Assembly (NCBI RefSeq): GCF_003008515.1
Contig: NZ_CP027668.1
Coordinates: 2,472,001-2,536,000, forward strand
Reading direction: 5' to 3'
DNA: 64,000 bases
Source of the DNA: Phreatobacter cathodiphilus
GTDB taxonomy: Bacteria; Pseudomonadota; Alphaproteobacteria; Rhizobiales; Phreatobacteraceae
The notes beneath the pieces were generated by a model that saw only the letters and a list, made by a program, of their open reading frames with translations, was not told the origin of the DNA and did not search any database. A program made the translations under genes and the position numbers. This document shows positions 1 to 64,000 of this stretch, piece by piece. Positions within the stretch are counted from its first letter, which is position 1; each line of letters opens with the position of its first letter.

Positions 1-155
1 AGAACGCCGAGCTCTGGCAGCGGCTCGACGACGTCGCCGACCTCCACGAGATTACCTGGCACTGGGTCAAGGGCCATGCCGGCCATCCCGAGAACGAGCG
101 GGCCGACGAGCTCGCCCGCGAGGGCATGGCCCCCTTCAAGCCGGTCCGGCGCTGA
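1..155 (+). CDS. rnhA: Ribonuclease HI, C-terminal part (cut by left edge)
   Basis: Only the last 50 residues are visible; the reading frame is open to the left edge, with its first full codon at base 3. Ribonuclease HI cleaves the RNA strand of RNA-DNA hybrids in the cytoplasm. The tail contains [19 protein letters not shown], the family's C-terminal signature with the catalytic-loop His (KGHAG) and the last metal-binding Asp (ERADELA). A short tail, KPVRR, precedes the TGA. The next gene starts 85 bases downstream on the same strand. Confidence 0.93.
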
Positions 156-240
156 TCACGGGGACGTGAGAATCGGCAGGTATTTTGCAACTCTGTGTTT
201 CGACCGGGGGACACGTCCCGGATTGACACAGGAGACGACC

Positions 241-741
241 ATGACCAGGCCGCCTTTCTCCGCCGCGAGCCTCGCCGATCTCGACCTCGACGCCGCCCCG
301 ATCCGCCCCGAATGGGTGCTGGAGGGCCGCCCCGTCGCCCGCTGTCGCCACTGGTCGGATTCCTCCGACGGCACGACCTCGGCCATGGTCTGGGACTGCA
401 CGGCCGGCACCTTCCGCTGGTATTTCGGCGGCGACGAGATCGTCCACATCATCGAGGGAGAGGTCGTCGTCTCCGGCGACGGCGCGCCCGCCCGCACCCT
501 GCGTCCCGGCGATGCGGCCCTGTTCCGCGCCGGCACATGGGCGACCTGGCATGTGCCCCATTACGTGCGCAAGCACGCCATCTGCCGCGACAGCCTGCCC
601 TCGGCCATCACCTTCCCGCTGAAGGCGACGCGCAAGGTGTTCGGCCTCGCCCGCCGCGTCCGCGAAACCGTCGCCGCTCGCATCGGCCTCACGGCTCAGC
701 AGACGATCCCGCTGGCGCTCATGCTGGTGGTCGGGGTCTGA
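241..741 (+). CDS. Cupin domain-containing protein (DUF861-like)
   Basis: This 166-aa cytosolic protein has a single cupin barrel at about residues 42-113. The first cupin motif is degenerate (WYFGGDEIVHIIEGEVVV) and is followed by LRPGDAALFRAGTWATWHV, as in the cupin_3 / ureidoglycine aminohydrolase-like group. The ATG at 241 follows an AGGAGAC ribosome-binding site. After the barrel comes an unusual tail of about 45 residues, rich in Arg and Ala and ending in a hydrophobic stretch (TIPLALMLVVGV) that might touch the membrane. It stands alone: rnhA is upstream and a convergent peroxiredoxin is downstream. The substrate cannot be told from the sequence. Confidence 0.8.
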   Translation: MTRPPFSAASLADLDLDAAPIRPEWVLEGRPVARCRHWSDSSDGTTSAMVWDCTAGTFRWYFGGDEIVHIIEGEVVVSGDGAPARTLRPGDAALFRAGTWATWHVPHYVRKHAICRDSLPSAITFPLKATRKVFGLARRVRETVAARIGLTAQQTIPLALMLVVGV

Positions 742-782
742 ACCGACGCCGGACGTCTTCTAGAGGGCGCGACGCCCTCAAA

Positions 783-815
783 TGCCCTCCCCACCGCAAG
801 CGGGGGGGGAGGGGA
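783..815. repeat. GC-rich intergenic palindrome
   Basis: A CCCTCCCC...CCGC arm and a GCGG...GGAGGGG arm around an AA loop form a long hairpin between two convergent genes. It belongs to the CCCTCYCC/GGRGAGGG palindrome family seen again near 7.15-7.35, 37.06, 38.71-38.93 kb. It could end transcription from both sides, but there is no T run. Confidence 0.6.
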
Positions 816-870
816 AGGAGCCTTACAGTGGAGGCGATCGCAGGGGGCGAGAGGGCCCGCCTTCGCTGGA

Positions 871-1356
871 TCAGAGTTGCTTCAGCAGGGCCTCGGCGCC
901 CGACACGTCGGCCTTGCCCGGACCGTCCTCGATGTTCAGCGAGGTGACGACGCCGTCCTTGACGATCATCGAATAGCGCTTGGTGCGCATGCCCATGCCG
1001 AAGCCCGACATGTCGTTCTCCAGGCCCACCGCCTTGGCGAAGTCGGCGCTGCCGTCGGCGAGGATGCCGACCTTGTCCACCGCGCCGGTCGCCTTCTGCC
1101 AGGCGTCGAGCACGAAGACGTCGTTGGTCGAGGTGACGTAGATGCCGTCCACACCCTTGGCCTTGATCGCCTCGGCGTTGGAGACGAAGCCCGGCAGGTG
1201 GTTCTTGTGGCAGGTGGGCGTGAAGGCGCCCGGCACGGCGAAGAGAACGATGGTCTTGCCGGCGAAAACCTCCGCGGTGGTGCGGGCGGCGGGGCCGTCC
1301 GCGGTCATGGTGCGGAAGGTCGCTTCCGGCAGCTTGTCGCCGACCTGGATCGTCAT
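871..1356 (-). CDS. Type-5 (glutaredoxin-dependent) peroxiredoxin
   Basis: This thiol peroxidase reduces hydrogen peroxide and organic peroxides in the cytosol. The protein is 161 aa, the usual Prx5 length. The active-site segment VPGAFTPTCHKNHLPGF places the peroxidatic cysteine at residue 49; it is the only cysteine in the protein, so recycling must use an external thiol such as glutaredoxin or glutathione. The C-terminal part has the expected MRTKRYSMIVKDGVV strand pair. I chose the ATG at 1356 because CAGGAGTT sits just upstream; a longer frame to 1419 would add 21 residues unlike the family. It converges with the cupin gene. Confidence 0.93.
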   Translation of the reverse strand: MTIQVGDKLPEATFRTMTADGPAARTTAEVFAGKTIVLFAVPGAFTPTCHKNHLPGFVSNAEAIKAKGVDGIYVTSTNDVFVLDAWQKATGAVDKVGILADGSADFAKAVGLENDMSGFGMGMRTKRYSMIVKDGVVTSLNIEDGPGKADVSGAEALLKQL

Positions 1357-1457
1357 GGGGAACTCCTGAAGATTCGTGCGTGGAACCGGCGGCCCGAAAC
1401 CGCACGGAATACCACCCACACTTAGTGCCTCGCCCGCCGGGCGTCGAGGGCGCGGCG

Positions 1458-2288
1458 TCAGCGCGGCGTCAGCCGCGTCTCCAGCGCCCGTGCCCCGGAG
1501 ACGAGGGTGAAGGTGAGTTCCTGGCCGAGGGGCTCGGTGCCGCGCGGCGCGCCGTCCATGACGAGGCGGAAGCGCCGCTCAGGCCCCGCCGTGTCGACCG
1601 GCTCCGGCAGCGGCAGCACCCAGCGGCTGTCCGGCCCCTCGACGAAGAGGTCCGCCGCCGCCGCCGCGTCAACCCCGGCGCGCAGCACGACGACGGGATG
1701 GTCGCCGCCGCGCTCGACGCGCTCCACGGCGAGCGACAGCCCCTCGGCGCCCGGCCGCGGCACCCGAGCCTCGAACTCCGCGAGCTTCGCCGCCATGGCG
1801 GGTTCGGCGGGGCCGGGCGGGAGGGCGAGCCGGGCCTCCGCCTTGGCGGGGATGCAGATCTGGTCGCAGACCGCGTAGTCGAGCTTGAGGGCGAGCCGCA
1901 CCGGGCGCGCCGCCTCCCGCGGCGTCACCCGCAGCGGGAAGACGACCGCGGACTTGTAGCCGATGGAGAAGCCGTTGCCGTCCGGAAAGCGCATCGGCGC
2001 CGGCCAGGCCAGCGCCACGTCGGCGACATTGTCGGAGCCCGACCAGTCGAAGGCCGGAGGCACGCCGGAATCGCCGGGGGTGCGCCAATAGGTCTTGGTG
2101 CCGGGATCGAGGGTGATTTCGACGCCTGCGCGATGCACCTTGCCGTCGAACCCGCCACGCACCAGCCGCACGGCGGATTTCGAATCACGCGACCAGGGCG
2201 AGGCGGAGGGCGACGCGGCGGCGGGCCTGACCGCAGCCGCCAGGGCCAGTGCGGAGACGAGGGCGCGGCGGTCCAGCATCCGTTCCAT
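1458..2288 (-). CDS. Secreted DsbD N-terminal (DsbD-alpha)-like protein
   Basis: This 276-aa protein has a cleavable signal peptide (MERMLDRRALVSALALAAAV...AAAS). The body matches the periplasmic DsbD-alpha / disulfide-reductase N-terminal domain, including YWRTPGDSGVPPAFDW and YAVCDQICIPAKA with Cys141 and Cys145. That pair is the one which in DsbD accepts electrons from the membrane domain and passes them to periplasmic or cytochrome-maturation partners. No membrane domain or thioredoxin domain follows, so this is a stand-alone alpha-domain protein, as is common in alphaproteobacteria. The start at 2288 is chosen over 2411 because the signal peptide begins there; Met at 2279 is also possible. 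It is divergent from yqgE at 2402. Confidence 0.8.
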   Translation of the reverse strand: MERMLDRRALVSALALAAAVRPAAASPSASPWSRDSKSAVRLVRGGFDGKVHRAGVEITLDPGTKTYWRTPGDSGVPPAFDWSGSDNVADVALAWPAPMRFPDGNGFSIGYKSAVVFPLRVTPREAARPVRLALKLDYAVCDQICIPAKAEARLALPPGPAEPAMAAKLAEFEARVPRPGAEGLSLAVERVERGGDHPVVVLRAGVDAAAAADLFVEGPDSRWVLPLPEPVDTAGPERRFRLVMDGAPRGTEPLGQELTFTLVSGARALETRLTPR

Positions 2289-2401
2289 GTAGCCCCCGGA
2301 ACCCGTTTTGACCACTGACGTTCCGTTGAAGATGCATATCGGGCAGGGCTGCGGGCGCCCCCGAGGGTGGCATTCGGCACGATTCCGGGTTAGCGTGGGA
2401 C

Positions 2402-3019
2402 ATGGCAGCAAATCCTCGACGTGGAGGGCGCGACAGCGTCCGCGGCTATCTCGACGGTCAGATGCTCATCGCCATGCCGACCATGCGCGACGAGCGGTTT
2501 TCGCGGACCGTCATCTACCTGTGCGCCCATTCCTCCGACGGCGCCATGGGCATCGTGGTCAACCAGAGCGCCACCAATCTCGCCTTCTCCGACCTGCTGG
2601 TGCAGCTCGACATCATCCCCGAGACGCAGAAGATCATGCTGCCCGAGCGGGTCGATTCCATCCGCGTCCTGCGCGGCGGCCCGGTGGAGACCGGCCGCGG
2701 CTTCGTGCTGCACTCCTCCGATTTCTACATCGAGAACTCGACCCTCCCCATCGACGAGGGCATCTGCCTCACCGCCACCCTCGACATCCTCAAGGCCCTC
2801 GCCAGCGGTGACGGCCCGGCCAACGCCATCCTGGCCCTCGGCTATGCCGGCTGGGGCGCAGGGCAGTTGGAGAACGAGATCCAGTCCAACGGCTGGCTGC
2901 ATTGCCCGGCCGATCCCGACCTCATCTTCGGCCCCGACGTCGAGACCAAATACGAGCGCGCCATGCGCAAGATCGGCATCGACCCCGCCATGCTGTCGAG
3001 CGAATCCGGCCACGCCTGA
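2402..3019 (+). CDS. YqgE/AlgH family protein (UPF0301)
   Basis: The 205-aa protein carries the YqgE signature along its full length: [53 protein letters not shown], and [22 protein letters not shown]. Members are cytosolic and widespread; in Pseudomonas a homologue (AlgH) affects alginate and virulence regulation, but the biochemical role is unknown. The start at 2402 gives a basic 15-residue leader before the conserved GYLDGQ. The gene is followed by pyk 97 bases downstream on the same strand. Confidence 0.92.
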
Positions 3020-3116
3020 TCGCCTGCCGACGAGGGCATCGGCCCCTCCCCCGGCCCGCCCCCTCGCGCCCGGCCTGCGAACCGGTCTAGGATCGGCGGC
3101 AGGGAGACGACAGCAG

Positions 3117-4550
3117 ATGCGACGCCAGCGCCGGACCAAGATTCTCGCAACCCTCGGGCCGGCCTCCACCAGCCGCGACCAGATCGCCGCGCTGTTCGCC
3201 GCCGGCGCCGACGTCTTCCGCATCAACATGAGCCACACCCCGCACGACAAGCTGCGGGAGTTCGTCGAGACCATCCGCTCCATCGAGCAGGAGCAGCAGC
3301 GGCCCATCGGCATCCTCGCCGACCTGCAAGGGCCGAAGCTGCGCGTCGGCACCTTCAAGGACGGGCCGGTGACGCTCGCGAACGGCTCCTCCTTCGTGCT
3401 GGATTCCGACAAGAAGCCCGGTGACGTCTCGCGCGTCCACCTGCCCCATCCGGAAATCCTCGCGGCACTGGAGCCCGGCCACCGCCTCATCCTCGACGAC
3501 GGCAAGGTGACGCTGCAGGCGGTGAAGTGCACGCCGACCCGCGCCGAATGCCGCGTCGTCGTCGGCGGCAAGCTCTCCGACCGCAAGGGCGTCAGCCTGC
3601 CCGACACCGACCTGCCCGTCTCCGCCCTCACCGACAAGGACCGCTCCGACCTCGACGCGGCGCTGAACGCCGGCGTCGACTGGATCGCGGTGTCCTTCGT
3701 GCAGCGGCCGGAGGACGTCGCCGAGGTGAAGAAGGTGGCGCGCGGCCGCGCCGCCGTCATGGCCAAGATCGAGAAGCCGCAGGCGGTCGCGCGCCTCGCC
3801 GAGATCATGGATATCGCCGACGCCCTGATGGTCGCGCGCGGCGACCTCGGCGTCGAGATGCCCATGGCCAAGGTGCCCGGCATCCAGAAGCAGATCACCC
3901 GCCAGGCCCGCCGCACCGGCAAGCCCGTGGTCGTCGCCACCCAGATGCTGGAGAGCATGATCACCGCCCCGGTACCGACCCGCGCCGAGGTCTCCGACGT
4001 CGCCACCGCCGTCTTCGAGGGGGCCGACGCCATCATGCTCTCCGCCGAAAGCGCCGCCGGCCAGTATCCGGTGGAGGCGGTCTCGATGATGAATCGCATC
4101 GCCGAGGAGGTGGAGGCGGACCCGACCTATCGCGCCGTCATCCAGGGCCAGCGCGCCGAGCCGGAGGCCACCGGCGCCGACGCCATCGCCCTCGCAGCCC
4201 GCGACATCGCCGAGACCCTCGACCTCTCCGCCATCGTCTGCTGGACCATGTCCGGCTCGACGGCGCTGCGCGTCGCCCGCGAGCGGCCGAAGCCGATCAC
4301 CATCGCCCTCACCCCGAAGATCGCCACCGCCCGCCGGCTCGCCCTGCTCTGGGGCGTCCACTGCGTCGTCACCCAGGACGCCCGCGACCTCGACGACATG
4401 GTGAGCCGCGCCTGCCGCTTCGCCTTCCAGGACGGTTTCGCCAAGCCCGGCCAGCGCATCATCGTGGTGGCCGGCGTGCCGCTCGGCACCCCCGGCGCCA
4501 CCAACATGCTGCGCATCGCCTTCGTCGGGGCGGAGACGGTGGACGATTAG
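3117..4550 (+). CDS. pyk: Pyruvate kinase
   Basis: This enzyme makes pyruvate and ATP from phosphoenolpyruvate and ADP, the last step of glycolysis, in the cytosol. At 477 aa it has normal length. The N-terminal barrel starts RRQRRTKILATLGPAS and has FRINMSHTPHDKL. The metal and substrate site is MAKIEKPQAV with MVARGDLGVEMP, and the effector/interface part is KPVVVATQMLESM followed by a complete C-terminal regulatory domain. ATG 3117 is preceded by a CAGGGAGACGA ribosome-binding site; the same frame is open far upstream, but that part does not resemble the family. Its stop overlaps the stop of the convergent hydrolase by four bases. Confidence 0.96.
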   Translation: MRRQRRTKILATLGPASTSRDQIAALFAAGADVFRINMSHTPHDKLREFVETIRSIEQEQQRPIGILADLQGPKLRVGTFKDGPVTLANGSSFVLDSDKKPGDVSRVHLPHPEILAALEPGHRLILDDGKVTLQAVKCTPTRAECRVVVGGKLSDRKGVSLPDTDLPVSALTDKDRSDLDAALNAGVDWIAVSFVQRPEDVAEVKKVARGRAAVMAKIEKPQAVARLAEIMDIADALMVARGDLGVEMPMAKVPGIQKQITRQARRTGKPVVVATQMLESMITAPVPTRAEVSDVATAVFEGADAIMLSAESAAGQYPVEAVSMMNRIAEEVEADPTYRAVIQGQRAEPEATGADAIALAARDIAETLDLSAIVCWTMSGSTALRVARERPKPITIALTPKIATARRLALLWGVHCVVTQDARDLDDMVSRACRFAFQDGFAKPGQRIIVVAGVPLGTPGATNMLRIAFVGAETVDD

Positions 4551-5527
4551 GACACCGGCCGTGCCGCGAGATCGGCACGCGCCTCCCGCCCCGCCGCCTG
4601 CTGCTGCGCCCGGATCTCCGCCGCGACCAGACCCGGATCGGCATGGTGCGGCCCGTGCCCGACATCGGGGAGCACGATGAGCTTCGTCTGCGGAATGTCC
4701 CGCGCGAGGCCGGTCGAATGGAGGTGGGTCCAGACGACCCCGTCCCTGTCACCGGAGATCACCGTCACCGGGCAGGCGATGGCGCCGTAGCGCGGCGCCT
4801 GCTCCCGGACCTGGGCCAGCAGCCCGGCGACATCCTCGGCATTGGCCATGAACTGCGCCGGCCTGAGCACCAGCGGGATGCCGGCGCTCTCGGCATAGTC
4901 CGCTTCGATCGGCTGCGGGCTGAAGACGCCGGCGATGCTGCGCGCCATCAGCGCCTGGCCCGCCGGCAGGGCGAGCGTCCAGGCGAAGAGCGGCCCGAGC
5001 ACGGGGCTCGCGGCCACCCGGTAGTACCAGTGCACGCCGCCGGGCCAGGGATGGGTCGCCGGCGCGATCAGCACGAGGCCGGCGACGCGGTCGCCATGGT
5101 CGAGGGCGAGCCGGCAGGCGAGCGCCCCCGCCCAGGAATGGGCGACGACGACGGCCCGCGCGACGCCGAGGGCGTCGAGGGCGTCCACCAGCGCTCCGGC
5201 CTGATGATCGAGCCGCGCCGCGGCGCGTCCCGCCTGCCGCTCGGAGAAGCCGTGGCCCGGCCGGTCGACCAGCAGGGTCCGGCCGAGGGAGCCGAGCCGG
5301 TCGCCGAAGGCCGGCCGCCAGGCGAGCGCGGAACCGGAGGCGCCGTGCAGGAAGAGCACGGGCACGTCGCCCTCGCCCCTGTCGATCACGTGCATCCGCC
5401 CCGCCCGCGTCGGCACGAAGCGGCCCTCCGGCGGGAAGGCGCGGGATATGGCGCGGGCGCTGAACCCTGTCCACCCGGCGAGGGCGGCCGGAAGCGCGGC
5501 GGCGGCGAGGGTCGAAAGGAGAGCCAT
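4547..5527 (-). CDS. Alpha/beta hydrolase
   Basis: This 326-aa alpha/beta-fold hydrolase starts with a hydrophobic segment (residues 1-22), which suggests a signal anchor. The oxyanion region is FLHGASGSALAW. The nucleophile elbow is VVVAHSWAGA with Ser131, the acid is probably Asp260 (VISGDRD) and the base His291 (DVGHGPHH), so the triad is complete. The cap region between about 155 and 235 is rich in aromatic residues. The closest families by eye are epoxide-hydrolase/haloperoxidase-like hydrolases; the substrate is not predictable. It lies downstream of the TPR gene on the same strand with 40 bases between them, and may be cotranscribed. Confidence 0.85.
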   Translation of the reverse strand: MALLSTLAAAALPAALAGWTGFSARAISRAFPPEGRFVPTRAGRMHVIDRGEGDVPVLFLHGASGSALAWRPAFGDRLGSLGRTLLVDRPGHGFSERQAGRAAARLDHQAGALVDALDALGVARAVVVAHSWAGALACRLALDHGDRVAGLVLIAPATHPWPGGVHWYYRVAASPVLGPLFAWTLALPAGQALMARSIAGVFSPQPIEADYAESAGIPLVLRPAQFMANAEDVAGLLAQVREQAPRYGAIACPVTVISGDRDGVVWTHLHSTGLARDIPQTKLIVLPDVGHGPHHADPGLVAAEIRAQQQAAGREARADLAARPVS

Positions 5528-5567
5528 GGCGGATTCTACGCCGCAGAGGCGCTGGCGGATCGGCGCG

Positions 5568-6191
5568 TCAGAGTTCGACGCCGTCCACCTTCGGCTGCAG
5601 CCGCTGGATGATCTGCGGCACCCGCTCGATGTGCGGATTGATTTCCATCGCCTTCTTGAAGGCGGCGAGCGCCTGTTTGTCCTCGCCGAGCTGCTGCAGC
5701 ATCATGCCGAGGCCGACCATCGCGCCGTAGTGGCGCGGCTCGAGGCGCAGCACGTGCTCGATGTCGGTGAGGGCGCGGCCGAGCTCGCGGCGGGCGAAGT
5801 GCAGCGTGGCGCGGCGGCTCCAGGCCTCCACCGTCTCCGGATACATGTCGATGACCGAATCGAGCAGCGACAGCGCGAGGTCGGCCTGACGCTGCTGCAC
5901 GGCCTGCTGGGCGCGCGCCATCAGGAGGTCGGCGGTGTCCGACCCGGACTGCGCCATGATCATGCCGATCTGCGCCTCGATGGCGCGGGCCTGGCGCGCC
6001 CCGTCCGCCTCGCGCAGGCGGCTGTAGAGCTCGTCCAGCCGGCGCGCACGCTCCGAGGCGAAGGAAGGCGGCGGCGCATTGGCCGCAGGGGTCGCCTCGG
6101 CCGCCGGGCCGGCGGGCGTCGGGCCGGTGACCTGCGCCGCCACGGGCGAGGCCGACAGGAGCAGGCAAAGAAAAACCGCCGCGCGCATCAT
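5568..6191 (-). CDS. Periplasmic tetratricopeptide-repeat protein
   Basis: The 207-aa product has a signal peptide (MMRAAVFLCLLLSASPVAAQ) and then a Pro/Ala-rich linker. About three TPR units follow at residues 65-195: ARAQQAVQQRQADLALSLLDSVIDMYPETVEAWSRRA in pieces, then ALTDIEHVLRLEPRHYGAMVGLG, then AFKKAMEINPHIERVP. TPR units mediate protein-protein contacts, so an adaptor role in the envelope is plausible, but no partner is evident. Adjacent ATG codons at 6191 and 6188 both place the signal peptide correctly. Confidence 0.85.
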   Translation of the reverse strand: MMRAAVFLCLLLSASPVAAQVTGPTPAGPAAEATPAANAPPPSFASERARRLDELYSRLREADGARQARAIEAQIGMIMAQSGSDTADLLMARAQQAVQQRQADLALSLLDSVIDMYPETVEAWSRRATLHFARRELGRALTDIEHVLRLEPRHYGAMVGLGMMLQQLGEDKQALAAFKKAMEINPHIERVPQIIQRLQPKVDGVEL

Positions 6192-6289
6192 GTGCCCAAG
6201 GTGGGCCACGACGCGGCGACGGTCAATGTCGGGACGATGACGACGGCGTGAGCCGCGTCGGGTCGCCCGGGAGGCGGCGTCAGCCGTCC

Positions 6290-6415
6290 TCAGCCCTGCC
6301 GCGCCTTGAAGCGCTTCTGGGTCTTGTTGATGACGTAGACGCGGCCCTTGCGGCGCACGATCTGGTTGTCGCGATGGCGACCGCGCAGCGACTTCAGCGA
6401 ATTGCGGACCTTCAT
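6290..6415 (-). CDS. rpmJ: 50S ribosomal protein L36
   Basis: The 41-aa product begins [20 protein letters not shown] and ends [12 protein letters not shown]. This is the cysteine-free (C-minus, zinc-independent) L36 paralogue typical of alphaproteobacteria; the four zinc-binding Cys/His positions of the classical form are absent. It binds 23S rRNA in the large subunit. The ATG at 6415 has a GAGG motif about nine bases upstream. It stands alone, as this form usually does, and is divergent from the GreA-like gene. Confidence 0.96.
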
Positions 6416-6632
6416 GGCGGCGATCCTCGGATGGGACGAGCGCCTGGGATCGGAGGACCCGACGGACGGCGCGTCGAAGAAGAGAAGGCGCGGGCTATAC
6501 GGTGCCGGGGCCCGGGTGTCAAGGTTGCAGCGCCGGCCATCGAACGCCATCTGCAGGTGAGAGGGCGGCAGGCGCCGACGCGCCGGCCCCCGCCCGTCCG
6601 TCCACCCATGACACGAAAGGAGGCCGTCCGCC

Positions 6633-7109
6633 ATGAGCGTCGCCTTCACCAAGGAAAACGACCGCGACGGCACCGAAGCCAACCTGCAGGACAGGCCGAT
6701 CTCGCCGCATCCGAATCTCGTCACCGCCGAGGGCATGGCGGCGCTGGAGGCGGCCCTCGCGGCGGCCAAGGCCGCGGTGCAGGAGGCCCGCGACGCCGGC
6801 GAGGACGCCACCGGCCTCGCCCTCGCCCGTGCCAGCCGCGACGCCCGCTACTATTCCGCCCGCCACGCCAGCGCCGAACTGGTCGGCCCGCCGCCCGCCG
6901 ATGGCAAGGTGCATTTCGGCAGCCGCGTCACCTTCGACCGCGACGACGGCCGCCGCCAGACCTTCCGCATCGTCGGTGAGGACGAGGCCGAGCCGGCCGA
7001 CGGCACCATCTCCTACGTCTCGCCGGTCGCCCGCGCCCTGATGGGCAAGCAGGTCGGCGACGTCGCCCTTGTCGGTGGCGGCGAGGTCGAGATCGTCGAA
7101 ATCGGGTGA
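6633..7109 (+). CDS. GreA/GreB-family transcription elongation factor-like protein
   Basis: The protein is 158 aa, the size of GreA. Residues 25-75 form an Ala-rich helical N-terminal part ([20 protein letters not shown]). The C-terminal domain (about 90-158) matches the GreA/GreB FKBP-like fold: [27 protein letters not shown], then [21 protein letters not shown]. Gre factors reactivate backtracked RNA polymerase; the acidic tip of the coiled coil is needed for this, and here the coiled coil looks shortened and poor in conserved acidic residues. It may therefore be a regulator that binds RNA polymerase without cleavage activity (inference). A strong AAGGAGG site precedes the ATG. Confidence 0.85.
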
Positions 7110-7146
7110 GGCGGCGGCGCGCCGCGTCCGTCCTGAGGGTTGTCCA

Positions 7147-7348
7147 GAATGCCCCACCCTCACCCTCCCCTCGCTGCACGAGGAGAAGGGGACTTCGGCC
7201 GACGGATCCTGACGGGTGGGTCGGACCAAGCACGACCGGCCGTTCGTCGATCGGAAAACGGCCGCGCCAGGCTCCACGAGCCAAACAGGCCGTCACGCGG
7301 TAGTCCCCCCCTCCCCGCGCCAGCGGGGAGGGTCGGGGTGGGGCATTC
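7147..7348. repeat. Palindromic repeat pair bounded by a 13-bp inverted repeat
   Basis: GAATGCCCCACCC at 7147-7159 is matched exactly in inverted form at 7336-7348. Each end also carries its own palindrome: CCCTCCCCTCG...CGAGGAG (7163-7184) and CCCTCCCCGC...GCGGGGAGGG (about 7309-7332). This paired-REP layout fills nearly all of the 287-base gap between the GreA-like gene and hutD. No reading frame inside looks coding. It could be a BIME or a small non-autonomous element. Confidence 0.65.
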
Positions 7349-7396
7349 CAATGGATCAACGGGTTCCCGGGCCCTGCCTCTTCGGCCCGGCGACGC

Positions 7397-7969
7397 TCAG
7401 CCCCGCCCGATCGTCACAACCGCCGCCCGGCCGCCGGGGGCCGAGGACACGGTGATCGCCTGCGCACCCTCCACCTGCACCGCCGCGCCCTGGTGCACCA
7501 CGACCGTCTCGCCGTCGGCCGTCACGCTCCAGGCCTCCTCGACGGCGAAGAGCACCACGACCGGCGCCGCCGCGACAGGGTCCTCGGCGCCGCGCCCGCG
7601 GCGGATGGCGACCTCGCCCCCCGCCTCCCCGTCCCGCGTCAAGAGGTTGAAGGCGGTGGCGGGCTTGTCGTCGCGCAGGCGGCAGAAGGGTGCCGGCGCC
7701 CCGGCGAAACGCGTCGGCTGGTCGCGGCCGAGGGTGCGGGTGCCCTCCCCTTGGAAGTCGAGATGAACGCCCGCTCCCGCGACGATGGTGAAGGTCCGCG
7801 TCACGCCCGCGTAGTCGGAGAAGGGCCCGTCCTTCAGGATGGCGGCGGTGCCGACGCGCCAGTCCGGCTCGCCGTCGGCCCCGAGGCTGACGGCGATGTC
7901 GGTGGCGGTGCCGCCGCCGTTCTTCCAGGGGACCGTCTGGAAGCCGGCGGGATCGAGGAGGCGGATCAT
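7397..7969 (-). CDS. HutD/Ves-family protein
   Basis: This 190-aa bicupin-fold protein has the hallmark N-terminus RLLDPAGFQTVPWKNGGGTATDIA and the later RVGTAAILKDGPFSDYAGVTRTFTIVAGAGVHLDF. HutD proteins often sit with histidine-utilisation genes and are proposed to control or buffer that pathway (for example by binding N-formylglutamate), but no hut genes are here. The stop of the TRAP binding-protein gene lies only four bases upstream, so the two are probably cotranscribed. In the Ves group the same fold is cold-inducible; the sequence does not decide between the subgroups. Confidence 0.88.
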   Translation of the reverse strand: MIRLLDPAGFQTVPWKNGGGTATDIAVSLGADGEPDWRVGTAAILKDGPFSDYAGVTRTFTIVAGAGVHLDFQGEGTRTLGRDQPTRFAGAPAPFCRLRDDKPATAFNLLTRDGEAGGEVAIRRGRGAEDPVAAAPVVVLFAVEEAWSVTADGETVVVHQGAAVQVEGAQAITVSSAPGGRAAVVTIGRG

Positions 7970-7973
7970 CGGC

Positions 7974-9056
7974 TCACTGCGGCGTATAGGTGATGCCGCT
8001 GATCGGCGAGACGATCTGGTTGTAGATCTCGCCGCAGCGCGCGCCGCAACGCTTCACGAAGGCAGGCAGGACCACCTTCTGCATGGCCTCGCGCAGCAGC
8101 GCCACGTCGGCCGGCGTCTCCCGCGTGATGGTCATGGGCCGGTTGGTGACCACGTGGCCGATCTTGCAGCCCGCGGCGTTGCCGGCATTGCACTGGATGC
8201 CGTCCTCGGTGAGCTCGGCGCCGAGCTTCCACTGCGCCTCCTCCACCTCGTTCATGGTCGCCTGCAGGAAGTCGCGCACGGCGGGATCGAGCCGGTTCCA
8301 CCAGGCAAGGTTCACCGCATAGGCGGCGACGCCCCACTGGATCGGCAGCGTATAGAGATGGCGCGTCACCTCGTACCAGCGGGCGCCGTTGCCGGTGGCC
8401 GTGCCGGTCACCGCGCAGTCGACGACGCCGCGCTCCAGGGCCGAATAGACCTCGGGGAAGCCGATCGCCACCGGTTGGCCGCCGATGGACTGGATGAAGT
8501 CGTTCTGCGAGCCGCCGGGCGTGCGCACGCGCCGGCCCTTCAGATCGGCGAGGCTGGTGACGGGATCACGGCAGAACAGCACCTGGCCGGGGAAGGGATA
8601 GAAGGCGACGATCTTGATGCCGACGCGCTCCAGCTCCTTGTTGAGGGTGGGCAGCATGGCGTGGGCGATGCGCCGGCCCTGCTCGTGCGAGGGGTTCTGG
8701 CCGGACATGTCGATGATGTCGAGCAGCGGCACGTCGCCGGCGACCGTCGGCAGGGCGAGGCCGGCGAGGTCGATCTGGCCCGAGCGCAGCACGCGGATGA
8801 GGTCGGGGCCGGAGAGGTTGCGCTCCGGCCAGCTCGCCAGGGTCACGCGGATGCGCCCACCGGAGCGCTGCGGCAGCGCCTCGCGCAGCATGGGGATGTC
8901 GACGCGGGTATATTGCGGGATGGAGGGCGAGAGCTGCGTCACCATCTGGATGGCGACCGGCGGCCCCGGCGGCAGGGCGGGCGCTTGGGCGAAGGCGGGG
9001 CCGGTGGCGAGAGCGACAACGGCAGCGGCGGCGAGAGACGGGAACGACGGAACCAT
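7974..9056 (-). CDS. TRAP transporter solute-binding protein (DctP family), orphan
   Basis: This 360-aa periplasmic binding protein has a signal peptide (MVPSFPSLAAAAVVALATGPAFAQ). DctP-family features include IRVLRSGQIDLAGLALPTVAGD, the central SLADLKGRRVRTPGGSQNDFI, where the Arg normally pairs with the substrate carboxylate, and FPEVYSALERGVVDCAVTG. Such proteins capture organic acids and deliver them to a DctQ/DctM membrane pair. Neither is present next to it; hutD follows instead. Four cysteines near the C-terminus (CNAGNAAGC and CGARC) may form disulfides. The start at 9056 is preferred over 9080 because it begins the signal peptide. Confidence 0.88.
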   Translation of the reverse strand: MVPSFPSLAAAAVVALATGPAFAQAPALPPGPPVAIQMVTQLSPSIPQYTRVDIPMLREALPQRSGGRIRVTLASWPERNLSGPDLIRVLRSGQIDLAGLALPTVAGDVPLLDIIDMSGQNPSHEQGRRIAHAMLPTLNKELERVGIKIVAFYPFPGQVLFCRDPVTSLADLKGRRVRTPGGSQNDFIQSIGGQPVAIGFPEVYSALERGVVDCAVTGTATGNGARWYEVTRHLYTLPIQWGVAAYAVNLAWWNRLDPAVRDFLQATMNEVEEAQWKLGAELTEDGIQCNAGNAAGCKIGHVVTNRPMTITRETPADVALLREAMQKVVLPAFVKRCGARCGEIYNQIVSPISGITYTPQ

Positions 9057-9167
9057 GGGGCTCTCCGGACGCGGGGACATGCCCGCCTCTGCCGACTATA
9101 GGCGGCCATGACGCTGCGTCGAGATGGCACGATGCAGGGCTCGCCGCATTGACCCGGCACGGCGCGC

Positions 9168-10784
9168 ATGGCTAAACCCCCGGCCATGACCGCTCCCTCA
9201 AGCCCCAACGGCTCCGGCAGCCCGGCCTCGCGCCGGCGCACCTTCGCCATCATCTCCCACCCCGACGCCGGCAAGACCACGCTGACGGAGAAGCTGCTGC
9301 TGTTCGGCGGCGCCATCCAGCTCGCCGGCGAAGTGAGGGCCAAGCAGGGCCGCCGGCAGACGTCCTCCGACTGGATGGCCATCGAGCGCCAGCGCGGCAT
9401 CTCGGTCGTCACCTCGGTGATGACGTTCGAATATGGCGGCTGCGTCTTCAACCTCCTGGACACGCCGGGCCACGAGGACTTCTCCGAGGACACCTACCGC
9501 ACGCTGACGGCAGTGGATTCCGCCATCATGGTCATCGACGGCGCCAAGGGCGTCGAGGACCGCACGCGCAAGCTCGTCGAGGTCTGCCGCCTGCGCGACA
9601 TCCCGATCATCACCTTCGTCAACAAGATGGACCGCGAGAGCCGCGACCCCTTCGAACTCATGGACGACGTGGAGAAGGCCCTCGCCCTCGACACCGTGCC
9701 GATGACCTGGCCGATCGGCGTCGGCCGCGAATTCGCCGGCACCTACGACCTCGTGCACAACCACGTCCGCCGCATCGACCGTGACGAAGAGCCGATCAAG
9801 GTCAACGGCCCCGAGGCCGCCATCTTCGACGAGATGCTGCCGGTCGGCACCGAAGCCTGGCGCGAGAGCGCGCTGCTGGCCAAGGAGGGCGCCAAGCCTT
9901 TCGACCTCGACGCCTATCGCGAGGGCCACATGACGCCGGTCTATTTCGGCTCGGCCCTGCGCACCTTCGGCGTCCAGGACCTCATCGACGCGCTCATCGC
10001 CTATGCGCCGGCGCCCCGCGCGCAGGTGGCCGAGACTCGCACCGTGCTCGCCGACGAGGCGAAGATGAGCGGTTTCGTCTTCAAGATCCAGGCGAACATG
10101 GACCCGAACCACCGCGACCGCATCGCCTTCCTGCGCGTCTGCTCGGGCAAGCTCGCCCGCGGCATGAAGGCCAAGCTGGTGCGCACCGGCAAGCCCATGC
10201 CGCTGAACGCGCCCCAGTTCTTCTTCGCCAAGGACCGCCAGCTCGCCGAGGAGGCCTATGCCGGCGACATCGTCGGCATTCCCAACCACGGCACGCTGCG
10301 CATCGGCGACACGCTGACCGACGGCGAGGACATCGTCTTCAAGGGCGTGCCGAGCTTCGCGCCCGAGCAGCTGCGCCGCGTCAAGCTGAAGGACGCCATG
10401 AAGGCCAAGAAGCTGCGCGAGGCGCTGCAGCAGATGGGCGAGGAGGGCGTCGTCCAGCTCTTCGTGCCGCATGACGGCTCGCCCGCCATCGTCGGTGTCG
10501 TCGGTGCCCTGCAGCTCGACGTGCTGAAGGAGCGGCTGGCGGCGGAATACACGCTGCCGGTCGACTTCGATCCCTGCCAGTTCTCGGTCTGCCGCTGGAT
10601 CACGTCGGACGATCCGGCGAAGCTGAACGCCTTCGTCGAGAGCCACGGCTCGTCCATGGCCCGCGACCTCGACGGCGCCCCGGTCTACATGGCCTCCAGC
10701 GCCTTCTCGCTGCGCTATGAGGAGGAGCGGGCGCCCGGCATCACCTTCTCGGCGATCAAGGACTATCAGCGCGCCGCGGCCTGA
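9168..10784 (+). CDS. prfC: Peptide chain release factor 3
   Basis: RF3 is a translational GTPase that removes RF1/RF2 from the ribosome after termination. The 538-aa protein has normal length. The G1 loop is ISHPDAGKTTLTEK, the G2 region contains RQRGISVVTSV, G3 is LLDTPGHEDFSEDTYRTL and G4 is FVNKMDRE, followed by the RF3-specific domains (MKAKLVRTGKPM, FFFAKDRQLAEEAYAGDIVGIPNHG). ATG 9168 and ATG 9186 are both possible; the conserved part begins near residue 23. Its 3' end overlaps the convergent lipoprotein gene by 19 bases. Confidence 0.97.
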   Translation: MAKPPAMTAPSSPNGSGSPASRRRTFAIISHPDAGKTTLTEKLLLFGGAIQLAGEVRAKQGRRQTSSDWMAIERQRGISVVTSVMTFEYGGCVFNLLDTPGHEDFSEDTYRTLTAVDSAIMVIDGAKGVEDRTRKLVEVCRLRDIPIITFVNKMDRESRDPFELMDDVEKALALDTVPMTWPIGVGREFAGTYDLVHNHVRRIDRDEEPIKVNGPEAAIFDEMLPVGTEAWRESALLAKEGAKPFDLDAYREGHMTPVYFGSALRTFGVQDLIDALIAYAPAPRAQVAETRTVLADEAKMSGFVFKIQANMDPNHRDRIAFLRVCSGKLARGMKAKLVRTGKPMPLNAPQFFFAKDRQLAEEAYAGDIVGIPNHGTLRIGDTLTDGEDIVFKGVPSFAPEQLRRVKLKDAMKAKKLREALQQMGEEGVVQLFVPHDGSPAIVGVVGALQLDVLKERLAAEYTLPVDFDPCQFSVCRWITSDDPAKLNAFVESHGSSMARDLDGAPVYMASSAFSLRYEEERAPGITFSAIKDYQRAAA

Positions 10785-11473
10785 CGCCCGCCCCGCCGCG
10801 GGCCGCCCACCGCCTGGCCGATCCAGGATATGACCTGGGCATGCAGGCCGGGGTCCTTGTCGATGTTGAAATGGGTGACGTTGGGGCGGCCGCGCAGGTC
10901 GATGTTCTCCAGCCGGCCGCGGAAGCCGGGCGCCGCTCCCACCACCGTTCCCCAGCCGTTGTCCGACTGGTAGAGGTTGATGTAGCGCCGCGCACCGCCC
11001 GAGACCTGCTGCCGCACGGTGGGGTCGAAGGCGACCGCGAGGGCGAGACTGCCGCCGTTCTGCGCCAGGGTGTTGGTGAGTTCGGTGAGGGCGTTTGCGC
11101 CGAGGGAATGGCCCACCACCACCGCCTGGAAGCGGCCGCCCGTCGCGCGCTGGGCGGTGAGAATCTCCGCCGCGATGCTGGGCCAGGCACCATATTCGTG
11201 GACGGTGGCGTTGTAGCCGCGGGCGCGCAGCTTGTCGCCGAGATCGTCCATGCCTTGGGAGAAGACGTTGGCGAGCCCGCGCATGAGATAGATCCGGGGC
11301 GGCAGTTGCGCCCGCTGGCGCATCGCCGCGGTGGCCAGTTCGCCGCGCCCGTCGTCCCGCGCCATCTGCACCGTCGCGCCGTGGCCGTCAGGACCGGCGG
11401 TCGTCTGGCACCCCGCCAGCAGGAAGCCCGAGAGGGCCAGCGCCACACATCCCAAGCGCTTCGACAGGCTCAT
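10766..11473 (-). CDS. Lipoprotein with alpha/beta-hydrolase fold
   Basis: The 235-aa product starts with a lipoprotein signal: SLSKRLGCVALALSGFLLAGC, with the lipobox cysteine at residue 22, so it should be lipid-anchored in the envelope. The mature part has an early strand, PPRIYLMRGLANVFSQGMDDL, and a lipase-type nucleophile elbow, VVVGHSLGANAL. The candidate Asp (VAFDPTV) and His (VTHFNIDKDPG) follow in order. The family resembles uncharacterised PGAP1/lipase-like proteins of Rhizobiales. ATG 11473 has a GAGG site six bases upstream and is preferred over an in-frame TTG at 11491. Its 3' end runs 19 bases into prfC. Confidence 0.85.
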   Translation of the reverse strand: MSLSKRLGCVALALSGFLLAGCQTTAGPDGHGATVQMARDDGRGELATAAMRQRAQLPPRIYLMRGLANVFSQGMDDLGDKLRARGYNATVHEYGAWPSIAAEILTAQRATGGRFQAVVVGHSLGANALTELTNTLAQNGGSLALAVAFDPTVRQQVSGGARRYINLYQSDNGWGTVVGAAPGFRGRLENIDLRGRPNVTHFNIDKDPGLHAQVISWIGQAVGGPRRGGRQAAAR

Positions 11474-11655
11474 CGTCAACCTCGATATCAAGGACGCCCT
11501 TCAACGTCCGGGCCCCTTTCCCGGTTCCTGCCGGGAGCGGCGTCACCCTGCCCCAACGTGGTTAAAGGGCGCTGAATGCGGCGCCGTCACGGCGGCACGG
11601 CCGACATTCCACCTGCTCCGGCGGCCTGTGCGGCGCCTCCCGCGGTGCCGGCGCT

Positions 11656-12252
11656 TCAGTAGAGGTAGGGAATGATCCGCCGGGTTCGCGCCGCATAGGC
11701 GGCATAGTCGGCGCCGAAGGCCTCGTGCATCATCGCCTCCTCCCGGCCGATGCGGAAGGCGTAGAGCAGGCCGAAGCCGACGAAGCCGGCCGGGCCGACG
11801 ATCCAGTTCTGCAGCAGCAGCAACTGGGCCAGCGCCCACAGGAAGAAGGCCGAATACATCGGGTGCCGCACCAGCCGGTAGACCCCGTGGGTGACGAGCG
11901 TATGGCCCTCGCGCAGCTCCAGCGTCTGCGACCAGTTGCGGCCGAGCTGGCGGTGCGTGGCGAGGAACAGGGCCAGCGCCGCAGCGAAGACGGCCGCTCC
12001 TGCCCACGCCTGGGCGGGCGAGAAACCATAATCGGCGAAGCGCAGCAGGCCGAACCGCGCCGTCAGGCAATAGGTGATCGGCACGATGCCGAGGCCGGTG
12101 AGCGAAATGAGCAGCAGAACGCGCTCGCGCCGGTCGACCGCGCTGACGTGGATGCGGTTCTTGCGCTTGTTCTTCACCTCGTGCGGGATGCGGATGGCGC
12201 CCCAGCCGAAGACGCCGACGAGGAAGATGATCTCGGCCATGAGACGGGTCAT
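11656..12252 (-). CDS. Isoprenylcysteine carboxyl methyltransferase (ICMT)-like membrane protein
   Basis: This 198-aa membrane protein has about five hydrophobic segments. The C-terminal ICMT/PEMT motif reads ELREGHTLVTHGVYRLVRHPMYSAFFLW, with the RHPMY that binds S-adenosylmethionine, and then EEAMMHEAFGADYAAYAARTRRIIP, the conserved tail helix. In eukaryotes this fold methylates prenylated CAAX cysteines; bacterial members act on unknown, probably lipid or small-molecule, substrates. ATG 12252 overlaps the TGA of the upstream gene in an ATGA junction, so translation is probably coupled and the two products may work together. Confidence 0.88.
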   Translation of the reverse strand: MTRLMAEIIFLVGVFGWGAIRIPHEVKNKRKNRIHVSAVDRRERVLLLISLTGLGIVPITYCLTARFGLLRFADYGFSPAQAWAGAAVFAAALALFLATHRQLGRNWSQTLELREGHTLVTHGVYRLVRHPMYSAFFLWALAQLLLLQNWIVGPAGFVGFGLLYAFRIGREEAMMHEAFGADYAAYAARTRRIIPYLY

Positions 12253-13472
12253 CGGGCGGGCGGTTCCTCGGCGGTGTGGGGAAAGGGCGTGGTCGCCGCG
12301 CCGAGCGAACCGTCGGGACCGAGGGCTCCGGGCAGGCTGGACCCGTGGCGGACGATGTCGGCGAACCGGAACGGCCCGCAGGCGATCATGTGGAAATCAT
12401 AGGCGTAGCGCTGCTCGTTGCCCATCACGTATTGCCGGTGGATGCGCAGCAGATTGCCGCGGAACCGCCGCCAGGTCTGCGGCGACAGCATGCGCGAGAG
12501 CCGGATCGACCGGCGCACCGGGCGGCCGGTGGCGGGCAGGCCGAGGGCTTCGGCCGTGTTGTTCTTGTAGAAGCAGATGAAGTCGACGTGGCTGTCGTAT
12601 TCGGCCCAGGTGACCTCGGAGGCGTCGGCGACGCGCCGCACCTGGTCGCGCAGCCAGCCGGCGGCGGGATGGAGGGCGATCTTCAGGGTTGAGGAGCCGA
12701 CCCCGGCGAGGCCGAGGGGCGTCGACGCGCGCGATCCGCCGGCGAGCACCCGTGCCACCGCGTCGATCATCCACACGGCCCCGAGGCTGTGCGCCACGAT
12801 CACCACCTCGTCCACGTCCTCCGCCGCGAGGCCCCGCCGGATGTCGTCGGCGAAAGCCTCGGCCCGTGCCGCGATGGCCGGCCGCCGCCGGCGGATCATG
12901 TCGCGGGCGAAGATCCAGTCGCTCAGCATATAGGTCAGCTGCAGCCGCGGACCCGCCGCCGCCAGCAGGGCGGCGAAGACTGCGACGCCGCCGGCGAACC
13001 TGAGCCAGCCCGGCAGCGGCCAGCCCAGGAGACCGGGCAGCGCCGGAAGGAGCCAGCCCGCGGCGGCGAAGACCAGCAGCAGGACCAGCGGATAGGCGGC
13101 GAAGAGCGCATAGCGCCAGTAGGCGGCGGCGTAGCGGAAGAAGGTGCCGGTCGCCACCATGTCGGCGGCGGCGAGGAGATAGCGCGGCAGGCGCCGCCAC
13201 ACCGGCAGGTCCATGTCCTCGGCCACGAGGTCGTCCCAACGCAGCAGGCGAACGTCCGTCTCGACGGTGAAATCGGGCCCGGACACCGTCACCGGCCAGG
13301 ACGTCACCGGGGCGCCCGCCGATTCGACGGCCGCACCGACGGCCGCCGACAGCGACCACGTCGTCTCGAAACGGCCGATCTCGCGCTGGAAGCGATGATG
13401 ATGGGCGGCCGGCGGCAGCGGCTCGTAGCCGGTCACGAGATAGGTGCGGCGCTTGTGAACGAACGGGATCAT
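12249..13472 (-). CDS. Membrane-anchored alpha/beta-hydrolase-like protein
   Basis: I do not recognise a named family. The 407-aa protein has a cytosolic-looking N-terminal part of about 115 residues and two transmembrane segments (about 120-147 and 156-173). The second half contains EVVIVAHSLGAVWMIDAVARVL, a lipase-like nucleophile elbow with Ser229. A later EYDSHVDFICFYKNN could supply further catalytic residues. It is translationally coupled to the ICMT-like methyltransferase downstream. A membrane lipid or acyl-ester substrate would fit both, but this is inference. Confidence 0.7.
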   Translation of the reverse strand: MIPFVHKRRTYLVTGYEPLPPAAHHHRFQREIGRFETTWSLSAAVGAAVESAGAPVTSWPVTVSGPDFTVETDVRLLRWDDLVAEDMDLPVWRRLPRYLLAAADMVATGTFFRYAAAYWRYALFAAYPLVLLLVFAAAGWLLPALPGLLGWPLPGWLRFAGGVAVFAALLAAAGPRLQLTYMLSDWIFARDMIRRRRPAIAARAEAFADDIRRGLAAEDVDEVVIVAHSLGAVWMIDAVARVLAGGSRASTPLGLAGVGSSTLKIALHPAAGWLRDQVRRVADASEVTWAEYDSHVDFICFYKNNTAEALGLPATGRPVRRSIRLSRMLSPQTWRRFRGNLLRIHRQYVMGNEQRYAYDFHMIACGPFRFADIVRHGSSLPGALGPDGSLGAATTPFPHTAEEPPAR

Positions 13473-13708
13473 GGCCTCCGGGGCGCTGGGCGGCTGTGAT
13501 CAATGCCATGGCCGGGCCGCCTTCGCCAGATCGCCGGCCTCCGCCATCCCCAGCCTCACCGCCCCGCCGGAGCTAAACAGGAGCCGGGGTGCCCGCCGGA
13601 GGCTCTGCAGCGGTTCGACGGGCGGCGCGAATGGGGCTATCATCGGGCCGGCCTGCGGGAACCGGGAGGGGACCGCGAGGGTTCCCTTCGCGGCGAGGAC
13701 ATGAGCCG

Positions 13709-13999
13709 ATGGATGGTGGTGAGAGGCAGCCGGACCCGAGACCGGCGCTGTTCCGAAGGGCCCCGACCTGGAGCATCGAGCACCAGCGCCAGGAGCCCGA
13801 AAGGCCCGGCTTCAACGCCTGGGACGAGCGGGTGCGCACGCGCCAGAACATCGTCGCCGCCGCCGTGGTCCTCTGCCTCGGCCTCGCCACCTACCACGTC
13901 ATGACCGAACTCCGGGCGAGCTCGCGGGTTCTCGCCTGCATCGAGGCCGGCCACCGCAACTGCGCCCAGCCTGCCATTCCCGGCAACGGCCATCGCTAG
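13709..13999 (+). CDS. Small single-pass membrane protein, function unknown
   Basis: This 96-aa product has a hydrophilic, Arg/Glu/Pro-rich N-terminus (about 47 residues), one transmembrane helix (about residues 48-65, IVAAAVVLCLGLATYHVM) and a short tail with two cysteines (ACIEAGHRNC). The tail would be periplasmic by the positive-inside rule. The start ATG at 13709 has a GAGGA motif about ten bases upstream; an ATG at 13701 belongs to another frame. No family is recognised and no neighbour gives a clue. I am moderately confident that it is real, on codon pattern and topology. Confidence 0.55.
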   Translation: MDGGERQPDPRPALFRRAPTWSIEHQRQEPERPGFNAWDERVRTRQNIVAAAVVLCLGLATYHVMTELRASSRVLACIEAGHRNCAQPAIPGNGHR

Positions 14000-14265
14000 C
14001 GCCTCCTGCCCGCCTAGAGCCCCTCGCGCAGGAAAGCGCGCATCCATCCGCCCTGCGGCCCCGAGAGTGGCGCCCGGGGTGGACGGCCCTGCCCACCGCC
14101 TTCACGGGCCGGCGTGACCGGCATCTGCGAGGCTCCGGCTGCCGGTTGTGACCATGTCATCGCGGATGCTCCCTGTCGGATCGCGCCGCAGCGCCTCCTT
14201 CATGGGTTGCCGCCCGCACCGGGAAGGTTCATCGGCAGCCACCGCGCCGCCGTCCTCACCTCACC
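14000..14265. other. Intergenic region without a recognised gene
   Basis: These bases separate two convergent genes. No reading frame with plausible composition was found, and there is no hairpin with a T run. The short direct repeat CCTCACCTCACCTTACC sits just before the 64-aa gene's stop. Confidence 0.5.
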
Positions 14266-14460
14266 TCACCTTACCAGTTCGAGATGGCCGTAGGCCTTGA
14301 GGAAGTTGCGTCCTCCCGCCCTGTCCTCGGCCAGCGCCGCGATGTCGTCGAGAAGGGCCCGGATCGCCCGCCTGACGTCGCCGTCGAACTCCGCCAGGAC
14401 CGCCTCCACCTCCGCGTCCGTCTCGGGACCATCCATCGCCATGCTGCGTGCTGCACTCAT
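14266..14460 (-). CDS. SOS-controlled small protein, function unknown
   Basis: The product has 64 residues, is acidic and soluble and is predicted helical: TDAEVEAVLAEFDGDVRRAI, then ALLDDIAALAEDRAG, then FLKAYGHLELVR. No signal or membrane segment is present. The ATG at 14460 has GGGAG eight bases upstream. The promoter carries a perfect LexA operator over the -10 element (see next entries), so the gene should be silent until DNA damage. Many SOS small proteins inhibit division or modulate polymerases, but nothing in the sequence says which applies here. Similar short proteins may be conserved in Hyphomicrobiales; I cannot confirm that here. Confidence 0.75.
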   Translation of the reverse strand: MSAARSMAMDGPETDAEVEAVLAEFDGDVRRAIRALLDDIAALAEDRAGGRNFLKAYGHLELVR

Positions 14461-14477
14461 CGCTCAATCTCCCATTT

Positions 14478-14492
14478 GTTCTCATTATGTTC
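14478..14492 (-). promoter_or_regulatory. LexA operator (alphaproteobacterial SOS box)
   Basis: The sequence reads GAAC-ATAATGA-GAAC on the minus strand (GTTC-N7-GTTC on the plus strand). This matches exactly the direct-repeat LexA site known for Rhizobiales and Rhodobacterales. It lies 18 bases upstream of the 64-aa gene and covers that gene's -10 hexamer, the expected position for repression. Confidence 0.85.
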
Positions 14493-14512
14493 TAGTTTTC
14501 CCGCGTTGGCAA
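14484..14512 (-). promoter_or_regulatory. Sigma-70-type promoter of the 64-aa SOS gene
   Basis: On the minus strand TTGCCA (14507-14512) and CATAAT (14484-14489) are separated by exactly 17 bases. Each hexamer matches the consensus at five of six positions. The start of transcription would fall near 14477, giving a very short leader that contains the ribosome-binding site. Confidence 0.75.
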
Positions 14513-14592
14513 GCCCCCGCTCCCGGGGTCGGTGCGGCGTGACATCGCAAGGTCCGTGGACCGCGCCGCCTGGGGGATCCCGGCCCTGCCGT

Positions 14593-15498
14593 TCAGGCCG
14601 CAGCCGCCGCCGGCTCGCAGGTGGCAACGAGATGCCGTGCGAAATGGCCGGCGACCGGCGACAGTGTCCGGCCCGCCTTCTTCACCAGGCTGATCTGCCG
14701 GACGAAGCCCACGGCCTCGATGGGCCGCGACGCGATGCCGGGCGCGACTCGGATCTCCTGCGCCGAGGACGGCAGGATGGTGATGCCGAGCCCTGCCCGC
14801 ACCATGCCCACCGCGGTCATCATGTAGGTGGCCTCGCCCGCCGCGACGGGGATCAGGCCGGCGGCGTGGAACCCCGCCTCCACCACGGCACGCACGCTCG
14901 TATCCGGGTCCAGCATGATCAGGGGGTGGCGCACCAGCAGGTCCGGCGTGACCGTGGCCGCCGCCGCCAGCGGATGGCCCTCGGGAAAGACCGCGTGCAT
15001 CCGGTCCTCGATCGACAGAAGGACGTCCACCGCGGCGCTGCCGGCCGTGCCGCCGGCAATGCCGAGATCGACGTCCTCCGCATCGACGAGCGCCAGCACC
15101 CGGCGGGCGATCACGTCGCGAACGCGGAACTCGGCGCCGGGGTGGGCATCCCGGAACGACTTGATGGCCGGCGGCAGCAGCGCCGCCGCCGCGGTCGGAA
15201 GGGCGGCGATCCGCACCATGCCCTGATAGCCGGCGCCCTGGTTGCGCACGCCGTTCATCAGGCCGTCGAGATCCTGGACGAGGTGGGCGAGGGTCGGCAG
15301 CAGGTCACGCCCGGTCTGGGTCAGTTGCACGGAGCGAGACGTCCGGTCGAACAGCCGGACGGCCAGCGCCTGTTCCAGCTTCCGGATCTGCACGGTCAGC
15401 GTCGGCTGCGCCACGTGCAGCAGCGCCGCCGCCCGCGTGAAACTGCCGAGACGCGCCACCGCCACGAAGGCGCGGATCTGCCGGAGATTGAAATCCAT
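14593..15498 (-). CDS. LysR-family transcriptional regulator
   Basis: This 301-aa regulator has the normal LTTR length. The N-terminal winged helix-turn-helix is MDFNLRQIRAFVAVARLGSF with AAALLHVAQPTLTVQIRKLEQAL (recognition helix about residues 28-48). The effector domain runs from about 90 to 290 (MVRIAALPTAAAALLPPAI, GLGITILPSSAQEI). It is divergent from the AtuA-like operon with 62 bases between start codons, and a site with LTTR geometry overlaps its own start, so it probably controls that operon and itself. The inducer is unknown and is probably a metabolite related to the operon's substrate. Confidence 0.93.
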   Translation of the reverse strand: MDFNLRQIRAFVAVARLGSFTRAAALLHVAQPTLTVQIRKLEQALAVRLFDRTSRSVQLTQTGRDLLPTLAHLVQDLDGLMNGVRNQGAGYQGMVRIAALPTAAAALLPPAIKSFRDAHPGAEFRVRDVIARRVLALVDAEDVDLGIAGGTAGSAAVDVLLSIEDRMHAVFPEGHPLAAAATVTPDLLVRHPLIMLDPDTSVRAVVEAGFHAAGLIPVAAGEATYMMTAVGMVRAGLGITILPSSAQEIRVAPGIASRPIEAVGFVRQISLVKKAGRTLSPVAGHFARHLVATCEPAAAAA

Positions 15499-15511
15499 AG
15501 CTGAACGCTAT
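15497..15511. promoter_or_regulatory. Candidate LysR-type operator
   Basis: ATAGC-TGAAC-GCTAT is a perfect 5-5-5 inverted repeat containing the T-N11-A pattern of LTTR sites. It overlaps the lysR start codon and faces the divergent operon 50 bases away, a typical autoregulatory position. Confidence 0.55.
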
Positions 15512-15560
15512 CGAACCGATTGCATCATTTCAATTGTGGGATGACTGCCGGCGGCGGACC

Positions 15561-16904
15561 ATGCGGCCCATGCGAGTGGTCAGGATCGGTGCGGGCGCGG
15601 GTTTTGCGGGGGATCGGATCGAGCCCGCCGTGGAGCTCGCCGAGCGCGGGCGGCTCGACTATCTGGTGTTCGAGTGCCTGGCCGAGCGCACCATCGCTCT
15701 CGCCCAGCAGGCGCGCCTCGCCGATCCGGCGGCCGGCTACGACGGCCTTCTCGAGCGGCGGATGCGGGCGGTCCTGCCCGCCTGCCGGAGGGCGGGAACC
15801 CGCATCGTCAGCAATATGGGCGCCGCCAACCCGCTGGCGGCCGCCGCGCGCGTCCGCGACATCGCCCGCGAGCTCGGCCTCTCGGGGCTGAAGATTGCGG
15901 CGGTCACCGGCGACGACATCGTCGACCGTCTGAAGGGAACCGACCTCGCCCTCGACGAAGGCGGCCGGCTGGCCGACCTCGGCGACCGCATCATCTCGGC
16001 CAACGCCTATATCGGCGCCGCCCCCATCGCCGAAGCCCTCGCCGTCGGCGCCGACGTGGTGATCACCGGCCGCGCCGCCGATCCCGCCCTGTTCCTGGGG
16101 CCCCTCGTCCATGAATTCGGCTGGCGGGCCGACGACTGGCACATGCTCGGCAAGGGCGTTCTGGTCGGCCACCTCCTGGAATGCGCCGGCCAGATCACCG
16201 GCGGCTATTTCGCCGATCCCGGCCTGAAGGACGTCGCCGGCCTCGCCAGGCTCGGCTTCCCCATCGGCGAGGTGGGGGAGGACGGCAACCTCGTCGTCAC
16301 CAAGCTGGACGGCACCGGCGGCGCCGTGACGTCGGCCACGGTGAAGGAGCAACTGCTCTACGAGATCGAGAACCCCGCGCGCTACCTGCAGCCGGACGTG
16401 GTTGCCGACTTCACCGGCGTGCGCGTGGCGAGCCTCGGCCCCGACCGCGTCGCCGTCACCGGCGGGACCGGCACGGCCCGCACCGGGCTCCTCAAGGTGT
16501 CGGTCGGCTATGCCGACGGTTTCATCGGCGAGGGGCAGATGTCCTACGCCGGCCCCGGCTCGGTCGAACGGGGGCGCCTCGCCCTCGCCATCGTCCGCGA
16601 GCGACTGGCGCTCACCGCAATCCCCCTGAAGGAGGCCCGCTTCGACCTGATCGGCGTCGACGCCCTCCACGGCACCGACCTCTCCCGGGGCGGAGCCCCC
16701 TATGAGATCCGCATTCGCGTCACCGGCCGCACCGATACGGCGGAAGCCGCGGCCGCGGTCGGTGCCGAGGTCGAGGCGCTCTACACCAACGGCCCGGCGG
16801 GCGGCGGCGGCGGCTGGAAGTCGGTGCGCCCCGTCGTCGCCATCGCCTCGGCCCTCGTGCCGGACCATCACGTCGCCCCGCAGCTCACCCTCTTCGAGGC
16901 CTGA
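15561..16904 (+). CDS. AtuA-family protein (DUF1446, acyclic terpene utilisation-like)
   Basis: This 447-aa protein carries the DUF1446/AtuA signature: RIGAGAGFAGDRIEPAVELAE near the N-terminus, then RIVSNMGAANPLAAA, ADVVITGRAADPALFLGPL, and LLECAGQITGGYFADPG. AtuA is needed for citronellol/geraniol catabolism in Pseudomonas, yet most homologues sit in other catabolic operons and the reaction is unresolved. The start at 15561 is chosen because the conserved region begins a few residues later; ATG 15570 is equally possible and neither has a strong ribosome-binding site. The frame is open a little further upstream to 15534. It heads a four-gene operon, and its stop is five bases before the next start. 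Confidence 0.88.
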   Translation: MRPMRVVRIGAGAGFAGDRIEPAVELAERGRLDYLVFECLAERTIALAQQARLADPAAGYDGLLERRMRAVLPACRRAGTRIVSNMGAANPLAAAARVRDIARELGLSGLKIAAVTGDDIVDRLKGTDLALDEGGRLADLGDRIISANAYIGAAPIAEALAVGADVVITGRAADPALFLGPLVHEFGWRADDWHMLGKGVLVGHLLECAGQITGGYFADPGLKDVAGLARLGFPIGEVGEDGNLVVTKLDGTGGAVTSATVKEQLLYEIENPARYLQPDVVADFTGVRVASLGPDRVAVTGGTGTARTGLLKVSVGYADGFIGEGQMSYAGPGSVERGRLALAIVRERLALTAIPLKEARFDLIGVDALHGTDLSRGGAPYEIRIRVTGRTDTAEAAAAVGAEVEALYTNGPAGGGGGWKSVRPVVAIASALVPDHHVAPQLTLFEA

Positions 16905-16909
16905 CCGTC

Positions 16910-17242
16910 ATGAAGCTGCGCGAGATCGCTCACTCCCGGACCGGCGACAAGGGCAACGTCTCCACCATATCGGTCATCGCCTATGACGAGGCCGACTACC
17001 CCCTGCTGGTCCGTCACGTCACCGCCGAGCGCGTGGCGGCGCTCTTCGCCGGCATCGGCGCGGGCCCCGTCGCCCGCTACGAGCTTCCGCTGCTCGGCGC
17101 GCTGAATTTCGTCGTCGCGGGCAGTCTCGGCGGCGGGGTGACCCGCTCGCTCGCCCTCGACCCTCACGGCAAGGGCCTGAGCTCGGCCCTGCTCGATATC
17201 GACCTTCCGGCATTGCCGCACGCGGCCGGAAGCACTGTCTGA
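16910..17242 (+). CDS. AtuA-associated small protein
   Basis: This 110-aa product begins KLREIAHSRTGDKGNVSTIS, the hallmark of the small domain that is fused to or encoded next to AtuA proteins (ferredoxin-like fold). A central ELPLLGALNFVVAGSLGGGVTRSLALDPHGKGLSSALLDI completes the family pattern. In many genomes both halves form one polypeptide, so a complex with the upstream gene product is likely. The spacing of five bases between the genes also suggests coupled translation. Confidence 0.87.
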   Translation: MKLREIAHSRTGDKGNVSTISVIAYDEADYPLLVRHVTAERVAALFAGIGAGPVARYELPLLGALNFVVAGSLGGGVTRSLALDPHGKGLSSALLDIDLPALPHAAGSTV

Positions 17243-17276
17243 AGAGGCACTCGTCACCACACGAAGGGGAACGGCT

Positions 17277-18857
17277 ATGACGACGCGACGTGGATTTCTG
17301 GCAGGCATGGCGACGGCGCTCAGCATACCCGCGGTCGGGCGGGCGCAGGGGGCTTCGGTGCTCAAGTTCGCTCCCCAGTCGGATGTGGCGATCCTCGATC
17401 CGATCATGAGCGTCTCCTACGTGACGCGGAACCACGCCTTCCTGATCTTCGACACGCTCTACGGCGCGGACGAGAACAACCGCGCCCAGCCGCAGATGGT
17501 GGAGGGCCATCGGGTGGAGCGCGACGGCCTCGAATGGACGCTCACCCTGCGCGAGGGCCTGCGCTTCCACGACGGCTCCCCGGTCCTCGCCCGCGACGTC
17601 GTCGCCAGCATCCAGCGCTGGTGGAAGCGCGACAACGTCGGCCAGGTCCTCGCCGGCATCACGGACGAGCTCTCCGCCGTCTCGGACCGGGCCGTCCGCT
17701 TTCGCCTGAAGGTGCCCTTCCCCATGCTGCCGGACGCCCTCGGCAAGTTCGGCACCAACAACGCCGTGATCATGCCGGAGCGGCTGGCCCGCACCGAGGC
17801 GACGGTGCAGGTCACCGAGATGGTCGGCAGCGGCCCCTATCGCTTCCTGCCGCAGGAGCGGGTTCCCGGCAGCCGCCTCGTCTACGAGAAGTTCGGCGGC
17901 TACGTGCCCCGCGCGGGCGGCCAGACCAGCGCGCTCGCCGGCCCCAAGGTCGCCCATTTCGATCGCGTCGAATGGCACGTCATGCCCGACGTCGCCACCG
18001 CGGCGGCCGCCCTCCAGAAGGGCGAGATCGACTGGTGGGAGCAGCCGGCCTCCGATTACTGGAAGCTGCTGGCGGGCAACCGCAACATCAAGCTCGACCA
18101 GATCGATACCTTCGGCTCGGCCGGCGTCATCCGCTTCAACTTCCTGCAGGCGCCGACCAGCAACGTCCTCATCCGCCGCGCCGCCCTTGCCGCCATCAGC
18201 CAGCGCGACGTGATGACCGCCGTGATCGGCGAGGAGAAGGATCGCTGGCGCGACAAGGTCGGCTTCTTCCTGCCCGGAACGCCCATGGCGAGCACGGTCG
18301 GTATCGACGCGCTGAAGGAGCCGCCGGACCCGGCGACGGCGCGCCGCCTGCTCGCCGAGGCCGGCTACAAGGGCGAGCCCCTGGTCTTTCTCGTGCCCGG
18401 CGACATCGCCACCATCAAGACCCAGGGCGAGGTGGTCACCGACGCGCTGCAGAAGGCCGGCTTCACCATCGACATGCAGGTGATGGACTGGGGCACGGTG
18501 CTGGCCCGCGCCAACAACCGGCAGGAGGCGAGCAAGGGCGGCTGGCACCTGATCGGCACCTTCACCGCCGGCGTCGGCCTGCTCAATCCCTCGAGCAACA
18601 ACTTCCTGCGCGGCAGCGGCACCTCCGCCATCTTCGGCTGGTCGGACATCCCGAAGCTCGAGGAACTGCGCTCCGCCTGGTTCCGCGCCCCCACCGTCGA
18701 GGCTCAGGCCGCCATCTGCGCCGAGATCCAGCGCGTCGCCTTCGACACCCTGCCCTATGCGCCCACCGGCCTCTACTTCCAGCAGACCGCCTATCGCAGC
18801 AACCTCACCGGCGTTCAGAAGGGCCTGCCGCTCTTCTACGGGGTGCGCCGCACATGA
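17277..18857 (+). CDS. ABC transporter substrate-binding protein (family 5, peptide/nickel type)
   Basis: This 526-aa binding protein has an N-terminal TTRRGFLAGMATALSIPAV that looks like a Tat signal (twin Arg). SBP_bac_5 features include LKFAPQSDVAILDPIMSVSYVTRNHAFLIFDTLYG, ALTLREGL-like pieces (WTLTLREGLRFHDGSPVLARDVVASI) and VGSGPYRFLPQE. Family 5 proteins bind peptides, sugars or hydrophobic organic molecules in the periplasm. No permease or ATPase genes are next to it, so it must share a transporter encoded elsewhere or act as a sensor. An AAGGGG ribosome-binding site precedes the ATG. Its stop overlaps the next gene's start (ATGA). Confidence 0.92.
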   Translation: MTTRRGFLAGMATALSIPAVGRAQGASVLKFAPQSDVAILDPIMSVSYVTRNHAFLIFDTLYGADENNRAQPQMVEGHRVERDGLEWTLTLREGLRFHDGSPVLARDVVASIQRWWKRDNVGQVLAGITDELSAVSDRAVRFRLKVPFPMLPDALGKFGTNNAVIMPERLARTEATVQVTEMVGSGPYRFLPQERVPGSRLVYEKFGGYVPRAGGQTSALAGPKVAHFDRVEWHVMPDVATAAAALQKGEIDWWEQPASDYWKLLAGNRNIKLDQIDTFGSAGVIRFNFLQAPTSNVLIRRAALAAISQRDVMTAVIGEEKDRWRDKVGFFLPGTPMASTVGIDALKEPPDPATARRLLAEAGYKGEPLVFLVPGDIATIKTQGEVVTDALQKAGFTIDMQVMDWGTVLARANNRQEASKGGWHLIGTFTAGVGLLNPSSNNFLRGSGTSAIFGWSDIPKLEELRSAWFRAPTVEAQAAICAEIQRVAFDTLPYAPTGLYFQQTAYRSNLTGVQKGLPLFYGVRRT

Positions 18858-20002
18858 GCGACATCGCCCTCCCGCGCTCCGTCGTGCCGCGGGGGGAGGA
18901 CTTCCTCCTCCTCGCCCCGACATGGCAGGCCCATGCCTACCGCAACGTCGACCGCATGTTCGCCACGCGCCGCATCGCCCGCGGCGCGCATGTCTTCTCG
19001 CTGGAGCGGGGTGCGGAGATCACCCCGGCCTACGGGCCCGGCGGCGCGAGCCGGGGGGTGGAAGACTACATGCTGCGCAACCACGTCGCCGGGCTGCTGG
19101 TCCTGAAGGGCGACACCATCCGGCTCGAGCGCTATGCGCTCGGGCTGGAGGAGCACCTGCGCTGGTCCTCCATGTCGATGATCAAGTCGCTGACCTCCAC
19201 CCTGGTGGGCGCCGCCGTCCAGGACGGCGCCATCGCCAGCCTGGACGATCCGGTCTCGCGCAATCTGCCGGCGCTTGCCGGCAGCGCCTATGACGCGGTG
19301 AGCATCCGCAGCCTCATCACCATGTCCTCGGGCGTCGCCTGGAACGAGGACTACACGGACCGCGGCTCCCACGTGAACCGCTACAGCAAGTCCCTCGGCG
19401 ACAAGGTGCCCGGCGGGGTCCTCGCCCTGATGCGCGAGGTCGAGCGGTTGCACCCGGCCGGCACCGTCTTCAACTACAATACCGGCGACACCTACGTGCT
19501 CGGCGCCCTGCTCTCGGCGGCGACGGGATCGACCCTCGCCGACTACATGTCGCGCAAGATCTGGTCGCGCTTCGGCATGGAGTTCGACGCCTTCTACACC
19601 CTCGAATCCGAGAACGGGCAGGAGATCGGCGGCAGCCGCGCCGGCATGGCCCTGCGCGATTTCGGCCGTTTCGGCCGCTTCCTGCTGCGCGGCGGCGTCA
19701 TCGACGGCGAGCGCGTCCTGCCGGAGGGCTGGATCGAGGCCGCCGGCGCCCGCGCCTTCACCCTCGACCCGGCCACCAACGCCTATGGCGCCGACGGCTA
19801 CGGCTACAGCTGGTGGATCGACCCGGACGGGGCCATGGTCGCCGTCGGCTTCGCCGGCCAGACGCTCTACGTCAACGCCCGTGCCGACGTCGTCATCGTC
19901 ACCCTTTCCTGCCAGCCCCAGCCGCCCTATGCTGAAAGCTTCGCCACCGACTTCAAGGCGGAGCGGATGACGTTCAAGCGGGCGGTGCTGGAGGCTCTGT
20001 GA
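18854..20002 (+). CDS. Serine hydrolase, class-C beta-lactamase/esterase family
   Basis: The 382-aa protein has the penicillin-binding-protein-like fold. The catalytic S-x-x-K is S108-M-I-K111 (within RWSSMSMIKSLTS), the Y-x-N equivalent is Y208-N-T in FNYNTGDTYVLGALL, and the C-terminal YGYSWWIDPDG with VAVGFAGQTLYVN replaces the KTG strand. These are features of EstB-like esterases and 6-aminohexanoate-dimer hydrolase-type enzymes rather than of resistance beta-lactamases. No signal peptide is seen, so it is probably cytosolic. The ATGA overlap with the binding protein suggests that it cleaves an ester or amide in the imported compound (inference). Confidence 0.87.
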   Translation: MSDIALPRSVVPRGEDFLLLAPTWQAHAYRNVDRMFATRRIARGAHVFSLERGAEITPAYGPGGASRGVEDYMLRNHVAGLLVLKGDTIRLERYALGLEEHLRWSSMSMIKSLTSTLVGAAVQDGAIASLDDPVSRNLPALAGSAYDAVSIRSLITMSSGVAWNEDYTDRGSHVNRYSKSLGDKVPGGVLALMREVERLHPAGTVFNYNTGDTYVLGALLSAATGSTLADYMSRKIWSRFGMEFDAFYTLESENGQEIGGSRAGMALRDFGRFGRFLLRGGVIDGERVLPEGWIEAAGARAFTLDPATNAYGADGYGYSWWIDPDGAMVAVGFAGQTLYVNARADVVIVTLSCQPQPPYAESFATDFKAERMTFKRAVLEAL

Positions 20003-20058
20003 GGGGGGGCGGACGGGCGGCGCGCGGTCTGTGATTAGGATGAGAACTCAAGCGCTTT

Positions 20059-20090
20059 TGGTGCTCCCTAGGGGCCGCCTGAGAGGGCGA
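20059..20090 (-). repeat. Partial tRNA-Glu copy (candidate attachment-site remnant)
   Basis: TGGtGCTCCCTAGGGG at 20059-20074 matches the 3' end of tRNA-Glu, including its CCA, with one mismatch. CCTGAGAGGGCGA at 20078-20090 then matches the anticodon region, with about 17 bases between the two blocks missing. It has the same orientation as the intact tRNA at 22380-22455 and lies on its 3' side. That is the arrangement left when an element integrates at a tRNA 3' end. Confidence 0.65.
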
Positions 20091-20159
20091 AGCTGCCCAA
20101 TCCACCAGGCTGGAACCGACGCGGCGCATTCGCTGAGTGGTTACCTGTGCATGGCTCGT

Positions 20160-20442
20160 TCAATAGAACCAGAAGTCCACAACCCAGGGCGCCCCGAGCC
20201 GGAAATGCAGGTTCGGGAGTGCGATCGGGACAACGCTCGCCGCTGAAGGCGGCATCCATTTGCGAACGGCGCCGGCGAACCGGCCCGCGTTATCGTCTCG
20301 GCTCCAGAAGAACGTCCAGATCGTCACGACACTGGTCAACGCCGTGGAATTGCACCGCGCCATCGATCACCAGGAAGCGCACGCCACCCGCGACCAGAGC
20401 TTCCAAGGTTTCGTTCTCTTCGCCCCGGTAGAGGGGGCCCAT
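20160..20442 (-). pseudogene. Broken nucleotidyltransferase-like gene fragment
   Basis: From ATG 20442 the first 48 codons read like the N-terminus of an AbiEii/MNT-type nucleotidyltransferase: LYRGEENETLEALVAGGVRF, then LVIDGAVQFHGV, then RDDLDVLLEP. Soon after, TAA at 20290-20292 stops the frame. In the +1 frame the family-like text resumes at once (SRDDNAGRFAGAVRKW) and runs to a stop at 20160. The usual GG of the catalytic loop is ID-G here and the rest of the domain is missing, so the gene is frameshifted and truncated. It follows the PIN gene on the same strand by 37 bases. In working modules such proteins act as toxins or antitoxins that AMPylate or bind a partner. Confidence 0.6.
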
Positions 20443-20479
20443 CGCGAACGTCAATCTTCCGAAGTTCGCGGCGACGTGG

Positions 20480-20968
20480 TCACCGGCGTCTGCCGCCGAT
20501 CACGATTCCTTCGGTCCTAAGCAAGTCCAGGAGACTAAGGCACGGAACACCATACCCGTTGCACACGAACGGGATTTTGGGCTTGGCGGCTGTTCCGCCA
20601 TGCTCTTCGGTGACGACGATACAGCCCCGTGTCCGCGCCAGCGCGATCACGAACGGATCGGCCGCAGAAGCCCGTTTGCTCTCCATCACGAGCCGCTCGT
20701 GCATCTGTAGAATTCGCATCGCCTCCGCGATGAGCGCGGCGTCGGTCTTCACAAACGGTGAGCCGGCCGCCTCGAACCAATCAAGGAGGTCTTTGGACTT
20801 CTTGTCCAACTCGTCCTGCACTGCCTCAGGCGCGATGAGACGTCCGGCGGCGATGAGCGTCGCCAACTCGTCCCAGAGAGGCGGAAACGTGTCGATCGGG
20901 TATCGTTCAACCCAAGCGGCAATGAAAGCGCTCGTATCCACGCAGTAGATCGGCACCGCCCCCGTCAT
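20480..20968 (-). CDS. PIN-domain ribonuclease-like protein (DUF4411 family)
   Basis: The 162-aa product begins IYCVDTSAFIAAWVERYPID, the first acidic position of a PIN nuclease. Further conserved acids follow in QDELDKKSKDLLDWFE, in SAADPFVIALARTRGCIVVTEE (the DxxI/T core) and in IPFVCNGYGVPCLSLLDLLR. DUF4411 proteins are PIN-fold and typically occur as partners of XRE/ImmA proteins in type-II-like toxin-antitoxin modules. The start overlaps the stop of the XRE/ImmA gene by four bases (ATGA). All the expected acidic residues appear intact, so it may be active. Base composition is visibly less GC-rich than in the backbone. Confidence 0.83.
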   Translation of the reverse strand: MTGAVPIYCVDTSAFIAAWVERYPIDTFPPLWDELATLIAAGRLIAPEAVQDELDKKSKDLLDWFEAAGSPFVKTDAALIAEAMRILQMHERLVMESKRASAADPFVIALARTRGCIVVTEEHGGTAAKPKIPFVCNGYGVPCLSLLDLLRTEGIVIGGRRR

Positions 20969-22161
20969 GCTGCCCGCGAAGCCAGCCGTTCAACGTCGGA
21001 GATATACTTGGCTTGGACACCCAGTAACCCCGCGGCTGCGCTCATGGTCAGGTGGCGCTCGCGGTAGCTGTCGAGGACCAAGCGGGTGAACCGACTGCCA
21101 TATCGGCCCAGGACCAAATTGGGCGGCGGGATGCGAACCTCTTTCTTCACGGCGGACGGCTCGTCAAACGCCTCATACTCTGTGTCGAACACTGGCCGCT
21201 TGTGTGTGTAAAAGCGGCGAGACGCGAAGCCCCTCTCGACCATACGCAGAAGCAGCGCCTCCCTACTGACCCCCAGCAGGCCAGCAATGTCGGACATCTC
21301 GGCGTCCTGCCATTCGGAGTCTGCATCCTTCCCTAGCCGCTGACCTTCGGCCGCAACAATCTCGGGCGGCATGAGCGCGGATGCGGCAACCGCATTGCAG
21401 AACCGCTCGATCGCACGAACGGGAGCCGGCATGCCGCGGACGGGAGCCAAGGCGTTCTCGACCACGCCCTCCCGAAGAAGGAGGTGTGCGAACTCGTGCA
21501 GCAGGGTGAAAGTCCGACCGTTCGTCTTATCCCGCCCATTGACCGCAACAACGGGGAAGACATCCGCGGGGATGGCGAAACCTCGAACTTCACGGACTAG
21601 AGGCGCATGAGCACCGCTCATCGTGAAAACGAGAACGCCCCTGCCCTCGATCGCCCCGCGCCAAAGCTCGAACACCCGGTTCTGCCTCGCCGCGACCAAC
21701 TGCGTTGCCGCGTCGATACCCAGGAACTCGCGAACACGCGCGCCGACCACTTCGGGGTCATCGGACACGTGTGCTCTTTCGACAAAGCGATCGGGTAGCG
21801 GCCCGACATCCCGAGCGAGGTCCAGCGCCGCCTCTCGTCGTTCATGTGCGAAGCGAATTTCGTAGGCGACGCGCGGAGGCAATTCCCCAACGACCCCAGT
21901 CGCGGTGCGCCTGAAATCTCGCAGAGGCTGATAGCCGGCAGGTGGGCGCGGCAACAGCATTACGGCCAGAGGCCGCTTGAACTTGTCAGCCAACTTCTTC
22001 AGCATCGGCAGGGTCGGTTGTTCCTCGCCGGATTCCCAGGCTTGGAGACGCTCAACGGTAACGCCCGCAGCCTTGGCCGCCTCTTCTGCGCTCACAGACG
22101 CAGAATGCCGAGCCCATGCGAGCACTGCGGGGACAACAGGAACAAAAACGCTCTCGGCCAT
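20965..22161 (-). CDS. XRE-type regulator fused to ImmA/IrrE metallopeptidase
   Basis: The 398-aa protein has an XRE helix-turn-helix at about residues 20-65 (AEEAAKAAGVTVERLQAWES). A zinc-peptidase domain follows with TLLHEFAHLLL, where His222, Glu223 and His226 are the HExxH residues and Glu252 in AIERFCNAVAA is the likely third ligand. A C-terminal region has a second helix-turn-helix (LTMSAAAGLLGVQAKYISDVE). Such proteins act as antitoxin and protease-type regulators of adjacent toxins and phage-like elements. It is the first gene of the island and is probably autoregulated. No good ribosome-binding site is seen before ATG 22161. Confidence 0.88.
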   Translation of the reverse strand: MAESVFVPVVPAVLAWARHSASVSAEEAAKAAGVTVERLQAWESGEEQPTLPMLKKLADKFKRPLAVMLLPRPPAGYQPLRDFRRTATGVVGELPPRVAYEIRFAHERREAALDLARDVGPLPDRFVERAHVSDDPEVVGARVREFLGIDAATQLVAARQNRVFELWRGAIEGRGVLVFTMSGAHAPLVREVRGFAIPADVFPVVAVNGRDKTNGRTFTLLHEFAHLLLREGVVENALAPVRGMPAPVRAIERFCNAVAASALMPPEIVAAEGQRLGKDADSEWQDAEMSDIAGLLGVSREALLLRMVERGFASRRFYTHKRPVFDTEYEAFDEPSAVKKEVRIPPPNLVLGRYGSRFTRLVLDSYRERHLTMSAAAGLLGVQAKYISDVERLASRAA

Positions 22162-22379
22162 GGCTGGTGCTGGGTGCTCGGAGCCTCAGACTAGCCCCCA
22201 ATCGATAACAAACTATCCTAGGTTGGTGACCATCGGACCATACACCAAAACGACGGATAGGCCGTCTGGGTCCCTCATCATCAGCGCCGGCCACGCGAGT
22301 CGATGCAACGAAAATCGCGACCAGTGTGGGATCGGAATGTGGGGCCGGCCTCAAAGACGCGTTAAGTCTTTAGAATTGC
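22162..22379. promoter_or_regulatory. Upstream region of the island operon
   Basis: This 218-base stretch between the XRE/ImmA start and the tRNA is less GC-rich than its surroundings. It contains an inverted repeat, TTGGTG and CACCAA, in the region about 55-85 bases upstream of the gene, that could be an autoregulatory operator. No reading frame looks coding and no integrase is present. Confidence 0.35.
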
Positions 22380-22455
22380 TGGCGCTCCCTAGGGGACTCG
22401 AACCCCTGTTTTCGCCGTGAGAGGGCGACGTCCTAGACCGCTAGACGAAGGGAGC
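22380..22455 (-). tRNA. tRNA-Glu (anticodon CTC)
   Basis: The 76-base cloverleaf includes an encoded CCA. The acceptor stem pairs GCTCCCT with AGGGAGC. The anticodon stem TCGCC/GGCGA encloses CTCTCAC, giving anticodon CTC (complement at 22419-22421), which reads GAG codons. The T arm is CAGGG-GTTCGAGT-CCCCT-like, as in other tRNA-Glu genes. Its 3' end faces the island, and a partial copy of that end lies at 20059-20090. Confidence 0.95.
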
Positions 22456-22557
22456 GGACCGCTGCTCGCGCTGCGGAGGGCGCTTCTTAATCGCAAAGCC
22501 GCCGGCGGGTCAAGCACCCCTGATGCGGGTCCGGCGGATAATCGGCGAGCCCCGGCC

Positions 22558-22905
22558 TCAGGGCCGCGGCACCTGCGGCCCGCCGAGGGTGATGCGGTGG
22601 GTTTCCTTCAGGCTGCGGAGGTCGTAGATGACGACGAGGGCGCCGTCGTCGCGCTGGTAGGTGACGGTGAGGCTGCGGTCGGCGGCCACAGCGGAGACAA
22701 TCCGGCCCGCCTCGGCGGGCACGGCGCCGGACAGGAGCGGCCCGGCCGGCGGAACCGTCATCAGCCGGTAGACGATGACCGCCAGCACGCTGCCGACGCC
22801 GAGGATCATGACCAGGAACGAGATCACCGAGATGCGGCGGATGCGGGCGACGACGGCTTCGCTGGCGGCCTCGTTCGGGTCGGTGTCGGGCGGCGTGCTG
22901 GTCAT
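22558..22905 (-). CDS. Small single-pass membrane protein (DUF6476-like)
   Basis: The 115-aa product has an acidic N-terminus (TSTPPDTDPNEAASEAVVAR), one transmembrane helix (about residues 27-47, VISFLVMILGVGSVLAVIVY) and a beta-rich C-terminal part of about 65 residues (IVSAVAADRSLTVTYQRDDG, then ALVVIYDLRSLKETHRITLG). The position beside rluA and rpoH is typical for this uncharacterised Rhizobiales family; the family name is from memory and not certain. It starts 33 bases from the divergent pseudouridine synthase gene. Confidence 0.72.
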   Translation of the reverse strand: MTSTPPDTDPNEAASEAVVARIRRISVISFLVMILGVGSVLAVIVYRLMTVPPAGPLLSGAVPAEAGRIVSAVAADRSLTVTYQRDDGALVVIYDLRSLKETHRITLGGPQVPRP

Positions 22906-22938
22906 CGGGTGCTGCGGTTCGGAAACGAGGGACAGGGG

Positions 22939-23925
22939 ATGGCGGGCGTGACGGGGGAGCCCGGAGCCATGGTGGAGGCGGACGTGGCGCGCGAGCGCCT
23001 GGACCGCCTTCTGGCGCGCCGCCTCGCCGACCTGTCGCGCTCGCGCCTGAAGGCGCTCATCGAGGCCGGGCACGTCCGGATCGGCGGCCGGACCATGACG
23101 GATGCGAGCCACAGGGTCAATCTGGGCGACCGCGTCACGGTCGCCGTGCCGGAGCCGGAGGACCCGACGCCGACGGGCGAGGACATCCCCCTCGCCGTCG
23201 TGTTCGAGGATGCGCATCTCATCGTCATCGACAAGCCGGCCGGCCTCGTCGTCCATCCGGGCGCCGGCAACTGGACCGGCACGCTGGTCAACGCGCTCAT
23301 CGCCCATTGCGGCGACAGCCTCTCGGGCATCGGCGGGGTGCGCCGGCCCGGCATCGTCCACCGCCTCGACAAGGACACGTCCGGCCTGCTGGTGGTCGCC
23401 AAGACCGACCAGGCCCATGCGGCGCTGAGCGCGCAGTTCGCCGACCACGGACGCACGGGCCCGCTCGAGCGCGCCTACGTGGCGCTCGCCTGGGGCGCGC
23501 CCGCGCGCGAGGCCTTCACCATCGACGCCCCCCTCGACCGCGACCCTCACGCGCGCGAGAAGATCGCCGTCCGCCCGTCCGGCCGCCAGGCGATCACCCA
23601 CGTCACCGTGGAGGAGACCTTCGCCGGCGGTCTGGTGTCGCAGGTCCGCTGCCGGCTGGAGACCGGCCGCACCCACCAGATCCGCGTCCACATGGCCCAT
23701 GCCGGCCATCCCCTGCTCGGCGACGAGACCTATGGCCGCGGCTTCCGCACCAAGGCGGCGAAGCTCGGCGAGGCGGCCCGCGCCGCCCTGGAGGTGCTCG
23801 GCCGCCAGGCGCTGCACGCCGCCGTGCTCGGCTTCGCCCACCCCGCCACCGGCGAGACCCTGCGCTTCGAGAGCCCCCTGCCCGCGGACCTCGCCCGGCT
23901 GGTGGCGGCGCTGCGCCGTCCCTGA
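22939..23925 (+). CDS. RluA-family 23S rRNA pseudouridine synthase
   Basis: This 328-aa enzyme isomerises uridines to pseudouridine in 23S rRNA. An S4 RNA-binding domain lies at about residues 18-70 (RLDRLLARRLADLSRSRLKALIEAGHVRIGG). The catalytic domain follows with GIVHRLDKDTSGLLVVAKT, whose Asp144 is the nucleophile, and LETGRTHQIRVHMAHAGHPLLGDETYG. The S4 domain and length favour the RluD type (helix 69), but RluC is not excluded. ATG 22939 follows GGGACAGGGG; Met at 22969 is also possible. It sits upstream of rpoH, as in many Hyphomicrobiales. Confidence 0.93.
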   Translation: MAGVTGEPGAMVEADVARERLDRLLARRLADLSRSRLKALIEAGHVRIGGRTMTDASHRVNLGDRVTVAVPEPEDPTPTGEDIPLAVVFEDAHLIVIDKPAGLVVHPGAGNWTGTLVNALIAHCGDSLSGIGGVRRPGIVHRLDKDTSGLLVVAKTDQAHAALSAQFADHGRTGPLERAYVALAWGAPAREAFTIDAPLDRDPHAREKIAVRPSGRQAITHVTVEETFAGGLVSQVRCRLETGRTHQIRVHMAHAGHPLLGDETYGRGFRTKAAKLGEAARAALEVLGRQALHAAVLGFAHPATGETLRFESPLPADLARLVAALRRP

Positions 23926-24269
23926 TCCGGCTCAGGAACCCGGCCCCGCCCCGGGGGTTACCCGATGAGTCGCGGCCGGCTCCCTCCGGAGGGCACCGGG
24001 ATTTCACACCATCGTGTAACGACACGACAGGTCGTTTCGTATCATCTTCATCAGCGGATGGCCCCAAGCTTCTTGCGCAAACGCAAGGATGAAACCGGTT
24101 TCTTCCGATCGTGGCAGGCATTTGTCAACGTTCCGCCATGATTGTTGCACAGGATGACATGCGATCACGGGGCGGCTGACGCTGCCGGATCAACGGGCCG
24201 CCCGGGCTTCGGGGTGGGCGGCTCGGGGCTTGCCGGATGGTCCGGGAGCCAAAGAGAAGGAGGGCCCAT
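23926..24269. promoter_or_regulatory. Upstream region of rpoH
   Basis: This 344-base gap has no coding frame I trust. It holds a small hairpin, CTTGCG-CAAA-CGCAAG (24072-24087), and a perfect 12-base palindrome, GAAACCGGTTTC (24091-24102). I found no convincing sigma-32, sigma-E or EcfG promoter, so the rpoH promoter remains unassigned. An AAGGAGGG ribosome-binding site ends the region. Confidence 0.4.
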
Positions 24270-25178
24270 ATGGCTCAGACTGCGTCTCTTCCCATCCTCT
24301 CCGCCGAGGCGGGGCTGTCGCGGTATCTCGACGAGATCCGCAAGTTCCCCATGCTTCAGCCGCAGGAGGAGTACATGCTCGCCAAGCGCTGGCGCGAACA
24401 CGGCGACAGCAAGGCGGCGCACAAGCTCGTCACCTCTCACCTCCGGTTGGTCGCCAAGATCGCCATGGGCTATCGCGGCTATGGCCTGCCGATCGGCGAG
24501 GTGGTGTCCGAGGGCAACGTCGGCCTCATGCAGGCGGTCAAGCGGTTCGAGCCCGACAAGGGCTTCCGCCTCGCCACCTATGCCATGTGGTGGATCAAGG
24601 CCTCGATCCAGGAATACATCCTGCGCTCCTGGTCGCTGGTGAAGATGGGCACCACGGCGAACCAGAAGAAGCTGTTCTTCAACCTGCGCAAGGCCAAGAG
24701 CTCCATCTCGGCGCTCGAGGACGGCGATCTCAGGCCCGACCAGGTCGAGGTCATCGCCACCAAGCTCGGCGTCGAGAAGCAGGACGTCATCGACATGAAC
24801 CGCCGGCTCGGCGGCGACGCCTCGCTCAACGCTCCCGTCCGCGAGGACGGCGACGGCGAGTGGCAGGACTGGCTGGCTGACGATTCCGACAGCCAGGAGG
24901 CCGTGCTCGCCCGCGAGGAGGAGACCGACAACCGTCGGCTCGCCCTCACCCGCGCCCTCGGCGTGCTGAACGAGCGTGAGCGCATCATCTTCGAGGAGCG
25001 CCGCCTCAAGGACGACCCGATCACGCTGGAGGAGCTCGCCGAGCGCTTCGGCGTCTCCCGCGAGCGGGTACGCCAGATCGAGGTCCGCGCCTTCGAGAAG
25101 GTGCAGGACGCCGTGGTGAAGTCGATCCGCGAGATCGAGCGCCCCGCCGCCCAGCCGGCGCAGATCGCCGCCCGCTGA
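24270..25178 (+). CDS. rpoH: RNA polymerase sigma factor RpoH (sigma-32, heat shock)
   Basis: This 302-aa sigma factor directs RNA polymerase to heat-shock promoters. Region 2 contains SHLRLVAKIAMGYRGYGLPIGEVVSEGNVGLM and FRLATYAMWWIKASIQEYIL (split here for length). The RpoH-specific box is NQKKLFFNLRKAK, which is needed for regulated turnover and chaperone contact. Region 4 has ITLEELAERFGVSRERVRQIE, the -35-binding helix-turn-helix. The start at 24270 follows AAGGAGGG; an upstream in-frame Met at 24237 lacks such a site. Most Hyphomicrobiales carry two rpoH genes; only this one is in the window. Confidence 0.96.
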   Translation: MAQTASLPILSAEAGLSRYLDEIRKFPMLQPQEEYMLAKRWREHGDSKAAHKLVTSHLRLVAKIAMGYRGYGLPIGEVVSEGNVGLMQAVKRFEPDKGFRLATYAMWWIKASIQEYILRSWSLVKMGTTANQKKLFFNLRKAKSSISALEDGDLRPDQVEVIATKLGVEKQDVIDMNRRLGGDASLNAPVREDGDGEWQDWLADDSDSQEAVLAREEETDNRRLALTRALGVLNERERIIFEERRLKDDPITLEELAERFGVSRERVRQIEVRAFEKVQDAVVKSIREIERPAAQPAQIAAR

Positions 25179-25201
25179 CCGGGGCGGACGACCGGAAACG
25201 C

Positions 25202-25231
25202 AAAGGGAGGCCGCGAGGCCTCCCTTTTTTT
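25202..25231 (+). terminator. Rho-independent terminator of rpoH
   Basis: AAAGGGAGGCC pairs with GGCCTCCCTTT around a GCGA loop and is followed by a run of Ts (25225-25231). It starts 24 bases after the rpoH stop and may also serve the convergent gene. Confidence 0.92.
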
Positions 25232-25254
25232 GTCCGCGGCGATGAAGCGGGCGC

Positions 25255-26847
25255 CTACTGTCCCCAGGCCTGCATGGCCTCCTCGAAAGCCCTGTCGCCC
25301 GCCGCGCCCTTCTCGATGGTCAGGATGGCGCGGCGGCCGGAATCGTAGCGCATGGGAATGTCGAAGAAGGGCCGCGTCTTAAGCGCCTGGATGTTGGTGT
25401 TGCGGTCCATGTCGAAGCCCGACAGGCCGATGAAGAAGAAGCCGTTGGTCACGCGCACCGCCTGGCCGACCAGCGGCACGCCGCGGGCCTGCTCCGACAC
25501 CTTCATCAGCACGCCGGGAACCTCAGCGACGCCGCCGAACTGGAAGTCGCGCGGCAAGGCGTAGAGCACCTCGATCGTGTGGCTTGCCGGCAGCGTCTGG
25601 TCGAGGTTGCGGCGGATGGTGATGGTCACCGTCATCCGGCGCTCGGGGATCGACACCTCGCCGAGCAGGGCGATGTCGGGCGGCTGGCCCGGGCCGACGC
25701 TCACCGTCTGGGTGCGCCAGATCACCGATCCCTGCATCAGCGTTCCCGCGGCATTGCCCGGCGTCTCCTCGAAGAGGGCGGCGCGCTGGGCCTGCCCGGG
25801 CGGGACGGGCGCTGCGGGAGCGGGGGCGGCAGGCGGCGCGGCCGCGGGCGGCGCCGGTGCGGGAGCCGGAACCGGAGCCGCGGGAGCCTCGGCGGCAGGA
25901 GCCGGGGCGGGAGCGGGCGTCGTCTCGGGAGCCGGCGCGGCGGCAGCGGGCGGCGTGTCGCTGGAATCGGCGGAGGCCGGCGGCAGCGCGGTGGCAGGCG
26001 GATCGACGGGCACCACCTGGCGCGGCGCGGCCGGAGCGGCCGGCGGGGTCGCGGCGGGCGGTGCCGCCGCCACGGGCGGCGCCGCGGGCGTCACCGGGGC
26101 GGACGTATCACCGCCGACGCGGTCGGTCGCCTTCGGGCGGTCGGGATCGGCGGCCGGAGCGGGCGCGGACGCCGGGGCGGGAGCCGGCGGCGTGGCCGGG
26201 GCCCTCGCGGTGCCGAAGGGCAGGCGATCGGGATGGTTGCTGGCGACATACCAGCCGAGGGCGCCGGCGCCGCCGAGGAGCAGCAGCACGAGCACGATGG
26301 CGATGGCGCCGCCGCCCTTGCGGGCCGGCTTCTCCTCATCCTCGCCCAGCACGGCGACCCGCGGGCGGATCGGCGCCTGTCCGGTCTCGTTGGCGTCGGT
26401 GAAGGGCCCCTGCCGGCCGAGGGCCGGCTCGATGCGCTCCGCCTCTCCCGCGGCCTCGGGCTCGGAGAGCTGGTCGCGCGCCGAGCGGTGCGCGTGGGCG
26501 GCCGCATCGCCGAGGGTCTCGGCGTCGTGGGCGGCGTCGCTGACGGTGCGGGCCCCGGCGATGGAGATCGCCTCGGGGCGGGGCGTCGCCTTGCCGAGCG
26601 ACGCGAATTCGCGCTCCAGCATGGCGTCGAGGCTGTCGGCGGAGTTCTCCAGCTCGACCTTGCGGATCGCGTCCTCGAGGGACATGCGCTCGCGCGTGAT
26701 GTGCTCCTCCGGCAGCGGAGGGTTCATGTTACGCAGCTGCGCCAGCAATGCCGCGCGCGCGCGGTCGTAAACGCCACGCCGCGCTTCGCCGGTGTTCTCC
26801 GCCAGTGCCCCAACGGCGCGGGAAATGAGGGGCGTATAATCGGCCAT
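25255..26847 (-). CDS. Pro/Ala-rich membrane-anchored protein, function unknown
   Basis: The 530-aa product has a cytosolic N-terminal part of about 175 residues that begins ADYTPLISRAVGALAENTGEA and has helical segments. One transmembrane helix follows (about 184-205, IAIVLVLLLLGGAGALGWYV). A periplasmic Pro/Ala linker of about 150 residues (AP-rich, low complexity) leads to a C-terminal beta-rich domain of about 155 residues (LMQGSVIWRTQTVSVGPGQP, then NLDQTLPASHTIEVLYALP, then FFFIGLSGFDMDRNTNIQAL). The linker is long enough to cross the periplasm. It is upstream-adjacent to purA in the same orientation, an arrangement common in Rhizobiales. No function is known to me. Confidence 0.8.
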   Translation of the reverse strand: MADYTPLISRAVGALAENTGEARRGVYDRARAALLAQLRNMNPPLPEEHITRERMSLEDAIRKVELENSADSLDAMLEREFASLGKATPRPEAISIAGARTVSDAAHDAETLGDAAAHAHRSARDQLSEPEAAGEAERIEPALGRQGPFTDANETGQAPIRPRVAVLGEDEEKPARKGGGAIAIVLVLLLLGGAGALGWYVASNHPDRLPFGTARAPATPPAPAPASAPAPAADPDRPKATDRVGGDTSAPVTPAAPPVAAAPPAATPPAAPAAPRQVVPVDPPATALPPASADSSDTPPAAAAPAPETTPAPAPAPAAEAPAAPVPAPAPAPPAAAPPAAPAPAAPVPPGQAQRAALFEETPGNAAGTLMQGSVIWRTQTVSVGPGQPPDIALLGEVSIPERRMTVTITIRRNLDQTLPASHTIEVLYALPRDFQFGGVAEVPGVLMKVSEQARGVPLVGQAVRVTNGFFFIGLSGFDMDRNTNIQALKTRPFFDIPMRYDSGRRAILTIEKGAAGDRAFEEAMQAWGQ

Positions 26848-26875
26848 CGAAACTCGCTTCTTGCCCCTCTAACTC

Positions 26876-28165
<1,290 letters not shown>

Positions 28166-28324
28166 GGTCCAAAACCCTCCACGGCAAGGCAAACCCCGGC
28201 AGCGCATCCCTCGCGCGCCGGGGCCCTTGCACTGTGCGGATAAAGGATCGCCGCCGGGGTGGCAAGGGTGGTGGGGGTGGGCCGATCGGCGGCGGCCGCA
28301 TGGCCGCCGCGTCCCGCAGCGGGC

Positions 28325-29965
28325 TCAGGAGCGGCCCTGGACGGGCTGGATCCGCCGTTCCGACGGCCAGCGCAGCCGCCAGCCATGGCGAATCTCGCGG
28401 GTCGCGCCGGGGGCGAGATCCACCGTCCAGGCGAGGATGCCGCGGCGGCCGTCCACGTCGCGCGCCGTCGGCACTGTGACCCCGGCGAGCGATTCGACGA
28501 CGATGTCCTGCGCCTCCGCCACCGGCACCCGATCCTCCACCACCACCCGGCGGGCCACCTGGGCGCCGTTGCGCAGCAGGATTCTGAACTCCCGCTCCTC
28601 CGTCTTCGCGGTGGAGATGAGGCCGGAGGAGCCGTCCGTGCGCCGCACCACCTGATGCTCGACCCGCACAAGGTCGTCCGGCCCGAAGCCCAGCTTCACC
28701 TCGTCTTCGCGGGTGGCGGCGGCGAGCGTGGTGCGGCCGGCGAAGACGCCGTCGCGGTAGAGGGTCACGCGGCCGGGCATGAGCGGCACGTCCTCGCCGT
28801 GGCGGAACCGCGCCTCGATGAAGGCGGTGGTGTCGAGGCTCGGCACGACGCGCGAGACGAGGTCGGGTGCGATGGTGCCCGAGGCGATGCGGATGGCGCG
28901 GGCCCCGTCGCCGGTGGCGATGGTGGCGCGGCCGGGCACGGCGAAGCTCGCCCGGAAGCCGCCCATGTCGACGGCGGCCTCCGCCTCGGCGATCCGCGCC
29001 GCCAGCGGGCCGCTGCCGTCCGCCTGCGCACGACTGGCCGGCGCTGCGGGCGCCGCGAGAGTCGGCGGCGCACCGCCTGCTCGCTCCCGCATCGCCTCCG
29101 GTTCGAGATAGCGGACGACGAGCGGCGGCAGGACCGGCACGCTCCCGCCCCGCGCCACCCGTGCCGTGGAGACGGTGAGGGCCACGTCAGCCCAGTCCTC
29201 GCCGGTCCGCTGGCGGATCTCGGCGCGGCGGACGAGGTCGAGGGACGGCTTCGCGCCGGTCGTCACCAGCCGCGCGTCATAGACCGGGCTCCAGCGGGCC
29301 TCGCGGACCGCATAGGTGAGGGTGAGCTCGCCCCGGAACGGCGCCGCCGCCTCCACCGCCACCCGCGCCTCCAGGCGCCGCGGCGGCTGGCTCTTCAGTC
29401 CCGCCTCGGTCTCGGCGATCTCGCGGTCGAGGCCGCGCTGGCGCTGCTCGGCGCGGCGGATCGCGCGGTCGGCGGCGAGCGTCACCTCGTGCGCGGCGGC
29501 GAGAGCCTGGCTGGCTGCCGCGACGTCGAGGCCGCGGTCTCCCGCCGCCAGCGTCGCGGGGGCAACCAGAGCCTCGGCGGCGCGTTTGCGCATGCGTTCG
29601 GCGGCGATGGAATCGTCGAGGGCGAGGCGCTCGTCGCGCAGCGCCTCCAGCCGCTGCACCGCCTGCGGATCGACCCGCTCGGTCGGCCGGGCCTGGCGGG
29701 CGTCGACGGAGCCGACGGTGAGCGTCCCCTCCCCGCTCCCCGCCACGCGCAGGGAGCCGGCATCGGCGGCGAGCGGCAAGTCGTCGAGGATCAGCGTGTG
29801 CTCGCCCGCCGGAAGGTCGACGGCGAAGCGGCGGGTGATGCCGGCGCCGTCGGGGAAGACGGTGACGGCGTCGATCCGCGAGGACGGCCGGAACTCCGCG
29901 GCGGCGGCGCCGGTCGCGGGGGCGACGAGGATGAGGGTCAGGACGGCGAGGCGCTGCGGCTTCAT
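28325..29965 (-). CDS. DUF4139 domain-containing secreted protein
   Basis: The 546-aa protein has a signal peptide (KPQRLAVLTLILVAPATGAAAA). An N-terminal DUF4140 part starts with IDAVTVFPDGAGITRRFAVDLPAGEH, and a coiled coil lies at about residues 100-190. The DUF4139 domain fills the C-terminal half (LTYAVREARWSPVYDARL, then DWADVALTVSTARVARG, then VRVEHQVVRRTDGSSGLIS). Some homologues are called mucoidy inhibitor MuiA, on limited evidence. An envelope role is likely; the mechanism is unknown. It is downstream of pstB on the same strand, with 82 bases between. Confidence 0.85.
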   Translation of the reverse strand: MKPQRLAVLTLILVAPATGAAAAEFRPSSRIDAVTVFPDGAGITRRFAVDLPAGEHTLILDDLPLAADAGSLRVAGSGEGTLTVGSVDARQARPTERVDPQAVQRLEALRDERLALDDSIAAERMRKRAAEALVAPATLAAGDRGLDVAAASQALAAAHEVTLAADRAIRRAEQRQRGLDREIAETEAGLKSQPPRRLEARVAVEAAAPFRGELTLTYAVREARWSPVYDARLVTTGAKPSLDLVRRAEIRQRTGEDWADVALTVSTARVARGGSVPVLPPLVVRYLEPEAMRERAGGAPPTLAAPAAPASRAQADGSGPLAARIAEAEAAVDMGGFRASFAVPGRATIATGDGARAIRIASGTIAPDLVSRVVPSLDTTAFIEARFRHGEDVPLMPGRVTLYRDGVFAGRTTLAAATREDEVKLGFGPDDLVRVEHQVVRRTDGSSGLISTAKTEEREFRILLRNGAQVARRVVVEDRVPVAEAQDIVVESLAGVTVPTARDVDGRRGILAWTVDLAPGATREIRHGWRLRWPSERRIQPVQGRS

Positions 29966-30047
29966 CGGCTGGTGCTCCGTTACGGGAGCCCCAAGCTGGC
30001 GGCCCGAATCGGGCCGCCGCAGGGCCGAATCGCGGCGGCGGCCGGCC

Positions 30048-30875
30048 TCAGCCGAAGCGGCCGGTGATGTAGTCGCGCGTGCGGGTGTCGACCGGATTGG
30101 TGAAGATCTGGTCGGTGGCCCCCTCCTCGACGAGGATGCCGAGGTGGAAGAAGGCGGTGCGCTGCGACACGCGGGCCGCCTGCTGCATCGAGTGGGTGAC
30201 GATGACGATGGTGAAGTTCTGCTTCAGCTCGTCGATCAGCTCCTCGATCTTGGCGGTGGCGATGGGGTCGAGGGCCGAGCAGGGCTCGTCCATCAGGATC
30301 ACCTCGGGCGACACGGCGATGGCGCGGGCGATGCAGAGGCGCTGCTGCTGGCCGCCGGACAGACCCGTGCCGGATTCCTGCAGGCGGTCCTTCACCTCGT
30401 TCCACAGGCTCGCCTTCTTCAGCGCCGTCTCCACGACCTCGTCGAGGTCGGTCTTGCTCTTGACCAGGCCATGGATGCGCGGGCCGTAGGCGACGTTCTC
30501 GTAGATCGACTTCGGGAACGGGTTCGGCTTCTGGAAGACCATGCCGACACGGGCGCGCAGCTGCACGACGTCGAGGTTGCGGTCGTAGATGTCGAGCTCG
30601 TCGATGCGGATGTCGCCCGTCACCCGACAGATCGGGATGGTGTCGTTCATCCGGTTGATGCAGCGCAGGAAGGTGGACTTGCCGCAGCCCGACGGGCCGA
30701 TGAAGGCCATGACCGAGCGCTCGGGAATGTCGACGTTGACGTCCTTGATGGCGTGTTTCTCGCCGTAGAAGACGTTGACGTTGCGGCCCGTGATCTTCGG
30801 GTGCACCGCCGCCGTCGGAACGGCGGTGGTGGCCGCCGTCGTCTCGAAGGTGGGAAGCGAGTTCATCGACGTCAT
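30048..30875 (-). CDS. pstB: Phosphate ABC transporter ATPase PstB
   Basis: PstB powers high-affinity phosphate uptake through PstC/PstA at the cytoplasmic face of the inner membrane. The 275-aa protein has Walker [11 protein letters not shown]-loop [19 protein letters not shown], signature [14 protein letters not shown], Walker [15 protein letters not shown] and the switch His in [12 protein letters not shown]. An N-terminal extension of about 25 residues is rich in Thr and Ala. It is the fourth gene of the operon (after pstS, pstC and pstA), 25 bases after pstA. No phoU or phoB follows, which is unusual. Confidence 0.97.
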
Positions 30876-30900
30876 CCTTTTGTCGTGGGCGCCCGGCCGA

Positions 30901-32739
30901 TCACCAGCGGCGCTCGAACTTCTTGCGCAGGAACACGGCGGCCGCGTTCATGACGATGAGGAACAACAGCAGCACAACGATGGCAGCCGCCGTCTTGTTC
31001 TGGAAGGCCTGTTCGGGGAAGTCGGCCCACATGAAGATCTGCACCGGCAGCAGAGTCGCCGCGTCGGTAAAGCCGCGCGGGCTGTCGACGACGAAGGCCA
31101 CCATGCCGATCATCAAGAGCGGCGCGGTCTCGCCGAGGGCGTGGGCCATGCCGAGGATGGTGCCGGTGAGGATGCCGGGCATGGCGAGCGGCAGCACGTG
31201 GTGGAACACCGCCTGCTGGTGCGAGGCGCCGACGCCGAGGGCCGCTTCCTTTACCGAGGGCGGCACGGCGCGGATGGCGGCGCGCGAGGCGATGATGATG
31301 ATCGGCAGCGTCATCAGGGCGAGCACGAAGCCGCCGACCACCGGGGCCGAGCGCGGCATGCCGAACACGTTGAGGAACACCGCCAGGCCGAGCAGGCCGT
31401 AGATGATGGAGGGGACCGCCGCGAGGTTGTTGATGTTGACCTCGATCATCTCGGTCCAGCGGTTCTTCGGCGCGAACTCCTCGAGATAGATCGCCGCCGC
31501 CACGCCCACGGGGAAGGACAGGCCGAGGGTGATGAGCAGGGTCAGGAACGAGCCGACGATGGCGACCCAGACGCCGGCCAGCTCCGCCTCGCGGGAGGCG
31601 CCGCCGAAGAAGAACTCGCGGGAGATGCGGCGCTCGACGAGTCCGCGCTCCTTCAGCGATTCCAGATAGGCGATCTCCCGGTCGGTGATGCGGCGGTTGG
31701 ATTCCGGCTGGACGATGCGCACGATCTCCCAGGCGCCGGGACGGGCGACGTCGGTCGAGGACGGCGGGATCAGGACCTCGCCGGTGGCGTTGGCGCTCTG
31801 CACCTGGGCGAGCTTGATCACGCCGCCGTTGATGCGGACGAGATAGCTCGACACGGTGTTGTCGAGGGTTTCGACACTGTCGGCGCCGCTGATCCTCTGC
31901 GTCAGGGTCTCGATGCGCTGGCGCAGCTGAGTGATGTCGTTCTGCGTCGCCGCGAGCTGGCGGCGCTCGGTCTCGACCCGGCCCAGCAGATTGTCGCGCG
32001 CGGGGCCGTTCGCCGTCTCCGCGGCGCGGGCGAGCGCGGCGATGTCGCGTTCCTGGCCCGCGGCGACGCGCTCCTTGCCGGCGAGATCCCGCTGCAGGTT
32101 GGATCGCACGATGGTGAGCTGCGTCTTGATGGCGGCGAGCAGCGGCTGGAAGTTGGTGACCGTCGAGGAGAGCTGGACCTGCCCGGAGGTGCCGGACACG
32201 CCGAGCTCGCCGAGCCCCTTGGTCACTTCCGTGTCGGTGGTCTGGCCCTTGAAGTAGAGGTCGGCGCTGTCGTCGAGCGGCAGGTAGAACTGCCGCGTGG
32301 TTCCCAGCCACCCGGGATTGGCGACGATGTCGCGGCGCAGGATGGAGGGCGCGCCGGAGGAGACGAGGTTGCCCAGGGCGCGCCGCGACGTGCGGTCGGT
32401 GGCGGCCGGGAAATAGCCCCGCACGGCGCCGTTCACCACCGCGTCGAAGTTGGCCGCCCCGACGGCCGTCGTCAGCTCGGCGCCCGTCGCGTTGCGCGGG
32501 TTGAACGTTTCCGGCTTCAGCTCGACGGAAACCTTCAGGTAGTTCTGCGTGAAGGCCGGGATCGCCTGGGTGATGATCGTCGACAGGAAGATGACGAGGA
32601 ACCCGGCGGCCACCAGCACCGCGCCGAGGCCGAGCGACTTGAACAGGAACTCCGAACGGTAGCGCGCCTTCAGCCGCGCCTGTGCCTGGTCGTTGGTGTG
32701 GATGTCGGTGGAAACCCGAGGCAGCGAGACGTCAGTCAT
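30901..32739 (-). CDS. pstA: Phosphate ABC transporter permease PstA, enlarged
   Basis: PstA is one half of the phosphate channel. At 612 aa this copy is much longer than the usual 280-430. An N-terminal helix (about 33-58) is followed by a periplasmic domain of about 320 residues before the permease. That domain begins like the DUF3333 extension known in alphaproteobacteria, but also contains an inserted coiled coil (about 200-285, with [20 protein letters not shown] and [20 protein letters not shown]). The permease core (about 385-612) has the EAA-type loop in [20 protein letters not shown]. Start 32739 overlaps the 3' end of pstC by eight bases. Confidence 0.93.
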
Positions 32740-34111
32740 ACTGTTCCCGATATTTGTTGACGACGCGCAGTGCGACGAGATTGAGCGACAGGGTGATGAC
32801 GAAGAGCACGAGGCCGAGGCCGAAGGCTGCGAGCGTCTTCGGGCTGTCGAATTCCTGGTCACCGGTCAGCAGCGTGCCGATCTGCACCGTGATGGTGGTG
32901 ACCGCCTCCAGGGGGTTCAGCGTCAGGTTGGCGGCGAGGCCCGCCGCCATGACGACGATCATCGTCTCGCCCATGGCGCGGGACACCGCCAGCACCAGCG
33001 CCGAGACGATGCCCGGCAGCGCCGCCGGCAGCACCACCTTGCGGATCGTCTCCGACTTGGTGGCGCCGAGGCCGGCCGAGCCGTCGCGCAGCGATTGCGG
33101 GACTGCGTTGATGACGTCGTCGGAGAGCGACGAGACGAAGGGCACGATCATGATGCCCATGACCACGCCGGCGGCCAGCGCGCTCTCCGAGGAGACGTCG
33201 AGGCCGAAGGCATGGCCGGAATTGCGGATGAAGGGCGCCACCGTCAGGGCGGCGAAGAAGCCGTAGACGACGGTGGGGATGCCGGCGAGGATTTCGAGCA
33301 CCGGCTTGCCCACCGCGCGCACCTGGGGCGTGGCGTAGTCGGAGAGATAGACCGCCGCCATGATGCCGAGGGGGGCCGCAACCACCATGGCGATGAAGGT
33401 GATGAGCAGCGTGCCGGTGAGCAGCGGGATGAAGCCGAAGGCGGCCGTGCCGCCGACCTGGTCGGCGCGGAAGGCCATCTGCTGCGGCGTCCAGGTGAGG
33501 CCGAAGAGGAAGTCGATGGGGCTGACCATCGAGAAGAAGCGCATCGATTCCGCGATCAGCGACACGACGATGCCGATGGTCGTCAGGATGGCGATGGTCG
33601 CCGACACCGCGAGCAGCACCTTCACCACGGACTCGACCCGGTGGCGGGCGCGGAAGGCCGGCGCGATGGCGTTCCAGGCATAGACGAAGCCGGCGACGCC
33701 GACCGCGGCCATGAGCGCGATCATCATCGTCGTGCTGGTGGCGGCGCGGGACGAGAGGACGGCGGCGGCATCCATCCGCACCGCGTCGCGAATACCGGCG
33801 GTGCCGCCGAAGGCGATGGCCTGGATATCGCGCCAGAAGCCGTCGAGCTGAGCGATGCTGGACGTCGCGAGCTGGGCCGAGAACTGGGAGAGTACCATGG
33901 CGCGCAGCACGTTCGGCGCGGCGATCGACCAGACGACGAGAACGATGAGGGCGGGACCCACCGTCATGATCGCCAGCCAGGCGCCGTAATAGCCCGGCAG
34001 GGAATGGAGGGCGGCGTAGTTCGAGCCGGCGAGCGCGATGGAGCGGCGCCGGCCAGCCAGATGACAGGCAATGGCGATCGCCACCAGAATGCCGAACAGT
34101 GTCAGGAACAT
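32732..34111 (-). CDS. pstC: Phosphate ABC transporter permease PstC
   Basis: The 459-aa membrane protein pairs with PstA. Besides the six-helix permease core at the C-terminal half (QVRAVGKPVLEILAGIPTVV, then the EAA-type loop SAGLGATKSETIRKVVLPAA), it has an N-terminal PstC-specific extension of about 150 residues with two or three helices (MFLTLFGILVAIAIACHLAG and YGAWLAIMTVGPALIVLVVW). This is the long alphaproteobacterial type. It follows pstS after 95 bases that contain a strong hairpin, so expression relative to pstS may be reduced. Confidence 0.96.
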   Translation of the reverse strand: MFLTLFGILVAIAIACHLAGRRRSIALAGSNYAALHSLPGYYGAWLAIMTVGPALIVLVVWSIAAPNVLRAMVLSQFSAQLATSSIAQLDGFWRDIQAIAFGGTAGIRDAVRMDAAAVLSSRAATSTTMMIALMAAVGVAGFVYAWNAIAPAFRARHRVESVVKVLLAVSATIAILTTIGIVVSLIAESMRFFSMVSPIDFLFGLTWTPQQMAFRADQVGGTAAFGFIPLLTGTLLITFIAMVVAAPLGIMAAVYLSDYATPQVRAVGKPVLEILAGIPTVVYGFFAALTVAPFIRNSGHAFGLDVSSESALAAGVVMGIMIVPFVSSLSDDVINAVPQSLRDGSAGLGATKSETIRKVVLPAALPGIVSALVLAVSRAMGETMIVVMAAGLAANLTLNPLEAVTTITVQIGTLLTGDQEFDSPKTLAAFGLGLVLFVITLSLNLVALRVVNKYREQYD

Positions 34112-34166
34112 CGCTTGCGTCCGTTCATCGCCGCCCGCACCGGAACGGCTCGCCTTGCAGTGGAGA

Positions 34167-34189
34167 AGGGCCCGGCATGGCCGGGCCCT
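34167..34189 (-). terminator. Hairpin between pstS and pstC (attenuator or mRNA-stability element)
   Basis: AGGGCCCGGC and GCCGGGCCCT form a perfect ten-base stem with an ATG loop just after the pstS stop. There is no T run, so full termination is unlikely. Such hairpins between a binding protein and its permease usually protect the first message or reduce read-through. Confidence 0.7.
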
Positions 34190-34206
34190 CCCCGCTTATC
34201 CGTGGC

Positions 34207-35232
34207 TCAGAGACCCGTGAGCCCCGTCGCCGCGCGGGCGGCGCGGGAGACCTCTTCGCGGCGCGCGGCCGGCAGCGGCACGAGGCCCTTCTTCTCCAGG
34301 TAGCCGTCCTCACCCATGGCCTGCTCGGAGACATACTCGTTGATGAAGTCCTGGAGGCCCGGGACGACACCGATATGCTCCTTCTTCACATAGAAGTAGA
34401 GCGAGCGGGACAGCGGGTACTTGCCCGACGAGATGTTCTCCACCGTGTCCTCGACGCCGTTGACCCGGGCGCCCTGGATCTTGTCGCGGTTCTCCTCCAG
34501 GAAGGAATAGCCGAACACGCCGAAGGCAGCCGGATTGGCGACAAGCCGCTGGACGATGATGTTGTCGTTCTCGCCGGCCTCGACGAAGGCGCCGTCGGCG
34601 CGAACCTGCTGGCAGGCCTTGCTGTCGATCTGGATGTTCATGCGCTTCTGGATGGCCTTGCAGCCCTCGAGCATGGCGAGCTCGTTGAAGGCGTCGCGGG
34701 TGCCCGAGGTCGGCGGCGGGCCGAGAACCTCGATCTTGGCGTTCGGCAGGTTCGGCGCGATGTCCGACCAGTTCTTGTTCGGGTTGTCGACGAGCTGGCC
34801 CTGGGCGTTCGGCACCTTGGCGGCGAGAGCCAGGAAGATCTGCTCGAGCGTCAGCTGGACGGCCGGGCCCTGCTTGGAATTGGCGACGACGATGCCGTCG
34901 AAGCCGACGACGATCTCGATCGGCGTGACGCCGTTCTTGCGGCAGGTGTCGAACTCGGAGGCGGTGATGCGCCGCGAGGCGTTCGCCGCGTCCGGAGTGT
35001 TGACACCGACGCCGGCGCAGAAGAGGCGCATGCCGCCGCCCGTGCCGGTGGATTCGACGATCGGAGCCTTGCCGCTACGCTGGCCGAAACGCTCGGCGAC
35101 GGCGGTGGTGAAGGGGAAAACGGTCGACGAGCCGGTCACCTGAATGCGGTCGCGGGCCTCGGCCGACGGGGCCGCCGCCATGACACCGCCGATCGCGACG
35201 ACCGCGGCGGAAAGAAAGAGGGAGAGTTTCAC
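34207..35232 (-). CDS. pstS: Phosphate-binding protein PstS
   Basis: PstS binds inorganic phosphate in the periplasm and delivers it to PstCA. The 341-aa protein has a signal peptide (KLSLFLSAAVVAIGGVMAAAPSAEA). Family motifs include VTGSSTVFPFTTAVAERFGQ, where backbone and Ser/Thr groups hold phosphate, ESTGTGGGMRLFCAGVG and LGPPPTSGTRDAFNELAMLEG. It is the first gene of the pst operon and follows a Pho box about 100 bases upstream, so it should be strongly induced by phosphate limitation. Confidence 0.96.
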   Translation of the reverse strand: MKLSLFLSAAVVAIGGVMAAAPSAEARDRIQVTGSSTVFPFTTAVAERFGQRSGKAPIVESTGTGGGMRLFCAGVGVNTPDAANASRRITASEFDTCRKNGVTPIEIVVGFDGIVVANSKQGPAVQLTLEQIFLALAAKVPNAQGQLVDNPNKNWSDIAPNLPNAKIEVLGPPPTSGTRDAFNELAMLEGCKAIQKRMNIQIDSKACQQVRADGAFVEAGENDNIIVQRLVANPAAFGVFGYSFLEENRDKIQGARVNGVEDTVENISSGKYPLSRSLYFYVKKEHIGVVPGLQDFINEYVSEQAMGEDGYLEKKGLVPLPAARREEVSRAARAATGLTGL

Positions 35233-35331
35233 AGGATGCTCCTGTCCTTGGAGGAACCTCGTCCAGCGCAGGTCTGCGCAGGGTCGGACAAGGGATGCAG
35301 CCTCTGGATAGGGCCGCTGCGCGATACTTCT

Positions 35332-35360
35332 ATGACCTCTGCTTGACAGAAAGATGAAAG
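35332..35360 (-). promoter_or_regulatory. Pho box (PhoB operator) of the pst operon
   Basis: On the minus strand three seven-base units lie four bases apart: CTTTCAT-CTTT-CTGTCAA-GCAG-AGGTCAT. They match the CTGTCAT unit at six, six and five positions. The array ends about 100 bases before pstS. The rest of the 309-base gap between pstS and the divergent EamA gene holds no coding frame that I trust. Confidence 0.8.
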
Positions 35361-35541
35361 AGAAAACGCCTTTAAAACATGGAGATAGCGGATATCGCCC
35401 GAATTTGTCGCAAAGACTGGACGACTCCCGCCATTCGTCCGTCCACCCTCCCCCGCGGGGGCATTGCTCGACTGCGCCGGACCCGCTTCCGCCCGCCGCC
35501 CTGCCGTCTATAGTGGCCGTCCATCAGGGTTTTCCGCGCGC

Positions 35542-36426
35542 ATGCGTCTCTATGACCGTCCCTATCTCATTCTCGCCGCCACGACCCTGATCTGGGCGGG
35601 CAATGCCATCGCCAGCCGCCTGGCCATCGGCCACGTCTCCCCGATGATGCTGACGACCCTGCGCTGGGTCGGCACGCTGTCGCTGATGATCGCCATTGCC
35701 GGCGGCGCCTTCGTCCGGGAGTGGCCGCAGATCCGCGCGCACTGGAAGTGGCTCGCGATCATGGGCGTCGTCGGCTTCACCGGCTTCAACGCGCTCTTCT
35801 ACCTCGCCGCGCTATACACCACGGCGGTGAACATCGGCATCATCCAGGGCTCGATCCCGGTCATGGTGCTGGCGGGTGCCTATCTCGTCCACCGTACCGC
35901 CGTGACGCCGCTGCAGGGCATCGGCATCGTCGTCACCATCGTTGGCGTGGCGCTGCTGGCGGCCCGCGGCGACATCGCGGTGCTGACCGGCCTCGCCTTC
36001 AACCTCGGCGATCTGCTGATGCTGGTCGCCTGTCTCGGCTATGCCGCCTATACGGTGGCACTGCGCAACCGCCCGCCGATCTCCGCCCGGCCCTTCTTCA
36101 TGGCGCTGGCCCTGGTGGCGCTCGTCTCCTCGCTGCCGCTGCTCGCCGCCGAGACGGTGCACGGCACGGCGCTCTGGCCGGACCTCAACGGCTGGCTCAT
36201 CATCCTCTATGTCGCGGTGCTGCCGGGCTTCGTAGCCCAGCTCTTCTTCATGCGCGGGGTGGAACTGATCGGGCCCGGACGGGCCGGGCTGTGGGTCAAT
36301 CTCGTCCCGGTCTGGTCAGCCATCCTCGGCCCGCTGATCCTCGGCGAGGTCTTCGCCTGGTACCACGCGGTCGCCCTGCTGCTGGTCCTCGGCGGCATCG
36401 CCATCGCCGAGAGCGGCAAGCGCTGA
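35542..36426 (+). CDS. EamA-family (DMT) transporter
   Basis: This 294-aa protein has ten predicted membrane helices in two EamA halves (TTLIWAGNAIASRLAIGHVS starts the first; LLMLVACLGYAAYTVALRNR starts the second). Drug/metabolite-transporter proteins of this group export amino acids, metabolites or drugs; the substrate cannot be predicted. The start at 35542 gives the short RLYDRPYL leader typical of the family; the same frame is open upstream, but with no membrane-like sequence. Its stop abuts the stop of the convergent gene with no gap. Confidence 0.92.
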   Translation: MRLYDRPYLILAATTLIWAGNAIASRLAIGHVSPMMLTTLRWVGTLSLMIAIAGGAFVREWPQIRAHWKWLAIMGVVGFTGFNALFYLAALYTTAVNIGIIQGSIPVMVLAGAYLVHRTAVTPLQGIGIVVTIVGVALLAARGDIAVLTGLAFNLGDLLMLVACLGYAAYTVALRNRPPISARPFFMALALVALVSSLPLLAAETVHGTALWPDLNGWLIILYVAVLPGFVAQLFFMRGVELIGPGRAGLWVNLVPVWSAILGPLILGEVFAWYHAVALLLVLGGIAIAESGKR

Positions 36427-36876
36427 TCAGCGCACGGCGTAGCGCATGTAGCCGTTGAGGATCTGGCCGATCCAGGCGAGGCCGATGCCGAAGGCCACCG
36501 CCAGCATCGCGCCCGCGGCGATGCGGCCGGCATTGCCGCCTTCGAACAGCGCCGCGCCCTGCAGCGCCGGCCAGACGACCCATAGAACCAGGCCCGGGCC
36601 GACGAGGCCGAACAGGGTGCCGAAGGCGGCGCCCTTGACGATGCCGTCGCGGCCCCAGCGGTCCCAGATCAGGATGAAGAGAAGGCCCCAGAGCCCGCCG
36701 ATGATGGCCGGCTGGGTGAGGCCGGGGAGGCTCGCCGGCAACGGCGCCCGCATCGGGAAGAGCTGGACGGCGGCCATGCCGGCCTGACCCATCAGCCAGA
36801 TGGCGCCCTGGAGCGCGAGGATCACGGCCAGCGCCCCGACGACGAAGCCGAAGGAGAGACGGGCGAGGACGTACAT
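36427..36876 (-). CDS. Small four-helix membrane protein, function unknown
   Basis: The 149-aa protein has about four transmembrane segments (FVVGALAVILALQGAIWLMG, IIGGLWGLLFILIWDRW, TLFGLVGPGLVLWVVWPAL and AAGAMLAVAFGIGLAWIGQI). No conserved catalytic motif is seen, and I do not recognise the family. It is convergent with the EamA transporter and is followed on its 5' side by a repeat-rich gap. Confidence 0.7.
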   Translation of the reverse strand: MYVLARLSFGFVVGALAVILALQGAIWLMGQAGMAAVQLFPMRAPLPASLPGLTQPAIIGGLWGLLFILIWDRWGRDGIVKGAAFGTLFGLVGPGLVLWVVWPALQGAALFEGGNAGRIAAGAMLAVAFGIGLAWIGQILNGYMRYAVR

Positions 36877-36960
36877 GGGTCAGGTTCCGGCGAATCGGTG
36901 TGGCCGAGTGTAGCGCAGGCCGGGGCGGGCGGGGTCTTTTGCAGGCGCGCCGCGTGACCA

Positions 36961-37090
36961 CCAAAGCCCCTCACCCTGCCCTCTCCCGCGTCGAGGCTGC
37001 GTGCCAACGGATGGGCTTGGCAGGGCCGACTGGAACGCAGCGCAACGTCGAAGCCCCCTCTCCCCGTCGGGGAGAGGGGATGGTGGGAGC
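36961..37090. repeat. Palindromic repeat cluster downstream of serA
   Basis: The core is CCCCTCTCCCCGTCGGGGAG followed by AGGGG (37055-37079), a near-perfect hairpin. A companion CCCTCACCCTGCCCTCTCCC arm lies about 70 bases to the left, and an inner GCTGCGT...ACGCAGC repeat is between them. Together they fill the gap between the serA stop and the four-helix protein and may act as a terminator. Confidence 0.6.
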
Positions 37091-37097
37091 ACACCCC

Positions 37098-38690
37098 TCA
37101 GAACGCCAGGCGCCGCGCCCGCTTCACCTGCGGGATCTCGTGGATCTTGCCGAGCAGCTCGTCGGAGATGCGCTCGTCCACCGCGACGAAGCAGATGGCG
37201 TCACCGCCTGGCTTGTCGCGGCCGAGGTTGAAGGTCGCGATGTTGACCCCGGCATCGCCCAGGAGCGAGCCGAACCGCCCGATGAAACCCGGCTTGTCGT
37301 CGTTGCGCACATAGAGCATGTGCGGAGCGAATTCCGCGTCCATGGCGATGGCGCGGATCTCGACGATGCGCGGCTTGCCGTCGGCGAGCACCGTGCCGGC
37401 GGCGTGGCGCGGCATGTCCTCGGCCTCCACCGTGATCATGATGCGGCTCTCGAGATTGCCGCCGGGCGCCTCGCGCTTCACCTCATCCACCGTGATGCCC
37501 TTGTCGTTGGCGATCGGCACGGCGTTGACCATGTTGATGTCGGAGAGGAAGGGCCGCAGCACGCCGGTCACCGCCGCGGCGGTGAGCGGGCGCACGTTGA
37601 GGTCGGCGACCTTGCCTTCGTACTCGATGCGGATGCCCTTGATCGGGGCTTCCGTGAGCTGGCCGAGGAAGGAGCCGAGCCGCTCGGCGAGCGCCACGAA
37701 GGGGCGCAGCTTCGGCGCGTCCTCGGCGGAAATCGACGGGAAGTTCACCGCATTGGTGATCGCCCCCGACAGGAGGTAGTCGGACATCTGCTCGGCCACC
37801 TGCAGGGCGACGTTCTCCTGCGCCTCGGTGGTCGCGGCGCCGAGGTGCGGAGTGCAGATGACGTTCGGATGGCCGAACAGCGGGTTGGCGGTTGCCGGTT
37901 CCTCGGAGAAGACGTCGAAGGCCGCGCCCGCCACATGGCCGGAATCCAGCGCCTCGCGCAGCGCCTGCTCGTCGACGAGGCCGCCGCGGGCGCAGTTGAT
38001 GATCCGCACGCCCTTCTTGGTCTTCGCCAGCGCCTCGCGGGAGAGGACGTTCTTCGTCTGCGCCGTCATCGGCACGTGCAGCGTGATGAAGTCGGCACGG
38101 CGGAGCAGGTCCTCGAGCTCGACCTTCTCGACACCGATGGACACGGCGCGCTCCGGCGACAGGTAGGGATCGAAGGCGATGACCTTCATCTTGAGGCCGA
38201 GCGCCCTGTCGGCGACGATGGAGCCGATGTTGCCGCAGCCGATGACGCCGAGCGTCTTCGAGGTCAGCTCGACGCCCATGTACTTGTTCTTCTCCCAGAG
38301 GCCGGCCTGCGTGGTCCGGTCGGCGTCGGGGATCTGCCGGGCGATGGCGAACATCATCGCGATGGCATGCTCGGCGGTGGTGATCGAATTGCCGAAGGGC
38401 GTGTTCATCACGATGATGCCCTTGGCCGTCGCGGCGGGAATGTCGACGTTGTCGACACCGATGCCGGCGCGGCCGATCACCTTGAGCCTCTTGGCGTTGG
38501 CGAGGATCGCCGGCGTCACCTTGCTCGCCGAGCGGATGGCGAGGCCGTCATAGTCGCCGATGATCGCGGCGAGCTTGTCCTTGTCCTTGCCCAGGGCCGG
38601 CTGGAAGTCGACTTCGATGCCGCGATCCTTGAAGATCTGGACGGCGGCGGGCGACAGGGCGTCGGAAATGAGAACGCGGGGTTTGGTCAT
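37098..38690 (-). CDS. serA: D-3-phosphoglycerate dehydrogenase, long type
   Basis: This enzyme oxidises 3-phosphoglycerate to 3-phosphohydroxypyruvate, the first step of serine synthesis. The 530-aa protein is the long type with an extra substrate-binding (ASB) domain. The Rossmann motif is LGVIGCGNIGSIVADRALGL, the catalytic part includes INCARGGLVDEQAL and CTPHLGAATTEAQENVALQV (catalytic His), and the C-terminal ACT domain (about 455-530) is NDKPGFIGRFGSLLGDAGVN. The start at 38690 is fixed by the conserved KPRVLISDALS. serC lies 247 bases upstream on the same strand, separated by palindromes. A second, short-type paralogue is at 53318-54604. Confidence 0.96.
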   Translation of the reverse strand: MTKPRVLISDALSPAAVQIFKDRGIEVDFQPALGKDKDKLAAIIGDYDGLAIRSASKVTPAILANAKRLKVIGRAGIGVDNVDIPAATAKGIIVMNTPFGNSITTAEHAIAMMFAIARQIPDADRTTQAGLWEKNKYMGVELTSKTLGVIGCGNIGSIVADRALGLKMKVIAFDPYLSPERAVSIGVEKVELEDLLRRADFITLHVPMTAQTKNVLSREALAKTKKGVRIINCARGGLVDEQALREALDSGHVAGAAFDVFSEEPATANPLFGHPNVICTPHLGAATTEAQENVALQVAEQMSDYLLSGAITNAVNFPSISAEDAPKLRPFVALAERLGSFLGQLTEAPIKGIRIEYEGKVADLNVRPLTAAAVTGVLRPFLSDINMVNAVPIANDKGITVDEVKREAPGGNLESRIMITVEAEDMPRHAAGTVLADGKPRIVEIRAIAMDAEFAPHMLYVRNDDKPGFIGRFGSLLGDAGVNIATFNLGRDKPGGDAICFVAVDERISDELLGKIHEIPQVKRARRLAF

Positions 38691-38710
38691 GGGGTCATGC
38701 TCCGCATGAG

Positions 38711-38925
38711 CCTCTCCGCATCGGGAGAGGGAGCGCCGTGGGGCGCGAAAAAAGAAGGAACGGCTCCGACCGACCCTCTCCCCTTGTGGGAGAGGGTGGC
38801 TGCGGAGCAGCCGGATGAGGGGCAGTCGCATAGGCAAGCGCAGCGCCCGGTCACGGGTGAGGACGGGGGCATCCCCCCTGACCCGCCCGCTGCCGCGGGC
38901 ACCCTCTCCCGCAGGGGGAGAGGGT
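38711..38925. repeat. Three palindromic repeats between serC and serA
   Basis: Three hairpins of the same CCTCTCC/GGAGAGG family lie in a 247-base gap: CCTCTCC-GCATC-GGGAGAGG (38711-38730), ACCCTCTCCC...GGGAGAGGGT (38773-38797) and ACCCTCTCCC-GCAGG-GGGAGAGGGT (38901-38925). In the serC-serA message they could stabilise the upstream RNA or limit read-through. No coding frame in the gap is credible. Confidence 0.7.
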
Positions 38926-38937
38926 TTATCGGCAGCC

Positions 38938-40113
<1,176 letters not shown>

Positions 40114-40121
40114 TTGGATCT

Positions 40122-40175
40122 CCATCCTCACAGATGGGCGTGCCCCGTTGGGGGGGCATGTCCCGCCGACCGGGA
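40122..40175 (-). ncRNA. Structured leader of serC (candidate serC RNA motif)
   Basis: Three hairpins sit side by side just upstream of serC: TCCCG-N5-CGGGA (40161-40165 with 40171-40175), TGCCCC-N6-GGGGCA (40141-40146 with 40153-40158) and CCATC-N6-GATGG (40122-40126 with 40133-40137). The last ends next to the ribosome-binding site. A conserved serC leader motif with consecutive hairpins has been described in alphaproteobacteria, and this may be a member; I could not compare it with the covariance model. Confidence 0.5.
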
Positions 40176-40241
40176 TAGGCGCATGCGGCCCTCCGGTCAA
40201 GGATCACGAGGGAGCGCCGAAGCGTGCCCACGCCCTGCCCC

Positions 40242-40955
40242 TCACTCCCCCATCAGCGCCTCCAGCCGCTCGACGGCGTAATTCTCGCCCACCGAAAAGG
40301 CCAGGATTCGGGAGATGTGGGTGCGCGGCAGGCCCGTCTCGGCCGCATAGGCGTTCACCGCGGCCTGCACCTTTTTCAGATCCGCCTTGGAGGTCGGGTC
40401 GGCGGCGATGTCGAGGCCGGCGTCGCGCAAGGCCGCCACCATGTCCTGCGAGGTGACGAAGCCGTCCCAGCCGATGAAGCGGAGAAAATACTGGCCGGTC
40501 TTGCCGCCGAGGCGGGCGCCGCGTTTGCCCAAGAGGTCGAGGAGCCCGATCTGGTCGTCCGCCGGCCAGCCGGCGAGGAAGGCGCCGAACGAGCCGTGCT
40601 CTTTGGCGATGGCGCCGACGAAACCGGCATTCTCGCGCACCGATTTGATCTTCTGCGGGTTCTTCACGATGCGGCCGTCGCGGGCGAGATCGTGCCAGAA
40701 CTCGTCGGGCTGGAAGGACAGCGCCTGCGGCACGAAGCCGAGAAAGGCCTCCTCGAAGCCCGGCCACTTCTTCTCGATGACGCCCCAGACGAAGCCGGCG
40801 CAGAAGATGCGCTTCGTCATTTCGGCGAGGACGCGATCGTCCGTCACCGTGGCGAGGGCGGAGCGGTCCGGCACGGCCGGCAGCAGGCTCGCGAGCACCG
40901 CCTCGCCGCCCTTGCGGCGCGCGGCGCGGGCGCGGATCGTCTCGAATGCGGTCAT
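40242..40955 (-). CDS. DNA-3-methyladenine glycosylase I-like protein
   Basis: This 237-aa protein resembles the Tag (helix-hairpin-helix) glycosylases that remove 3-methyladenine from DNA. Matching parts are FCAGFVWGVIEKKWPGFEEAF, split around residue 60-75, and then KNPQKIKSVRENAGFVGAIAKEHGSFGAFL. GQYFLRFIGWDGFVTSQDMV follows near residue 150. The Cys/His zinc ligands of classical Tag are not obvious, so this is a divergent subgroup common in Hyphomicrobiales. ATG 40955 follows a GAGGGGGAA site; the frame upstream to 41039 is not family-like. Confidence 0.82.
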   Translation of the reverse strand: MTAFETIRARAARRKGGEAVLASLLPAVPDRSALATVTDDRVLAEMTKRIFCAGFVWGVIEKKWPGFEEAFLGFVPQALSFQPDEFWHDLARDGRIVKNPQKIKSVRENAGFVGAIAKEHGSFGAFLAGWPADDQIGLLDLLGKRGARLGGKTGQYFLRFIGWDGFVTSQDMVAALRDAGLDIAADPTSKADLKKVQAAVNAYAAETGLPRTHISRILAFSVGENYAVERLEALMGE

Positions 40956-41057
40956 GGTTTCCCCCTCGGGCGTCTCATCCCACGCCGAAAGGCCGGGGCG
41001 TGGCAAGAGCCGCGGAGCGAAGGGGCTGGATGGCCCCACCCGCTCACGCCGTCCTCG

Positions 41058-42482
41058 TCACGCCCCCGCCGGCAGCGCGTAGGGGCTCTTGTCGCGGGCG
41101 ATGAAGGACCCCGCCCCCATGGCGCCGACGACCTTGCCGTCGTCCACCACGGTCCTGCCCTTGGCGATGGTCATCACCGGCCAGCCGGTGACGGCGAAGC
41201 CTTCCCACGGCGTGTAGTCCGACCCGTGGTGCAGGATCTCCTGGCGGATCGTCTCCTTCCGGTTCGGGTCCCAGAGCACGATGTCGGCATCCGCCCCCAC
41301 CGCGATCGTGCCCTTTTTCGGGTAGAGGCCGTAGAGCTTGGCGTGGTTGGTCGAGGTCAGCGCCACGAACTCGTTCATGGTGATGCGGCCCTTGGACACC
41401 CCTTCCGACCAGAGCACCGGCATGCGCGTCTCCACGCCCGGCAGGCCGTTCGGCACCCACTTGAAGGAGGTGCGGCCCTTCTCGTTCAGCTTGCCGCGCG
41501 GGCTGTCGTAGAAGAACGGGCAATGGTCGGAGGAGAAGGTCTGGAACACGCCCTGTTTCAGCCCTTCCCAGATGGCCTTCTGGCTGTCGGTGTCGCGCGG
41601 CGGCGGCGAGCAGACATATTTGGCGCCCGACATGTCCATGTTCAGGCCCTTCATGTCGTCCTCGGTCAGGGTGATGTATTGCGGGCAGGTCTCGGCATAG
41701 ACCTTGAGGCCGCGCTGGCGGGCCCAGCGGATCTGCTCCATCGCCTCGCGGCCGGAGACGTGGACGATCATGATCGGCACGTCGAGCAGTTCGGCATGGC
41801 TGATGGCGCGGTGGGTGGCCTCCCGCTCGATCACCTGGGGGCGCGACGGGCCGTGATAATAGGGCGCGGTCTTGCCGGCCGCCTCCAGCCGCTCGGTCAG
41901 GAACTTGATGTTGTCGTAGCCCTCGGCATGAACCATGACGAGCGCCTGCTCGCGACGCGCCACGTCGAAGACCTCCAGCAACTGGCGGTCGGAGAGCACG
42001 AGGTCGTCGTAGGTCATGAAGACCTTGAACGAGGTGCAGCCGTCGGCGAAGAGCGCGGGAAGCTCCTGGTTCAAGACGGTCGGCGTCGGGTCGGACACCA
42101 CGAGGTGGAAGCCGTAGTCGATATAGGCCTTGCCCTCGGCCTTCCTGTGATAGTCGCTGACGCAGGCGCGCAGGCTCTCGCCCTTCACCTGCATGGCGAA
42201 GGGGATGATGGTGGTGTTGCCGCCGGCCGCCGCCGAGCGCGTACCGCTCTCGAAACCGTCGGCCATGGTCACGTCCGGGCCGGAGGGCTGGTCGAGATGG
42301 ACGTGGCTGTCGATGCCGCCGGGCATGACGATGAGGCCCGAGGCATCGATTGTCCGGGCCGCCTCGGTGATGGTTTCGGCGAGCAGGGCCACCTTGCCGT
42401 TCTTGATGCCGACGTCGCAGCGGATCGTGTCGGAGGCCGTGACGACGGTGCCGCCGCGGATGGCGAGGTCGATATCGAGCAT
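41058..42482 (-). CDS. hydA: Dihydropyrimidinase / D-hydantoinase
   Basis: The enzyme opens the ring of dihydrouracil, dihydrothymine or hydantoins in pyrimidine catabolism. The 474-aa amidohydrolase has the metal-binding GGIDSHVHLDQPSG motif, the bridging carboxylated lysine in CTSFKVFMTYDDL, further His ligands in MVHAEGYDNI and IVHVSGREAM, and the catalytic Asp in SSDHCPFFYDSPRG. All are intact. The ATG at 42482 begins MLDIDLAIRGGTVV. The gene is alone; the partners of the pathway (PydA, PydC) are not in the window. The gap upstream holds a CtrA-type box and a small RNA candidate on the other strand. Confidence 0.95.
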   Translation of the reverse strand: MLDIDLAIRGGTVVTASDTIRCDVGIKNGKVALLAETITEAARTIDASGLIVMPGGIDSHVHLDQPSGPDVTMADGFESGTRSAAAGGNTTIIPFAMQVKGESLRACVSDYHRKAEGKAYIDYGFHLVVSDPTPTVLNQELPALFADGCTSFKVFMTYDDLVLSDRQLLEVFDVARREQALVMVHAEGYDNIKFLTERLEAAGKTAPYYHGPSRPQVIEREATHRAISHAELLDVPIMIVHVSGREAMEQIRWARQRGLKVYAETCPQYITLTEDDMKGLNMDMSGAKYVCSPPPRDTDSQKAIWEGLKQGVFQTFSSDHCPFFYDSPRGKLNEKGRTSFKWVPNGLPGVETRMPVLWSEGVSKGRITMNEFVALTSTNHAKLYGLYPKKGTIAVGADADIVLWDPNRKETIRQEILHHGSDYTPWEGFAVTGWPVMTIAKGRTVVDDGKVVGAMGAGSFIARDKSPYALPAGA

Positions 42483-42636
42483 GAGACGGGTCCCCGGAAG
42501 GTCTCGGTTGCGGCGCTGGGCGCAGCGACCGAGGCACCGCATTTTCCGCCGTCCGTCAAGCCCGCGGACCCGTCGCTCCTTGCCCGCGCGAACCGCATGC
42601 TGCGGCGCGAAGAATCGCCCCCTGCACCGGCGCAGG

Positions 42637-42652
42637 TTAACTCAGGGTTAAC
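42637..42652 (+). promoter_or_regulatory. CtrA binding site (full TTAA-N7-TTAAC box)
   Basis: TTAA-CTCAGGG-TTAAC matches the CtrA consensus at every fixed position, and the flanking bases extend it to an inverted repeat (GGTTAA...TTAACC, 42635-42653). A TTTATC hexamer at 42661-42666 could be the -10 element, which would place the box over the -35 region, the usual place for activation. The predicted start of transcription, near 42672, is just before the small RNA hairpins. Confidence 0.7.
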
Positions 42653-42669
42653 CTTTCTCCTTTATCAAG

Positions 42670-42767
42670 GAAATCGTTCAGTTCGCTGGACGCGAGTGGC
42701 TCCTGTCCACTCTGTTTGACGCCTCCCTGTATTCCACTTCAAGGCCGCCTCCGGGCGGCCTTTTTTT
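42670..42767 (+). ncRNA. Candidate CtrA-controlled small RNA
   Basis: About 98 bases contain three hairpins in a row. Hairpin 1 (42675-42692) is CGTTCAG-TTCG-CTGGACG, seven pairs with a UUCG tetraloop. Hairpin 2 (42694-42712) is GAGTGG-CTCCTGT-CCACTC, six pairs with an anti-Shine-Dalgarno CUCCU in its loop. A single-stranded stretch with GCCTCCCTG follows, and then an intrinsic terminator. No start codon with a ribosome-binding site is present. A loop-exposed CUCCU is the feature that alphaproteobacterial trans-acting sRNAs use to block ribosome-binding sites. It could be related to CcnA- or EcpR1-type cell-cycle sRNAs; I could not test this. Confidence 0.6.
42741..42767 (+). terminator. Rho-independent terminator of the small RNA
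   Basis: AAGGCCGCC and GGCGGCCTT form a nine-base stem with a TCCG loop, followed by seven Ts ending at 42767. It is too far from hydA (which runs the other way) and before rcdA, so it must end a plus-strand transcript that starts inside the gap. Confidence 0.9.
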
Positions 42768-42998
42768 GTCCGCGCACCGGCCGCCGATACAGGCCGCCTT
42801 GGCAGCGCCGCGATTTCGTCGTCTGATGACCTCGAGGCCATCCGGCTGTCCCGTCGCGGGACGGCCCGGGCTGGCACCGCCCTTGCTGCATCGAGCCGAG
42901 AGCTGCCTGCCGTCCTCCCGTTTACCTTTCCTTAAGCAAAAGCTTTACAGGAGCGCGGGTACGGCGGCACACACGGGTCCTGAGGGAGTTGTTGCGTG

Positions 42999-43529
42999 AT
43001 GTCGCATGAGAGCGTTCCGTCCATGGCCGAGCCGACAGTCGCCTTCGGGGCGCGCCTCGCCAGTTCCCCCGCCTTCAAGGACCTGTTCCGCGACGGTATG
43101 AGCCTCGTGGAGGAGACGGCCGCCTATCTCGACGGCCCCGGCCGCGAGGAGAGCCGCGCCCTCGACCGCGGGCCGGCCCTCGCCTACGCCACCGAGAGCA
43201 TGCGCCTGACCACCCGCCTGATGCAGCTCGCCTCCTGGCTGCTGCTGCAGCGCGCGGTCAACGAGGGCGAACTCACCCAGGAACAGGCGGCGCAGGAAAA
43301 GTCCAAGGTGCGCCTGTCCTCCGTCGGCGCGCCGACCCCGGCCTCCATCATCGACGAACTGCCGCCCTCGCTCGGCGTGCTGATCGGCAAGGCCATGCGG
43401 CTGCAGGAGCGCATCGTCCACATGGACCGGGTGCTGTTCTCGCAGCAGGCGGCCGAGGCCGAGGCCCAGGTCAACCCCATTTCCGGCCAGATCGACCTTC
43501 TGGCGAGCGCTTTCGGCATCCGTCGCTGA
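42999..43529 (+). CDS. rcdA: RcdA-like protein (DUF1465), adaptor for CtrA degradation
   Basis: The 176-aa protein matches DUF1465 from end to end: FRDGMSLVEETAAYLDGPGR, then LTTRLMQLASWLLLQRAVNE and IGKAMRLQERIVHMDRVL. In Caulobacter RcdA is an adaptor that helps ClpXP deliver CtrA to degradation at the pole, and it folds as a three-helix bundle. ATG 42999 is preceded by a GAGGGAG site; a GTG at 42996 is directly adjacent. A divergent half-matching CtrA box (TTTA-N7-TTAAG, about 42922-42937) lies closer to the gene than the perfect box at 42637. The control of rcdA by CtrA is plausible but unproven here. Confidence 0.85.
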   Translation: MSHESVPSMAEPTVAFGARLASSPAFKDLFRDGMSLVEETAAYLDGPGREESRALDRGPALAYATESMRLTTRLMQLASWLLLQRAVNEGELTQEQAAQEKSKVRLSSVGAPTPASIIDELPPSLGVLIGKAMRLQERIVHMDRVLFSQQAAEAEAQVNPISGQIDLLASAFGIRR

Positions 43530-43538
43530 TCACCGGTC

Positions 43539-43563
43539 CGGCACGCTGGATTTCAGCGTGCCG
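43539..43563. terminator. Hairpin after rcdA
   Basis: CGGCACGCTG and CAGCGTGCCG form a ten-base perfect stem around a GATTT loop, ten bases after the rcdA stop. There is no T run. It may separate rcdA from yebC or protect the rcdA message. Confidence 0.55.
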
Positions 43564-43660
43564 CCCGCCTATAAGTCGCGCCGACCTGTAGCCGGCGCTC
43601 TGCGCGGCGCGCTTTTCGACTGCGCCCCCGACACCGGCTGACCACCGCCGAGAGGGGCAT

Positions 43661-44407
43661 ATGGCCGGGCATTCACAGTTCAAGAACATCATGCACCGCA
43701 AGGGCCGCCAGGATGCGGCCCGTTCGAAGCTGTTCGGCAAGCTGGCGCGCGAAATCACCGTGGCGGCCAAGATGGGCCAGCCGGACCCGGCCATGAACCC
43801 GCGCCTGCGCGCCGCCATTCTCGCGGCCCGCGCCGAGAACATGACCAAGGACACGATCCAGCGGGCGATCAACAAGGCCACCGCCGGCGACGGCGAGAAC
43901 TACGACGAGATCCGCTACGAGGGCTATGGGCCCGGCGGCGTCGCCGTCATCGTCGAAGCGCTGACCGACAACCGCAACCGTACCGCCTCGGAGGTGCGCT
44001 CCTACTTCACCAAGTCCGGCGGCAACCTCGCCGAGACCGGCGCCGTCTCCTTCATGTTCGACCGGGTCGGCACCATCGAGTTCGCCGCCGACAAGGCCTC
44101 CGCCGACGACATGCTGGAAGCCGCCATCGAGGCCGGCGCCGAAGACGTCGTCTCCTCCGAGACCGGTCACGAGATCACCACCGCCGCCGACGCCCTCGCC
44201 GAGGTGGCGAAGGCCCTCGAGGCGAAGTTCGGCGAACCGAACAAGACCGCGCTCACCTGGAAGCCGCAGACCGCCGTCGCCGTCGACGACGAGACCGGCG
44301 AGAAGCTGCTGCGCCTGATGGACAATCTCGACGAGAACGACGACGTGCAGAACGTCTATTCGAACTTCGAGCTGTCCGAGGCGCTCATGGCGAAGATGGC
44401 CGGCTGA
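43661..44407 (+). CDS. YebC/PmpR-family transcriptional regulator
   Basis: The 248-aa protein has the family's start [20 protein letters not shown] and the central [34 protein letters not shown] (written here in two overlapping pieces of the family: [11 protein letters not shown] and [19 protein letters not shown]), then [20 protein letters not shown]. YebC proteins bind DNA or ribosomes; the recently proposed role is in translation of proline stretches, while older work assigned gene regulation. An AGAGGGGC site precedes the ATG. In many genomes yebC is followed by ruvC; here a secreted-protein gene and a TauE gene separate the two. Confidence 0.95.
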
Positions 44408-44488
44408 CGGTCCTTCGGCCGGCGGCCTGCTCCGCCGCCGGCTCAACCCGCGATACCCCGCGTAAACCCTTACAATTCGTTTCAGTTG

Positions 44489-44506
44489 CCGTTCATATCG
44501 GAACGG
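44489..44506. promoter_or_regulatory. Inverted repeat upstream of the secreted protein gene
   Basis: CCGTTC-ATATCG-GAACGG is a perfect six-base inverted repeat about 60 bases before the ATG at 44568. It may be an operator or part of the leader. Nothing identifies the protein that would bind it. Confidence 0.35.
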
Positions 44507-44567
44507 TACTATTCGACCAGTCCATGCGCCGCAGGAGACCCTGCCGGGCCGGACGGAGGGGTTTGAC

Positions 44568-45617
44568 ATGGTCAAGCAATTTGCGGCGGCAGCGGCCGCC
44601 ATCCTGTGTCTGACGGCGACAGCGTCGGCACAGTCGCCCGGCAATGCCGTGGTCTTCGCCATCTTCGAGAATCCGGAGCCGCATCACGGCTGCATCGTCA
44701 GCGAGCGCAACCGCGACGGCGGTTACGACAATCTCGTTCTGGGGCGCTGCGACAGCCCGGCTGCGCAATTCGTCTTCGACGAGCGGGCGAAACGCATCAG
44801 GCCGGCCGCGCGGCCGAACCTGTGCGTGGGTGATACGACAGGGGCGGGCGATGCGCCCTTCGACGCCATCCTGCGCGACTGCACGCCCGACGGCGTAGGC
44901 CAGTTCTACACCTACAACCGTGGCCGCCGGCTGATCGTGGCACTCACCGAGGACAACCGCGAGGAGCGCGACGGCTACTGCCTCTATGTCGGTCCGCAGC
45001 GCGGCCGGCGCACGGCCATCCTCGCCGAGCCCTGCCACCACCGCCGTCCGCGTGCCGCGCAGACGGCCTTCTTCATCACGCCGGCCAGTGCGGTCGGTGC
45101 TGCCGGCGCGGGCGCACCCGCATCGCCGCCTCCCCCGGCCGCACCCATGGCGTCCGACCCGCGTCCGCCGCAGGCGGCTCCGGCGTCCGGCCAGCTGACG
45201 CGCACGCCCTGGGGCCGGTCCGGCCCATGGACCATCGACGCCTCTTCGACGCCCGCCGGCTTCAGCACCTGCCGGGCCGTGCGGCAGAGCGACAGCGGCG
45301 AGATCCGCATCGGTCTCAACGCCCAGCTCGACATGACCATGTCGACCCCGGCCGACCGCGCCACGGCTCCTCCCGGAACCCGGGCCAACGTCGTGCTCCG
45401 CGCCGGCCGCGACCGGGAGACCGTGCCGGGCTCGGTCAATTCCGAGGGCCGGCTCGCCTTCACTGTCCCGCCGCCCATCGGCCGGACCATGGTCGAGACG
45501 AACTTGCGCGAGATGTTCGTCGAGGGCCCCGACGGCATGTCGGTGGTGCCGATCGCCGGATTCCGTGGACTCTGGGACGAGCTCAACGCCTGCGTCAGCG
45601 CGCAGGGGCGCCGCTGA
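44568..45617 (+). CDS. Secreted protein of unknown function
   Basis: The 349-aa protein has a clear signal peptide (VKQFAAAAAAILCLTATASAQ). The N-terminal domain (about 22-165) is rich in paired cysteines (HHGCIVSER, LGRCDSPAA, NLCVGD, ILRDCTPDG, DGYCLYVG, AEPCHH) and has the repeated FVFDERAKRI / YTYNRGRRL pattern of a beta-trefoil-like carbohydrate-binding fold. A Pro/Ala linker (about 175-205) leads to a C-terminal beta-rich domain with GPWTIDASSTPAGFSTCRAV. The layout suggests a periplasmic or extracellular binding protein. I do not recognise a named family. Confidence 0.75.
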   Translation: MVKQFAAAAAAILCLTATASAQSPGNAVVFAIFENPEPHHGCIVSERNRDGGYDNLVLGRCDSPAAQFVFDERAKRIRPAARPNLCVGDTTGAGDAPFDAILRDCTPDGVGQFYTYNRGRRLIVALTEDNREERDGYCLYVGPQRGRRTAILAEPCHHRRPRAAQTAFFITPASAVGAAGAGAPASPPPPAAPMASDPRPPQAAPASGQLTRTPWGRSGPWTIDASSTPAGFSTCRAVRQSDSGEIRIGLNAQLDMTMSTPADRATAPPGTRANVVLRAGRDRETVPGSVNSEGRLAFTVPPPIGRTMVETNLREMFVEGPDGMSVVPIAGFRGLWDELNACVSAQGRR

Positions 45618-45624
45618 GCCTCGC

Positions 45625-46383
45625 CTAGCGCAGCAGCCTGTCGAGCAGCGGCAGGCTGGTGAGCGCCGCGGTCGCGATCACCGCGAAGGCGACGGGGCGG
45701 AACATCCGGGGGTCGGCCCGCTCGAACAGCAGCGAGCCGATCCCGATGCCGACGCCGTAGGGAATGATGGTCCAGGCGGCGGCGCGGAACACTTCGGGCG
45801 TATAGATGCCGGCGAGCGCCAGCAGGGTGATGGAAATCACCGAGGCTGGCACGAAGAAGGCGACGGAGGAGCCGCGCACCCCGGCATTGTGGCTCGGCCC
45901 CGCCAGCCAGAACAGCGACAGCACCATGCCGCCGAGACTGGCGAGCCCGGAGATGAGCCCGGAGGCGAGACCCGTGCCGAGCGTGGCGGGCAGGCCCGGC
46001 GAACGCTCGATGCGACCGATGGTCAGAAGCAGCGTCAGCACCAGCACGATGGAGAGCGAGGTGACCCAGCGCACCGGCGTCGGATCGATGGTGACGAGCA
46101 GCCAGACGCCCAGCGGCAGGCCCACCACATAGCCGACGAAGAGCGGCCCGATCTCGCCCCAGCGGGCATGGCGCCAGGTCGAGCGGATCATGGCGAGCTG
46201 CATCACCGCGTCGATGATCGACATGATGCCGATGGCGGCCTTGGGGCCGAGATAGGCGCCGGCGACCGGCATGAAGATCATGGCCGAGCCGAAGCCGGTA
46301 TAGCCGCGCACCGTGCCGGCGAAGAAGGCGGCGACGACGACGGCGATCGGCGGCGGCGAGCCGAGGGCGGCGAGGAGGTCCAA
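45625..46383 (-). CDS. TauE/SafE-family sulfite exporter-like permease
   Basis: The 252-aa membrane protein has about eight helices in two halves typical of the family (VVVAAFFAGTVRGYTGFGSA opens it; SGLISGLASLGGMVLSLFWL opens the second). Family members export sulfite, sulfoacetate or other organosulfur/carboxylate anions; the substrate here is unknown. It is convergent with the secreted-protein gene (seven bases between stops) and divergent from ruvC. Confidence 0.9.
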   Translation of the reverse strand: MDLLAALGSPPPIAVVVAAFFAGTVRGYTGFGSAMIFMPVAGAYLGPKAAIGIMSIIDAVMQLAMIRSTWRHARWGEIGPLFVGYVVGLPLGVWLLVTIDPTPVRWVTSLSIVLVLTLLLTIGRIERSPGLPATLGTGLASGLISGLASLGGMVLSLFWLAGPSHNAGVRGSSVAFFVPASVISITLLALAGIYTPEVFRAAAWTIIPYGVGIGIGSLLFERADPRMFRPVAFAVIATAALTSLPLLDRLLR

Positions 46384-46495
46384 GGGGGGCGGCCTTCGAG
46401 CGTTTCCGGGGTTTTCACGTCGCTTACGGGGAATTCACCTGTTCAGGAACCGGCGCCCGCGCGGGTCTCGCCTGCAGATGGGCTAGATTGCCGCC

Positions 46496-46990
46496 ATGAA
46501 CGGCACGATTCGCATTCTGGGCATCGATCCCGGCCTCCGCCGCACCGGCTGGGGCGTGATCGACGTGACCGGCAACCGCCTCGCCTTCGTCGCCTGCGGC
46601 ACGGTGACGTCCGACGACAAGGCGGAGCTCGGTCCCCGTCTCGCCCAGTTGCACCGGGGGATCTCCGACGTGCTCGCCGCATGGTCGCCCGACGAGGCGG
46701 CGGTCGAGCAGACCTTCGTCAACAAGGACGCGGGCGCGACCCTGAAGCTCGGCCAGGCCCGCGGCATCGCCATGGTGGTGCCGGCCCTGGCGGGCATACC
46801 GGTCGCCGAATACGAGCCCAACAAGGTCAAGAAGTCGGTCGTCGGCGCCGGTCACGCCGAGAAGAACCAGATCCACATGATGATCGGCATCCTGCTGCCG
46901 AAGGCCGACCCGAAGACGATGGACGCCGCCGACGCCCTCGCCATCGCCATCACCCACGCCCATCACCGCAGCGCCGTCGGGCGGCGCTGA
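46496..46990 (+). CDS. ruvC: Holliday-junction resolvase RuvC
   Basis: RuvC cuts Holliday junctions made during recombinational repair. The 164-aa protein has normal length. The first catalytic Asp is Asp11 in [18 protein letters not shown], a Glu follows in [20 protein letters not shown], and the last acids are in [15 protein letters not shown]. It usually precedes ruvA and ruvB, but here a convergent oxidoreductase lies six bases beyond its stop, so ruvAB must be elsewhere. No LexA box is visible in the 112 bases upstream. Confidence 0.95.
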
Positions 46991-46996
46991 GGCGCC

Positions 46997-47995
46997 TCAC
47001 ACCGTCAGCACGATCTTGCCGACATGGGTGCTGCCTTCCATGCGGGCATGGGCCTTGGAGGCCTCGGCCAGCGGATAGGTCGAATCCATCACCACCTTGA
47101 CCTTGCCGCTCTCCAGCAGCGGCCAGACCTTTTCTCTCAGCGCGTCCGCCAGCGCCGCCTTGAAGGCGATGTCGCGGATGCGCAGGGTCGAGCCGGTGAA
47201 GGTGACGCGCTTCAGCATGATCCAGCGGATGTCGGCCTTGATCTCCGAGCCGTGCAGGAAGGCGATCTGCACGATGCGCCCGTCGGCGGCGACGCAGTCG
47301 AGGTTCTTCTGCACGTAGTCGCCGCCCACCATGTCGAGGATCAGCTGCGCGCCGCGCTTGCCCGTGATCTCGTTCACCGCCGCGGTGAAGTCGGTGGTGC
47401 GGTAGTTGATGGCGTGGTCGGCGCCGAGCGCCTTGGCGGCGGCGCATTTCTCGTCCGAGCCCGCCGTGGTGATGACGGTGGCGCCGAAGGCCTTGGCGAG
47501 CTGGATGGCGGTGACGCCGATGCCCGACGTGCCGCCGTGGATGAGGATGGTCTCGCCGGATTGCAGGCCGCCCCGGTCGAAGACGTTGGACCAGACGGTG
47601 AAGAAGGTCTCGGGGATGCCCGCCGCCTCGACCATGGAGAGGCCCTTCGGCACGGGCAGCGCGTTGCTCTCGTGCACCACGGCATATTCGGCATAGCCGC
47701 CGCCGGCGACGAGGGCGCAGACCTTGTCGCCAACCTTGAAGCGCGTCACGCCGTCGCCGAGCGCGACCACCTCGCCGGAGAATTCGAGGCCGGGAATGTC
47801 CGAGGCGCCCTTCGGCGGCGGATAGCCGCCGGAGCGCTGCAGCACGTCCGGCCGGTTGACGCCGGCCGCCGCGATCTTCACCAGCACCTCGCCGGACCCA
47901 GGTGTCGGCACCGGCCGCGTCTGCGGCACGAGAGCGTCAGGGCCGCCCGGAACGGGGATGGCGATGGCGGTCATGGTCGGGGGGAGTGCGGTCAT
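46997..47995 (-). CDS. NAD(P)H-quinone oxidoreductase (Qor/PIG3-type, MDR family)
   Basis: The 332-aa enzyme belongs to the zinc-free quinone oxidoreductase branch of the medium-chain dehydrogenases. It reduces quinones with NADPH. Typical parts are VKIAAAGVNRPDVLQRSGGY, IPGLEFSGEVVALGDGVTRF, the nucleotide-binding ILIHGGTSGIGVTAIQLAKA, and HARMEGSTHVGKIVLTV at the end. No zinc ligands are present. Starts at 47995 and 47974 are both possible; neither has a strong ribosome-binding site. It is convergent with ruvC and divergent from the DUF1192 gene. Confidence 0.93.
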   Translation of the reverse strand: MTALPPTMTAIAIPVPGGPDALVPQTRPVPTPGSGEVLVKIAAAGVNRPDVLQRSGGYPPPKGASDIPGLEFSGEVVALGDGVTRFKVGDKVCALVAGGGYAEYAVVHESNALPVPKGLSMVEAAGIPETFFTVWSNVFDRGGLQSGETILIHGGTSGIGVTAIQLAKAFGATVITTAGSDEKCAAAKALGADHAINYRTTDFTAAVNEITGKRGAQLILDMVGGDYVQKNLDCVAADGRIVQIAFLHGSEIKADIRWIMLKRVTFTGSTLRIRDIAFKAALADALREKVWPLLESGKVKVVMDSTYPLAEASKAHARMEGSTHVGKIVLTV

Positions 47996-48079
47996 CGGGG
48001 TGTCCGGTTTCGACAGCGGGGGGTGAGACGGTGTAGCCTCTGGCCAGGTCCAATGCCAGTCCGCGAGGAGGACGCCACC

Positions 48080-48271
48080 ATGTTCGACGACGACCTGAAG
48101 CCGCGGCCGAAGCCGCCCGCCCATGTCCTGGGACAGGACCTCTCGGCCCTCTCGGTCCATGAACTGGCCGAGCGCATCGCGCTCCTCAAGATCGAGATCG
48201 CTCGCCTGGAGATGGATATGGGCGTCAAGGAAGCGAGCAAGTCGGCCGCCGCCAGCGTCTTCAAGTTCTGA
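48080..48271 (+). CDS. DUF1192 domain-containing small protein
   Basis: This 63-aa protein begins FDDDLKPRPKPPAHVLGQDL and continues with a heptad-like helix, SVHELAERIALLKIEIARLE, so it is probably a small coiled coil. DUF1192 proteins are found across alphaproteobacteria without known function. A GAGGAGG site precedes the ATG at 48080. It ends at FKF, directly adjoining (no gap) the stop of the convergent Zn-ribbon gene. Confidence 0.9.
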   Translation: MFDDDLKPRPKPPAHVLGQDLSALSVHELAERIALLKIEIARLEMDMGVKEASKSAAASVFKF

Positions 48272-48586
48272 TCAGGCGCGAGAGGCGCGCGGCAGGCCGT
48301 CCTCGCCAAGCGCCACCCGCACGCGGTCGCCGATGGAAATCCCAGCCTCCGCCCGGCACATGATGCGCGGCCCCTCGTCCAGCGTCACCAGGGCGATGCC
48401 GTAGCCGCCGGGGACGTCGAGTTCGGGGAGCGGCGCCCGCAGCACCGTCGTCACCGACCAGACCGTGCCCCCTCCCCCCGCCTCGGCTTCAGCCACCGAT
48501 GAGGAGCCGCAGGCCGGGCAGGCCGCCCGCCGAAACTGCCAGGAGCGGCCGCAGGCGCCGCAGGACTGGATGGCCACGCCGCTCAT
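48272..48586 (-). CDS. Zn-ribbon/OB-fold protein, partner of thiolase
   Basis: This 104-aa protein has a zinc ribbon (CGACGRSWQFRRAACPACGS) with Cys at about 9, 12, 23 and 26. An OB-fold follows (WSVTTVLRAPLPELDVPGGYG, ALVTLDEGPRIMCRAEAGIS). DUF35-type proteins of this kind form complexes with thiolase or HMG-CoA synthase-like enzymes. The start overlaps the stop of the thiolase gene by four bases (ATGA), which fits a stoichiometric partner of that enzyme. Confidence 0.87.
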   Translation of the reverse strand: MSGVAIQSCGACGRSWQFRRAACPACGSSSVAEAEAGGGGTVWSVTTVLRAPLPELDVPGGYGIALVTLDEGPRIMCRAEAGISIGDRVRVALGEDGLPRASRA

Positions 48587-49719
48587 GCCGTCCGCTCCAG
48601 CACGAAGCCGGCATGGCTGGAGAAGACGCCGCCGTCGGCGTGGCAATAGGCGAGCGGCGCGTCGGCCACCTGCCGTTCGCCCGCCTCGCCGCGCATCTGC
48701 CGGACGACCTCCACCACATGGGCGAGGAAGCCGGCGACGCCGGGATGGCCGTAGGACATCAGCCCGCCGTGGAGATTGAGCGGATAGCGCCCCTCGCGGG
48801 AGAACCGCCCGTCGTGGGCCGCCGGCCCCGCCCGTCCCGGAGCGGCGAAGCCGAGCGCCTCGAGGAAGACGGCAAGCGTGGCGGTGAAACTGTCGTAGAG
48901 GCCGAGAAGCCGCATGTCGGCCGCACTCCGGCCGGCGGTGTCGAAAGCCTGGGCGGCCGCCAGCTTCGCCCCGAGGCCGAGGTCGTCGGGCATTTCCGAG
49001 ACGTGCTGGTGGGTATGGGCCTCGCCCCAGCCGGCGATCCGGATCGCCGCCCCTTGCAGCGGTTCCGCGGAGACGATCACCGCGGCAGCGCCGTCCGAGA
49101 TCGGGCAGCAGTCGAGGAATTTCAGCGGCGTGGCGATCGGCTTCGAGGCCATGACGTCGGCGACCGTGATCGGCTTCGTCAGTTGGGCGCCGGGATGGGC
49201 CGCCGCATGGCGGCGCATTAGCACGGCGAGTTCGGCGAGGTCCGCCTCGCTCGCCCCCGTCTCGTGCAGGTGGCGCGCCGCCACCAGCGCGTAATAGGCG
49301 GGAATCGAGGCACCCAGCGGCACCTCGTGGACGGGATGGCCGACGCCCGCCAGCGTCTTCACCGCATCATCCCGGCTCTGTCCCGTGAGCCGGTTCTCGC
49401 CCCCCACGACCAGCACGTGCCGGCAGGCGCCGGCCGCAATGAGGTGGCGGGCGAGGATGATGCCGACCGCACCCGTCGCCCCGCCCACCTGCGCCTGATG
49501 GGCATGGCGCGGGCGAATGGCGAGCCGCTCGGCCATGACCGTACCCATCATCAGGTGCGGATAGGTCGTCGCATAGCCGGAGACGAGACCGTCGACCGCC
49601 TCGCGCGGCAGACCGGCATCGGCGAGCGCCGACAGCGCCGCTTCCTCCATGAGGTCGACCGGGCCGCGGCCGGGATGCTTGCCGAAGGGGGTGACGGCGA
49701 CGCCGGTGAGATGAGCCAT
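48583..49719 (-). CDS. Thiolase-family protein without the classical nucleophilic cysteine
   Basis: The 378-aa protein has the thiolase fold (PVDLMEEAALSALADAGLPR, then MASKPIATPLKFLDCCPISD, then LNLHGGLMSYGHPGVAGF with the catalytic His). At the nucleophile position, however, the segment reads HAHQAQVGGATGAVG, without the Cys found in acetyl-CoA acetyltransferases. This is a feature of the SCP2/lipid-transfer thiolase-like group, which in bacteria often works with a DUF35 Zn-ribbon partner in aldolytic steps of steroid or acyl-CoA metabolism. The downstream Zn-ribbon gene supports that. The exact substrate is unknown. Confidence 0.87.
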   Translation of the reverse strand: MAHLTGVAVTPFGKHPGRGPVDLMEEAALSALADAGLPREAVDGLVSGYATTYPHLMMGTVMAERLAIRPRHAHQAQVGGATGAVGIILARHLIAAGACRHVLVVGGENRLTGQSRDDAVKTLAGVGHPVHEVPLGASIPAYYALVAARHLHETGASEADLAELAVLMRRHAAAHPGAQLTKPITVADVMASKPIATPLKFLDCCPISDGAAAVIVSAEPLQGAAIRIAGWGEAHTHQHVSEMPDDLGLGAKLAAAQAFDTAGRSAADMRLLGLYDSFTATLAVFLEALGFAAPGRAGPAAHDGRFSREGRYPLNLHGGLMSYGHPGVAGFLAHVVEVVRQMRGEAGERQVADAPLAYCHADGGVFSSHAGFVLERTA

Positions 49720-49733
49720 TCGCCGCCGCCGGA

Positions 49734-50822
49734 TCAGGCGGGCTCGGCTTCCAGCACGATGCGGCCGGCGACCTTGCCGGCTTCCAGATCGTGCAGCGCC
49801 TCGTTCACCTGGCTCATCGGCCGGGTCTCGATCGGGATGGCGGGGAGCTTCACCTTGCGGACGAGGGCGACGAACTCCTTCAGCTCCTTCAGCGAGCCGA
49901 CATAGGAGCCGCGGATGGAGATGGCGCGCATCGGGATGAAGGGCAGCGGATAGCGCAGCTCGCCGCCGAACAGCCCGACGATGACGAGCTGGCCGCCCTT
50001 ACGCAGGCCGTTGATGGCGAGGCTGGTCGTACCCTCCGCCCCGACGAAGTCGAGCGCCGCGGCGAGCTTGCCCTCGGCGAAGTCGGCGAGCTGCTTCGCC
50101 GCGTCCGGCGCGTTCGGATCGAGGGTCGCGGCGACGCCGATCTGCTCGGCGATCTTCCGCTTCTCCGGTGAGGGATCGACCGCGATGACTGGCCCCATGC
50201 CGAGCGCCTTCAGGAGCTGCAGCGCCGTCTGGCCGAGGCCGCCGATGCCGAAGACGGCGATCTTCTCACCCTCCCGGTGCGGACGGATCTTGTTGACGGC
50301 GCTGAACACCGTCACGCCGGAACAGGCATAGGTGGCGGCCAGCGCCGGATCGAGATCCTCGACGTCCACGAGGAACTCCTCGTCGCGCACCAGCACGTGC
50401 TCGGCGAAGCCGCCGCGCGCCTGCACGCCGAGGAACTGCGGCTGGGCGCAGAGGTTCTCGTCACCCGACTTGCAGAGCGGGCACTGGCCGCAGCCGATCC
50501 AGGTGTGGAGGAGGCGCCGGTCGCCCGGCTTCACCGTGGTGACCTCGGGTCCGACCGCCTCCACCGTGCCGAGAATCTCGTGGCCGAGGGTCAGCGGCAA
50601 CTTCAGGCCGCGGTCCGACAGGTTCAGCGAGCGGCCGCCGCCGAGGTTGTACTTGCCCTCGCGGATGTGGATGTCCGAATGGCAGACGCCGCAATGGCTG
50701 ACCTTCATCAGCACCTCGCGGCCCTTTGGCTCGGGGCGCGCCTCCTCCGTCAGCACCAGCGGATCGCAGGAGACGTTGAGGCGCCAGGAATGCGTGGTGC
50801 GGGCCGGCGAGAAACTGTCCAT
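49734..50822 (-). CDS. Zinc-dependent alcohol dehydrogenase
   Basis: This 362-aa MDR-family dehydrogenase has the catalytic zinc ligands in KVSHCGVCHSDIHIREGKYN (Cys) and LTLGHEILGTVEAVGPEV (His/Glu). The structural zinc loop is CGQCPLCKSGDENLC, and the NAD-binding motif is IAVFGIGGLGQTALQLLK. All are intact. It probably oxidises primary alcohols to aldehydes. It is upstream of the thiolase gene on the same strand, 14 bases away, so the three genes may form an operon for degradation of an alcohol or acyl-CoA. Confidence 0.92.
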   Translation of the reverse strand: MDSFSPARTTHSWRLNVSCDPLVLTEEARPEPKGREVLMKVSHCGVCHSDIHIREGKYNLGGGRSLNLSDRGLKLPLTLGHEILGTVEAVGPEVTTVKPGDRRLLHTWIGCGQCPLCKSGDENLCAQPQFLGVQARGGFAEHVLVRDEEFLVDVEDLDPALAATYACSGVTVFSAVNKIRPHREGEKIAVFGIGGLGQTALQLLKALGMGPVIAVDPSPEKRKIAEQIGVAATLDPNAPDAAKQLADFAEGKLAAALDFVGAEGTTSLAINGLRKGGQLVIVGLFGGELRYPLPFIPMRAISIRGSYVGSLKELKEFVALVRKVKLPAIPIETRPMSQVNEALHDLEAGKVAGRIVLEAEPA

Positions 50823-50938
50823 GGCGTGTCCTCGGATGCTGTGCGCGCCCGTTGGTTCGGGCGCCGCGATGCGCGAACGCTACCATGCGAGGACGGGCTG
50901 TAAATGTGCCGAAGGGCCGAGACGGCCCTGCGCGGGGC

Positions 50939-51331
50939 TCAGGCCTTGGGCGTCGGGATGATGCTCACATGGGCGGCGACCACCCGCCACCCCTCGGGCA
51001 TGCGCGCCCAGGTCTGCATCTGCCGGCCGATCTTCTCCGGCCCCATGGCCTCGCGGTGGAACAGCGTCGAGGCGGTGGCCATGTCCTGCCCATAGGTGGT
51101 GATGACCGTCCGCTCGATCCGCCGTTCAAGTCCCACCGGCGAGCGGGCCGAGCGGAAGGCGGCGATCTCGCCGTAGCCGTAGAGGTTCTCGCCGATCCCG
51201 TAGCGGATCGTGTGCTCGGAGTTCCAGAACAGCGCGTCGAGGGTCGCCACGTCGTTCGTGGTCAGCGCCTTCTCATAGGCGGCGAAGGCGGCGCTAACTT
51301 CCGCGTGGACGGCAGGGTCGTTGATGATCAC
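50939..51331 (-). CDS. HpxZ/AtzH-like protein (NTF2 fold)
   Basis: The 130-aa protein belongs to the SnoaL/NTF2-like AtzH group (HpxZ): [20 protein letters not shown], then [20 protein letters not shown] and [20 protein letters not shown]. In Klebsiella HpxXYZ is linked to oxalurate catabolism; in Pseudomonas ADP AtzH accompanies AtzG/AtzE in cyanuric-acid degradation and processes 1,3-dicarboxyurea. The genes for both partners (AtzE-like, AtzG-like) lie upstream in the same direction. It ends the cluster. Confidence 0.87.
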
Positions 51332-51358
51332 GGCAGGTCTCCCGGACGGGTGCCGCGA

Positions 51359-51487
51359 TCAGGGGAGCGCCCCGGCGGCGGTGATGTGAGCGATGACGAT
51401 GCCGCCCGACGGATCGGCGGCGGCGACGATGGCGGCCACAGCGCAGGCCGTGAGAAGGGTCGTGGTGAAAAGCAGGATGCGAGGCAT
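51359..51487 (-). CDS. Small membrane or secreted peptide inside the AtzGEH-like cluster
   Basis: This 42-aa frame starts with PRILLFTTTLLTACAVAAIV, a hydrophobic signal or membrane helix, and has a short tail (AAADPSGGIVIAHITAAGAL). GGGGAG six bases before the ATG at 51487 is a strong ribosome-binding site. It lies between the AtzE-like and HpxZ-like genes in the same direction, 27 bases before the latter. No family is recognised; it may be a small membrane protein or a leader. Confidence 0.5.
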   Translation of the reverse strand: MPRILLFTTTLLTACAVAAIVAAADPSGGIVIAHITAAGALP

Positions 51488-51606
51488 AGAATGCTCCCCG
51501 GAACTGCGGGATGAACCCGCCGCCCCGCCATCCGGTCCCGCCCTGCCTCGCCGTTCCGGACAATTGTCGGCGTCATGGTGAACGAGACGTAACGCTTTTT
51601 CATCGC

Positions 51607-53004
51607 TCAGCCGAGGGCCGCGACCCGGGACGAGACGAGCCCGGCCCGCTCCAGATGGCCGGCGACCCGCACCGCGATGTCCTCCCGCCAGGCTGGGGCG
51701 ATGATCTGCACGCCGATGGGCAGGGCCTCGCCCGCGGTCCACACCGGCACGCTCATCACCGGCAGGCCGATGAAGGAGAAGGGCTGGGTGAAGAGGCCGA
51801 GATTGGCGCGCACCGGCACCGTCTGCCCGTCGAGGGTGAAGGTCTTCTGTCCGAGCGAAGGGGCGCGCACCGGTGTCGCCGGGGCGATGATCACGTCGAC
51901 CTCGCGGAACAGCGCCCGCATGGCGTCGCGATACTTCCGCCGCACCCGATGCGCCGTGGCCACGTGCGCCGCCGGCAGCAGCGCCCCGGCCATCAGCCGG
52001 TCACGGGTGTCGGGGTCGAAATCGGCCGCCCGCGTGCGCAGGCGTTCGAGGTGCAGCGCCCCGCCCTCCGAGCAGGTCATGACGAAGGCAGCGGCCCGTG
52101 CCGCCTCGACGAAGGGGATCTCGACCGTGCCGGCGCCGAGGGCCTTCGCAACCTTCGCCGTGGCACTGCGGGCGGCATCCTCCTGCATCCTGTCGAAATA
52201 GCCGACGGCGCGGGCGATCCGGAGGCCGCCAATGCCGGCATCGACCTCCGGAGTCAGCGCAGGCGCCGGCCGGTCCTGCGAGACCGGGTCGTCGGGATCG
52301 TGCCCGCGCATGGCGTCGTAGAAGGCGGCGCAGTCGGCGGTGGAGCGCGCCAGCGGCCCCAGGTGGTCGAGGCTGGTCACGAAGGGAAAGGAGCGCGCCC
52401 GCGACAGCCGCCCGAAGGTCGGCTTCAGCCCGAACAGGCCGCAGAGCGAGGACGGCACGCGGATCGAGCCGTTGGTGTCGGAGCCGAGCGTCACCGGCAC
52501 GAAGCCGGCCGCCGACGCCGCACCCGATCCGCCCGAGGAGCCGCCGGTCATGCGGGTCAGGTCGTGCGGGTTGCGCGAGGGGCCGTCATGGGCGTTCTCG
52601 CCGGTGAAGTCATAGGCGTACTCGCCCATGTTGAGGGCACCGAGCAGCACGGCGTCCGCCGCCGACAGCCTCTCGATCAGCGCCGCGTCGCGCGCCGCGG
52701 GTGCATGGTCGCGATTGATCTTCGCGCCCGCCAGCGTCGGCAGGCCCGCCACGTCGAAGAGGTTCTTCACCGCATAGGGCACGCCGGCGAGCGACCCGAG
52801 CGGCGCCCCTCCCCGCCGCTTGGCGTCCACGGCGTCGGCTGTCGCCAGAGCCCTCTCGGCGGTGACGGCCGTGAAGGCACCCACCTTGCCGTCATGGGCC
52901 GCGATGCGCGCGAGATGGGCCTCGGCGACGGCGCGGGCGGTGAAGGCGCCGCTGCGCACGCCTCGAGCGAGGGCGGCGGCGGTGAGCTGCGTCAGGTCAC
53001 TCAT
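51607..53004 (-). CDS. AtzE-family amidohydrolase (1-carboxybiuret hydrolase-like)
   Basis: This 465-aa amidase-signature enzyme has the catalytic Lys in VPYAVKNLFDVAGLP, the Ser-cisSer pair in RMTGGSSGGSGAASAAGFVP and the oxyanion GSDTNGSIRVPSSLCGLFGL. AtzE acts with the small AtzG protein on 1-carboxybiuret in s-triazine breakdown; HpxY relatives act in purine (oxalurate) catabolism. Its neighbours on the same strand are AtzG-like (upstream, one base between) and HpxZ/AtzH-like (downstream). None of the other genes of either pathway is in the window, so either role is possible. Confidence 0.88.
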   Translation of the reverse strand: MSDLTQLTAAALARGVRSGAFTARAVAEAHLARIAAHDGKVGAFTAVTAERALATADAVDAKRRGGAPLGSLAGVPYAVKNLFDVAGLPTLAGAKINRDHAPAARDAALIERLSAADAVLLGALNMGEYAYDFTGENAHDGPSRNPHDLTRMTGGSSGGSGAASAAGFVPVTLGSDTNGSIRVPSSLCGLFGLKPTFGRLSRARSFPFVTSLDHLGPLARSTADCAAFYDAMRGHDPDDPVSQDRPAPALTPEVDAGIGGLRIARAVGYFDRMQEDAARSATAKVAKALGAGTVEIPFVEAARAAAFVMTCSEGGALHLERLRTRAADFDPDTRDRLMAGALLPAAHVATAHRVRRKYRDAMRALFREVDVIIAPATPVRAPSLGQKTFTLDGQTVPVRANLGLFTQPFSFIGLPVMSVPVWTAGEALPIGVQIIAPAWREDIAVRVAGHLERAGLVSSRVAALG

Positions 53005-53005
53005 C

Positions 53006-53203
53006 TCAGGCCTCGAAGACCGCGGCCGGCTCGTCGTGGTCGTCGAGCGGCACGCTCTCCGCGACCCTGACGAGCCGCATCGCGATCTGCAGGTTGAGGA
53101 TCACGCCGGGCCGGTAGTCCGGCGCGACGGTGAGGCCGACCAGCGGCGCCATGGCGTCGATGAGCGCGCCCGCGGCCTCCGTCGTGAGTTCCTCGGCTGG
53201 CAT
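53006..53203 (-). CDS. AtzG-like small subunit (DUF4089)
   Basis: The 65-aa protein has the DUF4089/AtzG pattern PLVGLTVAPDYRPGVILNLQ followed by IAMRLVRVAESVPLDDHDEP. AtzG forms a complex with AtzE and is needed for its stability and activity. Start ATG 53203 is chosen because the frame upstream (to 53293) is Arg-rich and not family-like; a GGGAGGGGG site precedes it. It overlaps nothing but ends one base before the AtzE-like gene. Confidence 0.88.
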   Translation of the reverse strand: MPAEELTTEAAGALIDAMAPLVGLTVAPDYRPGVILNLQIAMRLVRVAESVPLDDHDEPAAVFEA

Positions 53204-53317
53204 GGTCCCCCTCCCTGCAAGCGCCGCCGCCAGCGCTGCCCGAAAAACAGGCAGAACCGGCCGCCGAAGCGGTTGTTGCATACGGAGGAGCAAGTCCGGG
53301 GCCAGAACCCCGGCGGC

Positions 53318-54604
53318 TCAGCTGCCGCGATAGAGCAGGCGAGCCCGGATCGTGCCGGGAAGCTCGCGGATCTGCTCGAGCACCGCCTCGGCATCGGCCA
53401 CAGCCCCGTCGGCGTCCAGCACGACGTAACCGATCTCGCCGTCGGTCTGGTAATACTGGGCGGCGATGTTGATGGAGCGGCCGGCGAAGACGTCGTTGAG
53501 GCGCCTGAGCTCGCCCGGCAGGTTGCGCTGGACCTGGATGAAGCGCGTGCCGGCGGGCCGCACGGGAAGCTGCACCTGCGGGAAGTTCACCGCCCCCCAG
53601 GTCGAGCCGACGTCGGAATACTCGATGAACTTGCGCGACACCTCGGCGCCGATGCGCTCCTGTGCCTCCTCCGTCGAGCCGCCGACATGCGGGGTGAGGA
53701 TGACGTTGTCGAGGCCCTGCAGCGGCGAGACGAAGGGCTCGGCGTTGGAGGAGGGCTCGACGGGGAAGACGTCCACCGCCGCGCCGCGCAGATGGCCCGA
53801 CTTCAGCGCCTCGGCGAGGGCCTGGAGGTCGAGGATCGTGCCGCGCGCATTGTTGATGAGATAGGCGCCCTTCTTCATGGCGGCGATCTCGCGCGCCCCG
53901 ATCATGCCCTGGGTGGCCGGCGTCTCCGGCAGGTGCAGCGACACGACGTCGGCGCGTCCGAGCAGGTCGAGGAGGTCGTCGGCGGGCTCCACGTTGCCGT
54001 GGCGCAGCTTGTCGGTGTGGTCGAAATAGATGACGCGCATGCCCATGGCTTCCGCCAGCACGGCGAGCTGCGAGCCGATATTGCCGTAGCCGACGATGCC
54101 GAGGGTCTTGCCGCGAATCTCGTAGCTGTCGATGGCGGACTTGTCCCAGGCGCCCTCGTGCGCCTTGGTCGACTTCGGGAAGATGCGGCGCAGCAGCATG
54201 ACGATCTCGGCGATGGTCAGCTCCGCCACCGAGCGCGTGTTGGAGAAGGGCGCGTTGAACACGGGCACGCCGGCGCGGTTCGCCGCGACGAGGTCCACCT
54301 GGTTGGTGCCGACCGAGAAACAGCCGATGGCGATGAGGCGATCGGCGGCGGCGAGGATCTCGGGCGTGATCTGGGTACGCGAGCGGATGCCGAGCAGATG
54401 GACGCCGCGGATCGCCTTGGTCAGGGCCGGCCCGTCGAGCGCCTTCGGCAGGCGCTGGATGTTGGTGTAGCCCGCCTGTTCCAGCACGCCCACCGCCGTG
54501 TCCGAGATCCCTTCCAGCAGCAGGATCTTGATGCGGTTCTTCGACAGCGACAGGGCGGTCCGGCGCGCGGCGCCCGACGTGGCGGATTTCGAGCTGGTGG
54601 GCAT
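53318..54604 (-). CDS. serA: D-3-phosphoglycerate dehydrogenase, short type (second copy)
   Basis: This 428-aa paralogue of the enzyme at 37098-38690 is of the short, E. coli-like type without the ASB domain. The Rossmann motif is LGIVGYGNIGSQLAVLAEAM, the catalytic region has SLHLPETPATQGMIGAREIA and ILTPHVGGSTEEAQERIGAE, and the C-terminal ACT domain (about 355-428) is NLPGELRRLNDVFAGRSINI. E. coli SerA of this type is inhibited by serine through the ACT domain. An N-terminal Ser/Thr/Arg-rich extension of about 25 residues is unusual. Two types in one genome may serve different carbon sources or hydroxyacid substrates. Confidence 0.92.
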   Translation of the reverse strand: MPTSSKSATSGAARRTALSLSKNRIKILLLEGISDTAVGVLEQAGYTNIQRLPKALDGPALTKAIRGVHLLGIRSRTQITPEILAAADRLIAIGCFSVGTNQVDLVAANRAGVPVFNAPFSNTRSVAELTIAEIVMLLRRIFPKSTKAHEGAWDKSAIDSYEIRGKTLGIVGYGNIGSQLAVLAEAMGMRVIYFDHTDKLRHGNVEPADDLLDLLGRADVVSLHLPETPATQGMIGAREIAAMKKGAYLINNARGTILDLQALAEALKSGHLRGAAVDVFPVEPSSNAEPFVSPLQGLDNVILTPHVGGSTEEAQERIGAEVSRKFIEYSDVGSTWGAVNFPQVQLPVRPAGTRFIQVQRNLPGELRRLNDVFAGRSINIAAQYYQTDGEIGYVVLDADGAVADAEAVLEQIRELPGTIRARLLYRGS

Positions 54605-54756
54605 GGGCGATTCCGTGCGACCTCAGAGGCCGCCAGCGCATGACAGGTCGGCGCGGCGCGGGCAAGGGCGGGGCGCCATCACAAGGTCGGGACCGCGCAG
54701 GCGCAGGCTCCGGCAACAAGACCGGGAGCCGCCGCGGCGGCCCCCGAGGGAACCCG

Positions 54757-55200
54757 TCAGCGGGTCCGGTCGATCATCTGGGTGAGGGTGTCGTGGGTGC
54801 GCTTCAGCTCCACGATCGCCTCCTCGATCTCGCGCTTCTGCTGCTCGAGATGGGCGATCTGCTCCATGCACTTCTCGCGCGAGAGCTTGAGCTGCTGGTC
54901 GGGGCCGGCGTCGTTGCGCTCGTGGGCCTCCACCATCTCGGCGATCTCGGCGAGGGTGAAGCCGAGGCGCTTGCCCTTCAGGATGAGCTGCAGCCGCACG
55001 CGGTCCGCGGCGCTGTAGAGGCGAGCCAGCCCCTCGCGGCGCGGCGAGAGAAGGCCCTTGTCTTCGTAAAATCTGAGGGCACGAAGCGTGACGTCGAACT
55101 CGCGAGCCAGATCGCCGATCGTGTAGACCGCCGGGCCAGCCTTGGCGGCCTCGGCATCGTCCTCGATCCAAAAGACGTCATCGTCATTCTTGCGAGTCAT
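54757..55200 (-). CDS. MerR-family transcriptional regulator
   Basis: The 147-aa regulator has an N-terminal acidic leader (TRKNDDDVFWIEDDAEAAKA) and then a MerR helix-turn-helix (YTIGDLAREFDVTLRALRFYEDKGLLSPRREG in pieces: YTIGDLAREFDVTLRALRFY and EDKGLLSPRREGLARLY). A coiled-coil dimerisation helix follows (about 95-145). No effector cysteines are present in metal-binding spacing, so it is not a metal sensor. The ATG at 55200 follows GGAAGG; in-frame starts at 55218 and 55230 are also possible. It is well conserved in Rhizobiales next to the serA-type gene, though its targets are unknown. Confidence 0.87.
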   Translation of the reverse strand: MTRKNDDDVFWIEDDAEAAKAGPAVYTIGDLAREFDVTLRALRFYEDKGLLSPRREGLARLYSAADRVRLQLILKGKRLGFTLAEIAEMVEAHERNDAGPDQQLKLSREKCMEQIAHLEQQKREIEEAIVELKRTHDTLTQMIDRTR

Positions 55201-55582
55201 AAATGCCTTCCGTTCCATATTCTGCTCCATCCTCGCTCGGGAGGAAACCTCATTCGTGGATGGGACATCCATTATCGGAAATTGCGCGCGTGAGGCGAGA
55301 GTGCGTGACATACCGATCTGTTACTTACCGTTAGGACAGGGCCACACCTGCCCCCCAGCAACACCTATAATCGCTTACCAGCAGTTTAACAGTTAACGCC
55401 CGGACGGCTCCGCGAACAAAAAAACGCGCCGTTAACCCCCCATTTACCATGAAGGCCAAGATTGCGGGACGGGACTGTTCGTCCGGCGCTTCGAGGATTC
55501 GCGTCGGAGGATGCCCCGACCGCGACCGTCCGTCCAGCGATGGATGGTTGCGGCCCCATGTGGCCAAGCGTGTGGATCCGTC
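55201..55582. promoter_or_regulatory. Gap between merR and podJ with CtrA-like sites
   Basis: This 382-base region is AT-richer than its surroundings (GAACAAAAAAACG at about 55423). It holds a near-consensus CtrA box, TTAA-CCCCCCA-TTTAC (55432-55447, one mismatch), and TTAAC-AG-TTAAC (55386-55397). Both lie 140-200 bases upstream of the PodJ-like gene. No coding frame upstream of 55583 is convincing. Confidence 0.5.
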
Positions 55583-58500
55583 ATGCGACACACCGTTCCC
55601 TGGAGCGTCAAGGGCGTCGATCAGGACGCGAGGGAGGCCGCGAAGGAAGCGGCCCGCCGCTCCGGCATGTCGCTCGGCGAATGGCTCAACAGCGCCATCG
55701 CCGAACAGGCCGCCGAGGCTGCGGCCGCAGCCCAGGTCGATACGGGCCTGTCCACCGTCACGCGCCGCCTGGAGTCCATTTCCCAGCGTCTCGACGCGGT
55801 CACCCGCCGTGAATCCGAGACCGCCATTCCCAAAACTCCGCCCGCCCGCGGCGACAACAGCGACATCGTCCGCGCTCTCGACGCGGTCGCGCGGCTCGCC
55901 GAGATCTCCGAGCGGCGCTCCGCCGCCGCCATCGAGGCCGTCGAGCGGCTGGGCAGCGCCCGCGCCGTTCCCGCCCCGGCGCCGCCGCCGCGTGCAGCCC
56001 TGGCCCAGCCCGCCGAACGGTCCGACCACACCGCCGAACTTGACGCGATCGCCCGCTCGATCCGCAATCTGGACATGCCTGCCCCGCGCCATTCCGAGGC
56101 GACCGCAGGTATGATGATGCCTCCGCGCTCGTTTCGCGGCGATATCGAGTCCGCCGTCGCAGAGATCGCCGCGCGTCAGAAGGTCCTCGCCGGCGGCGAG
56201 CGGGAGGCTCCCGCCCGGGCGACGGCGCCCGTCGGTCCGGCCGAAGCGCCGCCCATGGCCGGCATGTCGCCCGACATGGCCCCCATCGCCGCCCGCCTCG
56301 ACGCCCTGTCCCGGCAGATCGAACAGGTCCTGGGCCAGCCGCGGCCGCAGCCGCCCCGCCCCTCGGAAACCAACGCCCTCGCCGGCGAGATCGGCCGGCT
56401 GAGCAAGCGCATCGACGCCATGTCAGCCGCGCCAGCCGACGGGCTGCACGACGAGATCAAGTCCCTCTCCGGCCGCGTCGAGCAGATGCGGCGCGAATTC
56501 GCCGAGCGCGAGACCGGCCAGTACGACCGCGCCGTCGCCGAGCTGCGCTCGGACATCGCCGCCATCGCCGACCAGCTCTCCGACCTCGCGCCGCGCCGCG
56601 CCGTCGCCTCCCTCGAGGCCGAGGTGCAAGGGCTCGGCGCGCGCCTCGACGCCGCCCGCGCCCAGGGCCTTGCAGCCGAGCCGCTGGAGACCCTGGTCCA
56701 GGAGTTCGAACAGGCCCTCGCCCGGCTGATGCCGGCGGAAGGCATCGCCGAGGAGCTGAAGGCGCTGTCGATGCGCGTCGACAGCCTGGCGACCCGCGGC
56801 CTCAGCAGCGGCGTCATCGAGACCCTCGCCGCCGAGACGAGCGCCATCCGCGCCATGCTCGCCGACACCGTGTCGCGCGACGCCATCGACGCGCTCGGCG
56901 ACCAGATCGCCGCCCTCGGGCGCCGCATCGATGAACTCGCCGATCAGCGCCGCCCGGGCAGCGACGTCGAGGCCATCACCTCCGCCATCGAGGCGCGCAT
57001 CGAGGAGATCGCCGAGCGCCTCGCCGCGGCTCCCCGGCCGGCCACCGCCGCCTCCAATCCCCAGCTCGAAGAGGCCCTGCGCCGCCTCGCCGACAAGCTC
57101 GAGGACAGCCACGCCCGTCCCGAGGACCCGAAGGCCCTGGCCGAGATCGAGCGGCACATCCTCTCCCTCGCTGCCAAGATCGATGCCGCCGACGGCCGCT
57201 TCGCCCAGCTCGGCACCATCGAGCGCGGCCTCTCCGACCTCTTCGTGCAGATGGAGGAAATGCGCGCCGGTGCCATCGAGGCCGCCGAACAGGCGGCGCG
57301 CAGGGCACTGGCCACGGCCCCCGCCAGCGGCTCGGACGAGGAGATCGAGGCGCTCCGCCGCGAGATCGCGGAGGTCCGCAAGGCGCGGCTCGCCCCCGAT
57401 CCACGGGGCGCAGAGACGGTCGACGCCGTCCAGCAGACCTTCGAACGCGTGGCGCGGCGCATCGCCGAGATCGAGCCGGCCGAGACCCCGATGGCGCCCT
57501 CGCCGCCGCTCGCCCCGGTCGCCGCCGAACCCGCCATCGCCCGTCCCAAGGCAGCCGCCACCGTGGTCGCGGAACGATCCGCCGCGCCCGTGTCCCGCCA
57601 GGCGGCGCCGAGCCGCCCGCCCGGCAGCGTCGACCTGCCGCTGGAGCCGGGATCCGGCGCCCCCCGCGTGCGCCCGCCCGCCCCCGGCGCCGCCCCCGCG
57701 GGTGGCAGCAAGACCGATTTCATCGCCGCCGCCCGTCGCGCCGCCCGCGCCGCCGCCGTCGATCCGGCATTGCGCCCCGAGCCCGAGGAGCCCGCAAAGG
57801 CCGGTTTCTTCGCGAGGTTCCGCGGTGCGCCCAAGCCCCAGGGCGAGGTCGAGTTGCCTGCCCCCGAGGCGAAGAAGCCCCGCTGGCGCAGCAAGGCCGT
57901 GAGCCAGGAGGCCGCGCCCCCCGTCGCCGCGCCGGAGCCGGTCGTCATGACCCCCGACGGGCCGGAGGCGGAGGCCAGGCCGGTCGTCTCCGTCAACCGC
58001 AAGACCATCCTGATGGGTATCGCCGCCGCCCTGCTGGTGCTCGCCGCCGGCATCGCCACCATGCCGAAGATCCGCAGCCTGATGGACGCGACCGGCACCC
58101 CGCGCGCGGCGGCGCCCGCGGCCTCGATCGAGGCTCCGGCGGCGGCGCCTATCGCCGCCACCCCGGCCGCCGCCCCGGGCGCGAGCTTCGCGCCGGCCTC
58201 CACCAGTTCCACACCCGCCGAGCTGACGCCGCCGACCGCCACGCCTGCGGCGACCGATCCGGCCCCCGCCGAGCCCGAGGGCGACACCTCCGCCCCCGAG
58301 ACGACCGGCTCCGTCACCGCCGCCCGCACCCCGCCCCCCGGCATGACCGTGTCACCCTCGGGCTGGCAGCCGGTGGACACGCGCACCGGCCGCGCCCTCA
58401 CCCTGCCCGCCCCCCTGAAGGCCGCCGCCGAAGCCGGCGATCCGCTCGCCGCCTATGAAATGGGCACCCGCCACCTCGAGGGTCGCGGCGTCGCCGTCAG

Positions 58501-59092
58501 CGCGGCGGAAGCGGCCAAGTGGTACCAGCGCGCCGCCGATGCCGGCGTCGTGCCGGCCCAGTACCGCCTCGGCAGCCTTTATGAGAAGGGCACCGGCGTT
58601 CTGCGCGACTACGAGCGCGCCCGCCGGCTCTACGAGCGGGCCGGCGAGGCCGGCAACGCCAAGGCCATGCACAACCTCGCCGTCATGTACGCCCAGGGGC
58701 AGGCGGCGCCGCGCCCCGACTACAAGACCGCGGCCCAGTGGTTCCGCCGCGCCGCGGAGCACGGCGTCGCCGACAGCCAGTACAATCTCGGCATCCTCTA
58801 TGCCCGCGGCCTCGGCGTCGACCAGAGCCTGGCCGAGAGCTACAAGTGGTTCGCCCTGGCGGCCGCCGGCGGCGACCAGGATGCGGGCAAGAAGCGCGAC
58901 GAGGTGGCCGCCCGCCTCGACGCCCAGACGCTGGTCGCCGCGCGCCTCGCCGTCCAGACCTTCGCGCCGAAGACCGAGCCCGATGCCGCCGTCCGCATCG
59001 CCGCACCTGCCGAATGGAGCGATCCGCCCGCCGCCGGGGCTCCGGCCCAGCCGGCCCGGCCCGCCCCTCGCCGCGCCCAGTCGAGCCGCTGA
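55583..59092 (+). CDS. PodJ-like polar organising protein with Sel1 repeats
   Basis: The 1169-aa protein starts with the PodJ signature PWSVKGVDQDAREAAKEAAR followed by RSGMSLGEWLNSAI. Long coiled coils fill most of residues 70-650. A Pro/Ala-rich part leads to one transmembrane helix (about 808-828, LMGIAAALLVLAAGIATM). Sel1/TPR-like repeats (AYEMGTRHLEGRGVAVSAAE, then QYRLGSLYEKGTGVLRDYER, then QYNLGILYARGLGVDQSLAE) occupy about 950-1105 in the periplasm. The Caulobacter protein ends with a peptidoglycan-binding domain that is absent here. PodJ places signalling proteins and organelles at the new pole. Start 55583 is chosen by the signature; the frame is open to 55511. Confidence 0.85.
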   Translation: MRHTVPWSVKGVDQDAREAAKEAARRSGMSLGEWLNSAIAEQAAEAAAAAQVDTGLSTVTRRLESISQRLDAVTRRESETAIPKTPPARGDNSDIVRALDAVARLAEISERRSAAAIEAVERLGSARAVPAPAPPPRAALAQPAERSDHTAELDAIARSIRNLDMPAPRHSEATAGMMMPPRSFRGDIESAVAEIAARQKVLAGGEREAPARATAPVGPAEAPPMAGMSPDMAPIAARLDALSRQIEQVLGQPRPQPPRPSETNALAGEIGRLSKRIDAMSAAPADGLHDEIKSLSGRVEQMRREFAERETGQYDRAVAELRSDIAAIADQLSDLAPRRAVASLEAEVQGLGARLDAARAQGLAAEPLETLVQEFEQALARLMPAEGIAEELKALSMRVDSLATRGLSSGVIETLAAETSAIRAMLADTVSRDAIDALGDQIAALGRRIDELADQRRPGSDVEAITSAIEARIEEIAERLAAAPRPATAASNPQLEEALRRLADKLEDSHARPEDPKALAEIERHILSLAAKIDAADGRFAQLGTIERGLSDLFVQMEEMRAGAIEAAEQAARRALATAPASGSDEEIEALRREIAEVRKARLAPDPRGAETVDAVQQTFERVARRIAEIEPAETPMAPSPPLAPVAAEPAIARPKAAATVVAERSAAPVSRQAAPSRPPGSVDLPLEPGSGAPRVRPPAPGAAPAGGSKTDFIAAARRAARAAAVDPALRPEPEEPAKAGFFARFRGAPKPQGEVELPAPEAKKPRWRSKAVSQEAAPPVAAPEPVVMTPDGPEAEARPVVSVNRKTILMGIAAALLVLAAGIATMPKIRSLMDATGTPRAAAPAASIEAPAAAPIAATPAAAPGASFAPASTSSTPAELTPPTATPAATDPAPAEPEGDTSAPETTGSVTAARTPPPGMTVSPSGWQPVDTRTGRALTLPAPLKAAAEAGDPLAAYEMGTRHLEGRGVAVSAAEAAKWYQRAADAGVVPAQYRLGSLYEKGTGVLRDYERARRLYERAGEAGNAKAMHNLAVMYAQGQAAPRPDYKTAAQWFRRAAEHGVADSQYNLGILYARGLGVDQSLAESYKWFALAAAGGDQDAGKKRDEVAARLDAQTLVAARLAVQTFAPKTEPDAAVRIAAPAEWSDPPAAGAPAQPARPAPRRAQSSR

Positions 59093-59156
59093 GGCGGCGG
59101 CGCCGACGGGCGCCGCCCTGTCCGGCAGGGCCGCCCTGCATCGGCCCCATTGACAT

Positions 59157-59175
59157 TCATGCTGCACCGCACAAT
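59157..59175 (+). promoter_or_regulatory. Shared 19-bp motif upstream of the GNAT gene (candidate PhaR site)
   Basis: TCATGCTGCACCGCACAAT lies 57 bases before the GNAT start. The same 19 bases, with one mismatch and in inverted orientation, lie at 60434-60452 before the phasin gene. TGC/GCA-rich repeats of this type resemble binding sites of the polyhydroxyalkanoate regulator PhaR; that match is from memory. Confidence 0.5.
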
Positions 59176-59231
59176 GTAACGACTTCTAGGGATGTGAACG
59201 CCTCGGGACGACGATTCACGAGGAGATCACC

Positions 59232-59765
59232 ATGGCACGAGCCTTCAACGCGCTCGGCACGATCCGCGAACTCACCGGCTCCGACGCCGCGCTGCACCGG
59301 GACCACCTTCACCGGCTGGATCCTCAGGGACGGCGCGAGCGCTTCAACGGCGTCGCGGACGACCGTTTCATCACGGCCTATTCGACCCGCTGCTTCGCCG
59401 GCAGGACCCGCGTCTTCGCCTGGGTCGACCGCGGCGGCGAGGTGCGCGGCAGTGCCGAGCTGCACCCGCCCTGCGCCAGCGAGCCCGCCGATATCGCCTT
59501 TTCGGTGGAGCCGGAATTCCGCAATCTGGGGATCGGCACGCGCCTGTTCGAGGCGGTGATGGCGGCGGCACGCTATTCGCGTTTTCCGGAGCTGCGCATC
59601 ACCTCGACGGCGGGCAACCGGGCCATGCGCGCCCTCGCGCGCAAGTTCGGCGCCCGCTTCACCGCCGAGGGCGGCGAGATCACGGGCCTCGTCGCCATCG
59701 CCAGCGAGCCCGCTCTCGCCGAGCCACGCCACCACGGCGAGGCTGACACGCTCGCCCCGGCCTGA
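59232..59765 (+). CDS. GNAT-family N-acetyltransferase
   Basis: The 177-aa protein has the GNAT core (residues about 55-150): FAWVDRGGEVRGSAELH, FSVEPEFRNLGIGTRLFEAV with the acetyl-CoA-binding R/QxxGxG/A-type loop (RNLGIGTRL), and LRITSTAGNRAMRALARKFG. The substrate is not predictable. It is separated from the phasin gene by a bidirectional terminator and shares an upstream 19-base motif with it, which suggests control by the same regulator and a link to storage-polymer physiology. Confidence 0.88.
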   Translation: MARAFNALGTIRELTGSDAALHRDHLHRLDPQGRRERFNGVADDRFITAYSTRCFAGRTRVFAWVDRGGEVRGSAELHPPCASEPADIAFSVEPEFRNLGIGTRLFEAVMAAARYSRFPELRITSTAGNRAMRALARKFGARFTAEGGEITGLVAIASEPALAEPRHHGEADTLAPA

Positions 59766-59790
59766 CCGCGCCCTCTCAACGGACATGAAA

Positions 59791-59821
59791 AAGGCCCGCC
59801 GGATGCTCTCCGGCGGGCCTT
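59791..59821. terminator. Bidirectional rho-independent terminator
   Basis: AAGGCCCGCCGG and CCGGCGGGCCTT form a twelve-base stem around ATGCTCT between the GNAT (+) and phasin (-) genes. An A-run precedes it (59788-59790) and CGTCTTTTT follows it, so it can end transcription from both sides. Confidence 0.85.
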
Positions 59822-59850
59822 CGTCTTTTTGGGGAAACGGAACGGAGTGA

Positions 59851-60336
59851 TCAGGCCGCGCGGGAGCCCGCGAATGCCTGCGCCTCCGCCTGGATCGTCC
59901 GCACGCCCTCGGCCGCCACGTCGCGAGCACGGGCGAGGGCCTCCTCGGCGCGGGCGAGATTGGCCTCGCCGAAGGCCTTCATGAACTCACCCTGGCGCTG
60001 CAAGGCGTCCTGGAGGTTCGGCGCGCCGAGAACGGTCTGGACGGCATCCATGGTCATGGTGGCGTTGGCGACGGCGCCGGCGACCGCCGAACGGGCGAGA
60101 TCGGCCCCGGCCCCTGCGAAGGCGGTGATCAGCGTCTCGGCGCCGGCTGCGGCCTTGCGGGTGGCGGCCTCGGCCTCGGCGAAGCCGGCCTTGGCGGACT
60201 CGGCGCCGCGGGCGGCGAAGTCCCGCATGGCGGGGGGAACGGGGAAGGTGGCGGGGGCAGCGGCGAAGCCCTGGATGGCCTGCTTCATCTGCGTCATCGC
60301 GGCCTCGGCCGCGGTCTTCATCGTCTGGTCGAACAT
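59851..60336 (-). CDS. Phasin family protein
   Basis: The 161-aa protein is Ala-rich and helical (MKTAAEAAMTQMKQAIQGFA, then GAETLITAFAGAGADLARSA, then RAEEALARARDVAAEGVRTI), as expected for a phasin that coats polyhydroxyalkanoate granules. ATG 60336 begins the family-like sequence; the open frame beyond it (to 60495) is not phasin-like. The promoter region holds an inverted repeat, CATGCTGC...GCAGCATG (60414-60451), that contains the motif shared with the GNAT gene. A second phasin lies at 61954-62376. Confidence 0.85.
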   Translation of the reverse strand: MFDQTMKTAAEAAMTQMKQAIQGFAAAPATFPVPPAMRDFAARGAESAKAGFAEAEAATRKAAAGAETLITAFAGAGADLARSAVAGAVANATMTMDAVQTVLGAPNLQDALQRQGEFMKAFGEANLARAEEALARARDVAAEGVRTIQAEAQAFAGSRAA

Positions 60337-60413
60337 CGAGAGGTCTCCATTCTCGTCTGAGCCATGGCCCACCGCCCGGTCGGCACGGTGGAGGCCTTCT
60401 ATATACGGCGAAA

Positions 60414-60452
60414 CATGCTGCGTTGCAACATTTATTGTGCGATGCAGCATGA
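60414..60452 (-). promoter_or_regulatory. Inverted repeat upstream of the phasin gene (candidate PhaR operator)
   Basis: CATGCTGC (60414-60421) and GCAGCATG (60444-60451) are perfect inverted arms with TTGCAACA and TGTGCGAT between them. The right half, ATTGTGCGATGCAGCATGA (60434-60452), equals the motif before the GNAT gene with one change. It lies about 80-115 bases upstream of the phasin start. Confidence 0.55.
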
Positions 60453-60539
60453 CGTCGGCTGTCCGACCCGCTCGCCGCCCTTTTTCCCGCCGCACCGGCC
60501 GACTATTTGACCGTTGTCACCGCCCCGGAGAGACATCGC

Positions 60540-61853
60540 ATGGCTTCATCCCCGCCGGCCGAACCGACGCGGCTCGATCGTGACGATGGTCCGCTCTCCG
60601 CCCGCGACCTGGAGAAGCAGGCGGCCCTGCGCCGCGCCAAGGTCGTCGCCACCGCCCTTCTCGCCCTCAGCATCACGGTGATGATCGGCGCCAAGCTGCT
60701 CGAGCACCGCCATCCCGCCTTCGGCTTCGTCGCCGCCTTCGCCGAGGCCGCCACTATCGGTGGCCTCGCCGACTGGTATGCGGTGGTCGCCCTGTTCAAG
60801 CACCCGATGGGGCTTCCCATCCCGCACACGGCCATCATCCAGAAGAACCAGGACCGGATCGCCGACAGCCTCGGCAAGTTCGTCGAGACCAATTTCCTCG
60901 CGCCCGGCCCGGTCGGCGCCAAGCTGCGCGAGGTGGATTTCGCCGCCCTCATCGCCGCCTGGCTGGCCGATCCCGCCAAGAGCGCCAGCCTCTCGCGCTT
61001 CGCCGTCAACCTGCTGCCGAAGGCGGTGGCCGGCATGGACCAGTCGCGGATGAAGGAGTTTCTCGCCGAACGCCTCACGGATCAGGTCAATGCCCTGAAA
61101 CTCGGCCCCCTCGCGGCCCAGCTCCTCGGCGCGGTCACCGCCGACCGCCGCCACCAGCGCCTGCTCGACGAGCTGATCGGCGCGATCGAGCGCATCCTGA
61201 ACGATCCGGCGACGATCGAAGGCATCCGCGACAAGATCCGCAAGGAGCTGCCGACCCTCTTCAACCTTTTCAAGGCCGACGCCTATCTCCTCTCCCGCAT
61301 CCTCAAATCCACATCCACCTTCCTCGACGAGGTGAGAGACGATCCGGACCACGCCCTGCGCCAGGAATTCGACCGCTTCGTCCAGGGCTTCATCACCAGC
61401 CTGCGCGACAGCCCCGACTATGCGGAGCGCGCCGAGAAGCTGAAGCACGACGTGCTCGGCCGCCAGGAGCTGCGCGACGTGGCGCAGGAGCTGTGGCGCA
61501 ACATCATCGCCTTCGTAGAGCGCGACGTCGCCTCGCCGCATTCGCGCATCGAGGCGCAGATGACGGCGATCCTGACGGAGATCGGCGCCAAGCTCGCCGC
61601 CGACCCGCGCATGAAGGCGGAGATGAACGAGGGCTTCGTCGTGGCGCTCTCCACCCTCGTCGAGCAGCAGAAGAGCGGCGCCTCGCGCTTCATCGCCGAC
61701 CAGGTCAAGTCCTGGAACCTGCGCCAGCTCATCCGGTTGATCGAACTGAACATCGGCCGCGACCTGCAATACATCCGGCTCAACGGCACCCTGATCGGCG
61801 GCCTCGCCGGCCTCGTCCTGCACACGATCGAGGTGCTGCTGCGGGCTTCTTGA
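60540..61853 (+). CDS. DUF445 membrane protein
   Basis: The 437-aa protein has one N-terminal membrane helix pair (VVATALLALSITVMIGAKLL and FAEAATIGGLADWYAVVALF) and a C-terminal hydrophobic end (LIGGLAGLVLHTIEVLL). The DUF445 core includes GLADWYAVVALFKHPMGLP and HTAIIQKNQDRIADSLGKFV. The long helical region between lies on one side of the membrane. Function is unknown; the family is common and conserved. ATG 60540 follows GAGAGACATC; the longer frame to 60507 is not preferred. Confidence 0.9.
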   Translation: MASSPPAEPTRLDRDDGPLSARDLEKQAALRRAKVVATALLALSITVMIGAKLLEHRHPAFGFVAAFAEAATIGGLADWYAVVALFKHPMGLPIPHTAIIQKNQDRIADSLGKFVETNFLAPGPVGAKLREVDFAALIAAWLADPAKSASLSRFAVNLLPKAVAGMDQSRMKEFLAERLTDQVNALKLGPLAAQLLGAVTADRRHQRLLDELIGAIERILNDPATIEGIRDKIRKELPTLFNLFKADAYLLSRILKSTSTFLDEVRDDPDHALRQEFDRFVQGFITSLRDSPDYAERAEKLKHDVLGRQELRDVAQELWRNIIAFVERDVASPHSRIEAQMTAILTEIGAKLAADPRMKAEMNEGFVVALSTLVEQQKSGASRFIADQVKSWNLRQLIRLIELNIGRDLQYIRLNGTLIGGLAGLVLHTIEVLLRAS

Positions 61854-61953
61854 TACGGTCACCGGCCGGGCCTAGTGTCGGGGTCTCCCCCGGCGCCCGG
61901 CATGCCGGGCCTGCGCCCTTTGCCGTCACCACGTCCTCGTAGCGGAGCCAGCC

Positions 61954-62376
61954 ATGACCCAGACCCCCCAAGCCTTGCTCGACATGTTCCGGAAGCTCGG
62001 CGAGGACATGAAGGTCCCGGCGGTCGACATGGACAAGATCGTCGAGCACCACCGCAAGAACCTCGAGGCGCTCGCCGCCAGCGGTAAGGCCGCGGCCGAA
62101 GGCGCCACCGCCATCGCCGCGAAGCAGAAGGAGATCGTCGAGGCCGCGGTGAAGGAGATCCAGGCCGCCGCCGAGAATTTCAAGCTGCCCGGCAGCGCCC
62201 AGGAGATGATGGCGGCGCAGAGTGAATTCGCCAAGCGCGCCATGGAAGCGGCGGTCAGGAATACCCGCGACATGGCCGAACTGATGCAGAAGTCGAACGC
62301 CGAGGCCGTCCGCGTCATCCAGGACCGGATGAAGGAGAGCTTCGAGGAGATCCGCCAGAGCTTCTCGCGCAAGTGA
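61954..62376 (+). CDS. Phasin family protein (second copy)
   Basis: The 140-aa protein has the phasin helical pattern: DMFRKLGEDMKVPAVDMDKI, then HHRKNLEALAASGKAAAEGA, then AKQKEIVEAAVKEIQAAAEN and MELMQKSNAEAV-like AELMQKSNAEAVRVIQDRMK. It binds polyhydroxyalkanoate granules and controls their size and number. It follows the DUF445 gene by 100 bases on the same strand. The motif found before the first phasin is not seen here. Confidence 0.87.
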   Translation: MTQTPQALLDMFRKLGEDMKVPAVDMDKIVEHHRKNLEALAASGKAAAEGATAIAAKQKEIVEAAVKEIQAAAENFKLPGSAQEMMAAQSEFAKRAMEAAVRNTRDMAELMQKSNAEAVRVIQDRMKESFEEIRQSFSRK

Positions 62377-62586
62377 TCGCCGGCGGTCCGGCGCCGGGTG
62401 CGTCGGCGCCGGCGCTGCCGTCCAGCGAGGCCAGGGCCGTACGACGCTGATGGCACGCATCACGTTTTTTGATGCGCGCCCATTGAACCATCTACAATTG
62501 AAACATCACCAACGGTTCGATCCCGCATTGCAGCAACCGCAGCGCGAGACAAGAGACCCATCCGAACCGAACCGTTGGAGCCTTCC

Positions 62587-62814
62587 ATGTCGCTGTCCGC
62601 CAGCCCCCTGTCCCCTGCCCTCTCGACCCCGGTTGCCGTCACCGGTCGCCTCGCCGCGGGCGTCTCGACACTCGTCGCGGCAGTCCGCGAGCACCTGCGC
62701 ATCCGCCGCGCCATCCGTGATCTCAACGAGGTCGGCCCTGCCCTCCTCAAGGACATGGGCATCCAGCGCGGCGAGATCGAGCGCGTCGCCCGCTACGGCC
62801 GCCGCGGCTCCTGA
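62587..62814 (+). CDS. DUF1127 small protein
   Basis: The 75-aa product ends with the DUF1127 motif: RRAIRDLNEVGPALLKDMGI followed by GEIERVARYGRRG. Such proteins are small, very basic and RNA-interacting; in Agrobacterium and Rhodobacter they influence RNA turnover, phosphate and carbon regulation. ATG 62587 begins the product; an ATG 12 bases upstream (62575) is also in frame. A long hairpin region (CGCATCA...TGATGCG, about 62457-62478) and an AT-rich stretch precede it. Confidence 0.88.
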   Translation: MSLSASPLSPALSTPVAVTGRLAAGVSTLVAAVREHLRIRRAIRDLNEVGPALLKDMGIQRGEIERVARYGRRGS

Positions 62815-62826
62815 TCGCCGGAGGCG

Positions 62827-64000
62827 CTATTCCGCGGCCTGGTTGCCGCGGCTCGCCTCCAGCACCGCCCGGATGCGGTCGGCGAGCGGCAGATCGTTTC
62901 GCCGCCGCCGGCCGCCCGGCCCCGAAGGGCTCGCAGCGAGGATCTGGTCGATCCGCGAGCCGGGGCCCTCCAGCATGGCGGTGACCCGCGCCACCTCGAT
63001 CGCCACGTCGTCGATGCGGGCGCGCAGATCGGCATCCTCGCCGGCCCCGCGCGCCGCAGCGCCCTCCGCGAGCTTCGTCAGGGCCGCCACCTCGCGCTGA
63101 ATGCGGGTGCGGTCCTCGCGCACCTTGGCGAGCGATCCTTCCAGCACGTTCTTTTCCGCCAAGGCCGTCTCCGCCGCGATCTGCAGCTTGCGTGCGGTCT
63201 CCGCGCTGCGCTCCTTCACCTCGTCCACCTCCCGGCGGGTGCGGTCGCGTTCGGCCTCGACCCTGGCGAGGCTGCGCTCCGCGGCATCGCGCGCCGTCTG
63301 CTCGCGCCCCGCCCGTTCCGTTTCTTCCGCCAACGCCTGCCGCAGCCCGTCGCGTTCGCCTTCGAGCTTTGCCGCCCGCTTCTCCTCCGCCGCCAGCCGG
63401 GTCTGGAGCGCCTTGACCTCGCCCGCCAGCTCGCCGGCGCGCTTGCGCTCGGCGGAGAGCTGCGTCGCGGTCTCGGCGTATTTCCGGCCGGTCTCGGCAA
63501 GGTCCGCCTTCAGCGCCGCCTGGGTCTCCTGCTCCTTGCGGAGCGTGGCCTGGAGGTCGGCGAGGCGCTGACGTTCGGAGGTGAGCAGATTGGACGTCTC
63601 GGCATAGGACATGCGATGGCCGGCGAGATCCGCCTCGGCGGCCGCGAGATCGGCCGAGAGTTTGCCGATCTGATTGCGCTGATTGTCGACCTGGGTCCGC
63701 AGCGCCACGATCTCCACCCGCTGGCCGTCGCTCTCGGCCACCTTGGCCTCGTGCTCGGCGGTGAGCGCGGCGAAGGCCGCCTCGCGGGCGGCGATGTCAC
63801 GGCCGGCCGCGGCGATCTCCTCGGCCTTGTCCGCCACGGTCGCCTGGAGCGCGGCGATCTCTCCCTCGAGGCGCGCCTTGTCCCCCTCCAACCCGGCGAT
63901 GCGTGCCGCCCGCGAATCGAGCTCCAGACCGAGGTCGCGGATCGTCTCGGTGCGGCGGGCGATCTCGATCGTGTGGAGGTTGGCGGCCTCGCGCAGCTTC
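62827..64000 (-). CDS. Long coiled-coil protein (5' end beyond right edge)
   Basis: The frame is open to the right edge, so at least 390 residues are encoded and the N-terminus is missing. The visible part is Glu/Ala/Arg-rich and strongly heptad-patterned (KLREAANLHTIEIARRTETI, then RLEGEIAALQATVADKAEEI, then AEEKRAAKLEGERDGLRQAL). A Gly/Arg-rich spacer (GPGGRRRRNDLP) and a final helix, DRIRAVLEASRGNQAAE, close it. It could be a structural or polar coiled-coil protein; there is no recognised domain in the visible part. Confidence 0.75.
   Translation of the reverse strand, partial: KLREAANLHTIEIARRTETIRDLGLELDSRAARIAGLEGDKARLEGEIAALQATVADKAEEIAAAGRDIAAREAAFAALTAEHEAKVAESDGQRVEIVALRTQVDNQRNQIGKLSADLAAAEADLAGHRMSYAETSNLLTSERQRLADLQATLRKEQETQAALKADLAETGRKYAETATQLSAERKRAGELAGEVKALQTRLAAEEKRAAKLEGERDGLRQALAEETERAGREQTARDAAERSLARVEAERDRTRREVDEVKERSAETARKLQIAAETALAEKNVLEGSLAKVREDRTRIQREVAALTKLAEGAAARGAGEDADLRARIDDVAIEVARVTAMLEGPGSRIDQILAASPSGPGGRRRRNDLPLADRIRAVLEASRGNQAAE

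Follow-up and report, generated by a model that had tools for sequence, protein, structure and literature searches.

The small RNA encoded upstream of rcdA in Phreatobacter cathodiphilus belongs to a known RNA family, Rfam RF02356 (BjrC1505), and in most of the genomes of its order that we examined it is preceded by a CtrA-type box and followed, on the same strand, by rcdA, the gene for an adaptor in CtrA proteolysis. We have not found this regulatory setting, an order-wide CtrA-type box together with linkage to rcdA, described. On the sequence evidence we favour, with some reserve, the view that BjrC1505 is a stand-alone, trans-acting anti-Shine–Dalgarno RNA, the promoter of which is under CtrA control. 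The locus was analysed within a stretch of 64,000 nucleotides (the window), and its features are collected in Table 1.

Table 1. Features of the BjrC1505–rcdA locus, in window positions.
Feature	Position	Strand	Basis
CtrA-type box TTAA-N7-TTAAC	42637–42652	+	Pattern scan; conserved at the same position in relatives
Match to Rfam RF02356 (BjrC1505)	42630–42768	+	90.5 bits, cut-off 50; model positions 1–140 of 140
−10-like TTTATC/TATCAA	42661–42668 (TTTATC 42661–42666)	+	Sequence; weak conserved TTAT-like stretch ~11 bases past the box in relatives
Hairpin 1, UUCG loop closed by G-C	42675–42692	+	Fold; helix 1 covariation, both-side changes in 6/6 pairs
Hairpin 2, loop CUCCUGU	42694–42712	+	Fold; helix 2 covariation, 5/6 pairs
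Unpaired conserved linker TTTGACGCCTCCCTG, with anti-Shine–Dalgarno CCTCCC at 42722–42727	42715–42729	+	
Intrinsic terminator (42741–42762) plus T-run	42741–42767	+	Fold, terminator; helix 3 covariation, 5/7 pairs
Second CtrA-like box, 7 of 8 bases, TTTACCTTTCCTTAA, near rcdA	42921–42935	+	
rcdA, adaptor for CtrA proteolysis	42996–43529 (start GTG 42996 or ATG 42999)	+	NCBIfam, PDB, Pfam

The match to RF02356 is full-length, lies well above the gathering cut-off and is the only one in the genome. The RF02356 model spans the promoter box, and its first part probably lies outside the transcript, which is predicted to start near 42675 and to extend to about 42767 (about 93 nt). In the original BjrC1505 paper the RNA is said to have been demonstrated by RNA gel blot; the Rfam description of the family gives no link to CtrA or rcdA. 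Under stricter search filters, which lose weak matches, 126 of 150 genomes of the own order gave a match to RF02356 (108 of them above the cut-off), as did 30 of 289 genomes drawn from the class; three of those 30 belong to the own order.

The region from 42664 to 42768 folds into three hairpins at −38.5 kcal/mol (z −3.43), and none of 200 shuffled sequences was as stable. Copies of at least 50 bits and with enough DNA numbered 108 of 130, and 50 of these, hand-picked for diversity, were aligned by sequence only. In this alignment 96.0% of the cells are paired in the three hairpins and 16 of the 19 pairs show changes on both sides, against a mean of 6.1 in shuffled alignments (none of 500 was as high); versions in which the pairing was slid drop to 33–53% paired. 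RNAalifold found the same three helices unprompted. The UUCG loop of hairpin 1 varies among relatives. An earlier note on this DNA had proposed a structured small RNA with three hairpins (a UUCG tetraloop, a CUCCU loop and a terminator) and had named compensatory changes and a comparison with Rfam as checks; the fold, the covariation and the assignment to BjrC1505 all agree with that proposal. The view that the RNA is new is not supported, given the Rfam family and a probable Sinorhizobium meliloti counterpart, Sm84/SmelC671, which according to the accounts available was detected in 2008 and 2010.

The most conserved segment of the RNA lies outside the hairpins. It is the linker GCCUCCCUG, an unpaired anti-Shine–Dalgarno stretch that connects hairpin 2 with the terminator and is absent from the earlier account. 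CTCCCTG occurs in 121 of the 130 copies and the 15-mer TTTGACGCCTCCCTG in 93, and in the window RNA the CUCCC of the linker is unpaired at 0.97–0.99, so that the exposed, conserved anti-Shine–Dalgarno segment expected of a trans-acting RNA of this kind is present. By contrast, CTCC is found in the loop of hairpin 2 in 49 of the 80 copies in which this hairpin fits a simple pattern, and the role of main seed previously given to the CUCCU loop is not supported.

The window contains TTAA-N7-TTAAC at a single location (two rows in the scan, because the box is palindromic there), with a mean of 0.00 in 100 shuffles. The whole 4.49-Mb genome holds 16 distinct locations (24 rows, against 2 rows for a reversed-pattern control); perfect boxes are thus rare. 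A TTAA-N7-TTAA box at the promoter, expected of members of the CtrA regulon, is present here in perfect form. Both this box and the −10-like TTTATC behind it had been recognized correctly beforehand; a scan for the sigma-70 consensus gave no match in the sRNA promoter region of the window.

We scored the best match within the 80 bases before the conserved core, taking at least 7 of the 8 bases of TTAA-N7-TTAA as a box. Among the copies selected by Rfam, 120 of 128 have a box and 51 have a perfect one (13.4% and 1.05% in dinucleotide shuffles), and in 111 of the 128 it sits at the usual 18 positions (3.4% in shuffles), counts that are biased in that the RF02356 model includes the box. This bias is absent from an independent set of at least 120 contigs chosen solely by the 20-mer core CTCTGTTTGACGCCTCCCTG, in which 112 of 115 listed copies have a box and 48 a perfect one (5.5% and 0.2% in base shuffles). 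Copies short of upstream DNA (2 of 130 and 5 of 120, respectively) were excluded. The eight Rfam-selected copies that fall below 7 of 8 include L097, L102 and L130, which are second copies in the genomes G097, G024 and G049 and are perhaps decaying or chance matches. Anchored on the box, the family profile is a direct repeat, TTAAC-N6-TTAAG/C, with a weak −10-like stretch about 11 bases later. A separate box of at least 7 of 8 bases near rcdA itself is found in 29 of 117 spacers (5.7% in shuffles).

The identity of rcdA rests on the NCBIfam equivalog NF051867 (213.7 bits, cut-off 170), on RcdA of known structure (PDB 3ctw, E = 5.2e-38) and on Pfam DUF1465. In the window, 231 bases separate the Rfam match from the RcdA alignment, the distance given in the earlier note; in relatives the median is 199 nt (range 107–1206). 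The 126 own-order genomes carry 130 copies of the sRNA, and 118 of these, in as many genomes, have rcdA downstream on their own strand, so that the two are linked in 118 of the 121 genomes that have both. The three exceptions are all assemblies in many pieces; the other unlinked copies in rcdA-bearing genomes are the second copies mentioned above. In the core-selected set, rcdA follows on the same strand within 800 nt in 110 of at least 120 listed contigs, and 7 of the 10 listed contigs without it are too short to judge; these records include Bradyrhizobium, Devosia, Stappia, Roseibium, Bosea and Mesorhizobium. The expectation that box and sRNA would be conserved beside rcdA in relatives is thus borne out in most of the own-order genomes examined.

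The other neighbours change. In the window the sRNA lies between a hydantoinase gene and rcdA; the hydantoinase gene adjoins it in four loci, all of the own genus, and yebC lies downstream of rcdA in five loci, again all of the own genus. Downstream of yebC, the window encodes a protein with a signal-like start (44568–45617, + strand) and a weak match to a ricin-type beta-trefoil lectin (21.9 bits, below the cut-off of 29). A serC leader (RF00517, 59.3 bits, cut-off 35) is found at 40117–40168 on the − strand, just upstream of a phosphoserine transaminase gene.

Five genomes contain the sRNA and no DUF1465 match, and all six of their copies keep a box of 7/8 or 8/8. This argues for a box that goes with the RNA and against the RNA being a leader of rcdA. 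A core-selected copy from Labrys sp. KNU-23 has more than 6 kb of downstream sequence without rcdA and by eye resembles one of these genomes; rcdA may have been lost in the Labrys lineage while the sRNA stayed. Conversely, 15 own-order genomes have rcdA and no Rfam match. Inspection by eye revealed a reduced version (a CCTCC or CTCCC stretch plus a terminator) in nine, none in four and an unreadable region in two; a simple script recovered seven of the nine, of which six have an upstream box of at least 7/8, together with one additional place that was left uncounted. Outside the own order, the class search gave 29 matches in 27 genomes. Of the 25 matches that were fetched, 13 are followed by rcdA on the same strand within 1.5 kb and 12 are not, and among 20 fetched class genomes with rcdA and no Rfam match a similar upstream element was seen by eye in one. 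In two records from a family of another order, an aminotransferase-like open reading frame comes 280–368 nt after the RF02356 match, with rcdA about 40 kb away.

In Sinorhizobium and its relatives the scores against RF02356 (cut-off 50) are low: 27.2 bits in S. meliloti Ak57, 28.3 in Sinorhizobium sp. C101 and 31.7 in Shinella; Methylobacterium bullatum reaches 50.5. The order in Ak57 is DUF1192, a perfect box (L442:1129–1143), an RNA with CUCCCUGUU and a terminator, a second perfect box (L442:1303–1317) and DUF1465. The Ak57 record, CP090106.1 (L442/L446), is labelled pSymB yet carries 6S RNA, rpmE, tkt, gap and pgk and is chromosome-like; the plasmid label is probably wrong. In the published material available, Sm84 is placed between SMc03988 and SMc03989, on the same strand, with a Northern band of ~80 nt, microarray signals under six stresses and a predicted sigma-70 promoter; it is listed as SmelC671 (2986421–2986520 of strain 1021) and was detected by RNA-seq too. 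The 2008 table puts 6S RNA between SMc03975 and SMc03976, and counting genes from 6S RNA in Ak57 places DUF1465 at SMc03989 to within one number, the distance from 6S RNA differing by ~1.3 kb between S. meliloti strains. Gene order thus argues strongly that SmelC671/Sm84 is probably the S. meliloti counterpart. Judged through the Ak57 RNA, to which gene order ties it, SmelC671/Sm84 is like the window RNA in being intergenic, on the same strand and before a probable rcdA, and in its perfect box, CUCCCUGUU and terminator; it differs in its low score, longer second hairpin and altered linker. According to Reinkensmeier (2011), the family RFMSmelC671 extends over several Rhizobiales families and shows extensive microsynteny. 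The main texts of that paper and of the 2010 survey mention neither rcdA nor CtrA, and the text of the 2008 paper does not mention CtrA.

CtrA has been connected with rcdA itself. In S. meliloti, the relevant passages of Pini (2015) report, CtrA has a ChIP-seq site at the promoter of rcdA, and rcdA mRNA is unchanged on CtrA depletion; they make no mention of the sRNA. As far as the extracts go, a 2013 map of transcription start sites places a CtrA motif upstream of an rcdA start in S. meliloti; an agrobacterial study found several starts before rcdA, with CtrA sites further upstream than in Caulobacter; and CtrA is reported not to regulate rcdA in Hyphomonas neptunium. We hypothesize that the distal box is an sRNA promoter, which would fit all three reports of CtrA sites and starts; S. 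meliloti, however, has two boxes there. Among the abstracts, main texts and passages searched, we found none that joins BjrC1505 or SmelC671 with CtrA or rcdA.

BjrC1505, named for Bradyrhizobium, has the same linker, hairpins and terminator as the window RNA and differs from it in no part of the RNA. Other small RNAs resemble it less; what follows on them draws on the pertinent passages of the published accounts. CcnA of Caulobacter crescentus is likewise small, displays a C-rich loop, has a promoter that contains a CtrA box and acts in the CtrA circuit, although CtrA activation of ccnA is itself termed putative. Unlike the window RNA, it lies at the replication origin, carries CCCC in Loop A and acts on ctrA and gcrA; a search of a Caulobacter control genome with RF02356 gave no match. 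EcpR1 (SmelC291) and GspR (SmelC775) of S. meliloti are rhizobial sRNAs that act on cell-cycle mRNAs, and the passages concerned do not report CtrA control of either. They lie at other loci, downstream of divK–pleD and between SMc03844 and SMc03845, respectively, and have other motifs. Identity with either was rejected on locus; for EcpR1, with its loop motif UCCGCCGCAUCU, the neighbours and the loops (UUCG and CUCCUGU) also disagree. The nearest subthreshold Rfam family, MmgR/suhB (RF00519), shares a CUCCCU segment before a similar terminator, but it occupies another locus, is under NtrC control in S. meliloti and scores 22.8 bits against a cut-off of 41, and was rejected.

Complementarity searches, in which only a few candidate genes were examined, gave no convincing or conserved target. 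A search of the own genome with ACAGGGAGGCGTCAAAC, allowing up to 3 mismatches, gave 11 places, one being the sRNA and the other ten all having 3 mismatches; the reversed control gave 8, so that enrichment is absent. Among start regions, the best match lies 13 nt before a tctA gene; it is absent from a 91% ortholog, and tctA was rejected as a conserved target. The pattern CAGGGAGG-N3–11-ATG gave 37 rows and loci for 30, from which 20 open reading frames of at least 60 aa were kept; Pfam identified eight as components of transport systems, or nine if LptF/G is counted. With the control CAAGGAGG there were 38 rows, 30 loci and 20 kept frames, three or four of them transport-like as judged from their first residues rather than by a Pfam scan, and we draw no conclusion from the difference.

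Computation establishes the RNA family, its fold, its linkage to rcdA and the conservation of its box. As regards mechanism, CtrA would bind the box just upstream of the −10 region and would switch the sRNA on, repression being less likely. The product, two hairpins plus terminator, would use its linker to pair with the Shine–Dalgarno regions of target mRNAs, assisted in many species by the CUCCU loop, and would lower their translation while CtrA is active. rcdA would be a conserved neighbour with a promoter of its own and sometimes its own CtrA box, outside the sRNA transcript. As a special case, the CtrA-induced sRNA might repress rcdA or act on ctrA and thereby tune CtrA stability. Such feedback, the model of the earlier note, draws on the conserved linkage and on the pairing of rcdA starts with the linker (median −12.25 kcal/mol), which is better than that of the other open reading frame starts at these loci (−9.6 kcal/mol; p = 1.2e-6), with ACAGGGA in 5 of 116 rcdA starts and 2 of 389 others (p = 0.008). 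However, rcdA starts have no advantage over their own shuffled versions (p = 0.29), GGGAGG occurs in none of the 116, and ctrA starts (30 printed, 29 with duplex energies) are not clearly better than shuffles by a crude method that allows unrealistically long pairings. The sRNA is, moreover, kept where no rcdA was detected, and we regard feedback on CtrA turnover as unlikely.

Still less probable is that the RNA forms the 5′ part of an rcdA transcript, its terminator setting read-through and the box serving rcdA. The conserved upstream, same-strand position would agree with this, as would the CtrA sites credited to rcdA in the S. meliloti and agrobacterial extracts, but the variable gap to rcdA, the three genomes in which the two are unlinked and the discrete small band of the probable S. 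meliloti counterpart, as far as described, speak against it, and we demoted it because RNA and box persist in genomes where no rcdA was found. The box might instead be bound by another regulator or be an AT-rich promoter feature, leaving the sRNA outside the CtrA regulon. The sigma-70 promoter predicted for Sm84 and its signals under six stresses, according to the material available, fit constitutive or stress expression as well and to that extent count against control by CtrA; the window box is, in addition, a perfect inverted repeat. That symmetry is not shared by relatives, the family profile being a direct repeat as for CtrA, and a palindrome-binding regulator was rejected on this ground. 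With a spacing-specific pattern far above shuffles in two sets, and CtrA encoded in 94 of 101 own-order genomes, we give a non-CtrA box little credence.

In the literature available, RNAs with a tie to the CtrA circuit come from single species, CcnA of Caulobacter being an example. Beyond the reading of BjrC1505 as a CtrA-controlled anti-Shine–Dalgarno RNA, it is conceivable, although we would not yet back it, that BjrC1505/SmelC671 serves throughout the order as a core RNA output of CtrA: an old, CtrA-activated anti-Shine–Dalgarno RNA kept beside rcdA, whereby CtrA is united with its degradation adaptor and a translational silencer. The rhizobial CtrA sites credited to rcdA would then be, at least in part, the promoter of the sRNA. 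If this were true, with a CtrA box on an rcdA-adjacent RNA in Bradyrhizobium, Mesorhizobium, Devosia, Bosea, Sinorhizobium and many others, control by RNA would belong to the core of the order's cell-cycle circuit. It would also explain, in a way open to testing, why CtrA binds at the rcdA promoter of S. meliloti when, in the published passages, rcdA mRNA does not respond to CtrA depletion. An uncharacterized Rfam family thereby gains a concrete hypothesis and a tie to a separately named rhizobial sRNA.
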